Shown piece after piece: positions 1-64,000 of a stretch of 64,000 nucleotides of DNA. The stretch comes from Ectothiorhodospiraceae bacterium WFHF3C12 (GTDB taxonomy: Bacteria; Pseudomonadota; Gammaproteobacteria; Nitrococcales; Nitrococcaceae): contig JACDUA010000002.1 of NCBI GenBank assembly GCA_013519935.1, positions 1 to 64,000 of the forward strand. The letters are read 5' to 3'. Every line of letters starts with the position of its first letter. The first letter of the stretch is position 1. A program made the position numbers and the translations under genes. The notes under the pieces are model-generated. The model saw only the letters and a list, made by a program, of their open reading frames with translations. It had not been told where the DNA came from and did not search any database.

Positions 1-16
1 GGTACGGATCAAGGAG

Positions 17-50
17 ATCGGTAACACTTGAGTTCAAGGACAGGGGTTAC
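17..50. repeat. Left terminal inverted repeat of the IS
   Basis: Bases 17-50 are the reverse complement of 1263-1296 with a single mismatch near the inner end. Weaker identity (GGTACGG, then TCA) continues outward to position 1. Confidence 0.85.
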
Positions 51-1222
51 ACCTTGAGGGTTAGGTAGTCGTCGCGGTGTTTGCCGGTCGGCTGGTCCTT
101 GACCTGACCCAGGCGCACGGGGCCGAAGCTGACCACCCATAACCGCTCATCGACCTGCTCTAGGGCCACGTCTTCGCCATGGAGGACGTAGCCGACGTAG
201 AGCTGCTTGTTGTGCCAGTAGACTACGCCGGTGTTGCTTACCCGACGTACCTCTACATGGCTCGGGTAGGTCCACACCGGTAGTTGGCTCGGCATCTGCC
301 GCTGCGAGCGCCGGTAGAGCGTCCTTGGTAGATCCTGGCCCAGCGACTCGTGCGGGCGCTGCTCGTTGTATTCATCGCGAAAGGTGTCGAACTGCGCTTG
401 CTGTTCGGCGAAGTTAGCGGCAACCGGGTAGGTGGCGGCGCGCTTGAGAGTTCGGTGCATGCGCTCGTGGCGCGGGTTTTGCTGGGGCCTGCCCGGGGTG
501 ATGCGCTCGGGCTGGATGCCGAGCTTGATCCACCAGATCGACAGCCGCGAGAGCCCGGCTGTAGCGGTGCTCGCGAAGGGCGCGCCGTTGTCGCTGCGGA
601 TCCGCGCCGGTAAGCCGTATTCGCGGAACAGCCGCTCGAACACCGCCTGGCTGGCGTGGTACCCGGTCCCGCCCAGCCCCTGGCAGCCGAGCAGGTAACG
701 GCTGGCATGGTCCATGACCGTTAACGGATAGCACCACGGCCCATCACCGAGCTTGAACTGCCCCTTGAAGTCCACGCTCCACAGATCATTGGGCTCGTGG
801 GCCGGGGCAAAGGCCTGTTGCGTCGGCTCAACGCGGCGCCGACGCCGGCGCGGCTCGATGCGCCCGGCAGCCTTGAGGATGTTGTAAATGCTGGTCTTCG
901 AGGGCGGCGGCTGCTCGGGAAAGCGCCACTGCAACAGCCGCTGGATCTTCTTCGGCCCCCGCGGATCGCGGGGACTGCCGCGCAACGCCAGCACCTGTTC
1001 ACGCACCGCATAGGGGATCTGCTCGGGGTTGGTGTGCGGTCGGCGGCTGCGCTCGATGAGCCCCGGTGGGCCGACTTCGGCGTAACGCCGCACCCACTTG
1101 TAGCCGGTCTTGCGGCTGACCCCGTAGCGCTCACACAGCCGGCTGAACGGCTCATCGCCTTCAATGCAATCGGCGATAAACTGCACACGTTCATCCATCG
1201 GTCGCACCTGCTGCCAGGGCAT
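47..1222 (-). CDS. IS481-family transposase
   Basis: 391-residue DDE transposase that moves the surrounding element. An N-terminal helix-turn-helix region (CERYGVSRKTGYKWVRRY) is followed by an integrase core with the first Asp in LWSVDFKGQF, the second in RSDNGAPF and the Glu in PRHERMHRTLKRA, then the YNEQRPHESLG segment usual for this family. The start was placed at 1222 because GAGGAGGT lies just upstream; an extension to 1285 would run into the terminal repeat. The reading frame is intact, so the element may still be active. Confidence 0.9.
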   Translation of the reverse strand: MPWQQVRPMDERVQFIADCIEGDEPFSRLCERYGVSRKTGYKWVRRYAEVGPPGLIERSRRPHTNPEQIPYAVREQVLALRGSPRDPRGPKKIQRLLQWRFPEQPPPSKTSIYNILKAAGRIEPRRRRRRVEPTQQAFAPAHEPNDLWSVDFKGQFKLGDGPWCYPLTVMDHASRYLLGCQGLGGTGYHASQAVFERLFREYGLPARIRSDNGAPFASTATAGLSRLSIWWIKLGIQPERITPGRPQQNPRHERMHRTLKRAATYPVAANFAEQQAQFDTFRDEYNEQRPHESLGQDLPRTLYRRSQRQMPSQLPVWTYPSHVEVRRVSNTGVVYWHNKQLYVGYVLHGEDVALEQVDERLWVVSFGPVRLGQVKDQPTGKHRDDYLTLKV

Positions 1223-1262
1223 GGGAACCTCCTCTGTGTCGCTCCCATGCACCGTAAGGACT

Positions 1263-1296
1263 GTTACCCCTGTCCTTGAACTCAAGTGTTACCGAT
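1263..1296. repeat. Right terminal inverted repeat of the IS
   Basis: Reverse complement of 17-50 with one mismatch. The outward extension to 1312 ends in CCGTACC, the complement of the first seven bases of the window. Confidence 0.85.
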
Positions 1297-1312
1297 GAGT
1301 GTGAACCGTACC

Positions 1313-1784
1313 GGATCCCGGCTTCTTCGACTGGCTTTTGGCCCGGGTCGCGGACCGTGGTCTGAGCGTCGGGGATCTTACCCTGGAAGTAACGGAATCC
1401 GCCTTTCTGTTGGACTTCGATGGGACGCGGGAGGTCATGAACAGACTGGCGCAGCGGGGTGTGCGCTTTTCCATCGATGATTTCGGCACGGGTTTCTCGT
1501 CGTTGAGCTACCTCAGCCGGTTGCCCTTTCAGGAGCTGAAGATCGATCGCTCATTCGTCGCCGAGATCGAAACGGCCCCTGCAAGGCGCGCCGTGATGCG
1601 GGGTATCGTCGATCTCGGGCATGCCCTGGAACTGACGGTGATCGCCGAGGGGGTCGAAACACAGGGGCAGCTCTAGGCGCTCGAATCGATGGGTTGCGAT
1701 GCCGTTCAGGGGTTTTATCTTGCGTGGCCCGCTCCGCGAGAGGCGATTGAAACAATGCTCGCCGGCGGCGTGTCCGGGCAGTAA
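1313..1784 (+). pseudogene. EAL-domain phosphodiesterase remnant (IS-truncated, nonsense codon)
   Basis: This is the C-terminal half of an EAL domain, the enzyme class that hydrolyses cyclic di-GMP. Seen in frame are LEVTES, DDFGTGFSSLSYL, KIDRSFV and VIAEGVET, all conserved EAL-domain segments. The N-terminal part, including the EAL signature itself, is missing and replaced by the insertion sequence. A second lesion is the TAG at 1674-1676, where a Glu codon would be expected. Translation resumes in the same frame after it with ALESMGCDAVQGF and continues to TAA at 1782-1784, as in intact family members. The gene cannot make an active enzyme. The order of the two lesions cannot be told from sequence. 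Confidence 0.88.
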
Positions 1785-2005
1785 AACAGGCATTCTCGCC
1801 ACTGCGGAGTGCGGGTCACTGGCACTGCCGCGCCTTGCCGATGGCATGCCCGGCGTGTCCCGTGGCGGCCTGACATCTTTTTCACGAAAGCCTGCGCGGG
1901 CATACTCCGGTGATCCCGCCAACGTGGGTACCGTTCAGCCGTTCCCAGTGCCCGCCGCGCCGGGCGGGAACGCAAAACCAGAGAACGCTTTTGGAGGAGA
2001 CACCA

Positions 2006-3631
<1,626 letters not shown>

Positions 3632-3646
3632 CGGCCTGCCCGCCAG

Positions 3647-3671
3647 ACGGCCGGGGCACCGCCCCGGCCGT
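3647..3671 (+). terminator. Hairpin after acyl-CoA ligase
   Basis: Perfect 11-bp stem (ACGGCCGGGGC and its complement) with a three-base ACC loop, 15 bases after the ligase stop. No T-run follows, so it is either an imperfect intrinsic terminator or a 3'-end stabiliser. Confidence 0.55.
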
Positions 3672-3864
3672 GATTCCCCCGCGGGAAATGCCTCAGTGTT
3701 TCCCCCGAGCAGCCGCGCCCAAAAACTGCATTCGCCGCCCGCCAGGTAGAATTTCGGCCGGATGCGCGTCCATTGCGTATCGTGGACACCTCTGTACTGG
3801 CCGGTGCCGAGACAGAAATTTGTGAACGCGGTAGCCCTAACTGACTGACAAAATGGGGCCCGCA

Positions 3865-3891
3865 TCAAGTTTTCTCGGTTTCCGTCGATAC
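3865..3891 (+). promoter_or_regulatory. Sigma-28 (FliA) promoter for the chemoreceptor gene
   Basis: TCAAGTTT at 3865-3872, an 11-base spacer, then GTCGATAC at 3884-3891. The known FliA consensus is TAAAGTTT, 11 bases, GCCGATAA, so 7 of 8 and 6 of 8 bases match at the exact spacing. It lies 110 bases upstream of the chemoreceptor start, in a 370-base non-coding stretch that otherwise holds only the hairpin at 3647. This class of gene is normally driven by the flagellar sigma factor. Confidence 0.75.
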
Positions 3892-4001
3892 ACACTGCAG
3901 GTTGCTTACGTTTTCATTCCTTCGTGGTTCAGGCCGGCGGCGCCGGGTGAGCGCCCGCCGTGCATGAACCAGCGCCGCGGTCCGTCAGAGGTTAAAGGCT
4001 C

Positions 4002-5438
4002 ATGTTCAGAAAAGAAGCCAAGGGGGAAGAAGTCCAGGCCAGCGGAGAAGGCCCCAAGCTCAGCCATCTCGAGGTCATCCAGCAGGTTTCCGAGCGAACC
4101 AGCCGCCTCGGCGTGGAGCTCGTCGACATCGCAGGAGACGTCGACGCAGTCAACAAGCGCGTCAACCGCCAGGCGGAGGCCTTCGAGCGTCTCCGGGGCA
4201 TCGCCGAGAGCATGTCCGAGGCCAACAAGACCGTGGACGAGTCCGTCCGAAACGCCCAGAGCGTGGCCGCCGCGGCGAGCGAAGACGTGCAGACGTCGCG
4301 GGACGCCACCGAGCGCTCCATCGAGGATATCCGTCACCTGGCCGAGCGGGTTTCGGGGATGGAGTCGAAGCTCGGGTCACTGGAGGATGCCCTGGAGCGG
4401 GTGCGCAAGGTCGCCAACGGGATAGCCGGCATCGCCAAGCAGACCAACCTGCTGGCGCTCAACGCCACCATCGAAGCCAGCCGCGCCGGCGAGGCGGGGC
4501 GCGGGTTCGGCGTGGTGGCCGAGGAGGTCAAGCAGCTCGCCAAGCAGACCGCCGATGCGACGGCGGATATCAATTCAACGCTGGAGGGCCTGAGTGATCA
4601 GGTGCGGGGCATCATCGACCAGGGCGGTGAGAGCACCCAGCAGGCTCACCGGGTGCAGGAGTGCACCCACTCGCTGCAGGGGGTCATGGAGACCGTGGGC
4701 CGGGCCATGGACGAGGTGAACACGGAATCCACGCGGATCGCCGATGCCGTCGGCAACATCGATCGGCATTGCGAGCAGACCGTCGAAGGCCTCACCGAGC
4801 TCGCCTCCGAGGTCACCGAGTCCGCCACCAGCCTGGACAGCGCCTCGGATAGGGTCTCGCGTCTGCTCGGCTTCACCGAGGAAATGATCAACATCACCAA
4901 TCAGAGCGACGTGGACACCGTCGACCGGCCCTATGTGGAAAAGGCCATGGCAACCGCCGCGGAGATCTCGAGGGTTTTCGAGGCGGCGCTCGCCAAAGGC
5001 GAGATTACCGAGTCCGAGCTCTGGGACCGCGAGCTGCAACCCATCGAGGGCACGGATCCGCCGCAGTACCTGACTCGCTACACGGCCTTCACGGACCGCG
5101 TGCTGCCGCCGATCCAGGAGCCGGTTCACGACGGCGACGAGACCATCGCCGCCTGCTGCGCCATCGACGACCACTGCTACATCGCCACCCACGCGAAAAA
5201 GGTGTCGCAGCCGCAGCGGCCGGATGATCCGGTCTGGAATGCCGCCAACAGCCGTAACCGGCGGGTTTTCGACGACCGCGTGGGCCGCAACGCCGCCGCC
5301 AACACCCAGCCGTTCCTGCTGCAGGCGTACCGTCGCGACATGGGCGGCGGCGTGTTCGTTCTGTCGCGTGACGCATCGGCGCCGATCTACGTCAATGGCC
5401 GGCACTGGGGCGCGTTGCGGGTGCTCTACCGCATCTAG
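4002..5438 (+). CDS. Soluble methyl-accepting chemotaxis protein with C-terminal sensor region
   Basis: 478-residue chemoreceptor. No signal peptide or transmembrane helix is visible, so it should be cytoplasmic. A long coiled coil starts at about residue 20. The signalling tip, with [18 protein letters not shown] and the following [11 protein letters not shown], spans roughly residues 138-183 and is the part that contacts CheA and CheW. The coiled coil ends near residue 300, and residues 300-478 form a separate globular region rich in aromatic residues (for example GALRVLYRI at the end) that resembles Cache/PAS-like ligand domains. Placing the sensor at the C-terminus of a soluble receptor is less usual than an N-terminal periplasmic sensor. 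The start follows a GGTTAAAGGCTC leader, a modest ribosome site. Confidence 0.88.
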
Positions 5439-5483
5439 AATGAACCTGCATGCCGCGCCGGGCTACCCGGCGCGGACCGCGGG

Positions 5484-6266
5484 TCAGCGCGGTGCCGTCG
5501 GTTCCACGAGCTGCCGGGCCTCCGCGGCCCGGTCCGATCTGTCGCCGTGCTTGTAGGCCTCCAGGATTTTTCCGAGCGTACGGTTCTTGAGCTGCAGATC
5601 GGTGAACTGCCGCTCCAGAGCGGCGTACTCGCGCCGCAGCCCCTCGAGACGCTGCTCGCTAATGGCCAGTGCCTCACGGGTCTCGCTGAGCGTTCGTCCG
5701 TCGGCCATCAGCCGCTGCTCGCGACGCTCGCGGCCCGCTTCCGCGAACGCCTGGACGCGCTCCAGTGGCAGATGGTCGCTGGTGTCGCGGCCATACCAGC
5801 TCTCCACCACCTGCCCTTCTTCGTCGATGAGAAAGTCCGCCGGCACCAGACGGACATGCGGGTTGGGCCGCGGCCGCCCGCCCTTGGCGATGCCGCCCAG
5901 AATCCGGGGCATCCTCAAGGCCAGCGCCTTGAACAGACCGGCCGTGGATTGCTGCACGCCGTATCGGGCGTAAATCTCCAGGGTCGGGTCGCTGATCATG
6001 AAGAACGGCCTGGGTCGACGCGCCACGAAGCTCCTCACCTGCTCGGCGGGTGAGCTGAACACGGCCACGACGCGCATTCCCGCGGCCCGCCACTCGGTGT
6101 AGCGATGCGTCATCTCGTAAATGCGCAGGTTGCAGAACGGGCAGGCCGCGTCCCGGAAGAACGAGAGCATGACGCGTCGGCCCCTGAGGTCGCCGAGGCG
6201 AAACGCCTCGCCGTAGATATCCCGCGTTTCGAAATCGACAGCCGTTTCAAGATCACTGCTTTGCAT
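5484..6266 (-). CDS. Peroxiredoxin-like (AhpC/TSA-fold) protein with C-terminal coiled coil
   Basis: 260 residues. The N-terminal two thirds are a thioredoxin-fold domain with the redox motif DAACPFCNLR (a CxxC pair at about residues 47-50), matching the peroxiredoxin-like AhpC/TSA group. Residues from about 195 onward are highly charged and predicted to form a coiled coil (RREQRLMADGRTLSETREAL and the following heptads), which is not part of the standard fold and may mediate oligomerisation. The start at 6266 is preceded by GGGGG nine bases away; the ATG nine bases further upstream lies directly on that ribosome site. It is transcribed divergently from the MarR gene, so control by that regulator is likely. 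Confidence 0.75.
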   Translation of the reverse strand: MQSSDLETAVDFETRDIYGEAFRLGDLRGRRVMLSFFRDAACPFCNLRIYEMTHRYTEWRAAGMRVVAVFSSPAEQVRSFVARRPRPFFMISDPTLEIYARYGVQQSTAGLFKALALRMPRILGGIAKGGRPRPNPHVRLVPADFLIDEEGQVVESWYGRDTSDHLPLERVQAFAEAGRERREQRLMADGRTLSETREALAISEQRLEGLRREYAALERQFTDLQLKNRTLGKILEAYKHGDRSDRAAEARQLVEPTAPR

Positions 6267-6405
6267 GGGTCTCATCCCCCTTTCATGACCACGGAAAAGC
6301 GGTGTGGATAGCGGACGGCCCGCGGCCGCCCCCTTGTATACGTCGTCGAGCCGGAGCTGGATGCAGAGGTTGGAGAGAGCTAACAACCGTGGCGCTTCGA
6401 TAAAA

Positions 6406-6446
6406 TTGACAACTGGTTACCAATATGTAAACTGGTTAACTAATAT
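6406..6446 (+). promoter_or_regulatory. Tandem operator and promoter upstream of the MarR gene
   Basis: AACTGGTTA occurs at 6411-6419 and again at 6430-6438, a 19-base direct repeat, each followed by an AATAT stretch. TTGACA at 6406-6411 with TAAACT at 6428-6433 (16-base spacer) could be the promoter, which would put the repeats on top of it. This is the A+T-richest patch in the neighbourhood and lies between two divergent genes, as expected for an autoregulatory MarR site. Confidence 0.55.
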
Positions 6447-6459
6447 ACTGGAGCGGGTC

Positions 6460-6924
6460 ATGAACGAATCGAACGACCAGCTGATAACCGAAGCCGTTCT
6501 GGAAGTCTTCCGTGCCAACGGCAGCCTCATCGCCTGGGGCGACCGCTTCGCTGCGCCATTCGGGCTGACCAGCGCCCGCTGGCAAATGCTCGGTGCCCTG
6601 GCTATGGCCGGGGCGGCGCTCACGACACCGCGCATAGCCGGGCAGATGGGCGTGACGCGTCAAGGGGCACGCAAACAGCTGGCCCGGTTGCAGGCGGATG
6701 GACTGGTTCGCGCCCGGTCCAACCCCCACCACCAGCGCTCAGCCCTGTTCGAGCTCACCGATGCCGGTGCGCAGCTCTACGCGCGGATAGACGAAGCCTG
6801 GCGTAACCACGCCAGAGGGTTGAGCGGGGACATGGAGCCCGCGGACCTGCAGGCGGCCCTGCGGGTGCTGCGATCCTTTCAGCGGCGGCATGAGCTGCCG
6901 GCGGATAGTGGAGACAGCCAATGA
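6460..6924 (+). CDS. MarR-family transcriptional regulator
   Basis: 154-residue winged-helix regulator. The recognition region ALTTPRIAGQMGVTRQGARKQL and the wing segment GLVRARSNPHHQRSALFELT are typical of MarR proteins, which bind DNA as dimers and release it on binding a phenolic or oxidant signal. The start at 6460 has GGAG nine to ten bases upstream; longer starts would overlap the presumed operator. Its stop overlaps the next gene by ATGA, so the two are translationally coupled. The divergent peroxiredoxin-like gene suggests an oxidative or electrophile signal, but that is inference. Confidence 0.88.
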   Translation: MNESNDQLITEAVLEVFRANGSLIAWGDRFAAPFGLTSARWQMLGALAMAGAALTTPRIAGQMGVTRQGARKQLARLQADGLVRARSNPHHQRSALFELTDAGAQLYARIDEAWRNHARGLSGDMEPADLQAALRVLRSFQRRHELPADSGDSQ

Positions 6925-7364
6925 AGCCGGTACTGCACGGCGTTGCGGGTACGATGGCCCTGACCCTGATACTCATCTTCTGGTGGTCGACGGTGATCTC
7001 GGAGCTGGTGCTTGGCCTGGAAGCCGTCCGCGTGGTCAAGACCGGTATCCTGTTCGGGTTGGGCCTGTTAATTCCCGCGCTGATCGCCACAGGGGTCAGC
7101 GGTGCGTTCCTGGCGCAAACCCGCCCGGCCGGTCGGCTGCTGTCCCACAAGCGCCGTCGCATGCCGATCGTCGCTCTCAATGGCCTGTTGGTACTGGTGC
7201 CCGCGGCGATCTTTCTGCAGACACGCGCCGCTGCCGGGACGCTGGACGCCGCGTTCTACGGCGTTCAGGCGCTGGAGCTGGCCGCCGGTGGCGCCAATAT
7301 CCTGCTGCTTGGCCTGAACATGCGCGATGGGTTGAAGCTGAGCCGGGTCGCTCCGGGCCGTTGA
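6921..7364 (+). CDS. Four-helix membrane protein coupled to MarR gene
   Basis: 147 residues with about four hydrophobic segments: near residues 7-30, 42-68, 85-100 and 112-132. No enzymatic motif is recognised. It starts inside the MarR stop codon (ATGA), so its expression depends on the upstream gene. The pairing of a MarR regulator with a small membrane protein suggests a stress or efflux-linked role, but the family is not one I can name. Confidence 0.75.
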   Translation: MKPVLHGVAGTMALTLILIFWWSTVISELVLGLEAVRVVKTGILFGLGLLIPALIATGVSGAFLAQTRPAGRLLSHKRRRMPIVALNGLLVLVPAAIFLQTRAAAGTLDAAFYGVQALELAAGGANILLLGLNMRDGLKLSRVAPGR

Positions 7365-7433
7365 TGCGGCCCCGCAACCTTTGGGGGCGCGCGTTGTCGA
7401 TAGGGTGAACGCCACGAATCGGGGGTGTCGGGT

Positions 7434-8204
7434 ATGGTCGTGTCGAGGTTTCGTAGGTACGTGCGAGGCACGTTGCTCGCGGTTGGGCTCGCCTTGGCGA
7501 GCGGCTGCAGCACGTACGGGGAAAGGGTTGCGCCGGTGCCGCTGCCCGCCGAACAGACGGATGCGGTAACGGTGGAAGGGGCGGTTCTGCTCGGTCGCTC
7601 CTATGCGGAGCCGACGGCGGCGGAACGCGCCTTCGGCTTCGATATACGTGGCGCCGGCCTGCTGCCGGTGCAGTTCGTGGTGGATAACGGCAGCGGCGCG
7701 CCCCTGCGCCTGGAGCCGGCCCAGACCTTCCTGCTGGACGACGCCGGCAACGCGTGGCCGGTGCTCAGTGCCGAACGGGCCAGCGAGCGGGTGCGGGCCA
7801 ACGTGGAGGTGGGCGAGACCTTTGCCGGGGCCGCCAAGCCGGCCTTTCTGCTCGGCGCGGCCGGCGCCGCGGTGGGTTTCGCCATCGGCGTGATCACGGG
7901 TGAGGATGTGGGTGCCGCGACGCGCAAGGGCGCGGCGGCCGGTGGTGCCGCGGGCGCGGCCATGGGTGGCACGCGAAGCTACGCGGAGACTGGTGCCGAG
8001 GTGCGCCGCGACCTGCGCGAGCAGTCGTTGGTGAATCGCACCATCAAGGCCGGTGAGCTCACCTACGGTTTCCTGTTTTTCCCGGGCAAGGAGGAAGCGG
8101 AGTCGGCGAGGGCGCTCAGGCTGTCCTTCACGCTGGGCGAACAACGCCACACCGTCGTCCTGCCGCTGCGGCCGCCGGCGGGCGGGGGCGACGATGGATC
8201 ATGA
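7434..8204 (+). CDS. Lipoprotein with glycine-zipper segment
   Basis: 256 residues. The N-terminus has an Arg-rich start, a hydrophobic stretch and the lipobox LASGC, so it should be lipid-modified and anchored in an outer or inner membrane leaflet. Residues of about 140-180 form an Ala/Gly-rich glycine-zipper stretch (AAGGAAGAAMGG), which usually packs in membranes. The remainder looks like a beta-rich domain. GTG at 7425 is an alternative start; ATG at 7434 was preferred because GGGGG lies upstream at good distance. Function is unknown. Confidence 0.75.
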   Translation: MVVSRFRRYVRGTLLAVGLALASGCSTYGERVAPVPLPAEQTDAVTVEGAVLLGRSYAEPTAAERAFGFDIRGAGLLPVQFVVDNGSGAPLRLEPAQTFLLDDAGNAWPVLSAERASERVRANVEVGETFAGAAKPAFLLGAAGAAVGFAIGVITGEDVGAATRKGAAAGGAAGAAMGGTRSYAETGAEVRRDLREQSLVNRTIKAGELTYGFLFFPGKEEAESARALRLSFTLGEQRHTVVLPLRPPAGGGDDGS

Positions 8205-8278
8205 TGTCTGTGTGGGAGCAAGGCTGCCGTGGCGGTGAAAGGCGGGGTAGGCGGCCCGGCTCACCCGCCACTGATGCG

Positions 8279-8458
8279 CTATCCCTTGGGGCCGAATAGG
8301 AGCCAGAGGATGAACCCCAGCAGCGGTACGAGGATGATCAGTACCACCCAGAAGACCTTCCAGCCCGTGCTGGCCCTGCTCTGCAGGGTCTTCACGATGG
8401 CGTAGACGTCCAGCACCAGCAGGACGAAACCGAAAAAGCCGCTCACTTCAATCTGCAC
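8279..8458 (-). CDS. Small PLDc_N-type membrane protein
   Basis: 59 residues. Two hydrophobic helices (FGFVLLVLDVYAIV and VLIILVPLLGFILWLLFGP) and the PLLGFILWLLFGPKG ending match the N-terminal domain of cardiolipin synthase-type phospholipase D proteins, which also occurs alone as a small membrane protein. GTG start at 8458 with AAGGA nine bases upstream. It lies 53 bases downstream of the HDAC-like gene on the same strand. Confidence 0.75.
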   Translation of the reverse strand: MQIEVSGFFGFVLLVLDVYAIVKTLQSRASTGWKVFWVVLIILVPLLGFILWLLFGPKG

Positions 8459-8510
8459 TTCCCTCGTTCCTTCCAGGCCTGTTTTCCGGTTGCACCGCGC
8501 GGACGCGCCT

Positions 8511-9608
8511 TCATTCGCTGGTAAACGCGCTGCGGTGAAAAGCCGCGGCGGCGGCCACCTCGGCGATGCCGGTTTCCATGGGCTCGGCCGGGTCCGCGCC
8601 GGCCAGAACTTCCAGTACCGTGCGCACGCCGTGAGATAGCGACTCCAGGTGGTAGCCGCCTTCCAGCACGAAGGCGAGCCGCCCCTGGCAGTGGCGTTCG
8701 GCGATGTCGCGCACGATACCGGTCATGGCCGCGAAGCCTTCATAGCTGACGTTCAGTGCCAGGTCCAGGCGGTGGGGGTCGAAGCCCGCGGAGACAAGGA
8801 CCAGATCGGGCTGGAAGTAGTCGGCGGCGGGGACGAGGATTTCCCGGAACGCCTTGAGCATGGCCGCGTCCCCGGCGCCGCCGGGCAACGGCACGTTCAC
8901 GGTCGTGCCCTCGCCGAGCCCGACGCCGACTTCCTCCAGGGTGCCGGACCCCGGGTAGAAGGGCGCGGCGCGGTGGATGTCGAAGAACAGGACATCCGGG
9001 TCGGCCCAGAAGATCTCCTGGGTCCCGTTGCCGTGGTGGGCGTCCCAGTCAATGATCATGACCCGTGGGCAGTCCAGCGCGGCCTGGGCGTGCGCCGCGG
9101 CCACCGCCACGTTGTTGAACAGGCAGAAGCCACGGGCTCGAACCGGCTCGGCGTGATGACCCGGGGGCCGCACCAGGGCGAAGGCGCTGGCGGACCGGCC
9201 TGCGGCGACGGCTTCGACGGCGGCGATAGAGGTGCCCGCCGCCACCTCGGCGGCCTCAACACTGCCGGGGCTCACGGCCGTAGTATCGACGTCGAGCCAG
9301 GCGTTCTTGCCGCGCAGTTCGTAAATGTTTTCCAGGTAGGCCGTCGTGTGCACCCGCGAGAGCTGTTCGCGGGTGGCCGCGACACCGGCTTCGAAGCGCA
9401 CGCCCGTTACCGGCCGCGACGCGAGCAAGTCGTGAATGGCCGCCAGCCGCCCCGGATGCTCCGGGTAATCCCATTGCACGCCGAGGCCGGACAGTATCTC
9501 CCGGACGCGTCGGTCGAGCCGCCCCGGCAGAAAAGGCTCCCGGGCATCCGGCCGGTGGCCGAGAACGCGCTCGTCATAGAAAACGGTGACGTCGCGGTCG
9601 CCGATCAT
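8511..9608 (-). CDS. Histone deacetylase-family amidohydrolase
   Basis: 365-residue zinc hydrolase of the arginase/deacetylase fold, which removes acetyl groups from acetylated lysines or polyamines. Active-site motifs are RPPGHHAEP (H151, H152), DWDAHHGNGTQ (D189 and H191 as metal ligands) and SAGFDPHR (third metal Asp). Bacterial class II-like members often act on acetylpolyamines or acetoin-related substrates; the sequence does not settle which. The start is the ATG at 9608 with a weak GGGAAG ribosome site. It may be cotranscribed with the small membrane gene downstream. Confidence 0.9.
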   Translation of the reverse strand: MIGDRDVTVFYDERVLGHRPDAREPFLPGRLDRRVREILSGLGVQWDYPEHPGRLAAIHDLLASRPVTGVRFEAGVAATREQLSRVHTTAYLENIYELRGKNAWLDVDTTAVSPGSVEAAEVAAGTSIAAVEAVAAGRSASAFALVRPPGHHAEPVRARGFCLFNNVAVAAAHAQAALDCPRVMIIDWDAHHGNGTQEIFWADPDVLFFDIHRAAPFYPGSGTLEEVGVGLGEGTTVNVPLPGGAGDAAMLKAFREILVPAADYFQPDLVLVSAGFDPHRLDLALNVSYEGFAAMTGIVRDIAERHCQGRLAFVLEGGYHLESLSHGVRTVLEVLAGADPAEPMETGIAEVAAAAAFHRSAFTSE

Positions 9609-9706
9609 ATTGTCTTCCCGTATGCGTGTGCCGCTACGGTATTACTGCGGGCGCGGCGTGGCTAGCCCGGCCTTCGCCGCATTACCGCGGGCGGGCTCGT
9701 TGATGG

Positions 9707-9826
9707 TCAATCCCTGGACATCAGTCCCTTCTGCGCGCGCTTGTTGATCTTCTCGGCGCGCTTCTCCTTGAGTGTCTTCTGGGGTTTCTTGCGGGCTTCC
9801 CTGTTGCCTTCATGGTCTCTGCTCAT
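9707..9826 (-). CDS. 39-residue basic protein
   Basis: Short reading frame with ATG at 9826 preceded by GGCGAGACGGACACC and a TGA stop. The product is highly charged and Lys/Arg-rich (for example KKPQKTLKEKRAEKINKRAQ), with no hydrophobic segment. It resembles small conserved basic proteins of proteobacteria and may bind nucleic acid. It is supported only by its ribosome site, composition and position in a gap between genes. Confidence 0.5.
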   Translation of the reverse strand: MSRDHEGNREARKKPQKTLKEKRAEKINKRAQKGLMSRD

Positions 9827-10053
9827 GGTGTCCGTCTCGCCTCTTCGTCAGCCGCGAAAGCCGCGGATGTCACACTCTTATACACTGGCCCCGCGGGCTT
9901 AGATAGACCAACATCAAGGCGCTGCGGCGGCGATTTCTTGGTCCCGGGCGTCCAGCTCCACGTTCGACATCGATGCCTGCCGAGTCTATTGTTGGGCCAT
10001 CGAGCCGCCGCCATCCCCAGCGGTGTTGCGAGTCCGGAGGAGGAGCCCGCTGC

Positions 10054-11493
10054 ATGTTCGACATGCCCGATGGCCTGATCGTCGTCGCCAAACGTGATTG
10101 CCCGACCTGTGCGCTGATCGAGCCGCTGTTGAATGACCTGCGCCGCGCCGGGGATGGGCTCACCGTCTATGTTCAGGACGACCCGGCCTATGCCGCGGAT
10201 GTGTCGGGCGCTGTGCTCGACGACACGCTGGAGGCGTCATACCGGCTTAACATCGAGATCGTGCCGACGCTGATACGCGTCGAGAACGGTCACGAGGTCG
10301 AGCGCACCTACGGCTGGCACCGCGGAGACTGGCAGCGCATCAGCGGGGTCGAATCGCTGGGCGCCGAGCTGCCGGAGATGCGCCCGGGTTGCGGTTCGAA
10401 ATCGCTGGATCCGGGCGTGGCCGAAGAGCTGGCCGTGCGTTTCGGCGGCGACAACCTCAAATCCCGGCGGGTCGAGCTGGGGGAGGCCGAGGACGCCATC
10501 GAGGCGCTCTACGACCGGGGCTGGACCGACGGACTGCCCGTGGTGCCGCCGACCCCCGCCCGGGTGCTGCGCATGCTCCAGGGTACGCCTCGGTCGCCTG
10601 ACGAGGTCCTGGGCAACGTGCCACCGGACCTGGCGCCCTGCACGGTGGAGAAGGTTGCCGTCAACGCGGTCATGGCCGGCTGCAAGCCCGAGTACATGCC
10701 ACTGGTACTGGCGGCGGTGGAGGCCGCGCTGATCGACGAGTTCGGCATGCACGGCCTGCTGTGCACCACGATGTTCGCGGGCCCCGTGGTCGTCGCGAAC
10801 GGTCCTGCGGCCCGCGCGGTGGGCATGAACTCGGGCATTAACGCGCTGGGCCAGGGGAATCGGGCCAATGCCACCATCGGACGGGCACTGCAGCTGGTTA
10901 TCCGCAATGTGGGCGGCGGCCGGCCGGGGGAAATCGATCGCTCGGCGCTCGGTAACCCGGGCAAGTACACGTTCTGCTTCGCCGAGGCGGAGGACAGCGA
11001 CTGGGAGCCGCTCTCGGTGGAGCGCGGCTTTTCGCGCGGGACCTCCACGGTGACCCTGTTCCCCGGCGAGGGCGTGCAGGGTATCGTGGACCAGAAGTCG
11101 CGCACGCCGGAGTCCCTGGCACGCAGTTTCGCGGCTTCGCTGCTGGCCGTGGACAATGTCAAGATGGCGATGGCCGGCGACGCGATGCTCGTGGTGTCCC
11201 CGGAACACAGCCGGGTATTCACGGAGGCAGGCTGGTCCAAGGCGCGGCTGCGCGAGGAGCTCGAGCGGCTGCTGGAGCGTCCCGGCGAGGAGCTGATCGC
11301 CGGGGCGGGCGGCATCGCCGAGGGACTGCCGGAGTCCCTTGCGGCCGGGAAGACCATACCCAAATTCCGGCCGGAGGGTCTGCTCATCGTGCGGGCCGGC
11401 GGCACCGCCGGCCTGTTTTCCGCGATCATTGCCGGCTGGGCCGCATCAGGTCCGGTTGGTTCCACGCCTGTTACCAAGGAGGTGGATGCATGA
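10054..11493 (+). CDS. Thioredoxin-fold protein with UGSC-associated domain
   Basis: 479 residues. Residues 1-110 look like a thioredoxin fold: the beta strand LIVVAKRD leads to CPTC (C16, C19), and IVPTLI later supplies the usual cis-proline. Residues from about 145 onward form a large domain opening with LYDRGWTDGLPVVPPT and rich in Gly/Ala, which I cannot assign to a characterised enzyme. The start at 10054 has GGAGGAGGAGC upstream. The stop overlaps the next start by ATGA, and that next gene encodes a UGSC selenoprotein, so the two are made together and probably act together. The inferred role is electron transfer to the Sec-containing partner, or a redox reaction carried out jointly. Confidence 0.7.
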   Translation: MFDMPDGLIVVAKRDCPTCALIEPLLNDLRRAGDGLTVYVQDDPAYAADVSGAVLDDTLEASYRLNIEIVPTLIRVENGHEVERTYGWHRGDWQRISGVESLGAELPEMRPGCGSKSLDPGVAEELAVRFGGDNLKSRRVELGEAEDAIEALYDRGWTDGLPVVPPTPARVLRMLQGTPRSPDEVLGNVPPDLAPCTVEKVAVNAVMAGCKPEYMPLVLAAVEAALIDEFGMHGLLCTTMFAGPVVVANGPAARAVGMNSGINALGQGNRANATIGRALQLVIRNVGGGRPGEIDRSALGNPGKYTFCFAEAEDSDWEPLSVERGFSRGTSTVTLFPGEGVQGIVDQKSRTPESLARSFAASLLAVDNVKMAMAGDAMLVVSPEHSRVFTEAGWSKARLREELERLLERPGEELIAGAGGIAEGLPESLAAGKTIPKFRPEGLLIVRAGGTAGLFSAIIAGWAASGPVGSTPVTKEVDA

Positions 11494-12014
11494 CTGACGC
11501 AACCGTAGTGCTCGACCCGACCGCCGAGCGGTCGCCGGCCGAGCGGGCCCGCCTGGCGAGACCGCCGTCACTGGACGGCCGTACCGTGGGGCTGCTGGAC
11601 ATCTCGAAGCCGCGCGGCGACGTGTTCCTCGATCGTCTGGAGGCGCTGCTCGCCGACCGCGGGGTCAGCGTGCAGCGCTACCGCAAGCCCACGTTCACGC
11701 GCATCGCGCCGACCGAGCTGAAACAACAGATCTCGGACGAGTGCGACGTCGTCGTTGAAGGCCTGGCCGACTGAGGCTCCTGCACGTCGTGCTGTATGCA
11801 TGACATCGCGGACCTTGAAGGCCGGGGCATTGTGGGTGTGGGCGTTGCCTCGAGCGAGTTCGTCGACGCGGCCGCGCTGCAGGCGAAGTCCCTGGGTTTC
11901 GATCCGGCCATGGTCTTCGTGGCGCATCCGGTCCAGGATCGCAGCGATGACGAGGTCCGGGCCCTGGCGGACGCTGCGCTGGACGAAATTCTCCGGGCCC
12001 TCACCGACGCCTGA
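11490..12014 (+). CDS. UGSC-type selenoprotein (TGA at 11772 read as Sec)
   Basis: Read through TGA at 11772-11774, this frame gives 174 residues with selenocysteine at position 95 in the motif D-U-G-S-C, followed by T-S-C-C. It then continues with good coding character (IADLEGRGIVGVGVASSEFV) to a TGA at 12012-12014. If the first TGA were a stop, the product would be a 94-residue stub and the following 79 codons would lack a start. UGSC-containing selenoproteins are a known bacterial family of unknown function. U95 and C98 form a UxxC pair like the thioredoxin active site. The gene is coupled by ATGA to the thioredoxin-fold gene and lies 95 bases before selA, in an island with selB and tRNA-Sec. 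The downstream hairpin at 11786-11804 fits a bacterial SECIS. Confidence 0.9.
11786..11804 (+). promoter_or_regulatory. Bacterial SECIS-like hairpin
   Basis: A seven-base-pair stem, GTCGTGC (11786-11792) with GCATGAC (11798-11804) and one G-U pair, closes a five-base loop UGUAU. The loop begins 19 bases after the UGA and has G in its second position. These match the known requirements for bacterial SECIS elements, which lie inside the coding region just after the UGA and are bound by SelB. No folding program was run. Confidence 0.75.
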
Positions 12015-12018
12015 CGAG

Positions 12019-12049
12019 CCGTCCCCGCGCCGCCCTGGCGCGGGGACGG
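12019..12049 (+). terminator. Hairpin between selenoprotein gene and selA
   Basis: Thirteen-base-pair GC-rich stem (CCGTCCCCGCGCC and its complement) with loop GCCCT, four bases after the selenoprotein stop. Only scattered T residues follow, so it may attenuate transcription into selA or stabilise the upstream mRNA. Confidence 0.55.
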
Positions 12050-12109
12050 GCTTGTCCCGTGGATGCCGTGACCTGATCGGCCGGTCCGCGGAACCGGTAC
12101 CATGGCGCC

Positions 12110-13501
12110 ATGAGCACCGCTGATCCTTCTCCCCATTCCCGTCTCCCCGCCGTGGACCGTGTGCTTGGCTGGCCGGTCGTCGCCGCTCTGGTCCAGGTCC
12201 ACGGCCGGGCGTTGGTCCTGGACGCCGTTCGTGAAGAGCTGGCGGCCTGGCGCGAGCGCCCGGAGGGCGTCAACGACGAGGCCATCGCCGCGGGCGTAGC
12301 CGAACGGGTGAAAGCCATCCTGGCCCCGTCCCAGCGCCCGGTTCTGAATCTCACGGGCACGGTGTTGCACACCAACCTCGGCCGGGCGCCTCTGCCGCCC
12401 GAGGCCATCGAGGCCATGGCCGCTGTCGGTTCCGGCGCCTCCAACCTGGAGTATGACCTCGACCGGGGCCGGCGCGGCGACCGGGACGACCACATTGAAT
12501 CGTGGCTGTGCCGGCTCACCGGGGGCGAGGCGGCGACGGTGGTCAACAATAATGCTGCGGCCGTGCTACTGACCCTGAACAGCCTGGCGTTGCGCCGGGA
12601 AGTGGTGGTCTCCCGCGGCGAGCTGATCGAGATCGGGGGCGCTTTCCGCCTGCCGGACATCATGTCCCGGGCGGGCTGCCGGCTGCGCGAGGTGGGCACC
12701 ACCAACCGGACTCACGCCGCCGACTACGCCGAGGCCATCGGCGAACGGACCGGGCTTTTGCTCAAGGCCCACACCAGCAACTACCGCATCGAGGGCTTCA
12801 CCGCCGAGGTGCCCATGGCGGAGCTCGCCGCGCTCGGACGGGAACGGAACGTGCCCTGCGTCGAGGACCTCGGGTCCGGCACGCTGGTGGATCTGTCCCG
12901 CTTCGGGTTGCCTCACGAGCGCACGCCGGCCGAGAGCCTGGCCGCCGGTGCCGATCTCGTGACCTTCAGCGGGGACAAGCTCCTGGGCGGTCCCCAGGCG
13001 GGCATCATCGTCGGCCGCGCCGACCTGGTGAGGCGCGTCCGCGGCAACCCCATGAAACGCGCCATGCGCTGCGATCGAGTGACTCTCGCCGCCCTCGAGG
13101 CCGTGCTCCGGCTCTATGCCGATCCCGACGCGGTGGCCCGGCGCGTACCCGCGGTGCGTCTGCTGGTCCGGTCCGCCGAGGATATCGGGGCGCAGGCCCA
13201 CAGACTGCGCCCGACCGTGGCGGACTGGGCCGGCGGCTCTGCGGACGTGGATGTGATCCCGGTCCAGAGCCAGATCGGCAGCGGCTCGCTGCCCGTGGAT
13301 CTCCTGCCCAGCTTCGCATTGCGCCTGGCCCCTCGCGGCAGCCGCTCCGGCCGGGCACCGGAACGGCTGGCCAAGCGGCTGCGGCGGCTGCCGGTGCCCG
13401 TGATCGGCCGGGTCTCCGAAGGTGCGGTGCTGCTGGACATGCGCTGCCTCGAGGAGGAGGCGGCGTTCATGAAGGCCTTTGGCACCGTTCAGCCGGCATG
13501 A
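12110..13501 (+). CDS. selA: L-seryl-tRNA(Sec) selenium transferase
   Basis: 463 residues, the normal length for SelA. It uses pyridoxal phosphate and selenophosphate to convert seryl-tRNA(Sec) to selenocysteinyl-tRNA(Sec) in the cytoplasm. Family motifs include LNLTGTVLHTNLGRAPL near residue 80, VVNNNAAAVLL, GTTNRTH, and FSGDKLLGGPQAGI, in which K290 is the expected cofactor lysine. It ends in an ATGA overlap with selB, so synthesis of the two is coupled. The ribosome site is weak. Confidence 0.97.
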   Translation: MSTADPSPHSRLPAVDRVLGWPVVAALVQVHGRALVLDAVREELAAWRERPEGVNDEAIAAGVAERVKAILAPSQRPVLNLTGTVLHTNLGRAPLPPEAIEAMAAVGSGASNLEYDLDRGRRGDRDDHIESWLCRLTGGEAATVVNNNAAAVLLTLNSLALRREVVVSRGELIEIGGAFRLPDIMSRAGCRLREVGTTNRTHAADYAEAIGERTGLLLKAHTSNYRIEGFTAEVPMAELAALGRERNVPCVEDLGSGTLVDLSRFGLPHERTPAESLAAGADLVTFSGDKLLGGPQAGIIVGRADLVRRVRGNPMKRAMRCDRVTLAALEAVLRLYADPDAVARRVPAVRLLVRSAEDIGAQAHRLRPTVADWAGGSADVDVIPVQSQIGSGSLPVDLLPSFALRLAPRGSRSGRAPERLAKRLRRLPVPVIGRVSEGAVLLDMRCLEEEAAFMKAFGTVQPA

Positions 13502-15456
13502 TCGTCGCCACCGCGGGCCATGTAGATCATGGCAAGACTCGCCTGATCCGGGCGCTCACCGGGGTCGATACGGACCGGCTCGAGGAGGAGAAACGGCGCG
13601 GTCTGTCCGTCGACGTGGGTTTCGCCTACGCGGATCTGGGTGGCGACCGGCTGCTGGGGTTCGTCGACGTGCCCGGCCACGAGCGCTTTCTGCGCAACAT
13701 GCTGGCCGGGCTGGCCGCCATTGATTACGCATTGCTCGTGGTCGCCGCCGATGACGGGCCCATGCCGCAGACCCGTGAGCACCTGGCCATTCTGGACCTG
13801 CTTGGCGTGCGGCGCGGCGCGGTGGCGATCACCAAGATCGATCGCGTGCCGCCATCACGTGTGCGGGAGGTGGAGCGGGCAGCGGCCGCGCTCCTGGCGC
13901 CGACGGGGCTGTCCGGTGCGGCGATGTTTCCGGTGGCTTCGGGGCACGGCGAGGGGGTCGGGGCGCTGCGCGCGCATCTCCTCGAGGCGGAGCAGGCTTC
14001 GCGAATGCCGGAGCCGCGAGGGGCGTTTCGTCTCGCCGTGGATCGCAGCTTCATCCTGGACGGTGTCGGGCGGGTGGTGACCGGCGTCGTCCTCTCCGGT
14101 ACGGCCCGGCCCGACGATACGCTGATTGTCAGCCCGGCCGGCATACGCGCCCGTCTGCGGGGCATCCATGCCCACAATCGACCGGCCGAAGCGGCGCGGG
14201 CGGGCCAGCGATGCGCCCTGAATCTGGCGGGCCAGGAGCTCGACGGGGACAAAGTGCTGCGCGGCGCCTGGGTGGTTTCCCCGGCGCTGCACGAGCCGAC
14301 CGCCCGCATCGATACCCGCCTGCGCGTGCTCGCCACCGAATCGCGTCCCCTGGCGCACTGGACACCCGTCCACGTGCACCTCGGCGCGGCCGCCGTGACC
14401 GGCCGCGTGGCGCCGCTGGAATCCCGTGCGCTGGCCCCCGGCTCGGACGGCCTGGTCCAGCTCGTGCTGGATCGGCCCGTGCAGGTGAGTCACGGCGACC
14501 GCTTTGTAATCCGGGATCAGTCCGCCCGACGAACGATTGGCGGTGGCAGCGTTATCGATCCATTCGGCCTGAAGCGCGGGCGTGGCCGGCCGCAACGGCT
14601 GAGCCAGCTGGAGGCCATGCGCACGGATGACCCTCGGGCGGCATTCGGGGTGCTGCTCGGGCAGTCGCCGGGTGGTGTCTGGCTGGAGCGGTTCGCGCAG
14701 ACCTACAACCTCGCCGCCGAAGAGCGGGAAACGCTTCTCCAGTCCACCGAAGCCAGGACGGTGAAGGGGCAGGACGGCGTGCTGGCCATTGGGGGTGAGC
14801 ATTGGGAGACCCTGTGTGCGCGCCTGTTGGACACGCTGGAGGCATGGCACGCGGAATACCCGGAGAGCCGGGCTATGCCGGAGGCCATGGTGTCGGCGCG
14901 GCTCGGCCGAGACATCCCCGACGCCGCCGTCCGTGCGGCGGGCCGGGCGTTGCAGGAAACCGGTGACATCGAGAGGGACGGCTTCGGCCTGCGGCTGGCG
15001 GGACACCAGCCGGTGCTGGCCGAGGCCGACCAGGCGCTGCTGAGCCGCTTCCGGCATCATCAGGCGGACGGCGGGCCACCACGGCCGCCCAACATCGGCA
15101 ACCTGGCTACCGAAGTCGGACTGGCGCCGGAAGCCCTGGTGGACAGGCTTGAAAGGTTGACGCGGCTGGGGCATCTCGAGCGGCTCGGCCGCAATCGCTA
15201 CCTGACGCCGGAAGCCGTGGTCGAGCTGGCGGGCGTCGCCCTGGCGCTGGCCGCCGAGAGCGAGGACGGGACTTTCGACACGGCCGCCTACCGGGATCGC
15301 TCTGGCATCGGCCGCAACCACACCGTTAAGGTGCTCGAACACTTGGACCGATTGGGGATCACGCGCTTCGGCGGCGGCCGGCGCAGCATATCCCTATGGG
15401 CCCGCAGCGATGGGCCGGGCGCGTATGCTACTGTCCCGAATCTGGGAACGTCCTGA
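13498..15456 (+). CDS. selB: Selenocysteine-specific elongation factor
   Basis: 652 residues. The GTPase domain begins at once with GHVDHGKT, followed by DVPGHERFLRNM and ITKID. Translation-factor beta-barrel domains follow to about residue 350, and the C-terminal part carries the winged-helix repeats that bind the SECIS hairpin (for example IGNLATEVGLAPEALVDRLE and the last segment with SGIGRNHTVKVLEHLDRLGI). SelB delivers Sec-tRNA to UGA codons. The start lies within the selA stop, and the stop is only 15 bases from the tRNA-Sec gene, so selA, selB and the tRNA gene look like one unit. Confidence 0.97.
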   Translation: MIVATAGHVDHGKTRLIRALTGVDTDRLEEEKRRGLSVDVGFAYADLGGDRLLGFVDVPGHERFLRNMLAGLAAIDYALLVVAADDGPMPQTREHLAILDLLGVRRGAVAITKIDRVPPSRVREVERAAAALLAPTGLSGAAMFPVASGHGEGVGALRAHLLEAEQASRMPEPRGAFRLAVDRSFILDGVGRVVTGVVLSGTARPDDTLIVSPAGIRARLRGIHAHNRPAEAARAGQRCALNLAGQELDGDKVLRGAWVVSPALHEPTARIDTRLRVLATESRPLAHWTPVHVHLGAAAVTGRVAPLESRALAPGSDGLVQLVLDRPVQVSHGDRFVIRDQSARRTIGGGSVIDPFGLKRGRGRPQRLSQLEAMRTDDPRAAFGVLLGQSPGGVWLERFAQTYNLAAEERETLLQSTEARTVKGQDGVLAIGGEHWETLCARLLDTLEAWHAEYPESRAMPEAMVSARLGRDIPDAAVRAAGRALQETGDIERDGFGLRLAGHQPVLAEADQALLSRFRHHQADGGPPRPPNIGNLATEVGLAPEALVDRLERLTRLGHLERLGRNRYLTPEAVVELAGVALALAAESEDGTFDTAAYRDRSGIGRNHTVKVLEHLDRLGITRFGGGRRSISLWARSDGPGAYATVPNLGTS

Positions 15457-15471
15457 AACGTCAGTAATCCC

Positions 15472-15567
15472 GGAAGGGAATCGCTTCCCGGTGGAGCGCC
15501 CGGACTTCAAACCCGGTGAGACGCGTTGAACGTGTCTGGTGGGTTCGACTCCCACTCCCTTCCGCCA
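15472..15567 (+). tRNA. selC: tRNA-Sec (anticodon TCA)
   Basis: 96 bases including an encoded CCA at 15565-15567. An eight-base-pair acceptor stem (GGAAGGGA with TCCCTTCC), the anticodon TCA at 15507-15509 in a seven-base loop, a long variable arm (about 15520-15545) and a T-arm with GGTTCGACTCC are visible. The long acceptor and extra arm are the hallmarks of tRNA-Sec, which reads UGA. It overlaps the 3' end of the opposing selD fusion gene by 61 bases. Confidence 0.97.
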
Positions 15568-17855
15568 TTCTCCCGGTGATGGGCGTCCGTCCCGCGAAGG
15601 GTGACGCGCGCCTGTCCCTGGTCGACGACCTGCCCGATGATCGCGGCATCGCCATATCCCAGGTCATGCAGCGCCGTAACGCATTGCCGGGCATTGGCGC
15701 CCGGGACGCTGGCGAGCAGTCCCCCCGCGGTCTGCGGGTCGAACAGTAACGGATAGTTCTCGTGGTCGAGCCCATCACCGGCATCCAGGTGGGCGGATGC
15801 CGCTTCCCGGTTGGCCGCGTGCAGCGAGCTGACGATACCGGCGCGGAGCGTTTCCCGAACGCCCGGCAGCAGCGGCAGGGTGTCCGGATCCAGCTCCACG
15901 CCCGTTCCGGAGGCCCGCGCCATTTCCAGCAGGTGGCCGGCGACGCCGAAACCGGTAACGTCGGTGCACGCCGTCGCGCCGTGCTCGCGCAGGCAACCCG
16001 CGGCGGCCATGCTGCTCTGACGCATGGCTTCTATGGCGGCGTCGATCCAGCGACCGCGAGCGGCCAGCCGGGCGTGCGCCGCGAGCAGACAGCCGGTACC
16101 CAATGGTTTGGTGAGTACCAGGGCGTCGCCGGGACGCATGCCGCTTTTGGTCAGAGCGGATTCGTCGTCCGCCAGCAGACCATTGACCGTGAACCCCAGC
16201 GACAGCTCACGGCTCTCGCTGGAATGCCCGCCCACGAGACGGCAGCCGGCCCCGGCAAGCGTGTTCAGCGCGCCCGCAAGCATCTGGTACAGGGTGTCCT
16301 CTATCTTCTCGGGATGGGCGTGGGGGACGGCGGCGACGGCTGTCGCGGAATGGGGCGCGGCGCCCATCGCGTAGAGATCGCCCAGGGCGTGATTGGCGGT
16401 GATCTGGCCGAACACGTAGGGGTCGCTGATGAAGGCCGGAAAGAAGTCGGTGCTCTGCACCAGCGAGTAGCCGGCCGGCAGACGCAGCACCGCGGCGTCG
16501 TCCGGCGTATCCAGGCCGACGGCCACGTCGTCCGGGTCGGTTCCCTTCGAAAGCCGCGCGAGGACGCGATGAAGCGCCGTTGCGGCGATCTTCGCGCCGC
16601 AGCCGGCGCAGCGCATGCCCGAAGCTGACAGTGTCTCGATGTCGGCCGGTGTGAGTGCGACCGGCGCGGGTTGGCGGGTGCCGGGGACGGGCATCTGCGG
16701 CAGATCCGAGAAGCGTGCCATGAACGAACGGTCGATGTGATCCTTCCACCGCCAGACCCATCGGCCGCTGAAGGAGATGGCGCCCCGGGAGGCCACGGCG
16801 TACCGGTCCCCGGTACTGATCAGTGCCAGCCATTTGCCTTGTGGGTGGTAGGGCCTGGTTGACCGTCCCTGAATCCGCCGGCGCAGGTTCGCGGCCAGCG
16901 GGCGTCCCTGACGCACGGCGAAGACGCCGGCCTTCTCACGCGGGTGATTCACCAGCGTGGCGATGTCGCCGGCGGCGAAGATATTCGGGTCGGTGGTCGT
17001 CTGCAGCGTGTCATTGGCCTTGATGAAGCCATCGTCGTCCAGATCGAGGCCCGTCTCCCGCAGCCAGTGGGCGCCGCCGGCCTGGGTCGCCCAGATGATC
17101 TCGTCGGCCTCCAGCTCGCTTCCCCCGGTCGTCCGCAGCGCGCCCGCGGAGACCGACTGCACCGCGGCATCGCAGTGCAGGTGTACCCCTCGAGCGCGGA
17201 GGATGCGTTCGAAGTGGCGGCGCACCCGCGCATTGTGCGTCGGCAGGATCTGTCGCGACGCCGTTACCAGGTGGAACGCGACTGCCTCCGGATCGAGGCC
17301 CGCAGCGCGGCGTTCCATCTGCAGGCGATACTGGATGGCGAGGGTCAGCTCGACGCCGCCGGCGCCGCCCCCGACCACCGCGATGCGCTGGTGGCCCGGG
17401 TGCCGCCGCAAGCGCTCCAGAAGGGTCAGCCAGCGGTCATTGAAGCGGTAAATCGGCTTCACCGGCACCGCGTGATCCGTCGCGCCGGCCACGCGGTGCA
17501 TCTGGGGGGTGGCGCCGATGTTCAGCGATAGCAGATCGTAGGGCACCGGGGGCCGCCGGGCGCACAGGACGTGCCGCGAATCCCGGTTGAGCCCAACGGC
17601 CTCGTCCGAGAAGAACCGGGCGCCTGCGAACTCGGCGAGGCGGCGCAGATCGATGTGGACGTCATCATAGTCGTAGTGCCCCGCGATATACCCGGGCAGC
17701 ATGCCGGAGTAAGGGGTGTGGGTATCCCGGCAGATCAGCGTCAGGCGAACCCCGGGGAGGGGGTTCATGGCGAAGCGCCGGAGCACGCCGACGTGGCTGT
17801 GGCCGCCGCCGACCAGAACGATCTCCCGAAGAACCGGTTCATCCATTCGCTGCAT
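15507..17855 (-). CDS. selD: FAD-dependent oxidoreductase fused to selenide, water dikinase
   Basis: 782 residues. Residues 1-370 are a pyridine-nucleotide-disulfide-type flavoprotein (IVLVGGGHSHVGVLRRF, IAVVGGGAGGVEL, and NIFAAGDIA for the FAD end). Residues 400-765 are SelD, which makes selenophosphate from selenide and ATP. The SelD signature GMRCAGCGAKIAA has C419 and K422 at the catalytic positions, and PFAM-like GGHSSE, TDVTGFGVAGHL and FDPQTAGGLL follow. The catalytic position is Cys, not Sec. This flavoprotein-SelD fusion is known in proteobacteria. The last 20 codons are antisense to tRNA-Sec and are probably not a conserved part of the enzyme. It is the last gene of a minus-strand row starting at the ATP-grasp gene. 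Confidence 0.93.
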   Translation of the reverse strand: MQRMDEPVLREIVLVGGGHSHVGVLRRFAMNPLPGVRLTLICRDTHTPYSGMLPGYIAGHYDYDDVHIDLRRLAEFAGARFFSDEAVGLNRDSRHVLCARRPPVPYDLLSLNIGATPQMHRVAGATDHAVPVKPIYRFNDRWLTLLERLRRHPGHQRIAVVGGGAGGVELTLAIQYRLQMERRAAGLDPEAVAFHLVTASRQILPTHNARVRRHFERILRARGVHLHCDAAVQSVSAGALRTTGGSELEADEIIWATQAGGAHWLRETGLDLDDDGFIKANDTLQTTTDPNIFAAGDIATLVNHPREKAGVFAVRQGRPLAANLRRRIQGRSTRPYHPQGKWLALISTGDRYAVASRGAISFSGRWVWRWKDHIDRSFMARFSDLPQMPVPGTRQPAPVALTPADIETLSASGMRCAGCGAKIAATALHRVLARLSKGTDPDDVAVGLDTPDDAAVLRLPAGYSLVQSTDFFPAFISDPYVFGQITANHALGDLYAMGAAPHSATAVAAVPHAHPEKIEDTLYQMLAGALNTLAGAGCRLVGGHSSESRELSLGFTVNGLLADDESALTKSGMRPGDALVLTKPLGTGCLLAAHARLAARGRWIDAAIEAMRQSSMAAAGCLREHGATACTDVTGFGVAGHLLEMARASGTGVELDPDTLPLLPGVRETLRAGIVSSLHAANREAASAHLDAGDGLDHENYPLLFDPQTAGGLLASVPGANARQCVTALHDLGYGDAAIIGQVVDQGQARVTLRGTDAHHRENGGREWESNPPDTFNASHRV

Positions 17856-17981
17856 GTGCGCTCATCTCAAGGCGTTTCGCCGGTCACGGCACTCGTATTG
17901 AATCGGCCGGGGCGCCGACCCGGCCGCCGCCCGCTCCCGGCGGCTGCGGCCCCCGCGAAAGACCCTGGCCCGCCGTATCCC

Positions 17982-18587
17982 TCAGCCGAAGGACGGCGAA
18001 AACAGGGCTCTGAAGAAATGCTGCAGCAAGGCGGGCTCCAGGCCCAGCATGAATAACACGCCCCAGGCGGCCCCCCAGAGGTGCGCGCCGTGGTTGATAT
18101 TGTCCCGGGCCTGCTTCTCCGCCCAGATGGAATAGCCGACGTAGGCGGCGGCGAACACGATTGCCGGCACCGGTATCACGAAGACCAGGAGCATCGCCCA
18201 GGGCTGGAGCAGGATGAAGGCGAACAGCACCGCCGAGACCGCGCCCGAGGCGCCGAGACCGCGGTAGTTCGGGTTGCCCCGCTGGCGCAGGTGGGTCGGC
18301 AGCATGGCCAAGACGAGGCCCGCGAGGTAGAAAAGCACGAACCCCGCCACGCCGATATGGGGTACCAGCACCCGCTCCATGACCCGGCCGAAGAAGAAGA
18401 AGGTGATCATGTTGAACACCAGGTGGGCGCCGTCGGCGTGTATGAAACCGTGGGTCAGGAGCCGCCAGTACTCGCCGCGGCCGACGGCCGGCGGCCAGTA
18501 GATCAGCGCGTCGAGCAGGCGGGGTTTCTGCCAGGCCGCAACAGAGACGGCGACCGTGACGGCGATTAGGGCGAGCGTGGCTGTCAT
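17982..18587 (-). CDS. Rhomboid-family membrane protein
   Basis: 201 residues with about six transmembrane helices. GLGASGAVSAVLF supplies the catalytic-type GxSG serine and INHGAHLWGAAWG the histidine; HLVFNMITFFFFG is the conserved HxxxN helix. Active members cleave membrane proteins within the bilayer. The start at 18587 was chosen because the upstream extension is Arg/Pro-rich and overlaps the previous gene's tail; AACGAAGAAAAG provides a modest ribosome site. It lies between the 672-residue papain-like gene (58-base gap) and the SelD fusion (126-base gap), all on one strand. Confidence 0.85.
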   Translation of the reverse strand: MTATLALIAVTVAVSVAAWQKPRLLDALIYWPPAVGRGEYWRLLTHGFIHADGAHLVFNMITFFFFGRVMERVLVPHIGVAGFVLFYLAGLVLAMLPTHLRQRGNPNYRGLGASGAVSAVLFAFILLQPWAMLLVFVIPVPAIVFAAAYVGYSIWAEKQARDNINHGAHLWGAAWGVLFMLGLEPALLQHFFRALFSPSFG

Positions 18588-18645
18588 TGCTTTTCTTCGT
18601 TCAGATCGGGAACCGACCGGCCTCGGCGATTGGCGTGTTTCGGGT

Positions 18646-20664
18646 TCAGCCCTCGGGGCCTTGGCTGGCTTGCATCTCCACGCTGGGTAGCCGTTCGGCA
18701 CCCCAGCTGCGGCGGATATAGCCAATGCATTCGTCCAGCTCTTCCTGGGTTACCTGGCCGGGCTCGCCGCGCTCCAGCGGATCGTAGTGGAAGATGTAAA
18801 GCCGGGAGGCGAACTGCTCGAACGGCAGAGAGGCCTCGCCGTAACCCTCGCCGTTGTCCGCGGTGCTGACCTTCACGGAATCGCCCCAGTCTTGGCCGCT
18901 GTCGTTGTTCGGATTGAAGAAATAGACCCGCATCTCGCCGCTGGTGTCCAGTGCCACGCGCTGAATGGCGATGGCGTGCCAGCCGATAAAGCGCGCCGCG
19001 CTGTCGGTCACCGCGATACCCGCCGGTTGCGGATGGATCAACGGCTGGTTGCCGTTGTAATACGGGTGGTAGTAGGCATAGAAATGCCGGAGGAAATCCT
19101 CCGGATTCACCAGCTTCCCTGTCGCCACGTCCACGTTGATGCGAAAGCCGCGGCCGACCCACCAGCCGTGGAACTCCGGGTTGACCCACCGATGCGGATC
19201 GCCCTCGCGGCCAATGCACATGCGGCCCATCTCGTTGTAGATGTGGTCGAGATGAGGCACCAGTATCAGCGACACCGGATCCAGATCGATGGGTAGCGGC
19301 CGGCCGTCCAGGGCGCTGTGCGAGGACACCGGCTGGCCCTCGAAGTGGACGATGACCTCATCGTCACGGGCGCCCCAGGTGAGTATCTGAAGCAGGTAGT
19401 CCGGATCGTTGAACGACCACATGGACAGCGCCCGCGCCGACTGGCAGGTCGGGTTGTTGCCCTGACCCACGCCCAGCGGCAGGCCCAGCATCATCAGTAC
19501 GCCTTCGAGCAGCCGCCGCCGCGGCGGTATGGTATCGCCGAAGGCCATGTAGAGCCGATCGGCGGCCCAGTCGGACAGCGGTAGCCCGATCTGGCGCCAG
19601 AGCGCCGGCGCCACCGCGGTCTGATACAGAATGCCGCGCTCCAGCATCATGCTCAGGCCATAGACCGCCTGCGCGGTTTGCGGATACACGGCTTCGTCGA
19701 TAAGCGCCAGTACCAGCTCGCGGTAGCACAACAGGCAGTCCCGGCCCGTGTTGGACAGGCCCAGGGCGTCGGCCAACAGGTGGTCGGCCTTGCCGCGCAG
19801 GTAGCGCAGGAATGCGGCGTGATAGGGCGAGGCCAGGCCGGTGTCGTGCATGGCCCGGGCGAAGCCGTTAGCCTCGGACTGCAGCGCGCTGCTGTCCAGG
19901 TGGGCGAGTCGTTCCTCGAAGGTCTCGATGCCGGGATCGTCCCGGCAGGCATTGGTGGGCGCGAACAGGCTGCTGACCAGTCGCTCGGCACCGTGGCCGC
20001 TGGCGCCGAGATCAATGTTCGGGTCGGCCCGGCAAATGGCGATCTGGGTGATCATCTGTTTGACCGGGTCCACCTGGATGGGACGCTGCCGCAGGATGCG
20101 CCAGATCTCGTCGATGAGCTGGTCGATGACGTGCTCGTAGCCTATACGCTCCGCGAGATGGCGCAGCACCCGGCGGGGGATCTCCGCCAGCCGTCCCTGC
20201 GTGGCGCGCTCCGCCTCGCTGGGGGGCGTGAACAGCATGGCCAGATTGATGGCCAGCACCTGGGTCAGGTAGTGGTGGGCCTGCTCCACCGAGAGCTGAG
20301 GATGGAGGTAATCGCCGCGCGCGACCGCGAGCATGCGCAGCTCGCTGAGCGCCTCGATGACCACCGTATTGGGGTCGGGGCTCTGAAGCGCATGCGTGGT
20401 CATGGACGGGACCAGGATCTGCGGCGATGCCCAGTCCGAGCCCAGAAAAACACCCGCCTCCTCCAGTGCCTGGATGCGGCTCTCCAGGGCGGCACAGCCG
20501 CCCTCCATGGCCATCAGGCGCTTGGCCGTATCCAGGATGCGGGCAAGCTTGGTCGTCTTGGAGAACGCCGGCGCCGCCGCGAGGAGCTCGATGGCCTCGT
20601 CCATCCGGGCGAGGACCGTCTCCAGCGTGGCGGTGGCGCCGGAGCTGTTGTCAGGTGGGCTCAT
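18646..20664 (-). CDS. Uncharacterised 672-aa protein with papain-like Cys/His/Asn pattern
   Basis: No named family is recognised. Residues 1-390 are helical, with no signal peptide. From residue 395 a segment reads like a papain-fold active site: Q401-GNNPT-C407 has the same Q-to-Cys spacing as papain. H563 lies in FIGWHAIAIQ and N584 in VYFFNPNND, in the order Cys, His, Asn, each in a beta-strand context. This suggests a cysteine peptidase, amidase or transpeptidase domain, but it rests on pattern only. The gene starts 33 bases after the ATP-grasp gene stops and probably shares its mRNA. A ligase plus a hydrolase suggests a system that makes and removes an amide bond; the substrate is unknown. 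Confidence 0.7.
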   Translation of the reverse strand: MSPPDNSSGATATLETVLARMDEAIELLAAAPAFSKTTKLARILDTAKRLMAMEGGCAALESRIQALEEAGVFLGSDWASPQILVPSMTTHALQSPDPNTVVIEALSELRMLAVARGDYLHPQLSVEQAHHYLTQVLAINLAMLFTPPSEAERATQGRLAEIPRRVLRHLAERIGYEHVIDQLIDEIWRILRQRPIQVDPVKQMITQIAICRADPNIDLGASGHGAERLVSSLFAPTNACRDDPGIETFEERLAHLDSSALQSEANGFARAMHDTGLASPYHAAFLRYLRGKADHLLADALGLSNTGRDCLLCYRELVLALIDEAVYPQTAQAVYGLSMMLERGILYQTAVAPALWRQIGLPLSDWAADRLYMAFGDTIPPRRRLLEGVLMMLGLPLGVGQGNNPTCQSARALSMWSFNDPDYLLQILTWGARDDEVIVHFEGQPVSSHSALDGRPLPIDLDPVSLILVPHLDHIYNEMGRMCIGREGDPHRWVNPEFHGWWVGRGFRINVDVATGKLVNPEDFLRHFYAYYHPYYNGNQPLIHPQPAGIAVTDSAARFIGWHAIAIQRVALDTSGEMRVYFFNPNNDSGQDWGDSVKVSTADNGEGYGEASLPFEQFASRLYIFHYDPLERGEPGQVTQEELDECIGYIRRSWGAERLPSVEMQASQGPEG

Positions 20665-20697
20665 TTGCCGACTCGTTCTCCGTGCCTCACGCAGGTG

Positions 20698-21921
20698 CTA
20701 GATGTAGTAATCCAGCTCTTCCTGGTGTTTGAGCAGATCCCGCAGCTTGTGCGGATCGTCGCCGAAGAAGAACACTAGACCCCAGTGCGTGCCGAAGGCC
20801 GTGCGCTTGGTCACGGTTTCCTCCATTGGTGCCGTCAGCTCGTGATAATCGAAGTAGGGGTGGTTTTCCACCTCCTCGGGGATCTCCAGCTGGCTGACCA
20901 CGCGCCGCCGTGGGTAGACGCCGAAGCAGCCGGCGTAGCCCTTGGCGCCCTTCACGGGCTCCGGGAAGAAGTTCTTCACCTCTTCATCCGTGGTGTGCGG
21001 GTCGAAGACCAGGATGGAGGCCTGGTAGGCGTTGAAGCCGTAGGCGCGCTCCATCAGCTCGAAGGCCTTGAAGCCCGGCGGGCGGTAGGCCACCTCGCCG
21101 AAGTACATGGTGCCGTCGCTGGTAACGAAGTACTCCGGATGGATCTGGCCGAACTGGATGTCGAAGGTCTTGATCAGCTTTTCGATCTCCTTCTCGATCA
21201 GCGGCCGCCAGCTCTCGAGCTCCGGTGTCGCCGGCACGAATACGGAGTAACCCAGCGTCACGTACTCGGAGAGGTTCAGGAAGGCGATCTTGCCGTTGTG
21301 AATCCAGGCCTCGACCGCGAACTCCCAGCCGTCAAGATGGCTTTCCATCAGGACCGGGAATTCCTCCTCGGGGATCATGTCGACCTCGTCCGGCGTGCGT
21401 ATAACCCGGTGGCCGAGACAGCCGGCCTTGTCGAAGGCCTTGAGATGGATCGGGTCGTTGGGGTCACCGTCGAGCTTGAGCAGGGTCTGGTTGACCCGGC
21501 GCAGGAAGCGTACGACGTCGTCCTTGTCGTGGGCCTCCTCGAAGATGCCCACCCGAATGCCGCCCAGCTGAGCCCGGCGCTTCATCAGCGCCTTGTCACG
21601 GAACAGGACGGCCTGGCCATGGAGCCGGGGATTCTTCATGAGCACCGAGTTGATGGCGCCGGCCCATTCCACGGTCTCTTCGTATAACGGGATGGCGACG
21701 TCCACGCCCTCGGCCTGGAGGGTTTCGGCGATTTCCAGGGAGCGGTCGTTGAGCCGCTCGAAGTTCCACGGGATGTAGGGGATATCGTGCTGCTTGCAGT
21801 AATCCTCGGCCCATTCGGGCGCGACCACCACGTAGCGGCGATCGAAGTTCTCGGCTGCCTCGACGGCGCCGAGGCTCCAGCCGAGAAGCGCCACGTAACC
21901 CTTGTCAGGATTTTTCTCCAT
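20698..21921 (-). CDS. ATP-grasp ligase-like protein
   Basis: 407 residues. An N-terminal Rossmann-like pre-grasp domain (GYVALLGWSLGAVEAAENF) leads to an ATP-grasp core. Features are the lysines around QTLLKLDGDPNDPIHLKAF, an acidic metal segment VLMESHLDGWEFAVEAWI, and QIHPEYFVTSDGTMYFGEVAYRPPG, where the metal-binding Glu and the usual Arg appear. Such enzymes activate a carboxylate as acyl phosphate and join it to an amine or thiol; the nearest well-known relatives are carboxylate-amine ligases. It is the first gene of a possible four-gene minus-strand unit with the papain-like protein, a rhomboid and the SelD fusion. The substrate is unknown. Confidence 0.8.
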   Translation of the reverse strand: MEKNPDKGYVALLGWSLGAVEAAENFDRRYVVVAPEWAEDYCKQHDIPYIPWNFERLNDRSLEIAETLQAEGVDVAIPLYEETVEWAGAINSVLMKNPRLHGQAVLFRDKALMKRRAQLGGIRVGIFEEAHDKDDVVRFLRRVNQTLLKLDGDPNDPIHLKAFDKAGCLGHRVIRTPDEVDMIPEEEFPVLMESHLDGWEFAVEAWIHNGKIAFLNLSEYVTLGYSVFVPATPELESWRPLIEKEIEKLIKTFDIQFGQIHPEYFVTSDGTMYFGEVAYRPPGFKAFELMERAYGFNAYQASILVFDPHTTDEEVKNFFPEPVKGAKGYAGCFGVYPRRRVVSQLEIPEEVENHPYFDYHELTAPMEETVTKRTAFGTHWGLVFFFGDDPHKLRDLLKHQEELDYYI

Positions 21922-22166
21922 GAGACGAACCTCTTCGTTGCGGGCGTGTGAGGCGCACTGCCTGGCGGCGGTGCGGACCCGGCCACGTGTTCGTTCGCAC
22001 GCGCATTATACATGGCAGGGCCGACCGGCCCGGGGCCGGTCGCGCCCACGGCAGTGGGCATCACTAACTGACAGTGGCGTGCAGGGAGCGGGTTTACAAG
22101 GGCGAGGGCCGCCGAACCCGTGACCGTGTCGCGTTGCGAAGGCGGGTACGGCCGGGCGCAGCTGCC

Positions 22167-22382
22167 TCAGGCGGCGGTTTCCTCGTACCAGACCTCGTCG
22201 GCATGTCTATCGCTCGGCAGCGCGTAATAGACGCCGATCTGGTCGGTCCGGATGAGGACGGCCTTGCCCGTACTGACGTCCACCGCGATGGCCTCGCCGT
22301 GGTCGTGAAGGGACTCGGCAATGCGCCGCATCCCCGAGATTACACGGACGGCCCCGTCCCTGTTGACGACGAGTGGTCGCAT
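22167..22382 (-). CDS. Small hypothetical protein
   Basis: 71 residues, soluble, acidic in its C-terminal third. ATG at 22382 is preceded by TTAGGAGCGCCGC, a good ribosome site. The middle part (AIAVDVSTGKAVLIRTDQIG) looks like a small beta-rich fold. No family recognised. It stands alone between the ATP-grasp and TetR genes. Confidence 0.55.
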   Translation of the reverse strand: MRPLVVNRDGAVRVISGMRRIAESLHDHGEAIAVDVSTGKAVLIRTDQIGVYYALPSDRHADEVWYEETAA

Positions 22383-22646
22383 GCGGCGCTCCTAACAGGT
22401 TAAAGCTCCATGTTCCGTGATGAACTATACACTTTGGAATAGTCGCGCCGCAATATGGTCCGTCGCGGTGGGGGTGCCTCCTATCGGCCGGGACATCAGA
22501 CCCCGGCGTCCGCGGAGGACGATCGCCGTTACCGGCCCGAACGTCACCAGACCGTTGAAGGCATCGGGAATGAGCATCGCATGCCCGGTCACGCGCCGCA
22601 CGCCGTCAAATGGCCGGCCGTCACGCGACGGATCGGGCCGTGACCG

Positions 22647-23270
22647 CTACCGCGTGGAGGTGCACATGTGCCAGCAGGCGTCCCGGGCCGAATTGATGTC
22701 GGCCTCCGCCAGGCTGAGGTAACCGGCACGCTCTGTCTTGAACAGTTGCACGAAGGCACCCCAGATGAGCGTCATGAGAACTTCGGCGCGAACGTCCGAG
22801 CGGAACACGTCCCGTTGCTGCAATGCCTCGCAGGCGGCTCGAATGGGTGAGAGCACGCGGTGCTCGAGGGCCAGGCTTTCCGGGTCCAGGTAGGCCAGGT
22901 GATCCTGCAACTCCAGGAAGCGAAAGGCAGCGGGTCGTTCCCGGGCGAATCGCACCAGGCGGTTCCAGAACTCGTCGAACAGGGCTCTGGGCTCGCCTTC
23001 CGGATCAAGGTGCTCGGTGAGGCGGCGTCGCAGGGCTCGCTTTTCCTCGCAGTACAACGCGTTGACGAGGGCTTCCTTGTTCTCGAAATACCGGTAGATG
23101 GTGCCGGTGCCGACCGACGCCCGCTCGGCGATCTCCGGCACGGCCACGCCGTTCACCCCGCGCGTAGCGAAGGCTTCCAGCGCGGCCGACAGGATCGCTT
23201 CGCGTTTCGGTGTCGCAGGCGCCGTTTGCTTGCTCGCGTTCGATGTCGAAGTCATCGCCCTGGTCTTCAT
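22647..23270 (-). CDS. TetR-family transcriptional regulator
   Basis: 207 residues. The N-terminal helix-turn-helix (REAILSAALEAFATRGVNGVAVPEIAERASVGTGTIYRYFENKEALV) is a textbook TetR DNA-binding domain; the C-terminal part is the variable ligand and dimer domain. ATG at 23270 was chosen; ATG at 23255 with AGGGCG upstream is equally possible. It diverges from the NDH-2 gene across about 300 bases and may control it, as TetR proteins often regulate the gene on the other side. Confidence 0.85.
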   Translation of the reverse strand: MKTRAMTSTSNASKQTAPATPKREAILSAALEAFATRGVNGVAVPEIAERASVGTGTIYRYFENKEALVNALYCEEKRALRRRLTEHLDPEGEPRALFDEFWNRLVRFARERPAAFRFLELQDHLAYLDPESLALEHRVLSPIRAACEALQQRDVFRSDVRAEVLMTLIWGAFVQLFKTERAGYLSLAEADINSARDACWHMCTSTR

Positions 23271-23570
23271 CCGGCTCGAAGGGCGCCGGCCGATCACGCG
23301 GCCGTCGCCAGGAAAACACCGTTCAGCTCGAGCGGAGGCCGCGTGGCGCGACCTGCTCGATGCCTTCCCGATTCATTCTACGGGATTACCCCTTCAACCC
23401 GGATAGCCCCATTTCAGTCCGCCCCGGCGGTGGTGCCCGCCGGCGCGTCCCGCTTCTCCCGCGTCGCCGGACGCACGTCGACTTCCCCGTGCCAATCCGT
23501 TATGTTTCGACGCCCGCTCGCGGGCACATACTCATGCGTATGGTCCGCGCGCCGGCAGAAAGGAGACACA

Positions 23571-24893
23571 ATGACTACGGAAAGCAGTGATTCGCAGCAT
23601 CGCGTACTGGTCGTCGGCGGCGGCGCCGGCGGACTCGAGCTTGCCACGCGACTCGCCCGTGGCCCCGGGCGTCGCGGGCGTCTCGGGGTTACCCTGGTCG
23701 ACGCCAATCTGACCCATGTCTGGAAGCCGCTGTTCCACGAAGTGGCCGCGGGCACCCTGGATTCCCAGGCCGATGCGCTGCCGTACCTGGCTCAGGCCAG
23801 CCGCTATGGCTTCCGGTTTCACTACGGCCGTATGTGCGGGCTGGATCGTGGCCGCAAGCGTATCCGTCTCGCATCGGTGGCGGGCGACGACGGTGCTGAG
23901 CTCGTTCCGGAGCGTGAGCTCGCCTACGATACCCTGGTTCTGGCCGTGGGCAGTGTCAGCAATAACTTCGGTACGCCAGGGGCGGCCGAGCACTGCATGT
24001 ACCTGGACTCGATCCGGGAGGCCCAGCGTTTTCAGCAGAGCATGGTGCGCGCCTTCCTGCGCGCCCAGGCCCAGCAGGGCCCGTTGAGTGACAGCCAACT
24101 GTCGGTGGCCATCGTCGGCGGCGGTGCCACCGGCGTCGAGCTGGCCGCGGAGCTGCGCAATGCCGCGCGAAGGGCGGTGAGCTACGGCCTGGATCGCATT
24201 GACCCGGAGCGCGACCTCAAGCTCACCCTCATCGAGGCGGCAGACCGGGTGCTGCCGGCGTTGTCGGAACGGCTCTCGGAGAAGACCGAGCGGGAGCTCA
24301 CGAACCTGGGTGTGCGGGTGGTCACCGCCAAAAAGGTGGTGGAGGTGACCCGGGAGGGCGTCGCACTGGACGGCGGCGAATTCGTGCCTGCCGAGTTCCG
24401 GGTCTGGTCCGCCGGCATCAAGGCGCCGGACTGGCTGGCGGAGCTGGACGGCCTGGAGACCAACCGCGCCAACCAGCTGGTGGTGAACGCCAGCCTGCAG
24501 ACAAGCCGGGACGGGAACGTTTTTGCCCTGGGGGACTGCGCCGCGTGCCCCCGCGAGAGCGGGCTACTGGTGCCGCCGCGCGCCCAGGCCGCCAGCCAGC
24601 AGGCGGGTTTCCTGGCCGAGGCCCTGGACCGTCGCGCCCGGGGCGTGGGGCTGGGCGAATTCGCCTATGAGGATTACGGTTCCCTGATCTCGTTGAGCGA
24701 CGACAATGCGGTGGGCCGGCTGATGGGCAACCTCTTCGGCAGCCTCATGATCGAGGGCTTCATGGCGCGCATGGCCTACGCCATGCTCTACAAGAAGCAT
24801 CTCATGGCGCTGCACGGTTTTTCGCGGGTCGTCACGACGACACTGCTTCAGGCGCTGACCCGGCACACGCGGCCGCGGCTGAAGCTGCATTGA
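23571..24893 (+). CDS. ndh: Type II NADH dehydrogenase-like flavoprotein
   Basis: 440 residues, the usual NDH-2 length. Two dinucleotide-binding motifs, VLVVGGGAGGLELATRL for FAD and VAIVGGGATGVELAAEL for NADH, frame the enzyme; VFALGDCAACP is the C-terminal FAD segment. The C-terminal stretch GSLMIEGFMARMAYAMLYKKHLMAL matches the amphipathic membrane anchor of NDH-2. It oxidises NADH and reduces quinone without pumping protons. AAAGGAGACACA precedes the ATG at 23571. The gene faces the TetR gene and is followed by the LOG gene after 40 bases. Confidence 0.9.
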   Translation: MTTESSDSQHRVLVVGGGAGGLELATRLARGPGRRGRLGVTLVDANLTHVWKPLFHEVAAGTLDSQADALPYLAQASRYGFRFHYGRMCGLDRGRKRIRLASVAGDDGAELVPERELAYDTLVLAVGSVSNNFGTPGAAEHCMYLDSIREAQRFQQSMVRAFLRAQAQQGPLSDSQLSVAIVGGGATGVELAAELRNAARRAVSYGLDRIDPERDLKLTLIEAADRVLPALSERLSEKTERELTNLGVRVVTAKKVVEVTREGVALDGGEFVPAEFRVWSAGIKAPDWLAELDGLETNRANQLVVNASLQTSRDGNVFALGDCAACPRESGLLVPPRAQAASQQAGFLAEALDRRARGVGLGEFAYEDYGSLISLSDDNAVGRLMGNLFGSLMIEGFMARMAYAMLYKKHLMALHGFSRVVTTTLLQALTRHTRPRLKLH

Positions 24894-24933
24894 GCATCCT
24901 GTAAGCCACGCAACCAGGGAGCCTGAACCGGCA

Positions 24934-25479
24934 ATGCAAAGCCTGTGTGTCTACTGCGGATCCAGCCCCGGCCGATCGCCTGTCTATGCCGAGGCCGCCC
25001 GGGAGCTGGCCGGCGGCCTCGTCCATCGCGGTATCCGGCTGGTCTACGGCGGCGCCAGTGTGGGCACCATGGGCGTCCTGGCGGATGAGGTGCTGGCCCG
25101 CGGTGGCGAGGTCGTTGGCGTCATTCCAGAGAACCTGGTCCGCAAGGAGGTGGCGCACCCGAGCCTGACCGAGCTCCACGTCACGGATTCGATGCACCAG
25201 CGCAAGCTGCGCATGTCGGAGCTTTCGGATGCCTTCCTGGCCATGCCCGGCGGCATCGGCACGCTGGAGGAGCTGTTCGAGATCTGGACCTGGGCCCAGC
25301 TCGGGTTCCACAGCAAACCCTGCGGTCTGCTCAACGTGGCGGGCTACTACGACGGACTCGTGGCCTTCCTGGAGCACGCTGTGGCGGAGGCGTTCGTGAG
25401 GCCTTCCTACCGCGAGATGCTCCTGGTGGATTCCGGGGTCGACGCCCTGCTGCGCCGCCTGGCCGAGCATTCCGGATAG
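24934..25479 (+). CDS. LOG-family (TIGR00730) nucleotide hydrolase
   Basis: 181 residues. The family signature is complete: CVYCGSSPG at the N-terminus, YGGASVGTMG, the HQRKLRM segment, and PGGIGTLEE, which binds the substrate phosphate. Members split nucleoside 5'-monophosphates at the N-glycosidic bond; in plants and plant-associated microbes this releases cytokinins, while the bacterial role is usually unassigned. It probably shares an mRNA with the NDH-2 gene upstream. Confidence 0.9.
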   Translation: MQSLCVYCGSSPGRSPVYAEAARELAGGLVHRGIRLVYGGASVGTMGVLADEVLARGGEVVGVIPENLVRKEVAHPSLTELHVTDSMHQRKLRMSELSDAFLAMPGGIGTLEELFEIWTWAQLGFHSKPCGLLNVAGYYDGLVAFLEHAVAEAFVRPSYREMLLVDSGVDALLRRLAEHSG

Positions 25480-25592
25480 CAACCGCCCCCACACACCCGT
25501 GAACGCGGGCGAGGCCTTGATGGAAATCAATCAAGCGGCCATCCGGGGGCGTATAGCGTTACGCCATGAATCCGTTGCCGAAGGAACCCATC

Positions 25593-26078
25593 ATGTCCAG
25601 AACCATCATAGCGGTTACCGCCCTCGTGCTGGCGGTCACGGTTGCTCTGCCGGCGCTGGGTGAGTCCCAGTCGTCGTCCGCGGACCCGGTCACGCCGAAG
25701 CTCACCGACAAGCTGCGGGGACTGCTACAGGCGGAAATGCAGCAGATCGACCAGGCCATGCGCGACATCTACACGGCAATCATCAGCGGTGACCACGAGA
25801 CGGTCGCCGACCGGGCACGAGCCGTTCACGAGAGCTTCATCCTCAAGCAGTCCCTCACGCCCGCGGACCGCAAGGACCTGGTGCAGGCCGTGCCCAAGGA
25901 CTTTCTGGCGAGGGACAAGGCGTTCCACGCCACCGCCCTGAAGCTCGCGGAGGCGGGCGAGCGGCGTGAAACCCGGGCCGAGCTGCGCCATTTCGAGCGC
26001 ATGACGCGGCAGTGCACCGGCTGCCACGCACGGTACGTATCCGACCGCTTCCCGGGGGTCGGGCAGCCCGCGAATTGA
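25593..26078 (+). CDS. Secreted c-type cytochrome, C-terminal CTGCH
   Basis: 161 residues. A signal peptide (MSRTIIAVTALVLAVTVALPALGE) is followed by a helical domain and a single haem-binding CTGCH close to the C-terminus, the arrangement of class II cytochromes c (four-helix bundle). It should carry electrons or sense ligands in the periplasm. ATG at 25593 has AGGAA seven bases upstream; an in-frame ATG at 25566 would put charged residues before the signal peptide. A convergent membrane-protein gene overlaps it on the other strand. Confidence 0.82.
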   Translation: MSRTIIAVTALVLAVTVALPALGESQSSSADPVTPKLTDKLRGLLQAEMQQIDQAMRDIYTAIISGDHETVADRARAVHESFILKQSLTPADRKDLVQAVPKDFLARDKAFHATALKLAEAGERRETRAELRHFERMTRQCTGCHARYVSDRFPGVGQPAN

Positions 26079-26561
26079 GGCTGGACCCGGCGGCCGACCC
26101 AGAGGTCGGCGGTCAGATAGCCCGGGGATGCCACCGAAGCGGTGCAGTACCCCGACGGCCACGAACCCCAGGGCGAAGAGCGTCACCAGCAGGACATGCG
26201 CGGCCAGGCTGGGCAGCTCTCGCTCGGTCAGTCGCGGAATGAGGCGCAGCCGGGCGTCCAGGGCCAGCACTACCGTCAGCCCGAGTAGCACCAGTTTCAG
26301 GGTCACCGTCCTGGATACGGGTGACTCGAGGCCGATCCACTGGCTCGGCGGCAGCATCTGCCATGCGAGCCACAGGCCGGTCACGACCTGCAGTATCAGG
26401 GCCGGGATGCCCAGCCGCTCGTAGACTCCCTCGAATTCCCGGACCGGAACCACGGAGCGCTCCCGCAGGCTTCGAGGGAGTATGCCGAAGGCGAGCACCA
26501 GGTGGCCACCGGTCCAGATCGTCGCCCCGAGGACGTGCAGCAGCACCATTGTCGCGTACAT
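25725..26561 (-). CDS. CopD-like integral membrane protein with long antisense tail
   Basis: Residues 1-145 form about four transmembrane helices, with LLHVLGATIWTGGHLVLAFGI, FGILPRSLRER and AAHVLLVTLFALGFVAVGVLHRFGG, resembling CopD/DUF2269-type membrane proteins with conserved histidines. Such proteins normally stop soon after the last helix. Here the frame stays open for another 130 codons, running antisense through the cytochrome c gene, and gives a low-complexity Arg/Gly/Leu tail. Either the natural stop was lost or there is a frameshift near 26110. ATG at 26561 has GGAG nine bases upstream. Confidence 0.65.
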   Translation of the reverse strand: MYATMVLLHVLGATIWTGGHLVLAFGILPRSLRERSVVPVREFEGVYERLGIPALILQVVTGLWLAWQMLPPSQWIGLESPVSRTVTLKLVLLGLTVVLALDARLRLIPRLTERELPSLAAHVLLVTLFALGFVAVGVLHRFGGIPGLSDRRPLGRPPGPASIRGLPDPREAVGYVPCVAAGALPRHALEMAQLGPGFTPLARLRELQGGGVERLVPRQKVLGHGLHQVLAVRGREGLLEDEALVNGSCPVGDRLVVTADDCRVDVAHGLVDLLHFRL

Positions 26562-26753
26562 GGCAATCTCCGCCCTTGCCAATCCCGGGCGGGGTGGGTG
26601 CGCTCCGGGGGGTTAGGGTTTCGATATATTGAAGTATGTCATATGAAACATTAATGATCTGTGTCACTTTTGCGGCGCAATGGACGCGCCGCCGGCCGGA
26701 CGCTCGTATACACTGGCCCGGCGCTACGGGTTGGGGGCTGAAATACCTTTCTC

Positions 26754-28667
26754 ATGACTGCGGATACGACACCTCGGCGGGCATGGCCCGTTGCAATGCT
26801 GTGGTTGGCCGTGCTGCTTGCGCTGACGCTGCCAGGGGCGGCGGCAGAGGCCGCGGCGCCCGCCGAGATCGACCTGGAGACGGCACCGCAAGCCCTGAAG
26901 CTCGGGCCGCGGGCACGAATCCTCGAGGTGTCCGGCGGCGAGCCCGGCGTCCGGGACCTGATCGCCGGGGTTCGTTCGGCTGACTGGCGACCGTCCCGCC
27001 AGGAGACGCTGAACTTCAGCTTCTCCGATTCCGCCTACTGGCTGCGCTTTCGCTTCACCAACTCCGGCGATCAGACGCGGCGCCGGCTGATCGTCCTCGG
27101 CATGCCGCTGCACGACTATCTGGACATCCACGTCGTGGATTCGGGGCATGTCGCGAGAACCGTGTCCACCGGTGACCGGCGGCCCTTCGACTCCCGGCCG
27201 CTTGCCCACAGCGACTTCGTCATGGAGCTCTCCGTGCCGGCGGGGCAGGCGCGGGACGTCTACATGCGTCTCGACACCCACGACGGCCTCTATGACGCCA
27301 CGCCGCTATGGCTACTGGAGGACGGGGTCTTCTTCGCGCGCGCCCAGAAGGATCTGCTGCTCTACGGTGTCTATTACGGGGTCCTGCTGGCGTTGCTGGC
27401 GTATAATCTGCTGCTGTTCGCCTCTCTGCGTGAGCGCCCGTTCCTGCTCTACGGGTTATATCTGGCGGCGTTTTTCGTATGGAACTTCACGTTTCGGGGG
27501 TACGCATTCCAGTTCTGGTGGCCGGACTGGCCCACGCTGAATAACCAGATGGTGGCGATTGCCGGGTCGCTGATCTATGTCGCCTTGACGGCATTTACCA
27601 ATGATTTCCTGGAGCTGCGTCGTTCCGCCCCCCGGATGCGGTGGCTGCTGTTCGCGCTCACCGCAGTCATCGGCCTGACTCTGCTGCCGGCGCTCGCGGG
27701 CATGTATGCCTTCACGTTCGCGATGCTGATACCGGCCGGCATCCTCTATCTGGTGTTCATCTACGCCATGGCCTGGGTTCTGGCACTACGGGGCAACGCC
27801 CCGGCGCGGATCTACGTGCTGGCCTGGAGCGTGCTCATCGTCGGCGCGGTGCTCTATTACCTGCGGGTGCTGGGCTGGTTGCCGTCCAACTTCGTCACGG
27901 AGAACGCGTTGCAGATCGGCTCCGGTCTGGAGTGCGTGCTGCTGGCCTTTGGCCTGGCCCACAAGATCCACAGCCTGAACCAGCGCCAGCTTGACGCCGA
28001 GATGAGCAACGCCGCGTTCCACAAGCGTCTGAGCCTGGATCTGGAAGCCAAGGTGCGTGAGCGCACCATGGACCTGGAGGCCGCGAACGCGAGGCTTCAG
28101 GAAATGGCTTCCACGGATGAGCTGACCGGGCTCAGCAACCGGCGGCGCTTCAACGAGCGGTTTCAGGAAGAGTACAAGCGCCGCCAGCGCAGCCGCGCGA
28201 TGCTGTGCTTCTGCATACTGGATATCGACCACTTCAAGGAATACAACGACACCTACGGCCACCACGCCGGCGACGAGGTGCTCCAGCGCGTCGCCACGCT
28301 GCTGAGCCACCACTTCCGCCGCGCGGGCGACCAGCTCTTCCGCCTCGGCGGCGAAGAGTTCGGCGTACTGCTGGATGCCGAGGCCGCCGAGCAGGCCATC
28401 GACCGGGTCGAGGCGGTGCGTCGGGCCCTGGTGGAGGAGGGCATCCCGCACAGGCGTGCCGCGGAAGGCGTGCTGACCGCCTCCTTCGGCCTGATCTGCG
28501 CCCGCGACTACGCGGCCATCTACTCCACCGGCCGCGCCTACCAGGAGGCGGACGACGCTCTGTACGAAGCCAAGTCCATGGGCCGCAACTGTCTGGTCTT
28601 CCGGCTCTTCGACGGCGGTCTCGACGAGACCGGCAGCCGGCAGGCCGGACAAGGCCTGCGCACGTAG
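26754..28667 (+). CDS. 7TM-DISM diguanylate cyclase
   Basis: 637 residues. A signal peptide (to about residue 35) precedes a periplasmic beta-sandwich sensor (7TMR-DISMED2 type, ending near LVIGLPLHDY-like IVLGMPLHDYLDIHVV). Seven transmembrane helices span about residues 190-400, a coiled coil follows, and a GGDEF domain starts near 455. The active site GGEEF is at 532-536, with the inhibitory RxxD site (RAGD) nine residues before it, so the enzyme should make cyclic di-GMP and be feedback inhibited. The periplasmic domain probably binds a carbohydrate-like ligand. It converges with the YghU gene, ten bases apart. Confidence 0.9.
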   Translation: MTADTTPRRAWPVAMLWLAVLLALTLPGAAAEAAAPAEIDLETAPQALKLGPRARILEVSGGEPGVRDLIAGVRSADWRPSRQETLNFSFSDSAYWLRFRFTNSGDQTRRRLIVLGMPLHDYLDIHVVDSGHVARTVSTGDRRPFDSRPLAHSDFVMELSVPAGQARDVYMRLDTHDGLYDATPLWLLEDGVFFARAQKDLLLYGVYYGVLLALLAYNLLLFASLRERPFLLYGLYLAAFFVWNFTFRGYAFQFWWPDWPTLNNQMVAIAGSLIYVALTAFTNDFLELRRSAPRMRWLLFALTAVIGLTLLPALAGMYAFTFAMLIPAGILYLVFIYAMAWVLALRGNAPARIYVLAWSVLIVGAVLYYLRVLGWLPSNFVTENALQIGSGLECVLLAFGLAHKIHSLNQRQLDAEMSNAAFHKRLSLDLEAKVRERTMDLEAANARLQEMASTDELTGLSNRRRFNERFQEEYKRRQRSRAMLCFCILDIDHFKEYNDTYGHHAGDEVLQRVATLLSHHFRRAGDQLFRLGGEEFGVLLDAEAAEQAIDRVEAVRRALVEEGIPHRRAAEGVLTASFGLICARDYAAIYSTGRAYQEADDALYEAKSMGRNCLVFRLFDGGLDETGSRQAGQGLRT

Positions 28668-28677
28668 CACCGCGAGC

Positions 28678-29550
28678 TTATTCGGCCTTGAGCTTGTCCT
28701 CGGTCCGGTATTCGAAGTCGCTGGCGTCGTGGCGCTCGCGAAGCTGCTCGGACGGCTCGCCCCAGGTCCGGTTGACCATGCGTCCGCGCTGTACGGCGGG
28801 GCGTTCCAGGATCTGGTGGGCCCAGCGCACCACGTTCGTGTATTCGTGCACGGACAGGAACTCGCCGGCCTTGTAGAGCCAGCCCTTCACCAGTGCCCCG
28901 TACCAGGGGAAGGTGATGATGTCGGCGATGGTGTACTCGTCGCCCGCCAGGTACTCGCGCTCCGCCAGGTTGCGGTCGAGCACGTCCAGCTGACGTTTGA
29001 CCTCCATGGCGTAGCGGTCGATGGGATACTTGAGCGGCTCCGGCGCATAGGCATAGAAATGCCCGAAGCCGCCCCCCAGAAACGGTGCGCTACCCATCTG
29101 CCAGAACAGCCAGTTCATGGTCTCCGTGCGCTTGTGATGCTCGTCCGGCAGGAAGGCACCGAACTTCTCGGCGAGATAGAGCAGGATGGATCCGGACTCG
29201 AACACGCGAGTCGGTGTTTCGGTGCTGTGGTCCACCATCGCCGGGATCTTGGAGTTCGGGTTGACCTCCACGAAGCCGCTGGAGAACTGCTCCCCTTCGC
29301 CGATGTTGATCAGCCAGGCATCGTATTCCGCCCCGGAATGCCCGCGCGCCAGCAGCTCCTCCAGCATGATGGTGACCTTCACGCCGTTGGGCGTGGCCAG
29401 GGAATAGAGCTGAATCGGGTGCTTGCCGACCGGCAGCGCCTTGTCATGGGTCGGCCCGGCGATCGGCCGGTTGATGCTGGCGAACTTCCCGCCGCTCGGT
29501 GCTTCCCATTTCCAGACGCGCGGCGGTGTATAGGACGAGGCCTCGGACAT
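28678..29550 (-). CDS. yghU: YghU-type glutathione S-transferase / disulfide reductase
   Basis: 290 residues, as in E. coli YghU. An N-terminal extension (SEASSYTPPRVWKWE) precedes a thioredoxin-like GST domain with NPNSKIPAMVD and ESGSILLYLAEKFG for glutathione binding, and a helical C-terminal domain with EYTIADIITFPWYGALV. Members bind two glutathione molecules and reduce disulfide bonds. The start has GGAGCCCCGAAAC upstream. It stands alone between the GGDEF gene and an MFS gene. Confidence 0.88.
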   Translation of the reverse strand: MSEASSYTPPRVWKWEAPSGGKFASINRPIAGPTHDKALPVGKHPIQLYSLATPNGVKVTIMLEELLARGHSGAEYDAWLINIGEGEQFSSGFVEVNPNSKIPAMVDHSTETPTRVFESGSILLYLAEKFGAFLPDEHHKRTETMNWLFWQMGSAPFLGGGFGHFYAYAPEPLKYPIDRYAMEVKRQLDVLDRNLAEREYLAGDEYTIADIITFPWYGALVKGWLYKAGEFLSVHEYTNVVRWAHQILERPAVQRGRMVNRTWGEPSEQLRERHDASDFEYRTEDKLKAE

Positions 29551-29777
29551 GTTTCGGGGCTCCTGTATTCAGTCTTGCGGGTGGTAATGTGCCTTGGACG
29601 CAGCCCACGGCGCACCGGGTCGATCCGGGGTGGACTGATGGTATCACTGGAACATCGGGGTTATGCCCCAGCCGGACAAGTCCGGAGTGCGGTGCCGGGA
29701 GTCGGCGACGGGCAGGCGATACCCGCTCAGGCCCCTGTTTGGCGATCGCCGACACGCCGCGGAATCAAGGGCAATCG

Positions 29778-31019
29778 CTATTCGCGAACGGGTACCGGCG
29801 CCCGGGCGGTGGCCAGCACGATGCCGGCGGCCAGCAGGTTGGCGGCGACGCTGGCGAGTATCGGCACCTGGTAGCTGCCGCTCAGGTCGAAAGCGAAGCC
29901 CGCAGCGCTGGGCCCAATCAACGTGCCGAAGGCGACGCTGGTGTAGAGCACGCCGATGAGCCCCCCGGCGTTGCGCCCCCCGAAGTAATCCGTCACCAGC
30001 GCCGGCAGGAGTGCGACCATCCCGCCGTAAAACACGCCGTACACCAGGGCGAAGGCGGCCAGGGGCCAGAGCGTGGCGCTGCCGGCCCAGATCAGCAGCG
30101 TGAATCCCATGCCCAGGAACGTGGCGAGTAGCGCCTGCTCCCGCCCGACGCGATCGGCCAGCCCGCCCAGGAAGAAGCGCCCGGCGGTGCTCCCCACGCC
30201 GATGGCACCGAGCAGCAGGGCGGCGGATGCCTTGGGTATGCCGTGGTCCAGCGCATAGGGCACCAGATGAACGAAGGGCACGAATATCGCGAACGCGCAG
30301 GTCAGGCAGGCCGTGTACAACCCGATGAAACGCGGCGTTCGTAGTGCCTCGCCGAGGGCCAGCCCGGGTGTCTGTCCGCGTTGTGCGTCCGGCTCGGGCG
30401 GGTCGCCGTCGACGCCCAGGCCCCGATCGGCCGGTTCGTTCTCCAGCAGCAGGGCCATGGCGATCCCGAGGGCCGCCGCCAGCAGGCCGAGCACGAGGTA
30501 CGACTGACGCCAGCCCATGGTGCCGATGAGCACGGCGGCCAGGGGCGGCATGACCAGCGTGCCCACCCCGATACCACTGACTGCGAGACCGGAGGCGAAC
30601 CCGCGCCGGCGGGCGAACCACCGCTGCACGGCGCTGATGGCCGGCACGTAGGAGCAGCCGATGCCCAGACCGACGCCCAGTCCATAGGCGAGATAGACCT
30701 CGACCAGGCTCCGCGCCATGCCCGCCGCCGCCAGCCCCAGGCCCATGAGCACCATGCCGGCCACCGCCAGCCGCCGGGCGCCCCAGCGGTCGGCCAGCGG
30801 GCCGGTCACCACGCCCAGCCCGAAGTACAGGAAACCGGCCAGTGAGAAGACCAGCGAGACAGATCCCCGGGAGGCGGCGAAATCCCGCTCCAGGGATTCG
30901 ACGAACGCGCCAAAGGTATAGGCGCTGCCGAAGCCGACGAAGGTGAGGGTGAAAGCGGCGGCGACCACGAACCAGCCGTAGAAGACGCGTGGCGCGGACG
31001 AGGGCAGTCGGGCATTCAT
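29778..31019 (-). CDS. MFS transporter, OFA/monocarboxylate-type
   Basis: 413 residues with twelve predicted transmembrane helices in two six-helix halves. GPLADRWGARR in the loop between helices 2 and 3 and GGLADRVGREQ in the second half are the repeated MFS signature. FYGWFVVAAAFTLTFVGFGSAYTFG at the N-terminus is characteristic of the oxalate/formate antiporter and monocarboxylate group. The substrate is probably a small carboxylate. The ribosome site GGAGAACAACCAG lies before the ATG at 31019. Confidence 0.87.
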   Translation of the reverse strand: MNARLPSSAPRVFYGWFVVAAAFTLTFVGFGSAYTFGAFVESLERDFAASRGSVSLVFSLAGFLYFGLGVVTGPLADRWGARRLAVAGMVLMGLGLAAAGMARSLVEVYLAYGLGVGLGIGCSYVPAISAVQRWFARRRGFASGLAVSGIGVGTLVMPPLAAVLIGTMGWRQSYLVLGLLAAALGIAMALLLENEPADRGLGVDGDPPEPDAQRGQTPGLALGEALRTPRFIGLYTACLTCAFAIFVPFVHLVPYALDHGIPKASAALLLGAIGVGSTAGRFFLGGLADRVGREQALLATFLGMGFTLLIWAGSATLWPLAAFALVYGVFYGGMVALLPALVTDYFGGRNAGGLIGVLYTSVAFGTLIGPSAAGFAFDLSGSYQVPILASVAANLLAAGIVLATARAPVPVRE

Positions 31020-31080
31020 TCTGGTTGTTCTCCGGTACCGGACTTCTGATCTCGTCAGCAGTCTAGCAGCCTAGAGAACG

Positions 31081-31107
31081 GGCGACCGCCGTGCTCCGGC
31101 GGTCGCC
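31081..31107 (-). terminator. Hairpin downstream of small minus-strand gene
   Basis: Eleven-base-pair GC-rich stem (GGCGACCGCCG and its complement) with a five-base loop, 15 bases beyond the stop of the 73-residue gene. No T-run on the minus strand, so terminator assignment is tentative. Confidence 0.5.
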
Positions 31108-31121
31108 TGCCGGGCGGGTGC

Positions 31122-31343
31122 TTACCGCAGGGCGTTCGTCCACGCGCCGCCACCGCGGCGGTAGAAGTCCTTCGTGCGGTTGTATGCCTGGGTCTCGCCG
31201 ATGCTGACGCCCAGCCGCCGAAAGGCCATCCGGAGTCCGATCCGGAAGCCCAGCATCGGCTCGCGGCCGGGCATTTGCTTCGGAACCGTGATCTCGCCGA
31301 CCCGCGAGGCGTCGGCGGTGAAAATGGTGTGGTTTGCGGTCAT
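31122..31343 (-). CDS. Small hypothetical protein
   Basis: 73 residues, basic, no membrane segment. ATG at 31343 follows GAGGAATGAGCC, a good ribosome site, and a hairpin follows the stop. The C-terminal half is Arg- and Gly-rich (KDFYRRGGGAWTNALR). No family recognised. Confidence 0.6.
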   Translation of the reverse strand: MTANHTIFTADASRVGEITVPKQMPGREPMLGFRIGLRMAFRRLGVSIGETQAYNRTKDFYRRGGGAWTNALR

Positions 31344-31682
31344 GGCTCATTCCTCATGAATTCATTGATGTCGGGCTGGTGGGGCGTGTCCGGAGGAACT
31401 CGCGCACTGAGCGGTCACCGGGGGCACGCCGTCCACGGGAATGAGGATCCGCCCGTTTTGTATCTCGCGTATTTCGGCCAGTGGCGGAGATGTTTCAGGA
31501 TCGTGGGCTGGCAAAGTCGTGAGGGGCCGCGCCGCAGCTGCGGATCGAGGACGCCTGTCTTCACGCGGGCGTTCAGGGCTCGAGGGAATAGTTCCGTGTT
31601 TTGCTGATTATCCCGGGGAATATTGACTGTCGCTGGTCATTCATCCCGGGGCGGCCTCTGAGAGAGGCAACGTTCGCCCCGA
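31344..31682. other. Intergenic stretch, no gene seen
   Basis: 339 bases between two small minus-strand genes. No reading frame has a ribosome site and credible composition. It holds the promoter region of the 73-residue gene, but no clear -35/-10 pair was seen. Confidence 0.4.
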
Positions 31683-31913
31683 TCAGAGCTTCGAAGCCCA
31701 GATCGCCAGCTTGTGCCGCATGGACTTCTGGGAGATCTGGTCCTCCGGGATGGGCTGAATGAGCTTGTCGTGGACCAGCAGCCGGTAGATGTACTCGATT
31801 TTGTCGGCGGCCGAGTCGGTGGGCTCGAACTCCACTGCGCCCCGGCGTTCCCCGTACTTCACGCCTTCCTCGATGGCCTTTTTGACCAGGGCCTTCTCTT
31901 CTTTGGGTTTCAT
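31683..31913 (-). CDS. Small hypothetical protein, Lys/Glu-rich
   Basis: 76 residues. ATG at 31913 has AAGGAG nine bases upstream; longer starts run into a repeat. The first half is strongly charged (KPKEEKALVKKAIEEGVKYGERR), and the second half (YIYRLLVHDKLIQPIPEDQI) looks like a small folded domain. No family recognised. Confidence 0.6.
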   Translation of the reverse strand: MKPKEEKALVKKAIEEGVKYGERRGAVEFEPTDSAADKIEYIYRLLVHDKLIQPIPEDQISQKSMRHKLAIWASKL

Positions 31914-32017
31914 GGGTGAGCTCCTTGCCGGCGGCGTCCGGGGTTCGCTTCGGTCAGACAATGCAACAATACGGCGGCGAGTGGCGCATGAACAATGGCT
32001 TTTCCTTGATCGGGCGG

Positions 32018-32106
32018 GCGCCATCGCGGCGGGGCCGCCTCTCCCACGCCAATCCGATGGCACTATGGCTTGCGGCGAAGTGTTGGAGCGGCGTCCTGCC
32101 GCGATG
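32018..32106. repeat. REP-like repeat copy
   Basis: Contains GCCATCGCGGCGGGGCCGCC and, inverted, GGAGCGGCGTCCTGCCGCGA. It matches the family that recurs at 34193, 39654, 43107, 55250, 59335 and 61680. The rest of 31914-32268 shows no gene. Confidence 0.65.
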
Positions 32107-32229
32107 AGCCACCGGAACCGAACCCATCGTGCCTCGCGGTGCCCGGACGGCTGCCATTGGAAATCGGTGGCACGCCATTATTGCCTGGGGGCTGTCGCCG
32201 CGCTCGCGGATACCCGGCGGCGGTTGAGG

Positions 32230-32262
32230 GGCTGCTTCCCGGGATGTTCCCCGGAAGCAGCC
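32230..32262 (-). terminator. Terminator hairpin of DUF4382-like gene
   Basis: Ten-base-pair outer stem (GGCTGCTTCC with GGAAGCAGCC) and a further CGGG/CCCG inside, just beyond the stop of the minus-strand gene. No long T-run. Confidence 0.55.
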
Positions 32263-32268
32263 AAGTGT

Positions 32269-33930
32269 TTACGGGGTGCGTTCGTCGTCGATGATCACCA
32301 CCTGGCTGGCGTGGAAGGTGCCGCCCACGGTGCACTCGCCATAAATGTCCACGCGCTGGTCGGCGGCAAGCTCACCCCCCGCGCTGGTGGTGCTGTCCGT
32401 GTCGGTGATGGTGACGGTCAGGTAGCTCGTCTCGTCGTCGAGCTTGACGAGGACGTCTCCGGGTGCGTCGGCGCAGGGGTTGTCCTCCGCCGTGGCCGTG
32501 GCGACGGTGGCACTGGTGTCGTCGAAGCTCAGCACGGTGCCGCTAAGGCGTTCGAGGCTGGCGAGGGTGTCGTCCACGATGACCAGCGCCGAGCGGAGGT
32601 AGGTCAGATCCGGGGAGGTCGCGAGGATACCGTCTACCGAAACCGACTCGCCGCTGTCCAGGTCGCCGGCGACCAACGGCACGCCGGACTTCGACACGAG
32701 GCGCGTCCCGTTGCCCCCGGCAGGGGCGGGTTGCAGCTGGACGGGCAGCGGCTCGCTGGCGTCAACCGGCTCGCCCGGGTGCACGTCCATGGTGAACATG
32801 TCGTCGATCACCGGATCGGCCACGTCGCCGTCCACACGCAGGAACGACCCCAGCTCCACAGCCACCGCGTCAACGTTTACCAGGCCGCGGCGGTCCAGGA
32901 GGATGCGGCCGTCGTGATCGATGACCACCGTGTCCGTTGGGGCGGTCTCCATCAGGCTTTCGCAGGGCTCGGGCGGCGGCTGCTGGCCGGCCGGTCGCTG
33001 CGGATGCCAGAGCTTGCACTCGCCCGGCGGCGGAAAGTGTCCGGGTGGCACGTCCAGGTCCAGATAGCCGTGACCGAAGCCTTCCACCACGCCGGCCACG
33101 GTGGTGCTCTGGCCGATATTGGCCGGGTCGAAGATCTCGGCCAGGGCGCGGGGCGTGCCGCCGTGGTTCACGTTGTCGAAGAAGCCGGTCTCCGGCGTCA
33201 CCTGGATCCAGGCGCAGCCTGCGTAGGCGCCGTCGTGGTCGGCGCGCAAAATGGGCATGCTCCCGCAGAGCAGAACGCGTTGCGCGGCCTCGTCATAGTC
33301 GGCGATCTCGCCATCCATCCGGACGAGGCGGGACTCGTCGCCGTCCCGGATGATATCTACGTAGAACACGGGTCGCAGGGAGTATTCGCCATCCTCCACC
33401 TCAATGGAACGGCCCACGTCCAGGTCGACCTGGACGTGGGACACGCCGTCGGCTTCAACGGTGAAGCAGTCCTCGGGCCTCAGGGTCAGCGTGCCGCCGG
33501 CGGGCAACTCCGGCTCGGCGGTGCCGCCCGCGGTCAGCACCAGCTCCAGGGATTCCACCGTCAGCGTGATGGCGCAGTACTCGCCCTCGGGGACGCCCTC
33601 GCGGTAGCTCAGGGGAATCGCCTCGTGAGTGAGGTCCAGCAGGTCGACTGTGATGGGCGAATCTTCGCGCACCAGGACCGGATCGCCGTCGTCTTCCGGA
33701 ATCAGTTCGACACGGGTCAGCCGGACGTTGACGGCCGAGAACGCGTCGGGATCCGCTGGCGCGTCGGTGAGGAACAGGGCAACGGAACCCTGAGTGGACA
33801 TGGTCGTCGTGGTGTCGGAGTCACCGCCGCCGCTGTCTGAAGTGCTGGTCGTGCCGCCGCATCCGCCAAGCATCGCTGCGGATAGGAGCACTGCGGACAA
33901 GAGCACGATGCTGCGAATTTTTGTGGGCAT
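32269..33930 (-). CDS. DUF4382-type lipoprotein
   Basis: 553 residues. The N-terminus has a short basic stretch, a hydrophobic run and lipobox LGGC, so it is lipid-anchored. Residues 50-190 carry SVALFLTDAPADPDAFSAVNV, which matches DUF4382, and the rest contains repeated beta-rich modules in which VDGDV-like and GTVLSFDD-like segments recur, similar to DUF5666. Many acidic residues suggest an extracytoplasmic location in a salty or calcium-rich setting. ATG at 33930 has GGAG nine bases upstream. Function unknown. Confidence 0.78.
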   Translation of the reverse strand: MPTKIRSIVLLSAVLLSAAMLGGCGGTTSTSDSGGGDSDTTTTMSTQGSVALFLTDAPADPDAFSAVNVRLTRVELIPEDDGDPVLVREDSPITVDLLDLTHEAIPLSYREGVPEGEYCAITLTVESLELVLTAGGTAEPELPAGGTLTLRPEDCFTVEADGVSHVQVDLDVGRSIEVEDGEYSLRPVFYVDIIRDGDESRLVRMDGEIADYDEAAQRVLLCGSMPILRADHDGAYAGCAWIQVTPETGFFDNVNHGGTPRALAEIFDPANIGQSTTVAGVVEGFGHGYLDLDVPPGHFPPPGECKLWHPQRPAGQQPPPEPCESLMETAPTDTVVIDHDGRILLDRRGLVNVDAVAVELGSFLRVDGDVADPVIDDMFTMDVHPGEPVDASEPLPVQLQPAPAGGNGTRLVSKSGVPLVAGDLDSGESVSVDGILATSPDLTYLRSALVIVDDTLASLERLSGTVLSFDDTSATVATATAEDNPCADAPGDVLVKLDDETSYLTVTITDTDSTTSAGGELAADQRVDIYGECTVGGTFHASQVVIIDDERTP

Positions 33931-34192
33931 GGCCAAATCTCCATATCTGCCGATACGCCCCGTCACGCTCCCTCGATGTCCCGGTCCCGGCGTCCGTTGT
34001 CCGCTCCCCGCAGCGTGGTCGCCGCCGACCCACCGTCCTCATCCCTTATGAACACGATGGTAGCCGGCATATGGTTCCTTCCACTCGGACCAAACCCGGC
34101 GTGGTTTGTCGAAACTCCTGGCGTGTAATGAACGGCGAGTTTCGGAGACCATTGGCGAGGTCAGAATCTCTTCGCGGCAGGTTGAGGCAGTA

Positions 34193-34389
34193 GTGTCCCC
34201 GCCGCGGCCATCCGCGTGGTTCGCGGCCAGGGGCCGCTCCTACGCGGAGGCGGCAACCGCGCGTCCGGGGCTCGGTCCGCGCGGCCGTCCGCCTACCGGC
34301 AAGTGCCGTGACGAAGCGCGTCCCAGGGGTTTCGCTACGCCACCACGGCTTTCGGCGGGTTGTGGGAGCGGCGTCCTCGCCGCGATGGC
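34193..34389. repeat. REP-like repeats
   Basis: Two elements of the GTAGGAGCGGC family. One is near 34193-34250, with GTTCGCGGCCAGGGGCCGCTCCTAC. The other is at about 34362-34389, with TGTGGGAGCGGCGTCCTCGCCGCGA. The 550 bases between the two secreted-protein genes hold no credible gene. Confidence 0.65.
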
Positions 34390-34487
34390 GCGCCGGCATT
34401 CGTACTCGGCGCATGGGGCAGCCCCGGCGCTGCCGGGAGCAAACCATCGGGCGTGACGGGGGTGGCCGCCACCACCCGGTTGGATCG

Positions 34488-37460
34488 CTATTGCGTCACC
34501 GTCACGGTCGCGGCTTGCAACGCCGGCGGCCAGGATTGCGTAACGTAGCCGGTGCTCGCGCCGGTGGACGAGAGTCCGTCGAGGGTGACGGTGTATGTTG
34601 ACGACTGCGTGCCGTTGCCGCCTCCGTCGCCCGATCCGCCACCACCGCCGCCACCGCAGGCGGCTACCATCAACAGCAGCGAGGCCGCCGCAGCGGCGCC
34701 GATTGTCCGGCGGCGCCATCCGCCGGAGAAGCCCGCCAGCCCAAGCACGGCCCAGGCGGCCATGGTACCGCCCAGCAGCGAGCGCACGGTGTCGGCGGCC
34801 GTCAGGGAGGTGGAGAAGTCGTAGGCCACCAGGAAGTCCGCGCTGGTTCCGGCGGCCAGCGGCGAGGCGCCGGCACCGCTGTAGTCCAGGGTAACCGTGC
34901 CGTCGTCGGCGTCGTAGGTGCCGGTATCCAGCGGGATGTCGCCGCTGTCCACCCTGCCGTCCGAGTTGACGTCGCGGTACAGGCGCACCGTGGTGACGTC
35001 CGCGCCGTCGTCCCCCGTGCCGGAGGCCGCGAGTGTCAGGCTGCTGCCCGCACCGAAATCTTCGCTGGCCTCGTTGGTCAGAGTCAGCTGCAGCACCGCC
35101 ACTTCGGTGCTGCCCGCATTGACCGTATTGTCGCCGGGGCTGGCGCTGCCTGCCTGGGCGCGGAGCTGCTGGCGTTCCACAGCACCGATATCGCAGCCGT
35201 ATTCATCCGTCAGGGTGGTGGAGGGCACGCCCGTCGCCGTGTCCTGGGCGCGGACGGCGCCGAAGGACAGTGCCGGTAACGGCCGGCCGGCGGCATCCTC
35301 GCAGGTGCCGTAGTCCAGAATGTCGCTGGTGGCGGCCGGCTCCCGGACCGGCAGCGGCGTGCCGTCGGAGGAGAGGGGGCCCAGCTCCGGGTCGGTGTTC
35401 TGGAAATCGCCGCTAGTGCCGACGCCGCAGCCGCTGCCGGAGACCGAGTTGTACCCGAGGCTGACGATGCTGCCGCCGCTGGAGGTGTCGCAATTGTTTG
35501 CCGAGCCGGAGACGATGCTGTTGTGCAGCTGGATGGTGGAGGCCAGGTGCACGTGGAGCTGCTCGCCGCTGCTGCCGGCGTTATCCGCCACGGTGATATG
35601 TTCGCCCAGAACGGCACTGCTGCCGGACTCCACGGCGACTCCGCCGCCCAGGTAATTGGCTTCGTTGCCGGTTACGATGCTGTCGCGCAGCTCAAGCGCC
35701 ACTTCGTCCCCGATGTGGACGCCGCCGCCCTTGCGGATTGCGGTGTTGGCATCGATCAGGCTCTCCACCATCCGGACGTCCACGTATCGCAGGTATGCAC
35801 CCCCGCCGGAGTTTCCTGCGCTGGACGCATTGGCCGCATTCCCGGTGATCCGCAGCCGCTGGAGGTTGATCTGCAGGTGTCCGCCACCCGGCAAGCCGGC
35901 GCGCAGGCCGGCGCCGTTCCCATCGACGCTGCCCCCGGTCAGCGTCAGGTCCAGGAGCGATACGGTGCCCACAGTGTGCGCCGGCACGTCCAGGACGCGG
36001 TCCTGGCCGTCGGCGTCGACCGCGGTGTCCGGGGCCCCGGAGCCGCTGAGAATGAGCGAGTCCGTGACGTCCAGGTCGCCCGAGGCATTGGTGTCCTCGT
36101 CCGCCCCGGACCGGGAGAGGGTGTGGGTGCCGTCCGCCAGTACGATCTCGTCCAGCCCGGGGACGTGGTTGGCTTCGTCAAGGGCAGCACGCAGGGTGCA
36201 TTCGCCACTGCCTGTGGCGCAGCTTCCATCCAGCGTCGCGTCTGGCGCGTCCTGCCGGCTGTCCACCACCAGGGCCGGGCGCTGGCGCTCCACGGCGCCG
36301 ATATCGCAGTTGCCGGAACGGCTCTCGCCGCGCTGATCGTAATCCACGGTGCTGGAGTCCGTGCCTACGCAGCCGCCGTTTTCGATGGCGCTACTGGCAG
36401 CCATCGGCGGCCGGGTCGGCGTGTTGCCGTCGTACAGGCCCAGCGGAGCAAGACGAGGCCGCTCGCCGGTTACGGCGTAGAGGCTCGTGAGGGCCTCGCA
36501 GCCGCTGGGGCTGGTCACGAGGTTGAACGCCGAGGCGATGGAGGCATTGATCTCGCTGACGGTGCTGTTGGCGCGGCAGTCGTCAGCGCCCTCGCCGGCG
36601 TGGTTATCCCCGAGAATGGAGCTGCGCACGGTCATCACGGCGCCGTCTTCCGCATACAGCCCGCCGCCTTGCAGTCCGGCGCTGTTGCCGGCGAGGGTGA
36701 CATTGTCGAGGCGCGTTTCCATCAATTGGTCACCCACGAACACACCGCCGCCGTGGTTGCGGGCATGGTTGTTGACCAGGGTCGAGTTGCGCAGGTCCAC
36801 GACACCCCGACTGACGTGGATGCCGCCCCCGGTGGCCGAGGCGCCTCCGGAGGCCATGCGGGTTCTGTTACCCGTCAGCGTGGAGTCATACACCGTCAGA
36901 CTGGTGCTGTCATTGCCGGCCGCGTAGAGGGCGCCGCCGCGGTACGCCAGATTGTCCCGCAACACGCTGGTATGAACGGTCAGGTCGTTGCTTGTGAGGA
37001 TGACGCCGCCGTCTTCCAGGGTGTTGCCGAAGCCTTCCACCGTGACCGCCTCAAGCGTCAGCGCCGCGTTCCCGTAAAACGCCCGGTCGTCGAACCCGGT
37101 CCCGGCGCGGATGACCACGTCCCCCGGGATGCCGGTCTCGCCGAAGATCCGCATGGCCCGATCCACGTCCAGGTCGCCCACTGTCGCATCTCCGTCGCCG
37201 GGGATGACCAGCTCGTAGGTGCCGGCCGGCAACTGGATCTCGTTCTCGGGGGAGGACTGGCGGGTGCACTGGTTGTAGCCGGTGATACCGTCCGACTGGT
37301 TGGCCAGGTAGACGGCCTCGCGCAGGGAACAACCGTCCCCGACGCCGTCGTCTTCGTCCGTGGTGGTGTTCACCGTAATGAGGTCGGCGGAGGCGGGCGC
37401 CGCAATCAGAACGCAAACGAGTATCGCCAGCAGATGTGTTCGTGGGGTGGGGGCGTGCAT
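34488..37460 (-). CDS. CSLREA-domain beta-helix surface protein with odd C-terminus
   Basis: 990 residues. A signal peptide (to about residue 25) is followed by GDGCSLREAVYLAN, the CSLREA motif, and repeated parallel beta-helix strands rich in N, D, G and S. A second CSLREA-like start (GSGECTLRAALDEAN) lies near residue 405, so the protein is two beta-helix units. Near 840-890 is a dockerin-like DVNSDGRVDSGDI. The C-terminus has a hydrophobic segment (residues about 901-914), GWRRR, a second hydrophobic segment and then LLLMVAAC935 followed by seven glycines. This looks like a sorting signal joined to a lipobox-like sequence, leaving a 55-residue tail. It is probably an exported, membrane-tethered protein. 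Confidence 0.8.
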   Translation of the reverse strand: MHAPTPRTHLLAILVCVLIAAPASADLITVNTTTDEDDGVGDGCSLREAVYLANQSDGITGYNQCTRQSSPENEIQLPAGTYELVIPGDGDATVGDLDVDRAMRIFGETGIPGDVVIRAGTGFDDRAFYGNAALTLEAVTVEGFGNTLEDGGVILTSNDLTVHTSVLRDNLAYRGGALYAAGNDSTSLTVYDSTLTGNRTRMASGGASATGGGIHVSRGVVDLRNSTLVNNHARNHGGGVFVGDQLMETRLDNVTLAGNSAGLQGGGLYAEDGAVMTVRSSILGDNHAGEGADDCRANSTVSEINASIASAFNLVTSPSGCEALTSLYAVTGERPRLAPLGLYDGNTPTRPPMAASSAIENGGCVGTDSSTVDYDQRGESRSGNCDIGAVERQRPALVVDSRQDAPDATLDGSCATGSGECTLRAALDEANHVPGLDEIVLADGTHTLSRSGADEDTNASGDLDVTDSLILSGSGAPDTAVDADGQDRVLDVPAHTVGTVSLLDLTLTGGSVDGNGAGLRAGLPGGGHLQINLQRLRITGNAANASSAGNSGGGAYLRYVDVRMVESLIDANTAIRKGGGVHIGDEVALELRDSIVTGNEANYLGGGVAVESGSSAVLGEHITVADNAGSSGEQLHVHLASTIQLHNSIVSGSANNCDTSSGGSIVSLGYNSVSGSGCGVGTSGDFQNTDPELGPLSSDGTPLPVREPAATSDILDYGTCEDAAGRPLPALSFGAVRAQDTATGVPSTTLTDEYGCDIGAVERQQLRAQAGSASPGDNTVNAGSTEVAVLQLTLTNEASEDFGAGSSLTLAASGTGDDGADVTTVRLYRDVNSDGRVDSGDIPLDTGTYDADDGTVTLDYSGAGASPLAAGTSADFLVAYDFSTSLTAADTVRSLLGGTMAAWAVLGLAGFSGGWRRRTIGAAAAASLLLMVAACGGGGGGGSGDGGGNGTQSSTYTVTLDGLSSTGASTGYVTQSWPPALQAATVTVTQ

Positions 37461-38099
37461 GGGCTTCTCCTTCCTGATTCTGGTGGCGCGACACGCGTGA
37501 ACGATGCACGGAGTGCTTGCGTGACGGCGCCGGGTCTTCCCTCAACCGTAAAGAAGGTTAGGCGCCCCGGGCCCCGGCGGATATCCCGCATATGGGGGGT
37601 GAGGGACCTCGGATCAGGCGGGAAATAGCGCCCGCAGCCGTCGCACGCCGGAAGGGCCTCGTGCCCGCTTCAGGCAACGTTGGCGCTCCGAAGAGCGGTC
37701 CGGCGCAGCGGGTTGCGAAGAGCCCTTTGCCGCGGCACCGGCTCTGTGCCGTCCGCTCGTGGTGCCGTCAGTGCCCGCACAAGCACCGGGTGTGCATTGA
37801 ATTCGTCCAGGACAAGACGCCCGAGCGGCTTATACCGAAATGCTCATCTTGGCGTGTGCCTTGCGCTTATCAACGCCGCTGGCCATTCGTGGGGTCCGCG
37901 ACAACCGACCACTGTCTCGAAAACGTGGTGCCCCCCGAGTTCCGTGCTCCGACTATTGCCGCGGGGGCGCGCCGGTTACAGCCAATCCGGCGCGACCTGG
38001 ATTCGCGGTGAGGTTTGGGTGCGGCGTCGCCGCCGCGATGGTGTCCCCGGAAGGTGTGAGATCCGCGCCGGGCGGGTGGCCCTTGACTGGACCGGCCGA
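37461..38099. other. Intergenic stretch, no gene seen
   Basis: 639 bases between the start of the CSLREA gene and the stop of the kinase gene. Short frames on the plus strand have no ribosome sites and poor composition. One weak copy of the REP-like family sequence (GGTGCGGCGTCGCCGCCGCGAT) lies near 38020-38040. The promoter of the CSLREA gene should be here, but none was recognised. Confidence 0.4.
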
Positions 38100-39542
38100 C
38101 TAATCCGCTGCCCTTGGCTGAGCAATGTCGCGAAGCCGTTGCGTCACCGCGGCCATGGTGTCGAAGCGCGCGTCCGCGTCCTTGGCGAGCAGTGTCGCCA
38201 CGGTGCTTGCCAGCTCCTCCGGTACATCCTTGCGCAGATCCGTCAGAGGCTTCGGGGCGGCCGTGATCTGCTGGCTGAGAACGCTGGCCGTGGCGCCCTG
38301 GAAGGGAGGGGCACCGGTGAGCATGTGGTAGACCACGATGCCGAAGGCATACATGTCGCTGCGGTGGTCCGCTGGCGCGCCCGCAGCCTGTTCCGGGCTC
38401 ATGTAGCCGGGCGAGCCAAGCACGCTGCCGACAACGGTGGCCATGCTGGAACCGGTGACCTTGGCGAGCCCGAAATCCGCTATCTTCGGCCGCTCGTCGC
38501 GGCCAAGCAGCACGTTTCCCGGTTTGAAATCCCGATGCACGATACCGCTGTCGTGGGCTGCCCCCAGTGCCTCGGCCAGCGGGATGGACAGTGCCAGCGC
38601 GTGGTCCACGGCCATTGGCGCGTTGGCGTTCAGATACCTTTCCAGCGACTGCCCCGTCACCAGCTCCAGGACGATGTAGTTGCCCGAACCCGAGGCGACG
38701 AAGTCGTAGACCTGGACGATGCCGGGATGGGTGAGACGCGCCGCCGCCCTGGCCTCCTGACGGAAGCGCTCGGCCAGATCCGCCGTGGCCGCCGTCGACT
38801 GGGGCAGGGCCTTGATGGCGACAGGGCGGTCCAGCAGCGTGTCGCGGCCGCGATAGACAACGCCCATCGCGCCCCGACCGAGCTCGTCGGTCGCCACGTA
38901 TCGGCCGTCATCGTCCACCGGGCGGCTTTGCGGTATCTGGACCCCGATCGCGGTGGCCGCACTCGCGGCCATAGTGCCGTCGCCGCCCGTTGATAGCCAC
39001 TGCGTGAGGTTCCGCCGCTCGTCTTTCACGGACTCGCGCACCGCCGGCCCGGCGGCCAGGGTCATGGCCTGGTTGAGCAGTGCGAGGCTGCGCTCCGGAT
39101 TGTGCTCCATCAGGGCCCGGGCGTCACGGAGCAGGGCGTGCGCCTTTTCGCGGGCTGCCGCCAGAGTCGGCTGCAACGAGCGGGCCAGTAGTACGACGGC
39201 GGCTCCGGCAAGGACGAGCCAGTATATCCATAACATTGCTCGATAGGCGGTGGCGTTGCGGGGATCCGCCTCTTCCGTCCTGATGATGCCGAAAAGGTGT
39301 TCCTGGGACACCGCGGGGAACAGCCAGTCCGCAAGCCCTTGCGCCATGCCGGGCAGCAGCCAGAGTCCGAACGCGATCAGGGCGGCGAGCATCGCGATGA
39401 CGGGCCAGGACGATGCCAGCCATTCACGCAGCAGAGCGGGGTGGCCGGCCAGTGCAGCCAGCGAAGAGGTGGTCGAGGAGAGCTGGCCCGGCAGGGTTCG
39501 TAGGTATCCCGTGATCGTTGCCAGCGCGTTTCCCTTTTCCAC
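38100..39542 (-). CDS. Membrane-anchored Ser/Thr protein kinase
   Basis: 480 residues. Two hydrophobic helices near residues 45-66 and 105-122 form an N-terminal membrane part. The kinase domain spans about 210-475: LGRGAMGVVYRG (Gly loop), VAIKALP (ATP Lys), GIVHRDFKPGNVLL (catalytic loop), IADFGLAK (metal Asp) and GSPGYMSPEQ (activation segment). This places the kinase at the C-terminus with the membrane part in front, the reverse of the common PknB layout. GTG at 39542 was chosen because the upstream extension would encode part of a REP-like repeat; the true start could be slightly different. Substrates are unknown. Confidence 0.85.
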   Translation of the reverse strand: MEKGNALATITGYLRTLPGQLSSTTSSLAALAGHPALLREWLASSWPVIAMLAALIAFGLWLLPGMAQGLADWLFPAVSQEHLFGIIRTEEADPRNATAYRAMLWIYWLVLAGAAVVLLARSLQPTLAAAREKAHALLRDARALMEHNPERSLALLNQAMTLAAGPAVRESVKDERRNLTQWLSTGGDGTMAASAATAIGVQIPQSRPVDDDGRYVATDELGRGAMGVVYRGRDTLLDRPVAIKALPQSTAATADLAERFRQEARAAARLTHPGIVQVYDFVASGSGNYIVLELVTGQSLERYLNANAPMAVDHALALSIPLAEALGAAHDSGIVHRDFKPGNVLLGRDERPKIADFGLAKVTGSSMATVVGSVLGSPGYMSPEQAAGAPADHRSDMYAFGIVVYHMLTGAPPFQGATASVLSQQITAAPKPLTDLRKDVPEELASTVATLLAKDADARFDTMAAVTQRLRDIAQPRAAD

Positions 39543-39653
39543 TGCCGTCCCCGGATTCAGTTTCGTTGTTGGCCGCTCCGTTGCAGATGCTACCGCAGCC
39601 GGCCCCGGCGGCTTGTGCGCCGGTTCGCACTGGAGTTCCGCACTCCCGGCCCG

Positions 39654-39719
39654 TTGTGGGAGCGGCGCCCCTGCCGCGATTCTCCGGCGCCGGTTCGCGG
39701 ACATGGGCCGCTCCTACAG
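39654..39719. repeat. REP-like repeat pair
   Basis: TGTGGGAGCGGCGCCCCTGC and, inverted, GGTTCGCGGACATGGGCCGC then TCCTACA. It belongs to the GTAGGAGCGGC family and lies in the gap upstream of the kinase gene. Confidence 0.7.
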
Positions 39720-39973
39720 CGAGACGGTGTCAGCGCGTCGACCAACGGCGCCATCGCCACGTGGTCTTCAATCCCCCACATGGGCCACGGATCACGATTT
39801 ACCCGGCAAGGCGGCGGATGGCAGCGTGCCTTCGCGGGATTTGGCGATCTGCGTAACAGTTCATTTCGTGAACCGGTCACCGGCTGCGACGGTCGCTACC
39901 CGGGGCCGGATTGATGGGGGATCTGCGCCGGTCCCGCCGGCATTGGCAGCATCAAGTTGAGGGGGCCACAAGA

Positions 39974-42900
39974 ATGACAAGCCGCGCACTGATCTCGGGC
40001 ACCGTAATCCTGATCTCCAGTCTTCTGGCCGCCTGTGGTGGTGGTGGAGGTGGTGGTGGCGGGGGTGGTGGTGCCACCACCGTGCCATCGGGTTGTGCCG
40101 GCCTGAGCTGGGGCAACACCAGCCTCTCGCCGATGGAATCGGTCGCGGTCAGCGGGTTATCCGGTCGTTTCGACCAGGCGGTTCAGAACGACCAGGCCCA
40201 GCTCTACGCCGAGGCCCGCCCCAAGGGCGATGACGAGGCGGAGTTCGTGCCGCTGCCAATGGTGATCGACAGCCAGGGCGGCAACACCACGCTGAACGTC
40301 GGCGCGCCCGTGAACACCGACGATCCCTACAGCAGCCGGACCTATCAGACGACCCTGGTCGCCGGCAGCGTGCGCTGCGACGGCCCCGATTTGCAGGTCA
40401 GCGGCATTTCGAACAGCTCCACCGACCACATCAGCCGGTACATCCAGACCATGGAGTCGTTGCTGGTGGACGAGGCTCGGCCCTATGGCATCACCAGCTA
40501 CAACGGTCTGCTCCAGCGCCGGCAGCAGGTCATCAACGGCTCGCAGATGCCGCCGCTGGGCCTGATCGGCGCGCTGCTGGCGGTCGACTCCCTGGAGGAT
40601 CTCAAGGCCCATGTCGGCGCCATGAGCTCGGGGGACCGTACCATCCTCAACGACATTGTCGCCCAAAGCGGCATCGCCGATGCGCTGCAGCAGTACGACC
40701 AGACCCTGGGGACACTCGGAGCGCCGTCCCTGCAGACCGGGGACGACCCGGCGCGGATCCGCCCGGCCGGCACGGGGCAACCCATCACTGCGCCCTACCG
40801 ATTTCGCGAGGACGGTCGCATTACGGCGCTGGCGCAGCCGGCCTCCAGCTGCGCGAGCCTCACCGGCTCGCCGGTATCCATCGGCAAGGCCAGCGAGCTC
40901 TCCCATTACATGACGGCCCAGGATGCCGCGGAGCAGGCGCTGTCCGGCTACAGCGGCGCCACCCGCGAATACGTTGGCTTCATCTCGCCGTTGGGGGATC
41001 TGGTGGTGCCCGGCGCCGGTACCGCCGTAGGGCTCATGGTGTACGTGGAGTCGACCCTGCGCAGCTACTCCGCCAACACGCTACCCAGCCATTTCACGGC
41101 CATGAGCATCGATCTGACTCCCGGGAGAACCATCCCCGAGGACAATGCCATCGCCGGCCAGACTCCCTTCTGGACGAATGCGCTGGTCAATGCCGAGTCC
41201 AACGGGCACAACCTGACCGAGCCGGCGATCGACGCGCTCAGCCAGGCCATCGGCATCGGCCGCTGGGCTGGCTCGTTGACCAAGACCGCGTCCGTTACGG
41301 ATGACGTAGTGGATACCGGTGTGAGCTTTGCCCAGAACGAGTTGTTCGGCTGGATCAAGAACCAGTCGGGCAACGCCGACTGCCTGGAGGTGCCGTCGCA
41401 CACCTGGCGGGCCATCAACGTCTCGGATCCGGCCTACACCCAGTCCAGTGTGGTCGGCAGCGCCTTCGGCCTCGCCACCCACGAGTTCTGGGGCCAGGAC
41501 CTGAACCTCAACGAGATCGGCACCGCCGAGCTGGCGGTGACTACCCGCCAGCAGCCCTTCGGCGGGGCACAGATCGCTGCCAACGACCTGGTGGATGTGG
41601 TCAAGCAGGTGGTCACCTGGGACCCGGCCGCCATCATGGTCGAGAACCGGGGCACGAATAAGCAGGTGACAATCCAGGTGGACCGGACCGTGCGCCCGTC
41701 CGTGCTGCCGAGCCTGACGATGTCCCAGGGGGTGAGTATCGTCAGCGGGCCCACCGCGAACGGGGATGGCAGCTTCGACGTGACCATCCAGACGCCCTCG
41801 CGGAAGGACCAGTACCCGGCCACGGTCACCGCCACCCGCCAGGCCGTGCTGCCGCCCACCAACAATGGCCGCAGCGGCACTCTGGAGCTGATTTCCAACC
41901 GGCGGGTCACGTTGCGGCCGGCGACGGACTGCATCGCGCCGGACGGCAGCCTGACCCTGCAGGCGGAGACGGTCGGGTTCAGCGCCGGCGACCGGGTGGA
42001 TTGGTCGATATCCGGCCCCGGCACCATCACGCCGGCCTCCACCAGCGGCGACACCCGCACCGCGACCTACGACCCGGGCGGCACCGAGGGTGTGGCCGAC
42101 ATCTCCGCCGCGGCCGCCGACGACGCTTCCATCAGCGACCAGTCGCGAATCAGCGTGGGCGAGTGCGATGCCCAGATGCATGTCTACGGCAAGCTCACGG
42201 TCGGGGCCTCGGCCGGCAACAACGATTCCAAGTACGACAGCGACGACACCGGCATTCTCAGCCAGCCGCCCCAGCCGCCGCGCAAGCCGGCGAATTTCTG
42301 GAACGGCCGCACCGAGTCGTTCATGAGCACCGAGAGCACGACGGGCGACCTCTTCAATGGTGGACCGAGCGCCTCGGCGGACGCCCAGGGCGCGCTGGAC
42401 CTGCTCTCGGACGGTAACGGCGGCCTGACCTTCCGTCATGACAGCGACACCCTGAGCGATCAGTGCCGCCGCGATCCGGACCCGAACGACGACACCGTGC
42501 GGTGCTCCGGCGGCAACACATCGACCGCGGGCATCGTCTCCTACTACGTGGACATCGACGCACCCACGACCCTGGAGCTGACGGTCTCGGGCCGCTGCGA
42601 GCGCGTCGGCGATGCCTACGGCGGCGCCTTCGTCACCAGCGACGCCTTCCGTTCGGTCGGCGGCGACCCGACGGACATCGGTGGCCTGAACGGGCCATTC
42701 CCGAACCACCCCAACTACACTAGCGACAATGGCCAGATCCCCATGTCGGTGCCGGATCTCGGCGCGGGCAACATCTGTGCGTCGGGCAATCCGGGCACGT
42801 TCAGCTACAGCCGCACCCTGGATCTCGACGGACCGGTGGTCCAGGGCCAGACGGACGTAATCTACCTGCAGGTGGGTATCGGGACCATTCTCGGCAACGA

Positions 42901-43051
42901 CCACTATCCGCAGTACAGCATCACCGACGCCCTGAGCACCGGCGGCAGCGGCAGCACCCCCACCGCGCCGGCACCGAGCAGCGATCCGGCAACCGGGAGC
43001 TACACGGGGCGTGGTGATATCGAGTTCAACGTGCGGCTGGACGAGCAGTAA
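39974..43051 (+). CDS. Large lipoprotein with polyglycine spacer
   Basis: 1025 residues. The N-terminus is a lipoprotein signal (ISGTVILISSLLAAC21) followed directly by about eleven glycines encoded by a GGT-rich simple repeat. The remainder is rich in Asp, Thr, Ser and Gly with no transmembrane helix. Residues about 700-760 (VGFSAGDRVDWSISGPGTI and following) look like an Ig/BIG-type beta sandwich, and the C-terminal 300 residues are beta-rich. No enzyme motif was recognised. ATG at 39974 has GAGGGGG upstream. It diverges from the Ser/Thr kinase gene, but no functional link is evident. Confidence 0.75.
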   Translation: MTSRALISGTVILISSLLAACGGGGGGGGGGGGATTVPSGCAGLSWGNTSLSPMESVAVSGLSGRFDQAVQNDQAQLYAEARPKGDDEAEFVPLPMVIDSQGGNTTLNVGAPVNTDDPYSSRTYQTTLVAGSVRCDGPDLQVSGISNSSTDHISRYIQTMESLLVDEARPYGITSYNGLLQRRQQVINGSQMPPLGLIGALLAVDSLEDLKAHVGAMSSGDRTILNDIVAQSGIADALQQYDQTLGTLGAPSLQTGDDPARIRPAGTGQPITAPYRFREDGRITALAQPASSCASLTGSPVSIGKASELSHYMTAQDAAEQALSGYSGATREYVGFISPLGDLVVPGAGTAVGLMVYVESTLRSYSANTLPSHFTAMSIDLTPGRTIPEDNAIAGQTPFWTNALVNAESNGHNLTEPAIDALSQAIGIGRWAGSLTKTASVTDDVVDTGVSFAQNELFGWIKNQSGNADCLEVPSHTWRAINVSDPAYTQSSVVGSAFGLATHEFWGQDLNLNEIGTAELAVTTRQQPFGGAQIAANDLVDVVKQVVTWDPAAIMVENRGTNKQVTIQVDRTVRPSVLPSLTMSQGVSIVSGPTANGDGSFDVTIQTPSRKDQYPATVTATRQAVLPPTNNGRSGTLELISNRRVTLRPATDCIAPDGSLTLQAETVGFSAGDRVDWSISGPGTITPASTSGDTRTATYDPGGTEGVADISAAAADDASISDQSRISVGECDAQMHVYGKLTVGASAGNNDSKYDSDDTGILSQPPQPPRKPANFWNGRTESFMSTESTTGDLFNGGPSASADAQGALDLLSDGNGGLTFRHDSDTLSDQCRRDPDPNDDTVRCSGGNTSTAGIVSYYVDIDAPTTLELTVSGRCERVGDAYGGAFVTSDAFRSVGGDPTDIGGLNGPFPNHPNYTSDNGQIPMSVPDLGAGNICASGNPGTFSYSRTLDLDGPVVQGQTDVIYLQVGIGTILGNDHYPQYSITDALSTGGSGSTPTAPAPSSDPATGSYTGRGDIEFNVRLDEQ

Positions 43052-43106
43052 CCGGGCTCACGGGCGGCCCCAGGGTGCGGGATTGGACCCGTACCTCGGG
43101 CGCTGC

Positions 43107-43310
43107 CGTGGGAGCGGCGCCCCGCCGCGATTCTCCGGCGGCCCGTTCGCGGCCATGGGTCGCTCCTACGCTCGGGGCGTATCGGTGCGTTCGGGGTCGG
43201 CCCTGGCCGCGATCCACACACGAGCCATCGCCGCGGGGACGCGCCTCCCACAGCCAAGCCGATGGCACCCCGGGTTGCGGTGAGGTGTGGGAGCGGCGCA
43301 AGCCGCGATA
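43107..43310. repeat. REP-like repeat cluster
   Basis: Three elements in tandem and inverted order: CCGTGGGAGCGGCGCCCCGC, GGCCATGGGTCGCTCCTACG, GCCGCGGGGACGCGCCTCCC and GTGTGGGAGCGGCGCAAGCC. They fill most of the 430-base gap after the large lipoprotein. Confidence 0.75.
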
Positions 43311-43482
43311 CCGCATTGGCCTTGAGCCTGTCGCCATCTCCGGCGCACCGGCATGCATACTTTGAGGCCGTTGGAGCGGAACCCGGCATGGTCGGGGCTC
43401 AAAGCTCGACTATACTCGCGGGGTTGGCGGCAACCCGCAGCCGCCGTGGCCCGATTAGCCCCTCCAGAGGAAGGAGGCGAGC

Positions 43483-44448
43483 ATGGTGCCGGATCATTTC
43501 GACGAGCACTGCAACCCCGCGCCCCGGGATGCCGACGAGCTGCTTTCCGCGAACGAGGGGTTCAGCGGCAGCGCGGAGCACCTGGAACGCTTCGCGGCCG
43601 TGGCGGCCACGCCGCTGCGGCATCCGTCCCGGAGCGAGGCCCTGCACGCGTGGAAGGATTTCAACCGTGTCGACACGCTCGACGACCAGGGCCTCCCCAT
43701 CAAGGCCAGCCCGAGATTCCGTGGCGTGGACCTCCGAGGTGCCGACCTTCGCAATGTCTACCTCGGCTATGTTGATCTGCGCGGTGCCAGGCTGGACGAA
43801 TGCGATCTGCGAGGCGCGCGCATGAAGGGCGCCAAGTTCGCCGGTGCCGTGTTGCGGGGTGCCCGCCTGGATGACGCCTACTTCGCCTTCGCCGATTTCG
43901 CCCACGCCGACCTCGGCCTCGCCAGCTGTGCGGGCACCAATTTCCGCGAGGCGAAGCTGATCGGCGCCGATTTCACTCTTGCCGAGCTCTCAGGCGCGCT
44001 GTTGGCGGACACCCAGCGCCGCGACTGGGTCCTTCGCGGCACGAGCTGCGCGTATGCTTACTGGGACCCAGATGCGCCGCCGACGGCCTACGGCCCGGGC
44101 GAGCTGGAGCGGCTCTTCTCCGAGGAGCACATCATCACCCTGGATGCCGGGGCGGGTGTGAGCCCCCGCGACCTCTCGTCGTTACCCATGCTCGTCCAGG
44201 CGCTGAAGATGCACAGCGGCGCGACCATCCGGCTGCAGAACGTGGAAGACAACAACGGCCGTTCCCGCGTGCGTTTCAAGGTGGAGGACGCCGCTGGCCT
44301 GGCGAGGGACGCCCTGGACAGCCTCGTCGGCCAGTTGCACGCGGCCCTGCGCGAGAAGGAGACCGTGATCTTTCAAAACGAGATTCACACGGTCGGACAG
44401 CTTATCCAGGGCGAGAACATCAACATCGTCGGGCGGGAGGGCGGATAG
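43483..44448 (+). CDS. Pentapeptide-repeat protein
   Basis: 321 residues, no signal peptide. Residues about 75-185 are A(D/N)LRx-type pentapeptide repeats (for example VDLRGADLRNVYLGYVDLRG), predicted to form a right-handed quadrilateral helix. The N-terminal 70 residues and the C-terminal 130 residues are unassigned. The C-terminus, FQNEIHTVGQLIQGENINI, has the same short motif as the N-terminus of the next protein. AGGAAGGAGGCGAGC provides the ribosome site. The gene ends three bases before the next begins, so they form a bicistronic unit. The function is unknown; pentapeptide proteins often bind or mimic other macromolecules. Confidence 0.82.
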   Translation: MVPDHFDEHCNPAPRDADELLSANEGFSGSAEHLERFAAVAATPLRHPSRSEALHAWKDFNRVDTLDDQGLPIKASPRFRGVDLRGADLRNVYLGYVDLRGARLDECDLRGARMKGAKFAGAVLRGARLDDAYFAFADFAHADLGLASCAGTNFREAKLIGADFTLAELSGALLADTQRRDWVLRGTSCAYAYWDPDAPPTAYGPGELERLFSEEHIITLDAGAGVSPRDLSSLPMLVQALKMHSGATIRLQNVEDNNGRSRVRFKVEDAAGLARDALDSLVGQLHAALREKETVIFQNEIHTVGQLIQGENINIVGREGG

Positions 44449-44451
44449 GTC

Positions 44452-44760
44452 ATGGCCAAGTTCGAGAACAACATCCAGGGCAACGTCGGCCAGCAGATCA
44501 CCGGCGAGCACATCAACCTAAAAACCGGTGATGTCCACGTCTCCGGGGACGTTCCGCTGTCGGCCGATGACGCCCGCACCCTCGAGGCCATAATCGCCAA
44601 TCAGACGGCGGAGAAGCCCGGCTTCACCGAGGAATTGAAAGCCGAGGTCATGGACGCTCTCAAGGCCATCGCCCGGGACCAGGCCCGGGCGTTGCCCAAA
44701 CGCGCTTACGAGCTGCTCAAGGCGTACTTTCCCGCTTACGTGAAACCGTTCCTGCCCTGA
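44452..44760 (+). CDS. Small protein sharing a motif with the upstream pentapeptide protein
   Basis: 102 residues. The N-terminus FENNIQGNVGQQITGEHINL repeats the pattern F-x-N-x-I followed by VGQ, I, GE and IN found at the end of the upstream protein. After an acidic linker (SGDVPLSADDARTLEA), the remainder is a helical domain with KAEVMDALKAIARDQARALPK. No membrane segment. The start lies three bases after the previous stop, indicating coupling. Function unknown; the shared motif suggests binding of the same partner or of each other. Confidence 0.75.
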   Translation: MAKFENNIQGNVGQQITGEHINLKTGDVHVSGDVPLSADDARTLEAIIANQTAEKPGFTEELKAEVMDALKAIARDQARALPKRAYELLKAYFPAYVKPFLP

Positions 44761-44961
44761 GCGCGGGCAGGCCACCGCGCAATCCCGGATGCGTGAGCCG
44801 GGCGACAGCCCACGACCAGCCAGCCTATTGGCGCGTGAGTCTGGCGGGGAATGCCCGCGCCCCGCCCTGCCGCGACGATGGCCGGGTTATCCCGGAACGC
44901 TCATGGCCCCCCGGCAATACCCTGTGCCCGGAGACGGCGCTCCGCCGGGGCCGTTCCCGGG

Positions 44962-45834
44962 CTAACCGGTGGGCTTTCGCGCGGTGATCGACCAGGAGCT
45001 GGAGGGCATCACGACGCGGCCGTCCTGCTGGTATGGGGCCAGTGCGTGCCGTAGCGCCTGTTCGATCTCACCGCGCCGGCGCTCGGCCAGCTCACCGGCT
45101 TCCCGGAACGCCTCGCCGGCCGGGCCGAGAGCGAGCTGGAACTCCACCGCCTCATCCACCGAGTGACCGACGATCACGGGGCCATCCAGCCGCCGGAACT
45201 CCATCGGTTCCAGTCCGGCCCGCTGCAATTGCTCGCGGACCAATCCCGGATCCGACATGGAAAACGGTCCCGGCCCGCAGTGCCGCACGTCCTCACCCGG
45301 CGCCGGCACGAAATCCAGAACCACTTCCTTGCCGACCCGCAGCCACGGGTTGTCATCGATGGGGCGCCAGACACTGAACAGAAGCTCGCCGCCGGGCCGA
45401 AGCGCGGCCGCGATGTTGCGCATGGCCGCCATCGGGTTCCCGAAGAACATCATCCCGAAGCGCGAATAGCACAGGTCGTGGCCGCCGGCGAAGGGGTAGG
45501 TCTCCACGTCCGCGGCGAGGAACTCGACGTTGTCCAACCCGGCCGTCATGGCGTCCCGCCGCCCCTTGTCCAGGAACCGGTCCACGCAGTCCACGCCGAG
45601 TACGTAGCCCTCCGGTCCGACCATCCGGGCCAGCTCGATGGCTGTGTCGCCCCAGCCGCATCCCACGTCCAGCACTCGCGCGCCCGCGGGGAGCGAGAGC
45701 TCATCCAGCGGCACCCGGCTGTGGTGGCTCATGCCCTTGGTGAGGATGCCGCGGAAGCGTTCGAACTTCTCGGCCAGCATATCGTTCCAGAACGCCACGT
45801 ACGGGCTGCTCGCTGCCTCCATCGCGCTGCTCAT
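44962..45834 (-). CDS. Class I SAM-dependent methyltransferase
   Basis: 290 residues. The SAM-binding motif is ARVLDVGCGWGDTAIELA, followed by the acidic ribose contact VLGVDCVD and the later motif LRPGGELLFSVWRP. These are UbiE/Menaquinone-type methyltransferase features; the methyl acceptor is not evident. ATG at 45834 has AAGGAGGGG nine bases upstream, preferred over longer in-frame starts. Confidence 0.85.
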   Translation of the reverse strand: MSSAMEAASSPYVAFWNDMLAEKFERFRGILTKGMSHHSRVPLDELSLPAGARVLDVGCGWGDTAIELARMVGPEGYVLGVDCVDRFLDKGRRDAMTAGLDNVEFLAADVETYPFAGGHDLCYSRFGMMFFGNPMAAMRNIAAALRPGGELLFSVWRPIDDNPWLRVGKEVVLDFVPAPGEDVRHCGPGPFSMSDPGLVREQLQRAGLEPMEFRRLDGPVIVGHSVDEAVEFQLALGPAGEAFREAGELAERRRGEIEQALRHALAPYQQDGRVVMPSSSWSITARKPTG

Positions 45835-45943
45835 GGCGACCCCTCCTTCTCGCATTGGCGTGGTCGATATGGGCCATGCTGATAAAGGCTTGGACACGCA
45901 GCTAGTGCAGAATCTGTAACGGCCATGACTCCGTTGCAGCGCC

Positions 45944-46011
45944 GTAGGCGGGCATCGTGAAGCGACGCCGACATCAGGGGCTTTGTCGGCTGCCGAGGGC
46001 AGCCGACCTAC
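45944..46011. repeat. REP-like element, GTAGGTCGGC family
   Basis: GTAGGCGGGCATCGTGAAGC at one end and the inverted GGCAGCCGACCTAC at the other. Together they form an imperfect palindrome related to the one at 47580-47650. Confidence 0.75.
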
Positions 46012-46015
46012 ACGA

Positions 46016-46624
46016 TTACATGGCCGGTTTGGTCTGTTGCGCGCTGGGGCGGGCGAGCAAGCGCTCCGCCCAGGCGTTAATCGCCTCGGGGACTTCCGTA
46101 TCTATCAAGTACAGGAACTCCAGGGTCGGCGTGTAACAGATATCCGCCAGTGAGAACCGGTTTCCGACCAGGTAGTCGTTATTGCCAAGTTCCCGGGCGA
46201 CGATTTCCAGGTGTTTGCCGATCTCCTCCGACGCCTTTTGCATTGCGTCCCGGTCCCAGCGCTCCTCCGGCAGGAACCGCTTCGGAAACAGGACCCGCCC
46301 CGCCCAGTTGGTGAGCTGCAGGTCGCAGAGCTTCATGTGCATGTCCATCCTGGCGCGCTCCCGGGCGTCGGCCGGCGCCAGTGCGGGTTCCGGGTGACGC
46401 GTCTCGAGATAGTTGAGGATGGCTGTTGACTCGTACAGCACGAAGTCACCTTCGACCAGGGTGGGCACCCGGCCATAGGGGTTGAGGGCCAGGTACTCGG
46501 GGGATTTGTGCGCACCGTTGGGCATGTCGACGGTTACCGGCTCGTAGTCGATTCCCTTCTCGGCCAGGGCCATGGTCACGCGTCGCGAGTAGTTGGATAC
46601 GGGGTGGAAATGAAGCTTGTACAT
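46016..46624 (-). CDS. Glutathione S-transferase
   Basis: 202 residues. A thioredoxin-like N-terminal domain carries SNYSRRVTMALAEKGIDYE (the glutathione-activating Ser/Tyr region), NPYGRVPTLVEGD with the cis-Pro, and ESTAILNYLE. A helical C-terminal domain has RFSLADICYTP. It conjugates or reduces with glutathione in the cytoplasm. ATG at 46624 follows GGAGGAAGC. Confidence 0.88.
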   Translation of the reverse strand: MYKLHFHPVSNYSRRVTMALAEKGIDYEPVTVDMPNGAHKSPEYLALNPYGRVPTLVEGDFVLYESTAILNYLETRHPEPALAPADARERARMDMHMKLCDLQLTNWAGRVLFPKRFLPEERWDRDAMQKASEEIGKHLEIVARELGNNDYLVGNRFSLADICYTPTLEFLYLIDTEVPEAINAWAERLLARPSAQQTKPAM

Positions 46625-46811
46625 GCTTCCTCCGAAGCGGTTGGCAATCCGTTTATGGTGGAGACAAAGAACCGTCTTCGCGGCACCCAGAATACTAGTG
46701 CCGCGCTCACGCACCCGCCACCGGCGGTGCCAGTCAGGCTTCGGCCCCGGCTATCGGTCATACGCGTTGCCGTGACATGCTGTCCGCGCCGGATACCTCA
46801 CGGGAGTCGCC

Positions 46812-47510
46812 ATGGCGCACCGCCAACCGCCGCAAGACGTCGCCCGCCTGCGCGCAATCGCACTGGGCGTGGTGACGTTCATCACCGTGTTGTGGGCCGT
46901 CCAGGCCGTATTGACGATCACCGGCTGGAACGCCGCACCGCTGGGCCTGCGGCCCGGGGTGCCGTGGGGGCTGGTCGGCATCCTCACGGCACCGTTGATA
47001 CATGGCTCGTGGGGGCACCTGATCAGCAACACGCCGGCGCTGCTGATTCTGGGTACGGCGATGATCTACGGAACCCCGGCGGCGTCACGGTTGGCGCTGC
47101 CGGTCATCTGGTTCGGGTCGGGTGTCGGCATGTGGCTGTTCGCCCGGGAGTCGGTGCATATCGGCGCCAGCGGGCTGACCTACGGCATGATGTTCTTCGT
47201 GTTCATCGTCGGCATCCTGCGCCGCGACCGGCGCTCCATCGCGCTGGCCATGCTGGTGTTCTTCCTCTACGGCAGCATGATCTGGGGCGTTTTTCCGACC
47301 TCGCCCGGCATCTCCTTCGAGTACCATCTGTTCGGCGCCCTGGCCGGTGCCGCCTGTGCATTCCTGCTGCGCGAGCGTGACCCGCTGCCGGCGAGAAAGC
47401 GCTACGACTGGGAGGACGAAGACGACAAAGAAGAATGGGGGCTGGACGCGGACGCGACGGAGGAGGAGCTGTTCTTCGCCCGCCGCCGGCCGGGTGAGCA
47501 CGACGACTGA
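46812..47510 (+). CDS. Rhomboid-family intramembrane protease
   Basis: 232 residues with about six transmembrane helices. SVHIGASGLTYGMM supplies the catalytic Ser and SFEYHLFGALAGA the His; APLIHGSWGHLISN is the conserved H-x-x-x-H helix. The C-terminal 45 residues are highly acidic (YDWEDEDDKEEWGLDADATE) and cytoplasmic. It is unlike the rhomboid at 17982 in its ends. Substrates unknown. Confidence 0.87.
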   Translation: MAHRQPPQDVARLRAIALGVVTFITVLWAVQAVLTITGWNAAPLGLRPGVPWGLVGILTAPLIHGSWGHLISNTPALLILGTAMIYGTPAASRLALPVIWFGSGVGMWLFARESVHIGASGLTYGMMFFVFIVGILRRDRRSIALAMLVFFLYGSMIWGVFPTSPGISFEYHLFGALAGAACAFLLRERDPLPARKRYDWEDEDDKEEWGLDADATEEELFFARRRPGEHDD

Positions 47511-47579
47511 TCCGTATTCATGAACACGGGCTTGAGCGTGCCGGCGCCGCGCCATCGAGTGTTAACGACGGTAGCCGCC

Positions 47580-47650
47580 TAGGTCGGCATCGCGAAGCGA
47601 CGCCGACAAAATGATTGAGCATCGTCGGCTGGCAAGCCCAGCCGACCTAC
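47580..47650. repeat. REP-like palindrome, GTAGGTCGGC family
   Basis: TAGGTCGGCATCGCGAAGCG and, inverted, GGCAAGCCCAGCCGACCTAC enclose a short centre. It is a second copy of the family at 45944. Confidence 0.75.
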
Positions 47651-47859
47651 GACTGCCGAGGAACTGGACTGGTTGACCGGGCAGGTGGACCGTCAAACCG
47701 CGGCTGTGTCCCTGAATATCGTTAGAACGTCGTTTCCCATCCAAACGGGCCGTCTAAGCGGTCAAAACAGCTTCATTTGAGCCCGTTTTCCCGTCCCGTC
47801 ATAGGGTTGCGTTGGTCCGACCCCGTTTTCCGCCCCGCCCGAAGGTGGCTAAAGCGCCC

Positions 47860-47930
47860 GCAGGGTGGGCGAAGCCCACCGGGGAGTTATGCGGGCACGG
47901 TGCACCTGGGTGGGCTCTCGCCCACCCTAC
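47860..47930. repeat. REP-like palindrome, GTAGGGTGGGC family
   Basis: GCAGGGTGGGCGAAGCCCAC and, inverted, GGGCTCTCGCCCACCCTAC. It is a third REP-like family in the same 420-base gap (47511-47932), which holds no gene. Confidence 0.75.
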
Positions 47931-47932
47931 GT

Positions 47933-48325
47933 TCAGCGGGCCAACCGATCGCTGAGCCCCAGCCCTGGCTCCGAGGTTACGTCGCGCAGGATCAGTCGGC
48001 GGCGGAACTCGTTTTCCTCCAGATAGATGCACACGGCGTTGAAGCTCGGACGCTTGGCCATTGGGCCGCCTACCGGCATCGTTCCAAGGTCGTCGGTCTG
48101 ACCGATGCGCAGAAGCTCAGTGCAGTTGATGCCGTTGGCGTGGGCCGTCCGTTTGGCCAGGCAGTAGACGCCCGCCGCCCGCGGTAGTTCGCCGTCGGTA
48201 TCGAGTATGCCGAACGCATACCGATGACCGGAGGCGCCGCGCAGCGTGCGCCAGCCGAGCAGCCGGGCCGGCTGGCTCAGTCGGTCGGCGAGTCCGGCCG
48301 CGTGTTGTGCGAGCGGTTCGGCCAT
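47933..48325 (-). CDS. Hypothetical protein at the end of the C1 operon
   Basis: 130 residues, soluble, with no recognised family. ATG at 48325 follows GGAGGCAACACAA. The middle part (GVYCLAKRTAHANGINCTELLRIG) looks like a small alpha/beta domain. It lies 31 bases after the dehydrogenase stop on the same strand and is probably the last cistron of the operon. Confidence 0.7.
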   Translation of the reverse strand: MAEPLAQHAAGLADRLSQPARLLGWRTLRGASGHRYAFGILDTDGELPRAAGVYCLAKRTAHANGINCTELLRIGQTDDLGTMPVGGPMAKRPSFNAVCIYLEENEFRRRLILRDVTSEPGLGLSDRLAR

Positions 48326-48356
48326 TTGTGTTGCCTCCAGCGCATTCGATGCGCGG

Positions 48357-50921
48357 CTAACTCTTCACCCGCGTGTTATCGGGGTCGTAGAGCCCCCGAT
48401 ATCCCACCGCCTCGATCCGCAGCGGATAGGTCTCGCCGAAGTACTCCATGTGCAGCTCTTTCCCTTCGACAGCGTGCTCGGCGGGGATGTATCCCAGGGC
48501 GATGATCTCCCGCACCGACGGGCCGTAGGCGAGGCTGGTGGTGTAGGAGCGTCGGCCCAGGGAATCGACCAGCACCTCGCCGCTGGCCGGCTCCAGGATG
48601 GGCCATTGGCCGACCGGGTAGCGGGGCACGCCGTTGCTGTCGGTGTGGGCGCGCAGGGTCATGGTGCACATGTAGGCCGGCTGGCGGTCGCGCTGGCGTT
48701 GCTCCAGGTAAGCGGCCTTGCCGTGGAAGTCGGGCTCCTTGACCTTGGGGCGGGCCAGGCCGGCTTCATAGAGGTTGTATTCGGTCTCCAGGTCCACGTT
48801 CTGAAGGCGCAGGCTGTTTTCCAGGCGCCGGGTGTTGGCGTAGGTCTCGATGCCCACGGGCACCACGCCCTGATCGAACAGCAGGTCCCACAGGGCCAGG
48901 CCATAGCCGAACGGGGTGTAGAGCTCCCAGCCCTGTTCGCCCACGTAGGAGATGCGGAAGGCCCAGACGGGGATGCCCTGGATCTCGATATTCCGCGCGG
49001 TGGCGAAGGGGAAGTTCTCGTGGGTGAGCCCCTCCGGGTCGTCGGCGACGGCCTGCAGCGTGTCCCGGGCATGGGGACCCCAAAGGCCGAGGGTGGCCAG
49101 CTGGTCGGTGCGGTCCTCGATGGCGGCGTTGTAGCCGCCGTCCTCGATCATGCGCCGGATCCAGACCAGGTCCCGGTGGCCGGTGTCGCCGCCGCAGATG
49201 GCGCGGTAGCTGGTCTCGCCCAGGCGAACGATGGTGAGATCCGAACGCACGCCGCCGTGGGCGTCCAGAAAGTGGGTGTACACGCCCTTGCCGGCGGGGA
49301 TGCTGCCGCCTACCTTGGCCACGGACAGATATTCCATCAGCGCCTCGGCGTCCGGGCCGGACACGTCGTAGATGGCGAAGTGGGAGAGGTTGATCATGCC
49401 CACGCTGTCGCTCAGGGCCAGCTGCTCGGCGTTGGACACCTTCCAGAAATGCCGGGCGTCCCACTCGTTGAGGCGGTCCGGGATCTTCGCCATGTAGTCG
49501 GTCAGGCGTTCCTCGTTGGCCTGGTAGCCGTGGGCGCGCTCCCAGCCGGCGGCTTCCATGAAGTAGCCGCCCAGGGCCTGTTCCCGGGGCCAGAACGGGC
49601 TGCGCCGGAAGTTGCGGCCGTGCTCGTAGGGCTCGCGCGGGTGCACCGGCGGGTCGTAGATCTTCCTGGCCGTCTCGTAGCAGCGGCCGTAGACGTATTT
49701 CGACGTCTTCTGGATGGGGTAGAAGCGGGCGATGTCCACGCTGTGGGGGTCCATCTCCGGCGCGCCTTTGGTGAGCCAGTCCACCATGATCTTGGCCGCG
49801 CCGGGGCCGTCCTTGATCCACACCGCCTCGCACAGCCACATCCCCCGCACCTCGGGGGATTCGCCCATCAGGGTACTGCCGTCGTTGGTGACGGACAGCA
49901 GCCCGTTGAAGGAGTACTTGTCGTCCCAGCCCAGCTCGCCCAGCACGGGCGTGAGCTCCACGCCGCGCTCATAGGCGCTCATCACCTGCTCGATGTCGAG
50001 ATCGCGCATGGACGGCGACAGCCGGGCGTCCTTGGGCTCGGCGATATCCCGGGCGTGGACCAGCCGGGGCTCGTGGGCCTCGTAGTAACCCCACTCGATA
50101 CGCCCGCCCTCGGTGGTGGTGGGGTCGCCGGTGTCGCGGACGTAGGCGGAGTTCCCCTGGTCCCGCATCAGCGGGTAGTAGAGCTCCTCGCCCGTGCCGG
50201 CCAGGGCGTCGTAGGGACCGAAGAACAGCAGCGGGTGCTCCAGGGGCATCAGAGGCAGGCGCACGCCGGCCATGTCGGCGATCACCGGGCCCCAGATGCC
50301 GCAGGCGAGAACCACCAGCGGCGTCTTGATGTAGCCCTTGGCGGTCTCCACGCCGCAGATGCGGCCGTTCTGGACGTCGATGCCGGTGGCCGGCGTGTTG
50401 GCGAAGGCGCGCAGGCCACCCTGGTTCTGGCAGCGTTCCACCAGGGCGCCGGCCACGCGCTGTGAGCGGGGCGCGACCAGGCCGGCGTCCGGGTCCCACA
50501 TGGCACCCTGGATGAGGTTCTCGTCCAGCAGCGGGAAGCGCTCGGCGGCCTCGCTGGCGGAGATCATGTAGGCGTTGGTGCCGAAGGCCTTGCCGGAGCC
50601 CACCTTGCGCTGGAGCTCGGCCATGCGGGCATCGTCGTCGACCCGGGCCACCTCCATGCCGCCCTTCTTCGTGTAGTAGCCCATGGACTCGTAGAACTTG
50701 CGGCTGTACACCGTGGTGAAGCAGTTGAGCTTGTCGTGAGAGGTCATGAAGCAGAAGTCGGAGGCATGGGAGGTCGACCCGATGTCCGTGGGAATGGCCG
50801 ACTTCTCCAGGCCGACGATGTTGCTCCAGCCCTGCTCGATGAGGTGATGAGCGATGGATGCGCCCACGATGCCGCCCTGGCCGATGATGACGATGTCCGC
50901 GCTCTTGGGTAGTTCCGCCAT
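48357..50921 (-). CDS. Dimethylglycine/sarcosine dehydrogenase-like flavoprotein
   Basis: 854 residues, the normal length of the folate-linked enzyme. Residues 1-400 are an amino-acid-oxidase-type FAD domain: VIIGQGGIVGASIAHHL binds FAD, and IGSTSHASDF has the His position used for covalent FAD in relatives. Residues from about 430 onward match the aminomethyltransferase domains GCV_T and GCV_T_C (GETSYRAICGGDTGHRDLVW and others), which take the one-carbon unit onto tetrahydrofolate. It should oxidise an N-methyl group of dimethylglycine or sarcosine and yield 5,10-methylene-THF. It lies in a row with formate-THF ligase, a MetF-like reductase and a DmdA-like methyltransferase. Confidence 0.88.
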   Translation of the reverse strand: MAELPKSADIVIIGQGGIVGASIAHHLIEQGWSNIVGLEKSAIPTDIGSTSHASDFCFMTSHDKLNCFTTVYSRKFYESMGYYTKKGGMEVARVDDDARMAELQRKVGSGKAFGTNAYMISASEAAERFPLLDENLIQGAMWDPDAGLVAPRSQRVAGALVERCQNQGGLRAFANTPATGIDVQNGRICGVETAKGYIKTPLVVLACGIWGPVIADMAGVRLPLMPLEHPLLFFGPYDALAGTGEELYYPLMRDQGNSAYVRDTGDPTTTEGGRIEWGYYEAHEPRLVHARDIAEPKDARLSPSMRDLDIEQVMSAYERGVELTPVLGELGWDDKYSFNGLLSVTNDGSTLMGESPEVRGMWLCEAVWIKDGPGAAKIMVDWLTKGAPEMDPHSVDIARFYPIQKTSKYVYGRCYETARKIYDPPVHPREPYEHGRNFRRSPFWPREQALGGYFMEAAGWERAHGYQANEERLTDYMAKIPDRLNEWDARHFWKVSNAEQLALSDSVGMINLSHFAIYDVSGPDAEALMEYLSVAKVGGSIPAGKGVYTHFLDAHGGVRSDLTIVRLGETSYRAICGGDTGHRDLVWIRRMIEDGGYNAAIEDRTDQLATLGLWGPHARDTLQAVADDPEGLTHENFPFATARNIEIQGIPVWAFRISYVGEQGWELYTPFGYGLALWDLLFDQGVVPVGIETYANTRRLENSLRLQNVDLETEYNLYEAGLARPKVKEPDFHGKAAYLEQRQRDRQPAYMCTMTLRAHTDSNGVPRYPVGQWPILEPASGEVLVDSLGRRSYTTSLAYGPSVREIIALGYIPAEHAVEGKELHMEYFGETYPLRIEAVGYRGLYDPDNTRVKS

Positions 50922-50945
50922 TTCCAGTTCCTCCAGGGGCCGGCG

Positions 50946-52697
50946 CTATGCCAGCCCCGTTATCCAGCCCGCCGAATCCAGACCGATGCGTTCCGCCGCC
51001 GCGCCCCGAGGCAGGCCCGGCATCATCATCACGTCGCCGCAGACGGCCACCACGAACCCGGCGCCGCCGGACAGCCGCACCTCCCGTACCGGCAGCGTGT
51101 GGCCGGTAGGGGCACCCAGGGCGTTCGGGTCGCTGGAGAAGCTGTACTGGGTCTTGGCGATGCACACGGGCAGGTGGCCGTAGCCCTGGGCCTCGTAGAG
51201 TTTGAGGCTGCGCGCGGAGGGTACGCTCAGGGCAATGTCGTCGGCGCCGTAAATGCTGGTCGCCACGGTGCGCAGCTTCTGCGCCAGGGGCATGGCGTCC
51301 TCGTAGAGCAGCTGGATTTCCGGCGGCGGGCCGGCCAGGGCCTCCTGGACGGCTTCGGCCAGGGCCTCGGTGCCTTCGCCGCCGCGGGCCCAGTGGTCCG
51401 CCGTGACGGCCCGCAGGCCGAGTTCCGCGCACAGCGCCAGGACGGTGTCCAGCTCCGCTTCCGTGTCACCGGGGTGGCGGTTTACGGCCACCACCGGCTC
51501 CAGCCCGAAGCGGCGCAGGTTGGCTACGTGCCGTGCCAGGTTGTCGGCGCCGCGGCGCACGGCGTCGGCGTCGGGGTTGTCCAGGTCTTTCTTCGGCACG
51601 CCGCCGTGCATCTTCAGGGATTTGACGGTGCTCACCAGCACGGCGCCGTCGGGCCGCAGGCCCGAGTGACGGCACTTGATGTCCAGGAACTTCTCTGCGC
51701 CCAGGTCGGCGCCGAAGCCCGCCTCCGTCACGACGACGTCGTTCAGGGCCAGCGCGGTGCGGGTGGCGGTGACGGAGTTGCAGCCGTGGGCGATGTTGCC
51801 GAACGGCCCGCCGTGAACGAAGGCCGGGTTGTGCTCCAGGCTCTGTACCAGGTTGGGGGCCAGGGCGTCGCGGAGCAGGGCGGCCATGGCGCCGTCGGCG
51901 CCCAGGTCGCGGGCGGTGATCTGCACGCCGTGCCGGGACTGGGCCACCACGATATTGCCCAGGCGCCACTGCAGGTCGGCGAGATCGTCCGCCAGGCAGA
52001 GGATGGCCATGATCTCCGAGGCCGCCGTGATGTCGAAGCCGGTCTCGCGGGGCACGCCGTTGGCGGTGCCGCCGGCGCCGACGATGATGTTGCGCAGAGA
52101 ACGGTCGTTCATGTCCATCGCCCGGCGCCAGAAGCACTGGCGGGGGTCGATGTCCAGCTTGTTGCCCCAATGCAGATGGTTGTCCAGCATCGCCGCCAGC
52201 AGGTTGTGGGCGGTGGTGATGGCGTGGAAGTCGCCGTTGAAGTGGAGGTTGATGTCCTCCATGGGGATGATCTGGGCGCGGCCGCCGCCGGCGGCGCCGC
52301 CCTTCATGCCGAAGCACGGGCCCAGGGAGGGCTCGCGCAGGCAGACCGTGCTGCGCAGGCCGATGCGGTTGAGGCCGTCGTTCAGGCCCACGCTGGTGGT
52401 GGTCTTGCCCTCGCCGGCGGGGGTCGGGTTGGTGGCGGTGACCAGCACCAGCTTGCCCCGCGGCGCGTCCCGCAGCGCGGCGACCTGTTCCAGGGACACC
52501 TTGGCCTTGTAGTGGCCGTAGGGCACCAGCGCGTCCGGGGACAGGCCCAGGCGTTCCTCCGCCAGGGCCAGTATGCGCCGCGGCTTCACCGCGCGGGCGA
52601 TCTCGATGTCCGGCGCGCCGGGCGGCGGCATACCCGCCGGTTCGGTATGAGGGACGGGACCGTGGGCGGTCTCGGTTTCCTGTAGCGATACATCCAT
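50946..52697 (-). CDS. fhs: Formate-tetrahydrofolate ligase
   Basis: 583 residues. [20 protein letters not shown] is the ATP-binding P-loop of this family, with [29 protein letters not shown] and [16 protein letters not shown] also conserved. It links formate and THF at the cost of ATP, or in reverse releases formate and makes ATP from 10-formyl-THF. In a catabolic methyl-oxidation operon the reverse direction is plausible. It lies 24 bases before the dehydrogenase and 28 bases after the MetF-like gene. Confidence 0.96.
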
Positions 52698-52725
52698 CGC
52701 CGTTCTCCGGGTTCGTTGCGTTCGT

Positions 52726-53658
52726 TCAGTACTCGGCGGGTGCCTCGACGCCGAGCGTTTCCGGCAGCCCCTGCCCGTTGCGCAGGCCCGTCAGCCAGTC
52801 GATGCCGGGGCCCACGCCGCCGAAGGGGAACAGGTGGATCCCGGCCATGGGCCTGGCCATGCCCGTGGCGTACTGCCGGGCGAGCTCGCCCACCAGCTCG
52901 TCGGGCCGCCAGCCGCCGCCCAGGGCGAGGGCCACGTCCGGCCGGCGGGTCAGCATCCGGGTGGAGGAGCCCACGCCGCAGTGCAGGGCGTAGCGCCAGA
53001 GGGTGCGAAGCTTCCCGGCGCCGGGAATGCCCACCCAGACCGGCAGGTCGATCCCGGCCGCCTGCAGGCGTTGCAGCCAGGCAAGGACGGGTTCGGCCTC
53101 GAAGACGAACTGGGTGGCGATCCAGACTTCGCTGCCGGTCTGCCGGGCGTAGGCCGCTTTGGCCTCCAGGGCCGCCATCGCGGCCTCGTCGTTGGCCGCC
53201 GCGTGGCCCTCCGGGTGACCGGCTACCCCGACGCGGCGGAAGCCGTGGCGCAGCAGAATGCCGGAGTCCAGCAGCTGCAGCGTGTCGCCATACGGGCCGG
53301 CGGGTTTCTTGCGGTCTCCGGCGATGAGGAGCAGCTCGTCGGTGCCCGCCGCCTGCAGCCGGTCCAGCAACTCGCCGAGCCAGTCCTCGCCGGGCACGGC
53401 CCGGGCGGCGACGTGGGGCACCGGCCTGAGCCCGGCGGCGATGATGGTGCGGCAGGCGGCGAGGGTCTCATCCACCGTCGTGCGCGGCGTGTGCGGCAGG
53501 TAGACGCGGGTATCCGCGGGCAACTGCCGCAGCGCCGGCGCCTCGCTGGCATGGGCGCTGGCCGGGATCTCCAGGGATGCGCCCGCGGCCAGGGCCGTGA
53601 GCGCGAACTCCGGGGTCCACGCATCGACCGTTTCGGCGACCGTGCTCTGTGACGTCAT
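52726..53658 (-). CDS. MetF-like methylenetetrahydrofolate reductase
   Basis: 310 residues, slightly longer than E. coli MetF. It is a TIM-barrel protein with [50 protein letters not shown] and [19 protein letters not shown] matching MTHFR strands. It interconverts 5-methyl-THF and 5,10-methylene-THF. With a DmdA-like methyltransferase upstream that would deliver methyl groups as 5-methyl-THF, oxidation to methylene-THF is the likely direction here. ATG at 53658 was chosen; the upstream extension is out of character. Confidence 0.88.
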
Positions 53659-53714
53659 GGCTGTGTGCTCGCGTCCGCGGATTGATGGCGTTTGTCGGCG
53701 CTGCCGTGATGCCG

Positions 53715-55091
53715 TCAGTACGCGTAGTCGCGGCCGTGGCTGACGGCCACTTCCCGGGCGCTGGGGTTCTCCGACGGCCGGAACGGCACCTGAACAACCT
53801 CCGCGTCCACGGGGAGCCCGGCGGTCTCGGCGTATTCGTCCGGCAGCCAGACCTTCAGACGCGTGCCGTGGGCCTGGTGGGTGACCGGGACATAGGCCAG
53901 GGCGATGTTGGTGCCCAGCTCGGGCGCGTACCACGGCGAGGTCACGTAGCCGATGGGCTCGGCCTCGGCGCCGTCGCCGACCAGCCAGAAGTCAGGGGCG
54001 TAATCGGTGACGGGCTGTCCGCCCATCTTCAGGCCCACCATGATGTTGCGGAACGGATAGCGCCCCGCCTCGATCTCGTCACGGACCGCTTCGAGGCGTG
54101 CCTTGCCGATATAGGGCGCGCTCTTCTTGCGCGGCACCTGGTAGCTCAGGTTGCACTGGAAGGGCAGCGTTTCCTGGTCCAAGTCCTGGCCCCAGGAGAG
54201 GATCCCGGCGGCGATCCGGCGGTGATGGGCCGGCGCGATGACCTGCAGGCTGTGCTTGCGCCCGGCCTCCAGGACCGCGTGCCACATGGTCTCGGCGTGG
54301 TAGGTGGCGTCCTTGAGGTAGATCTCGTAGCCCTTCTCGCCGGTGAAACCGGTCTGGGAGATGATCACGTCGCAGCCGGCGAGCTGGGCCGCCATCAGGC
54401 CGTAGTACGGGATCTCCCGAACGCCCTCGCCGAACAGATCCACCATCAGCGCCTCGGACTTCGGCCCCTGGATCTGGACGGGGCAGACGTCGATCTCGCC
54501 GATGGAGACGTTGTAGCCCATCCCCAGGTTCACGCCGCGCAGCCACCATTCCAGGTCGCTGTCGGACAGGGAAAACCAGAACTCGTCCTCGGCGACGCGC
54601 AGCAGCACCGGATCGTTGAGGATTCCGCCTTCCTCGTTGCAGAGGATGACGTAGCGTCCCCGCATGGGCTTGATGCGCGTCGCGTCCCGGGTGATCACGT
54701 AGTTGACGAAGGCCTCGGCATCGGGACCCTTGACGCGGATCTGGCGCTCCACGGCCACGTTCCACATGGTGACGTGGTTGACCAGGGCGTCGTACTCGAC
54801 CATGGCGCCGCCGTCCTCCGGACGCACGTAGCCGCGTGGATGGAACATGCGGTTGTAAAGCGTCGCCCGCCAGCAACCGGCCTCCACGGACAGGTGCCAG
54901 AACGGGGATTTCCGCTCGCGGGTGGAAACCAGCATCTCCACCGGGGTCGGGCCGGTCTGGCGCAGGTTCACCGGCACCCGCCGGTCGCTCTGGTCGACAC
55001 TGGACCAGCCGGTGGTGTCCGTTGCCGTGCTGGCGCCGGTCTGCGGGAAGGGGTGGACGGTGTTGTCCGTGGAAGCCTGCTCTTGATCCAT
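53715..55091 (-). CDS. GcvT/DmdA-like folate methyltransferase
   Basis: 458 residues, aminomethyltransferase fold. AERQIRVKGPDAEAFVNYVIT-like segments, RGRYVILCNEEGGILNDPVL, VQIQGPKSEALM and GFTGEKGYEIYLKD are typical. The stretch around VWNVAVERQ and NDPVLLRVAEDEFWFSLSDSDL is closer to DmdA, the DMSP demethylase, than to the glycine cleavage T protein. It should move a methyl group from a betaine-like or sulfonium compound to THF. Identity of the substrate is not settled; it is longer than classical DmdA because of an N-terminal extension. First gene of the operon; ATG at 55091 has GCGAGGCGC upstream. Confidence 0.82.
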   Translation of the reverse strand: MDQEQASTDNTVHPFPQTGASTATDTTGWSSVDQSDRRVPVNLRQTGPTPVEMLVSTRERKSPFWHLSVEAGCWRATLYNRMFHPRGYVRPEDGGAMVEYDALVNHVTMWNVAVERQIRVKGPDAEAFVNYVITRDATRIKPMRGRYVILCNEEGGILNDPVLLRVAEDEFWFSLSDSDLEWWLRGVNLGMGYNVSIGEIDVCPVQIQGPKSEALMVDLFGEGVREIPYYGLMAAQLAGCDVIISQTGFTGEKGYEIYLKDATYHAETMWHAVLEAGRKHSLQVIAPAHHRRIAAGILSWGQDLDQETLPFQCNLSYQVPRKKSAPYIGKARLEAVRDEIEAGRYPFRNIMVGLKMGGQPVTDYAPDFWLVGDGAEAEPIGYVTSPWYAPELGTNIALAYVPVTHQAHGTRLKVWLPDEYAETAGLPVDAEVVQVPFRPSENPSAREVAVSHGRDYAY

Positions 55092-55249
55092 GGTCGCGCC
55101 TCGCTGTGCCTGGGGCCGAATTGCGACTTCAGTCTCGCGCAGCGCGGGCAGCCCCATTTGCCTGAATGCGGTATCGGTGGTTTTGGAGGCGCCATCGGGG
55201 TGCCTTGGAAGCGGCAATGCACTTGGGCGGAATGCTGCGGTTCGGACAG

Positions 55250-55605
55250 TGGTTCGCGGCCAGGGGCCGCTCCTGCACCGCCGCGACCGCGGCACCTGTA
55301 GGAGCGGCGCACGCCGCGATCCGTTGCGAGCCCGTTATCGCGCCTCGCGGCGCTCCTACAAATCCCGCGGCCGGAACCAGGTCGTTCCGGCTTTGGCCGC
55401 GAACCCGTTGCCCACCACGGCGGGGACGTCGCTCCCAAAGGGGGGGCGAAGCCGGTGTGCCCACGGCGCAGTTGTGGGAGCCCCGTCCCCGGGGCGATGT
55501 GGTTGGACCGGCAATCGCGGCTCGCGCGGCTCCCGGAGCGTGCCGGAAGCCGGGATGCCAGCGTCGCAGCTGTGGGAGGCGCGTCCTCGCGGCGACGGTT
55601 CATTG
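55250..55605. repeat. REP-like repeat cluster
   Basis: At least six elements of the GTAGGAGCGGC family in both orientations. Examples are GGTTCGCGGCCAGGGGCCGC near 55252, TGTAGGAGCGGCGCACGCCG near 55298, CGCGGCGCTCCTACAAATCC near 55345, and TGTGGGAGGCGCGTCCTCGC near 55572. They occupy most of the gap between the C1 operon and its regulator gene. Confidence 0.8.
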
Positions 55606-55631
55606 CGGACTCGCCACTGATGGCGACGGAC

Positions 55632-55668
55632 AAAAAAAGAGCGCCCCGGCACGCTCGCCGGGGCGCTC
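55632..55668 (-). terminator. Intrinsic terminator of the GbdR-like gene
   Basis: On the minus strand a 12-base-pair stem (GAGCGCCCCGGC with its complement) and six-base loop are followed by a run of seven T. It is the clearest intrinsic terminator in the window and separates the regulator gene from the C1 operon. Confidence 0.9.
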
Positions 55669-55696
55669 AGTCTCAGGGGTGCCGGGGAGTGCTTGG

Positions 55697-56758
55697 TCAG
55701 GCTTCAGCGGGAATGGTGTCCGTCCCGGTCTGCTCTGGGGGCGGTGTCTGGTCCGGCGTCCGGTCCTTCGCGCTCCGCGTACCTTCCATGGGTCGGGCGC
55801 GCAAACGTTCCTCGCGCGGCGCGATGCCGTGCACGTGCCGGTAGCAGCGGCTGAAATGCGGTGCGGAGACGAATCCGCAGGCGGAGCCGATCTCGGCGAC
55901 CGAGAGGTTGGTCTGCGTCAGAAGCTGGCGTGCCCGGTGCAGCCGCAGCTGGAGGTAGTAGCGTGTGGGTACGCAGCCGAGGTGTTTGTCGAAGAGCCGT
56001 TCCAGCTGTCGGCGGGACAGCCCCGCATAGCGGGCCAGCTCGTCCAGCGCTATGGGCTCTTCGATGTTGGCCTCCATCAGGGCGACGGCGGAGAGCAGCT
56101 TGTCGTGATGCGCCCCGACCCGGGTCTTAAGCGGCACGCGCTGGCGGTCCCGGTCGTCGCGGATGCGCTCGTAGCTGAACTCCTCGGAGATGTCCGCCGC
56201 GAGGGCCCGGCCGTGCTGTTGAGCGATGATGTGCAGCATCATGTCCAGCGGCGCGCTCCCGCCGGCACAGGTATAGCGGCCCTGGTCGATGATGAACAGC
56301 TCGTCGCGGACCAGGGTCCGCGGAAAGCGCTCACGCATGCCGGCAATATACTCCCAGTGCACGGTGCAGCGAACGCCGTCGAGCAGACCGGCCACGGCGA
56401 GCAGGTAGCTGCCGGTGCACACACCGCCGATGGTCGCGCCGTGGCGGTGTTGTGTACGGAGCCACGCCGGCAGTCGCGGTGAGATGTCGTTCTCGATGCC
56501 GTTGCCGGCGCAGACGAATATCCGCTCCAGGTCTTCGGCGTCGCGGGCGGCGCGGTCCGGCTGGAGTTTGATGCCGTTGCTGGCGGCGACAGGCTGGCCG
56601 TCGTAAGTTAGAACCTCCCAGGTGTACAGCCATCGGCCGCTGAGCTGATTGGCCATGCGAAGTGGCTCCAGCGCCGAGGAGAAGGCGATCATGGAGTAGT
56701 TCGGCACCAGCACGAACGTGAACCAATGTGGTGCCTTCGTTACGGGCGATTGCTCCAT
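55697..56758 (-). CDS. GlxA/GbdR-type AraC-family regulator
   Basis: 353 residues. Residues 1-185 are a DJ-1/PfpI-like domain (AGNGIENDISPRLPAWL, GVCTGSYLLAVAGLL), and residues 215-310 are the two AraC helix-turn-helix motifs (IALDELARYAGLSRRQLERLF and LSVAEIGSACGFVSAPHFSRCY). This is the architecture of GbdR, the glycine betaine/dimethylglycine-responsive activator. Being next to a dimethylglycine/sarcosine-type operon supports the same role. ATG at 56758 has GGAG ten bases upstream. It diverges from the FdhF/YdeP-type gene; an inverted repeat between them is a candidate binding site. Confidence 0.85.
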   Translation of the reverse strand: MEQSPVTKAPHWFTFVLVPNYSMIAFSSALEPLRMANQLSGRWLYTWEVLTYDGQPVAASNGIKLQPDRAARDAEDLERIFVCAGNGIENDISPRLPAWLRTQHRHGATIGGVCTGSYLLAVAGLLDGVRCTVHWEYIAGMRERFPRTLVRDELFIIDQGRYTCAGGSAPLDMMLHIIAQQHGRALAADISEEFSYERIRDDRDRQRVPLKTRVGAHHDKLLSAVALMEANIEEPIALDELARYAGLSRRQLERLFDKHLGCVPTRYYLQLRLHRARQLLTQTNLSVAEIGSACGFVSAPHFSRCYRHVHGIAPREERLRARPMEGTRSAKDRTPDQTPPPEQTGTDTIPAEA

Positions 56759-56887
56759 CGCTGGCTCTCCAGCTCGCTTGGCTGTACCGCGACCGGCCGT
56801 TACCGGAAGCGCGGAAAAGTTCCTTTCAGGGTTGAACAATGCCACGCATTGAGGGGCCGTGCCCCCACCAGCGCGACACGCGCATGT

Positions 56888-56926
56888 CCATTTGCGACGT
56901 ATGCGTTCGTCCGGCGTCGCAAATGG
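56888..56926. promoter_or_regulatory. 12-bp perfect inverted repeat in the GbdR/FdhF divergent promoter
   Basis: CCATTTGCGACG at 56888-56899 and its exact reverse complement at 56915-56926, separated by 15 bases. It lies in the 276-base gap between the regulator and molybdoenzyme genes. An operator for the adjacent AraC/GlxA regulator is the simplest reading. Confidence 0.6.
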
Positions 56927-57034
56927 GCCATACTGCAATCATAAGACACGTGCCAAGTGTATGTGATGGTTGCGAAAACCGCCCATCGGAAAACATACCG
57001 CGCACGGCCTGCGTCAGGAGGTGGAGCGAGAATC

Positions 57035-59257
57035 ATGGGTACCGTTGGCGGCGGGACGAAGAAGGTCCTCTATACCTTGAACACCATCCGGCAGATGGGT
57101 GTCGGCAAGGCAGGCAAGGCCCTGGTCGGGCGCAATACCTGCAAGGCCTGCGCGCTGGGGATGGGCGGCCAGAAGGGCGGCATGGTCAACGAGTTGGGCG
57201 AGTACCCGGCCGTATGCAACAAGAGCGTGCAGGCGCAGTCCAGCGACACCCAGCCGCCGATTCCGGAAGCCGTGCTGGGCCACTCACTGAAGGAGCTGCG
57301 CGAGCTCAGCGGTCACGAGCTGGAGCACCTGGGACGGCTGAATACCCCGCTGCACAAGGAAGCCGGCGCGGACCGCTACCGGCCCGTGGACTGGGACTAC
57401 GCGCTGAATCGGATGGCCGAGCGGTTCGCGGCCACCGATCCGGCGCGTACGTTCTTCTACTCCTCCGGTCGGTCGTCCAATGAGGCGGGCTTCGTCCTGC
57501 AGCTCATGGCGCGGCTCTACGGCACAAACAGCGTCAACAACTGCTCCTATTACTGCCATCAGGCCACCAGCGCGGCCCTGGGCGGCACGGTGGGTACCGG
57601 TACGGCGACCATCGAGCTGGAGGACCTCACCGGCTGCGACCTGATCTTCGTCATTGGCGCCAACCCGTCCTCCAATCACCCGCGGTTCATCCACAAGCTC
57701 AAGGACTGCCGGGACCGGGGCGGCGACGTCATCATGATCAACCCCGCGCGGGAGCCCGGCCTGGTGCGATTCGCCGTACCCAAGAGCGCCAAGTCCATGC
57801 TCTCCGGCGGTACCTGGATCGCCTCGGACTACCTGCAGCCGCGAATCGGCACCGACATCGCTCTTTTCAAGGGCATCGCCAAGGCGGTGCTGGAGAACGG
57901 CTGGGAGGACGAGGCGTTCATAACCGCGTACAGCAATGGTTTCGCGGCCTTCCGCGATGACGTGGATGCCACCGGTTGGGACGAGATCGTCGCGCGCTGC
58001 GGGGTTAGCCGCGAGTCGATTACGCGGGTGGCCGAGCGCTATGCCCGGGCGGAGAACGTGGTGTTCGCCTGGGGCATGGGCATGACCCACCATCTGCACG
58101 GCGTCAGCAACATCGAGTACATTGCCAACCTGGCGCTGCTGCGGGGCATGGTTGGCAAGCGCTACGCGGGCCTGTTGCCGCTTCGCGGTCACAGTAACGT
58201 GCAGGGCATCGGCACCATCGGGGTGAAGCCCGTGCTGCCTGAGGGCGTGTTCCAGGCCATGGAGAATCATCTTGGGATCGAGCTGCCCCGCACGCCCGGG
58301 TACGACACCATGGGCGGCATGCAGGCGGCCCATGCCGGCGAGGTGGATGCCGCGCTGATGATGGGCGGCAATCTCTACGGCTCCAATCCCAATGCTGCGT
58401 GGGCGGGGGAGGCCCTGGACCGGATTCCGTTCAAGGCCTTCCTCACGACGACGTTGAACCGCGGCCATGTCTGCGGCGTGGACAACGGCGAGGTAATCAT
58501 CCTTCCGGTCACCGCCAGGGACGAGGAATGGCAGCCCACCAGCCAGGAGAGCATGTTCAATTACGTGCGCCTGAGCGACGGCGGCATCCAGCGCCTGGAC
58601 AACGTGCGCCCCGAGGTCTGGGTGCTGACGCAACTCGCCCGGCGGCTGCTGGGCGAGAACTGCCCGGTGGACTTCGAGGCCTTCGCGAACCACTCCACCA
58701 TTCGCACGGCCATCGCGCGGACGGTGCCCGGCATGGAGCAGCTGGAGAGCCTGGACAAGGCGAGGGAGGAGTTCCACATCAGCGGGCGGCTGCTGCACAG
58801 CCCGCAGTTCCGTACCGCCGACGGGCGCGCGAGCTTCCGCGTCCACGAGCTGCCACCGTGGGCTGCGCCCGAGGCGGGGTACTACACCCTGACCACCGTG
58901 CGCAGCGAGGGTCAGTTCAACACCATTGTCTACGAAGAGACCGATACCTACCGGGGCACCGAGAGCCGCTGGACGGTGATGATGAATCCGGAGGATATCG
59001 CCGCCGCCGGCCTGGCGGATGGCGGCACGGCCGACCTGGCGTCCGCCAATGGCCGCATGCGTGGCGTGACCGTGAAGGCCTTCGACCTGCCACGGGGCAG
59101 CATCATGGCGTATTTCCCGGAAGCGAACGCCGTGACCGCCACCGACGTGGATGCGCGCAGCAAGACCCCCTCGTTCAAGTCCACGGTGGTGTGGTTGGAG
59201 AGGGTGTCGGCAGAGCATGAGGAACCGGTTGAAGTGGCCGAGCCCGCGGTTTCGTGA
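57035..59257 (+). CDS. FdhF/YdeP-type molybdopterin oxidoreductase
   Basis: 740 residues. N-terminal C36 and C39 (TCKACALGMGG) and C61 are candidate ligands of an iron-sulfur cluster. NNCSYYCHQATS provides C174-H175 at the position where formate dehydrogenases carry Sec/Cys as a metal ligand followed by His. GANPSSNHPRFIHKLKDC, MMGGNLYGSNPNA and the C-terminal ETDTYRGTESRWTVMMNPED belong to the YdeP branch. It would oxidise formate or a related small molecule in the cytoplasm. The ligand here is Cys, so this gene does not itself need the selenium machinery. GGAG lies nine bases before the ATG. Confidence 0.85.
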   Translation: MGTVGGGTKKVLYTLNTIRQMGVGKAGKALVGRNTCKACALGMGGQKGGMVNELGEYPAVCNKSVQAQSSDTQPPIPEAVLGHSLKELRELSGHELEHLGRLNTPLHKEAGADRYRPVDWDYALNRMAERFAATDPARTFFYSSGRSSNEAGFVLQLMARLYGTNSVNNCSYYCHQATSAALGGTVGTGTATIELEDLTGCDLIFVIGANPSSNHPRFIHKLKDCRDRGGDVIMINPAREPGLVRFAVPKSAKSMLSGGTWIASDYLQPRIGTDIALFKGIAKAVLENGWEDEAFITAYSNGFAAFRDDVDATGWDEIVARCGVSRESITRVAERYARAENVVFAWGMGMTHHLHGVSNIEYIANLALLRGMVGKRYAGLLPLRGHSNVQGIGTIGVKPVLPEGVFQAMENHLGIELPRTPGYDTMGGMQAAHAGEVDAALMMGGNLYGSNPNAAWAGEALDRIPFKAFLTTTLNRGHVCGVDNGEVIILPVTARDEEWQPTSQESMFNYVRLSDGGIQRLDNVRPEVWVLTQLARRLLGENCPVDFEAFANHSTIRTAIARTVPGMEQLESLDKAREEFHISGRLLHSPQFRTADGRASFRVHELPPWAAPEAGYYTLTTVRSEGQFNTIVYEETDTYRGTESRWTVMMNPEDIAAAGLADGGTADLASANGRMRGVTVKAFDLPRGSIMAYFPEANAVTATDVDARSKTPSFKSTVVWLERVSAEHEEPVEVAEPAVS

Positions 59258-59334
59258 GAGCCCGGCCACCCTCTCTCCCCTGACACCTGTCCCGCGAGGG
59301 GAAGGGGTGGCGGCGGCGGGTCGTTCCCGCGCCG

Positions 59335-59790
59335 ACGCTGCCAGAACGGGCCTGCAGGAGCGCCGCAAGGCGCGATTGCTGCGGTTTGGACGGTCGTTCG
59401 CGGCTTGCGCCGCTCCTGCAGGTGGCTGGGGTACAATGGCGTAGGAGCGGCCGATGGCCGCGAACCAGTTGGCCACCATCCGCGGCGGGGACGTCGCTCC
59501 CACAACCGATCGGAAGCCGGGGTTAATGGTTTGACGGTAGGAGCGCCGCAAGGCGCGATTGCTGCGGTTTGGACGGTTGCTCGCGGCTTGCGCCGCTCCT
59601 GCAGGTGGCCGGGGCACAACGGCGTAGGAGCGGCCCATGGCCGCGAACCATTTGGCCGCCATCGCGGCGAGGACGCCGCGCCCACACAATTGGCCGGAAG
59701 CCCGGGTGTCAGCAGCGCAGTTGTGTGAGCCCCGTCCCCGGGGCGAGGCAGTTGCGAGACAATCTCGGCGGGATCGCCGCTCTCACGGCA
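59335..59790. repeat. REP-like repeat cluster with a 183-bp tandem duplication
   Basis: The block from about 59356 to 59515 is repeated from about 59539 to 59695, offset by 183 bases. Both copies contain GGAGCGCCGCAAGGCGCGAT, then the inverted CGGCTTGCGCCGCTCCTGC, then GTAGGAGCGGCC. Further elements follow to 59790. The 570-base gap holds no gene. Confidence 0.85.
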
Positions 59791-59830
59791 GACTCCCGCC
59801 GACATCCCCGGTGGAGGCGGTGACCGCCGC

Positions 59831-60220
59831 TCACCCGGTCCCGGCCCGCCCGCCGGCGCTGTTCCCGCTTTCTTTCAGCTCTCGCACCGGCCGCACCTCG
59901 ATGCTGCCGTAACGCGCCGGAGGTATGCCGCCGGCGAGGCGGATCGCCTCGTTGAGGTCGCGGGCTTCGAGCATGTAGAAACCGGCGAGCTGCTCTTTGG
60001 TTTCCGCGAAGGGGCCGTCGGTGGTGGTCAGGCGTCCTTCGCGGACGCGGACCGTGGTGGCCGTTTCCACCGGTTGCAGCGGCGCGCCGTCCAGATAATG
60101 GCCGCCCTCCGACAATCCTTCCACGCAGGCCATGCATTCCCGGTTCAGGGCATCCCATTCCCGCTGGGACATGCCGTTCATGATCTGTTCGTCGTAGTAG
60201 ACCAGCGCCAGGTATTTCAT
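59831..60220 (-). CDS. DGPF/YCII-domain protein
   Basis: 129 residues. The motif TTTDGPFAETKEQLAGFYML is the DGPF signature of YCII-related proteins, a small alpha/beta fold of poorly known function. ATG at 60220 has GGAGAGACC upstream. With the gene at 60269 and the sigma factor at 61841, it forms the known ECF42/DGPF arrangement. Confidence 0.88.
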   Translation of the reverse strand: MKYLALVYYDEQIMNGMSQREWDALNRECMACVEGLSEGGHYLDGAPLQPVETATTVRVREGRLTTTDGPFAETKEQLAGFYMLEARDLNEAIRLAGGIPPARYGSIEVRPVRELKESGNSAGGRAGTG

Positions 60221-60268
60221 GGGTCTCTCCTTTTCAGGGCCGGGGCGCAGGTGCCCGGACCCTCCCGG

Positions 60269-61096
60269 TCAGGCCGGCGTTTCGCAGTTGATCATCCAGG
60301 GTGTGCCGAACCGGTCCACCAGCATACCGAAGCGGTGGGCCCAGAAGGTTTCCGACATCGGCATGCGGATCTCGCCGCCTTCGGCCAGGCGGTTGAATGC
60401 CTGCTCCGCGCGGGCCGGGTCGTCAATGGCGACCTGCACGCTGAACCCCTGGGGCCGTTCGTAGTATCCCGGCGGAGCGTCAGAGGCCATGAGCTGCCAG
60501 CGGCCCGCGCGTATGCAGGCATGGATGATTTTGTCCTGCCACTCCGGCGACGCCTCGCCGGCCGCCGGCGTCTCGGCGTGGGTGAGCATGGCCTCGACGT
60601 GGCCGCCCAGGCAGTCGGCATAGGTTTCCATGGCCTCGCGGCAGGTGCCGGGGAAGAACAGGTAGGGGCACGTGCCGGACGGCTGGCGCTGAAGCCGATC
60701 GAACTGATTGGCGATGCGGTCCAGGGCGTCCCCCTGGGTGAACTCCTCCATTTCGAAGAACCGGCGCAGCTCCAGCTCCGCCTCGCCGTCACCGTCCAGG
60801 GACGGCCATTGCAGCGCCCATTCGACGGCCTCGTCCTGCGACGCCACGTCGATGACGGTGTAGCCGGCGATGAGCTCTTTGGTCTCCGTGAAAGGGCCGT
60901 CGGTGACCGTCGGCTTGCCGTCTGAGAACTTGATGCGAACGCCGTAGCTGCTGGGTTTGAGGCCGGCGCCGTCGACCATGACGCCGGCATTGACCAGGCG
61001 GTCGTTGTAGCGGCCCATGGCGTCCAGCAGGGCTTCGCCGGGCATGATTTCCGCCTCGGTATCCGCGTCGGCCTTTCTGATGATCATGAATCGCAT
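60269..61096 (-). CDS. DGPF/YCII domain fused to PhnB-like glyoxalase-fold domain
   Basis: 275 residues. Residues 1-125 form a DGPF domain (VTDGPFTETKELIAGYTVID). Residues 140-275 resemble PhnB/3-demethylubiquinone methyltransferase-like proteins of the glyoxalase fold (CPYLFFPGTCREAMETYADCLGG and EIRMPMSETFWAHRFGMLVDRFGTPWMINCE). Catalytic activity is not certain. ATG at 61096 with GGAGTCACACCCCT upstream. It lies 48 bases upstream of the next DGPF gene on the same strand. Confidence 0.87.
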   Translation of the reverse strand: MRFMIIRKADADTEAEIMPGEALLDAMGRYNDRLVNAGVMVDGAGLKPSSYGVRIKFSDGKPTVTDGPFTETKELIAGYTVIDVASQDEAVEWALQWPSLDGDGEAELELRRFFEMEEFTQGDALDRIANQFDRLQRQPSGTCPYLFFPGTCREAMETYADCLGGHVEAMLTHAETPAAGEASPEWQDKIIHACIRAGRWQLMASDAPPGYYERPQGFSVQVAIDDPARAEQAFNRLAEGGEIRMPMSETFWAHRFGMLVDRFGTPWMINCETPA

Positions 61097-61132
61097 AGGG
61101 GTGTGACTCCCGCTGATGTGGCCGTCCGTTGC

Positions 61133-61579
61133 TCAGGGGGTGAGGTCGAAGAGCACGGCGCTGGTGTTCATGTCGAAGGGCGTCGATACGTGTTCGTGGG
61201 CGATGCGCCAGGCATTGCCATCGCGGCGCATGCACACGGTGTAGCGCATCCAGCCGCTGTTTTCCCGGCCGTCCTCGCCGACCATGCCGCAGCGCATGAG
61301 CATATGGGCGAAGGCGAGGTCTCCGTCGCATTCGATCTCCACCTGGTCGAATTCGCCGACGGGCTCACCGCTACAGAAGTCCATGCAGGCTTTCCAGTGC
61401 GCGGCGTAGTCCTCCCTGCCCCGGAACTGCAGGGCGGTGACCGCGTCGAAGCTGCGCACATCGGCCGTGTAGTGGGTCATGATCCGCTCCACGTCCCCCT
61501 GGTGGAACGCGTCCAGCCAGTCGTCGAGCACGGCCTGGATGGCGGTTTCGGGGGTTTCTTGAGCTGTTCTTGCGTCCAT
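61133..61579 (-). CDS. SnoaL-like / DUF4440-type protein
   Basis: 148 residues. The NTF2-like fold is indicated by VLDDWLDAFHQGDVERIMTHYTADVRSFD and the C-terminal WRIAHEHVSTPF. Members bind small molecules or act as isomerases and hydrolases; the substrate is unknown. ATG at 61579 has GAGGCAAGCACC upstream. It is between the sigma factor and the DGPF genes and probably in the same unit. Confidence 0.82.
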   Translation of the reverse strand: MDARTAQETPETAIQAVLDDWLDAFHQGDVERIMTHYTADVRSFDAVTALQFRGREDYAAHWKACMDFCSGEPVGEFDQVEIECDGDLAFAHMLMRCGMVGEDGRENSGWMRYTVCMRRDGNAWRIAHEHVSTPFDMNTSAVLFDLTP

Positions 61580-61679
61580 GGTGCTTGCCTCGTTTGGGGT
61601 GGATTTCACTATGTAGTCGAACGGGGCGCGTGGTTTTCGACAGGGTTGCGACTTTTTTCGAAGGGCGTGCCGATTGGAG

Positions 61680-61830
61680 CGCGGCGAAGGAGGATTGCTG
61701 CGGTGTGGAAGGCGGTTCGCGGCTTGCGCCGCTCCTACGGTTGGCGGGGGCGTAACGGTGTAGGAGCGGCCCCTGGCCGGGAACCGGTTGACGGGCCGTC
61801 GCGGCGGGGACGCCGCCGCCCCATCTGGGC
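61680..61830. repeat. REP-like repeats
   Basis: GGTTCGCGGCTTGCGCCGCT then CCTACGG, GTAGGAGCGGCCCCTGGCCG and GCGGCGGGGACGCCGCCGCC. They are three elements of the same family as 59335, in the gap before the sigma factor gene. Confidence 0.75.
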
Positions 61831-61840
61831 CGATTGGATG

Positions 61841-63085
61841 CTAGGACGCGGGTGTTGGGTCGCCGAGCTCGGCCAGACGGCGCTCCAGGAAGCGCTGCTC
61901 CGGCGCCTGGGCGGCCAGCTCCAATGCGCGCTGATACGCGGTCCGGGCCTCCTCGAGGCGGCCGAGCCGGCGGTACAGGTCGGCGCGGGCCGCGTGGGCC
62001 AGGTGGTAGTCGGCCAGGGCGCCGTCGGCCAGGACGCCATCGATGAGTTCCAGCCCGGCCGCCGGGCCGTCGCGCATGGCCACGGCCACGGCACGGTTCA
62101 GCGCGACCACCGGAGACGGCGTGGCGCGAAGGAGCACGTCGTACAGGCCGGCGATCTCGGCCCAGTCAGTCTCCTCCGGCGTCGCGGCCTCGGCGTGGAC
62201 GGCGGCGATGGCCGCCTGGAGCAAATACGGCCCGGCCTCACCACTGGCCAGCGCCTGTTCAACGAGCCTGGTGCCTTCCTCGATGGCTGCGCGGTTCCAC
62301 AGGGTACGGTCCTGGTCCTCCAGGCGGATCAGGTCGCCGTCGGTGTTCGTGCGGGCCTCCCGGCGGGAATCCTGCAGCAGCATCAGCGCCAGCAGGCCGA
62401 CGGCCTCGGGCTCGGGCAGCAGCTCGCAGAGCAGTCGGCCCAGGCGGATGGCCTCGGCCGACAGGTCCCGCCGAACGAGGCGATCGCCGGCCGATGCCGT
62501 GTATCCCTCGTTGAACAACAGATAAATGACCTGCAACACGGCGCCCAGCCTGGCGGGCAGCTCGGTCCGCTCCGGAATCTCGTAAGGAATGCCGGCGTCG
62601 CGGATCTTGGCCTTGGCGCGGACGATGCGCTGGGCGATCGTCGCGGGCCTGGCGAGGAAGGCGTGGGCGACTTCCTCGGTCGTCAGGCCGCAGACCTCGC
62701 GGAGGGTGAGGGCGAGCTGCGCTTCCGTGCCCAGGCTCGGATGGCAGCAGGTGAAGATGAGCCGCAGGCGATCGTCCTCGATATCCGGCGCACTGGCGAC
62801 GTCATCGCTGGTGGTTGCCTGTTCGAGCTGTGCCGCGAGCTCCGCCCTGGAGGCGTCGAATCGCGCCTGTCGACGGAGCTGGTCGATGGCCTTGAACCGG
62901 CCGGTCGACACCAGCCAGGCGCGGGGGTTGTCCGGCACGCCGTCGCGCTCCCACTGGATTAGCGCGGCCGAGAAAGCCTCGTGCAGCGCTTCCTCGGCCA
63001 GATCGAAATCGCCGAGCAGGCGGATCAGCGTGGCCAGTACGCGGCGCGAGTCCCGCCGGTAGACCGTCTCCAGCCATTCATTCAT
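61841..63085 (-). CDS. ECF42-like RNA polymerase sigma factor with C-terminal extension
   Basis: 414 residues. Region sigma-2 is at about residues 10-75 (LRDFDLAEEALHEAFSAALIQWERDGVPDNPRAWL-like), and sigma-4 at about 110-165 (ALTLREVCGLTTEEVAHAFL and following). A long alpha-helical extension with tetratricopeptide-like repeats spans about 190-410. This extension together with neighbouring DGPF genes is the known signature of the ECF42 group. No anti-sigma factor is seen. ATG at 63085 is preceded by CACAGGG. The target promoters probably include that of its own gene. Confidence 0.88.
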   Translation of the reverse strand: MNEWLETVYRRDSRRVLATLIRLLGDFDLAEEALHEAFSAALIQWERDGVPDNPRAWLVSTGRFKAIDQLRRQARFDASRAELAAQLEQATTSDDVASAPDIEDDRLRLIFTCCHPSLGTEAQLALTLREVCGLTTEEVAHAFLARPATIAQRIVRAKAKIRDAGIPYEIPERTELPARLGAVLQVIYLLFNEGYTASAGDRLVRRDLSAEAIRLGRLLCELLPEPEAVGLLALMLLQDSRREARTNTDGDLIRLEDQDRTLWNRAAIEEGTRLVEQALASGEAGPYLLQAAIAAVHAEAATPEETDWAEIAGLYDVLLRATPSPVVALNRAVAVAMRDGPAAGLELIDGVLADGALADYHLAHAARADLYRRLGRLEEARTAYQRALELAAQAPEQRFLERRLAELGDPTPAS

Positions 63086-63297
63086 CCCTGTGCACTCCGT
63101 AAATCCGGGCACCGGCCCGCGCCCGGCGATAGTCTAGTCTAGGTGCAGTGGGGCCGCGCAATGTCCCGGAATCGCGTGGGCGAGGGTTTTCCGCCAGAGA
63201 GTTGACCCAGGTTATTGCCGGTGCCATTGCCGGGGCCTAAGGTATGCCTGCCGGCGCGTTCGGCCGGCGACCTCCCCCGACACAGCAAGGATGAGCC

Positions 63298-63876
63298 ATG
63301 TTGAAGAAGACACTCGGTACGGGATTTCTTGCGGCGGCCCTGTCGCTCCCCGGCGTGGCCCAGGCGGAGTCGGCATTTCACGGCAACGTGCACGCCCTGT
63401 TCGGCTACAAGCAGCTGAACGACGGTGATTTTGACGACCTGCAGGACCAGGCGGTCTGGGGCGCGATGTTCGACTTCCGGGTCGGGGACTGGCCCGTGAA
63501 CATCGCCCTGGACGCGTTGGTCTCAGCCAGCGCCGAGGACGAGAACGACGTCGAAACCGGCGTGGCCACGCTGGAGCTCTCGCTCGGCGTGCGCAAGTAT
63601 TTCGACTTCTCGAGCGTGGCCATTCACCCCTTCGTGGGCGGCGGGGTCAGCCGCATCGGCGCGGGCATCGATATCGAGGACGAAAACGGGCCGGACGAGG
63701 ACGACAGCGATGGTGCCTTTGGCGGCTACCTGACGGCGGGTGCCGTCTACACCATCAGGGAGCATGTCAACCTGGGTGCCATCTATCGCTACTCCCACGC
63801 CGAGGTCGAGCTTCTCGACGAGGACTACAACGTCGGCGGTCACAATCTGATGCTGATGGCCGGCTATCGCTGGTAG
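63298..63876 (+). CDS. Small outer-membrane beta-barrel protein
   Basis: 192 residues. A signal peptide ending in AQA-E at about residue 24 is followed by alternating beta strands with aromatic girdles and a C-terminal Trp (MLMAGYRW), as in OmpW/OmpA-type eight-stranded barrels. An acidic loop (DIEDENGPDEDDSDG) faces out. It is a general outer-membrane protein; the ligand is unknown. ATG at 63298 has AAGGATGAGCC upstream. A hairpin follows the stop. Confidence 0.8.
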   Translation: MLKKTLGTGFLAAALSLPGVAQAESAFHGNVHALFGYKQLNDGDFDDLQDQAVWGAMFDFRVGDWPVNIALDALVSASAEDENDVETGVATLELSLGVRKYFDFSSVAIHPFVGGGVSRIGAGIDIEDENGPDEDDSDGAFGGYLTAGAVYTIREHVNLGAIYRYSHAEVELLDEDYNVGGHNLMLMAGYRW

Positions 63877-63926
63877 GGGTTACTGCCTGCCTCGGCGGGG
63901 CGGCTGTTACGCGTTCTTGCCGGTAC

Positions 63927-63958
63927 GAGAGGCGCTGCCCGAAAGGGCCGCGCCTCTC
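63927..63958 (+). terminator. Hairpin downstream of outer-membrane protein gene
   Basis: Nine-base-pair stem (GAGAGGCGC with GCGCCTCTC) holding an inner GCCC-GAAA-GGGC hairpin, 50 bases after the stop. Only two T residues follow. Confidence 0.6.
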
Positions 63959-64000
63959 TTCATGGTGGCTGAAAGGGGAGCGCCCCACGCGTCCAGGCCA

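Follow-up and report, generated by a model that had tools for sequence, protein, structure and literature searches.

The 64,000-nucleotide stretch analysed here (the window), from Ectothiorhodospiraceae bacterium WFHF3C12, carries a reading frame that begins with ATG 11490 and runs into a TGA at 11772-11774. Does the gene end at this codon, or is the codon read as selenocysteine (Sec), and what might the longer protein then do? A sequence-only reading had proposed a UGSC selenoprotein, which ordinary annotation would reduce to a stub of 94 residues. This proposal proved exact to the base. Standard ORF calling at 11490 gave an ORF of 94 aa, while reading the TGA as Sec gave the motif D-U-G-S-C-T-S-C-C followed by open frame, with 79 codons after the TGA, 72 residues after TSCC and a stop at 12012-12014. 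The distance of 95 bases to selA was equally correct, and the island described around the gene, with selB, tRNA-Sec and selD, was found in full (Table 1).

Table 1. Coordinates of the UGSC gene, its recoding signals and its neighbors in the window.
Feature	Position	Strand	Details or support
Partner gene: N-terminal thioredoxin fold with C16-P-T-C19 and ~350-aa C-terminal domain without Pfam/NCBIfam model	10054-11493	+	
AAGGAGG, Shine-Dalgarno-like, upstream of UGSC start	11477-11483	+	Sequence; presumed function
UGSC-family selenoprotein gene, 174 aa, TGA read through as Sec95	11490-12014	+	Sequence, family models, conservation
Sec codon TGA (codon 95)	11772-11774	+	TGA in 81/81 loci; Cys codon in L100, L122, L123, L124, L137, L138
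Predicted SECIS element	11772-11815	+	Upper stem 11786-11792 with 11798-11804; loop UGUAU 11793-11797
SECIS lower pairs	11774-11776 with 11813-11815; 11782-11783 with 11808-11809	+	
selA	12110-13501	+	TIGR00474, 575 bits
selB	13498-15456	+	TIGR00475, 373.6 bits
tRNA-Sec, anticodon TCA	15472-15567	+	ARAGORN; Rfam RF01852, 73 bits
Pyridine-nucleotide oxidoreductase-SelD fusion, Cys form	15507-17855	-	TIGR03169 and TIGR00476 above cut-off

The read-through protein matched the NCBIfam model NF041046, "UGSC family (seleno)protein", with 152.8 bits (cut-off 125) over all of its 147 positions, and PF24696 with 150.8 bits (cut-off 25), which bears out the family identity assigned from sequence. When scored alone, the two halves of the protein reached 57 and 75 bits and covered model positions 1-68 and 70-147, the missing position being that of Sec. 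With its full-length match above the cut-offs, its UGSC motif and a residue at the site that is Sec or Cys across the family, the protein differs in nothing essential from other members; the Sec form in the window adjoins selA-selB. The family was named in a 2008 ocean survey, which counted 255 sequences (PMC2398784), and a 2026 review lists it without function (PMC13188914). Thus, the gene is a further member of a family known since 2008, and the fixed partner and the link to GrdB described below are the new hints. It follows that the sequence-only reading was right to call the gene hidden as far as plain ORF calling goes, but not in the sense of an unknown one, since NCBIfam and Pfam models of the family exist. 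The predicted stub does occur in at least one public record. On the IncP plasmid of Acidovorax sp. T1 (L121, 6001-6516), the UGSC gene with its TGA is annotated as a 96-aa (291-base) "hypothetical protein," and the part downstream of the TGA is left unannotated in the plasmid table. Gene calls at the UGSC TGA thus lose half of the protein.

Conservation was assessed on 81 loci, consisting of the window and the best 80 of 443 related places that a search across bacteria and archaea returned. The 80 homologous loci come from proteobacteria and Chloroflexi. In every one of the 81, this codon is TGA, the motif reads UGSCTSC and 78 to 97 open codons follow. The sequence-only reading had named homologs ending at this position, or a frame without conservation behind it, as signs against a selenoprotein; instead, all 80 further loci run past the TGA, and the frame after it is under purifying selection (pN 0.167, pS 0.667), with the two shifted frames showing the reverse. 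It had also pointed to position 95 as the place to look for Sec or Cys. In addition to the Sec-carrying loci, six more distant homologs (Table 1) have Cys there, and these Cys-form relatives belong to another proteobacterial genome, haloarchaea, Arthrobacter and Embleya. We found UGSC in 0 of the 22 genomes of the same family that were searched and no UGSC relative on viral contigs.

A blind scan of the window, which counted TGAs flanked on each side by 40 or more open codons, ranked the UGSC TGA first of 259 for coding potential on both sides. Two other high scorers on the minus strand, at 61135 and 60271, were set aside, as they look like the ends of adjacent genes lying in one frame. The run they split (59836-61840, minus strand) mimics read-through and looks like an ordinary succession of genes. 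The view that the UGSC gene stops at the TGA, leaving a 94-aa protein followed by a decayed remainder or an independent ORF, agrees with plain ORF calling and with one public homolog annotation, but it is already refuted by the downstream frame, kept and under selection in 81 loci, and is further opposed by a single family model that covers both halves end to end and by relatives with a Cys codon at the same place, so that its probability is negligible.

The sequence-only reading had advised a search for a hairpin directly behind the TGA, and one follows, with an upper stem of 7 bp. From codon +4 to codon +10, counted from the TGA, synonymous sites are nearly frozen and pS falls to 0.150 as compared to 0.61-0.67 elsewhere (ACG in 73/80, TCG in 80/80, TGT in 75/75, and CAT in 79/80), and synonymous variation returns to normal directly after codon +10. 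Across 56 sequences, the pairing was kept in 98.7% of cells, while any slid register gave at most 50%. Ten doubly changed cells preserved pairing, a number reached in 0 of 500 shuffles; examples of such compensatory changes are ACG..GAC to ACA..GAT and TGC..ATG to TGT..ACA. The loop G at +23 and U at +24, counted from the U of UGA, are invariant, and G and U occupy the same positions in the element of Escherichia coli fdhF, the sequence of which was confirmed as fdhF. In the E. coli element, SelB contacts loop G23/U24. In one Cys homolog, L100, the loop G/U and two of the closing pairs are gone, which, judged from its sequence, is a single but telling control. No bacterial SECIS family in Rfam matched at the gathering threshold.

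The UGSC start codon overlaps the stop codon of the upstream gene (ATGA). Together with the AAGGAGG ahead of the start, this overlap suggests that the translation of the two genes is coupled. Sec incorporation is supported as strongly as sequence permits. We regard it as virtually certain that UGSC is a genuine selenoprotein, with its UGA recoded by SelB and tRNA-Sec through the 3' hairpin; it is probably coexpressed and translationally coupled with its partner.

The selenium genes nearby fit a wider pattern. In 58 of the 81 loci, at least one of selA and selB is found within 3.5 kb of UGSC, and in 49 both are; therefore, the pairing of UGSC with sel genes is common and not peculiar to the genome of the window. 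As in the proteobacterial islands that combine an Ndh-SelD fusion with selA-selB-tRNA-Sec (PMC2398784), the window has the same fusion, with a Cys-form SelD, adjoining other sel genes. In contrast to those islands, the fusion gene here is encoded on the other strand and shares 61 bases with the 3' part of tRNA-Sec. The minus-strand gene ends within the tRNA, so that these bases are antisense to its 3' end. A search of the same genome for Fdh-alpha as a further selenoprotein returned only sub-cut-off relatives, 0 with an internal TGA. Near the start of the window (47-1285, minus strand), there is a transposase-like ORF with an integrase core, IS481-like by eye.

The upstream gene proved to be a fixed companion. 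It adjoins UGSC in 80 of the 81 loci, and the contig of the remaining one begins inside UGSC. In distant members, the C-terminal domain of the partner follows UGSC, precedes it without the thioredoxin part or is fused to it. In Arthrobacter, four separate genes lie side by side in the order trxB, trxA, partner, UGSC, which supports thioredoxin as the electron source. The partner has no invariant Cys. Besides selA/selB, no other gene recurs widely near UGSC as consistently as the partner in the 81 loci; nor was a conserved catabolic neighbor found among them beyond the partner and the sel genes, and the genes around UGSC in the window offer no clue to a catabolic role. The genes near the haloarchaeal Cys forms (CoA transferase, PEP-mutase-like lyase, and TTT or TRAP transporter genes) hint weakly at small organic acids. 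A PDB sequence search with the partner profile returned only weak thioredoxins and chance-level rows, and the Foldseek and VIA lists were filled by the thioredoxin domain, so that the fold of the C-terminal domain was barely probed. This domain is likely to be the fusion domain that the 2008 survey termed "Unknown_1." In one gammaproteobacterial genome (G353; L085, L089-L096), UGSC occurs nine times, mostly as a fusion with the partner domain. Several of these copies carry divergent motifs such as USTC and USLC and signal-peptide-like N termini, and their sequences look as if they were adapted to different substrates.

What kind of protein is UGSC? A thioredoxin-like fold was supposed for it in the 2008 survey (PMC2398784) and is still listed in the 2026 review (PMC13188914). 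The AF2 model (pLDDT 93.5) is at odds with this proposal, as it predicts a flavodoxin-like strand-helix order (b-a-b-a-b-a-b-a-b-a), unlike thioredoxin, and places Sec where the helix behind strand 3 begins. The best structural matches of the model were Rossmann-like. The match with the highest Z score (12.2) was chain H of 8s7v, a methyl-coenzyme M reductase activation complex. The VIA list for the model held no thioredoxin chain, although absence from the list is no proof, and a PDB sequence search with the UGSC profile gave no match. These predictions bear on the reading of UGSC as a general thiol-disulfide oxidoreductase of thioredoxin-like fold, acting in peroxide defence or repair, for which the UxxC motif, the thioredoxin domain of the partner and the printed family lists all speak. 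We consider it unlikely, though the best placed of the alternatives, because in addition to the modeled fold, the profile comparison of UGSC with the partner's thioredoxin domain yielded nothing (E 0.061 over 12 columns), and the large conserved non-thioredoxin domain of an obligate partner fits a dedicated enzyme better.

Profile comparisons pointed to a different relationship. Aligned against GrdB/PrdB proteins of Peptoclostridium and Acetoanaerobium with hhalign, the UGSC profile gave an E value of 3.6e-7, with Sec placed on Sec and a shared UG(S/T)CTxC; against a PrdB-centered set, the E value was 8.1e-6. The GrdB score of 54.8 compares with a maximum of 24.3 when all columns were shuffled and of 44.5 in 100 controls in which the motif was kept and the rest shuffled. 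With the motif masked, the match dropped to 25.1 (E 0.01) in an unchanged register; thus, UxxCxxC contributes more than half of the score. These controls make homology between UGSC and GrdB probable but not certain. Among the aligned UGSC proteins, 31 of 38 matched the GrdB model TIGR01917, the best with an E value of 2.4e-6, far below the full-family score, and several also matched the GrdF, GrdH and PrdB models. The UGSC protein of the window had no match of its own to PF07355 or TIGR01917 in scans to E 10, and UGSC does not reach the family cut-offs (602.2 bits for TIGR01917 and 22 bits for PF07355). On the evidence of these alignments, a remote kinship of UGSC with the GrdB/PrdB Sec domain is probable. 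In the limited set of literature searched, we found no mention of this link.

The resemblance to GrdB, GrdF, GrdH and PrdB (TIGR01917, TIGR01918, TIGR04483, and PF07355), subunits of glycine, sarcosine, betaine and D-proline reductases, lies in the UG(S/T)CTxC that follows a strand, with Sec on Sec, in the downstream layout up to an HP motif and in the linkage to thioredoxin. The differences are equally clear. UGSC has 174 aa as compared to ~430 in GrdB, scores far below the family cut-offs and has no GrdE/PrdA-like partner; it was found here mostly in proteobacteria rather than in clostridia that ferment amino acids. Comparisons of the partner with GrdE/PrdA (PF09338) were empty (hhalign probabilities 0.1 and 0.2), so that at the profile level the partner shows no relation to them. 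Because of this, we did not file UGSC as a member of the glycine-reductase family, and its substrate chemistry may therefore differ from that of GrdB/PrdB. Separately, an alphaproteobacterial genome (G770; L105, L107-L112) contains, besides a UGSC gene, seven GrdB/PrdB-like genes in which a UPxC or UPxx motif contains an in-frame TGA.

A full enzyme of the glycine/proline-reductase type, in which a pyruvoyl group on the partner binds the substrate as an imine and the alpha carbon is attacked by Sec95, would draw on the relation to the GrdB/PrdB Sec domain, with its shared UxxCxxC, and on the Arthrobacter trxB-trxA genes beside the UGSC-partner pair. Yet the partner is unlike GrdE/PrdA and is devoid of an invariant Cys, and only the partner and selA/selB recur widely in the neighborhoods. 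This makes such an enzyme improbable, and more so than a general oxidoreductase.

The pairing of a recoded UGSC selenoprotein with a thioredoxin-fused partner is, with good confidence, the best explanation of the locus as a whole. With regard to the working of the pair, we lean moderately toward a thioredoxin-fed Sec reductase, of which the electron flow and chemistry are conjectural. Sec95, at the helix start after strand 3 of the modeled flavodoxin-like fold, would serve as the nucleophile and would reductively cleave or reduce a small substrate that UGSC and the C-terminal domain of the partner hold between them. It would then form a selenenylsulfide with Cys98 (or Cys101), which the thioredoxin domain of the partner (C16-P-T-C19) could reduce, and this domain would in turn be recharged by thioredoxin reductase.

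A broader picture can be offered only tentatively. UGSC and its thioredoxin-fused partner may be an oxygen-tolerant cousin of glycine/proline reductase, in which the GrdB Sec domain was recruited to a substrate-binding partner of undescribed fold. The result might be a reductase that is self-contained, driven by NADPH and thioredoxin and directed at C-N, C-O or C-halogen bonds, with a distribution that covers Proteobacteria, Chloroflexi, Actinomycetota and, in the Cys form, haloarchaea, often as diversified paralogs. UGSC is among the commonest selenoprotein families of aquatic microbes (PMC2398784) and is still without a function. Of these results, the partner and the GrdB link most deserve pursuit: given a fixed, thioredoxin-carrying partner and a probable relation to GrdB/PrdB, what was an "unknown redox protein" would become a concrete reductase of two proteins, open to expression and assay.
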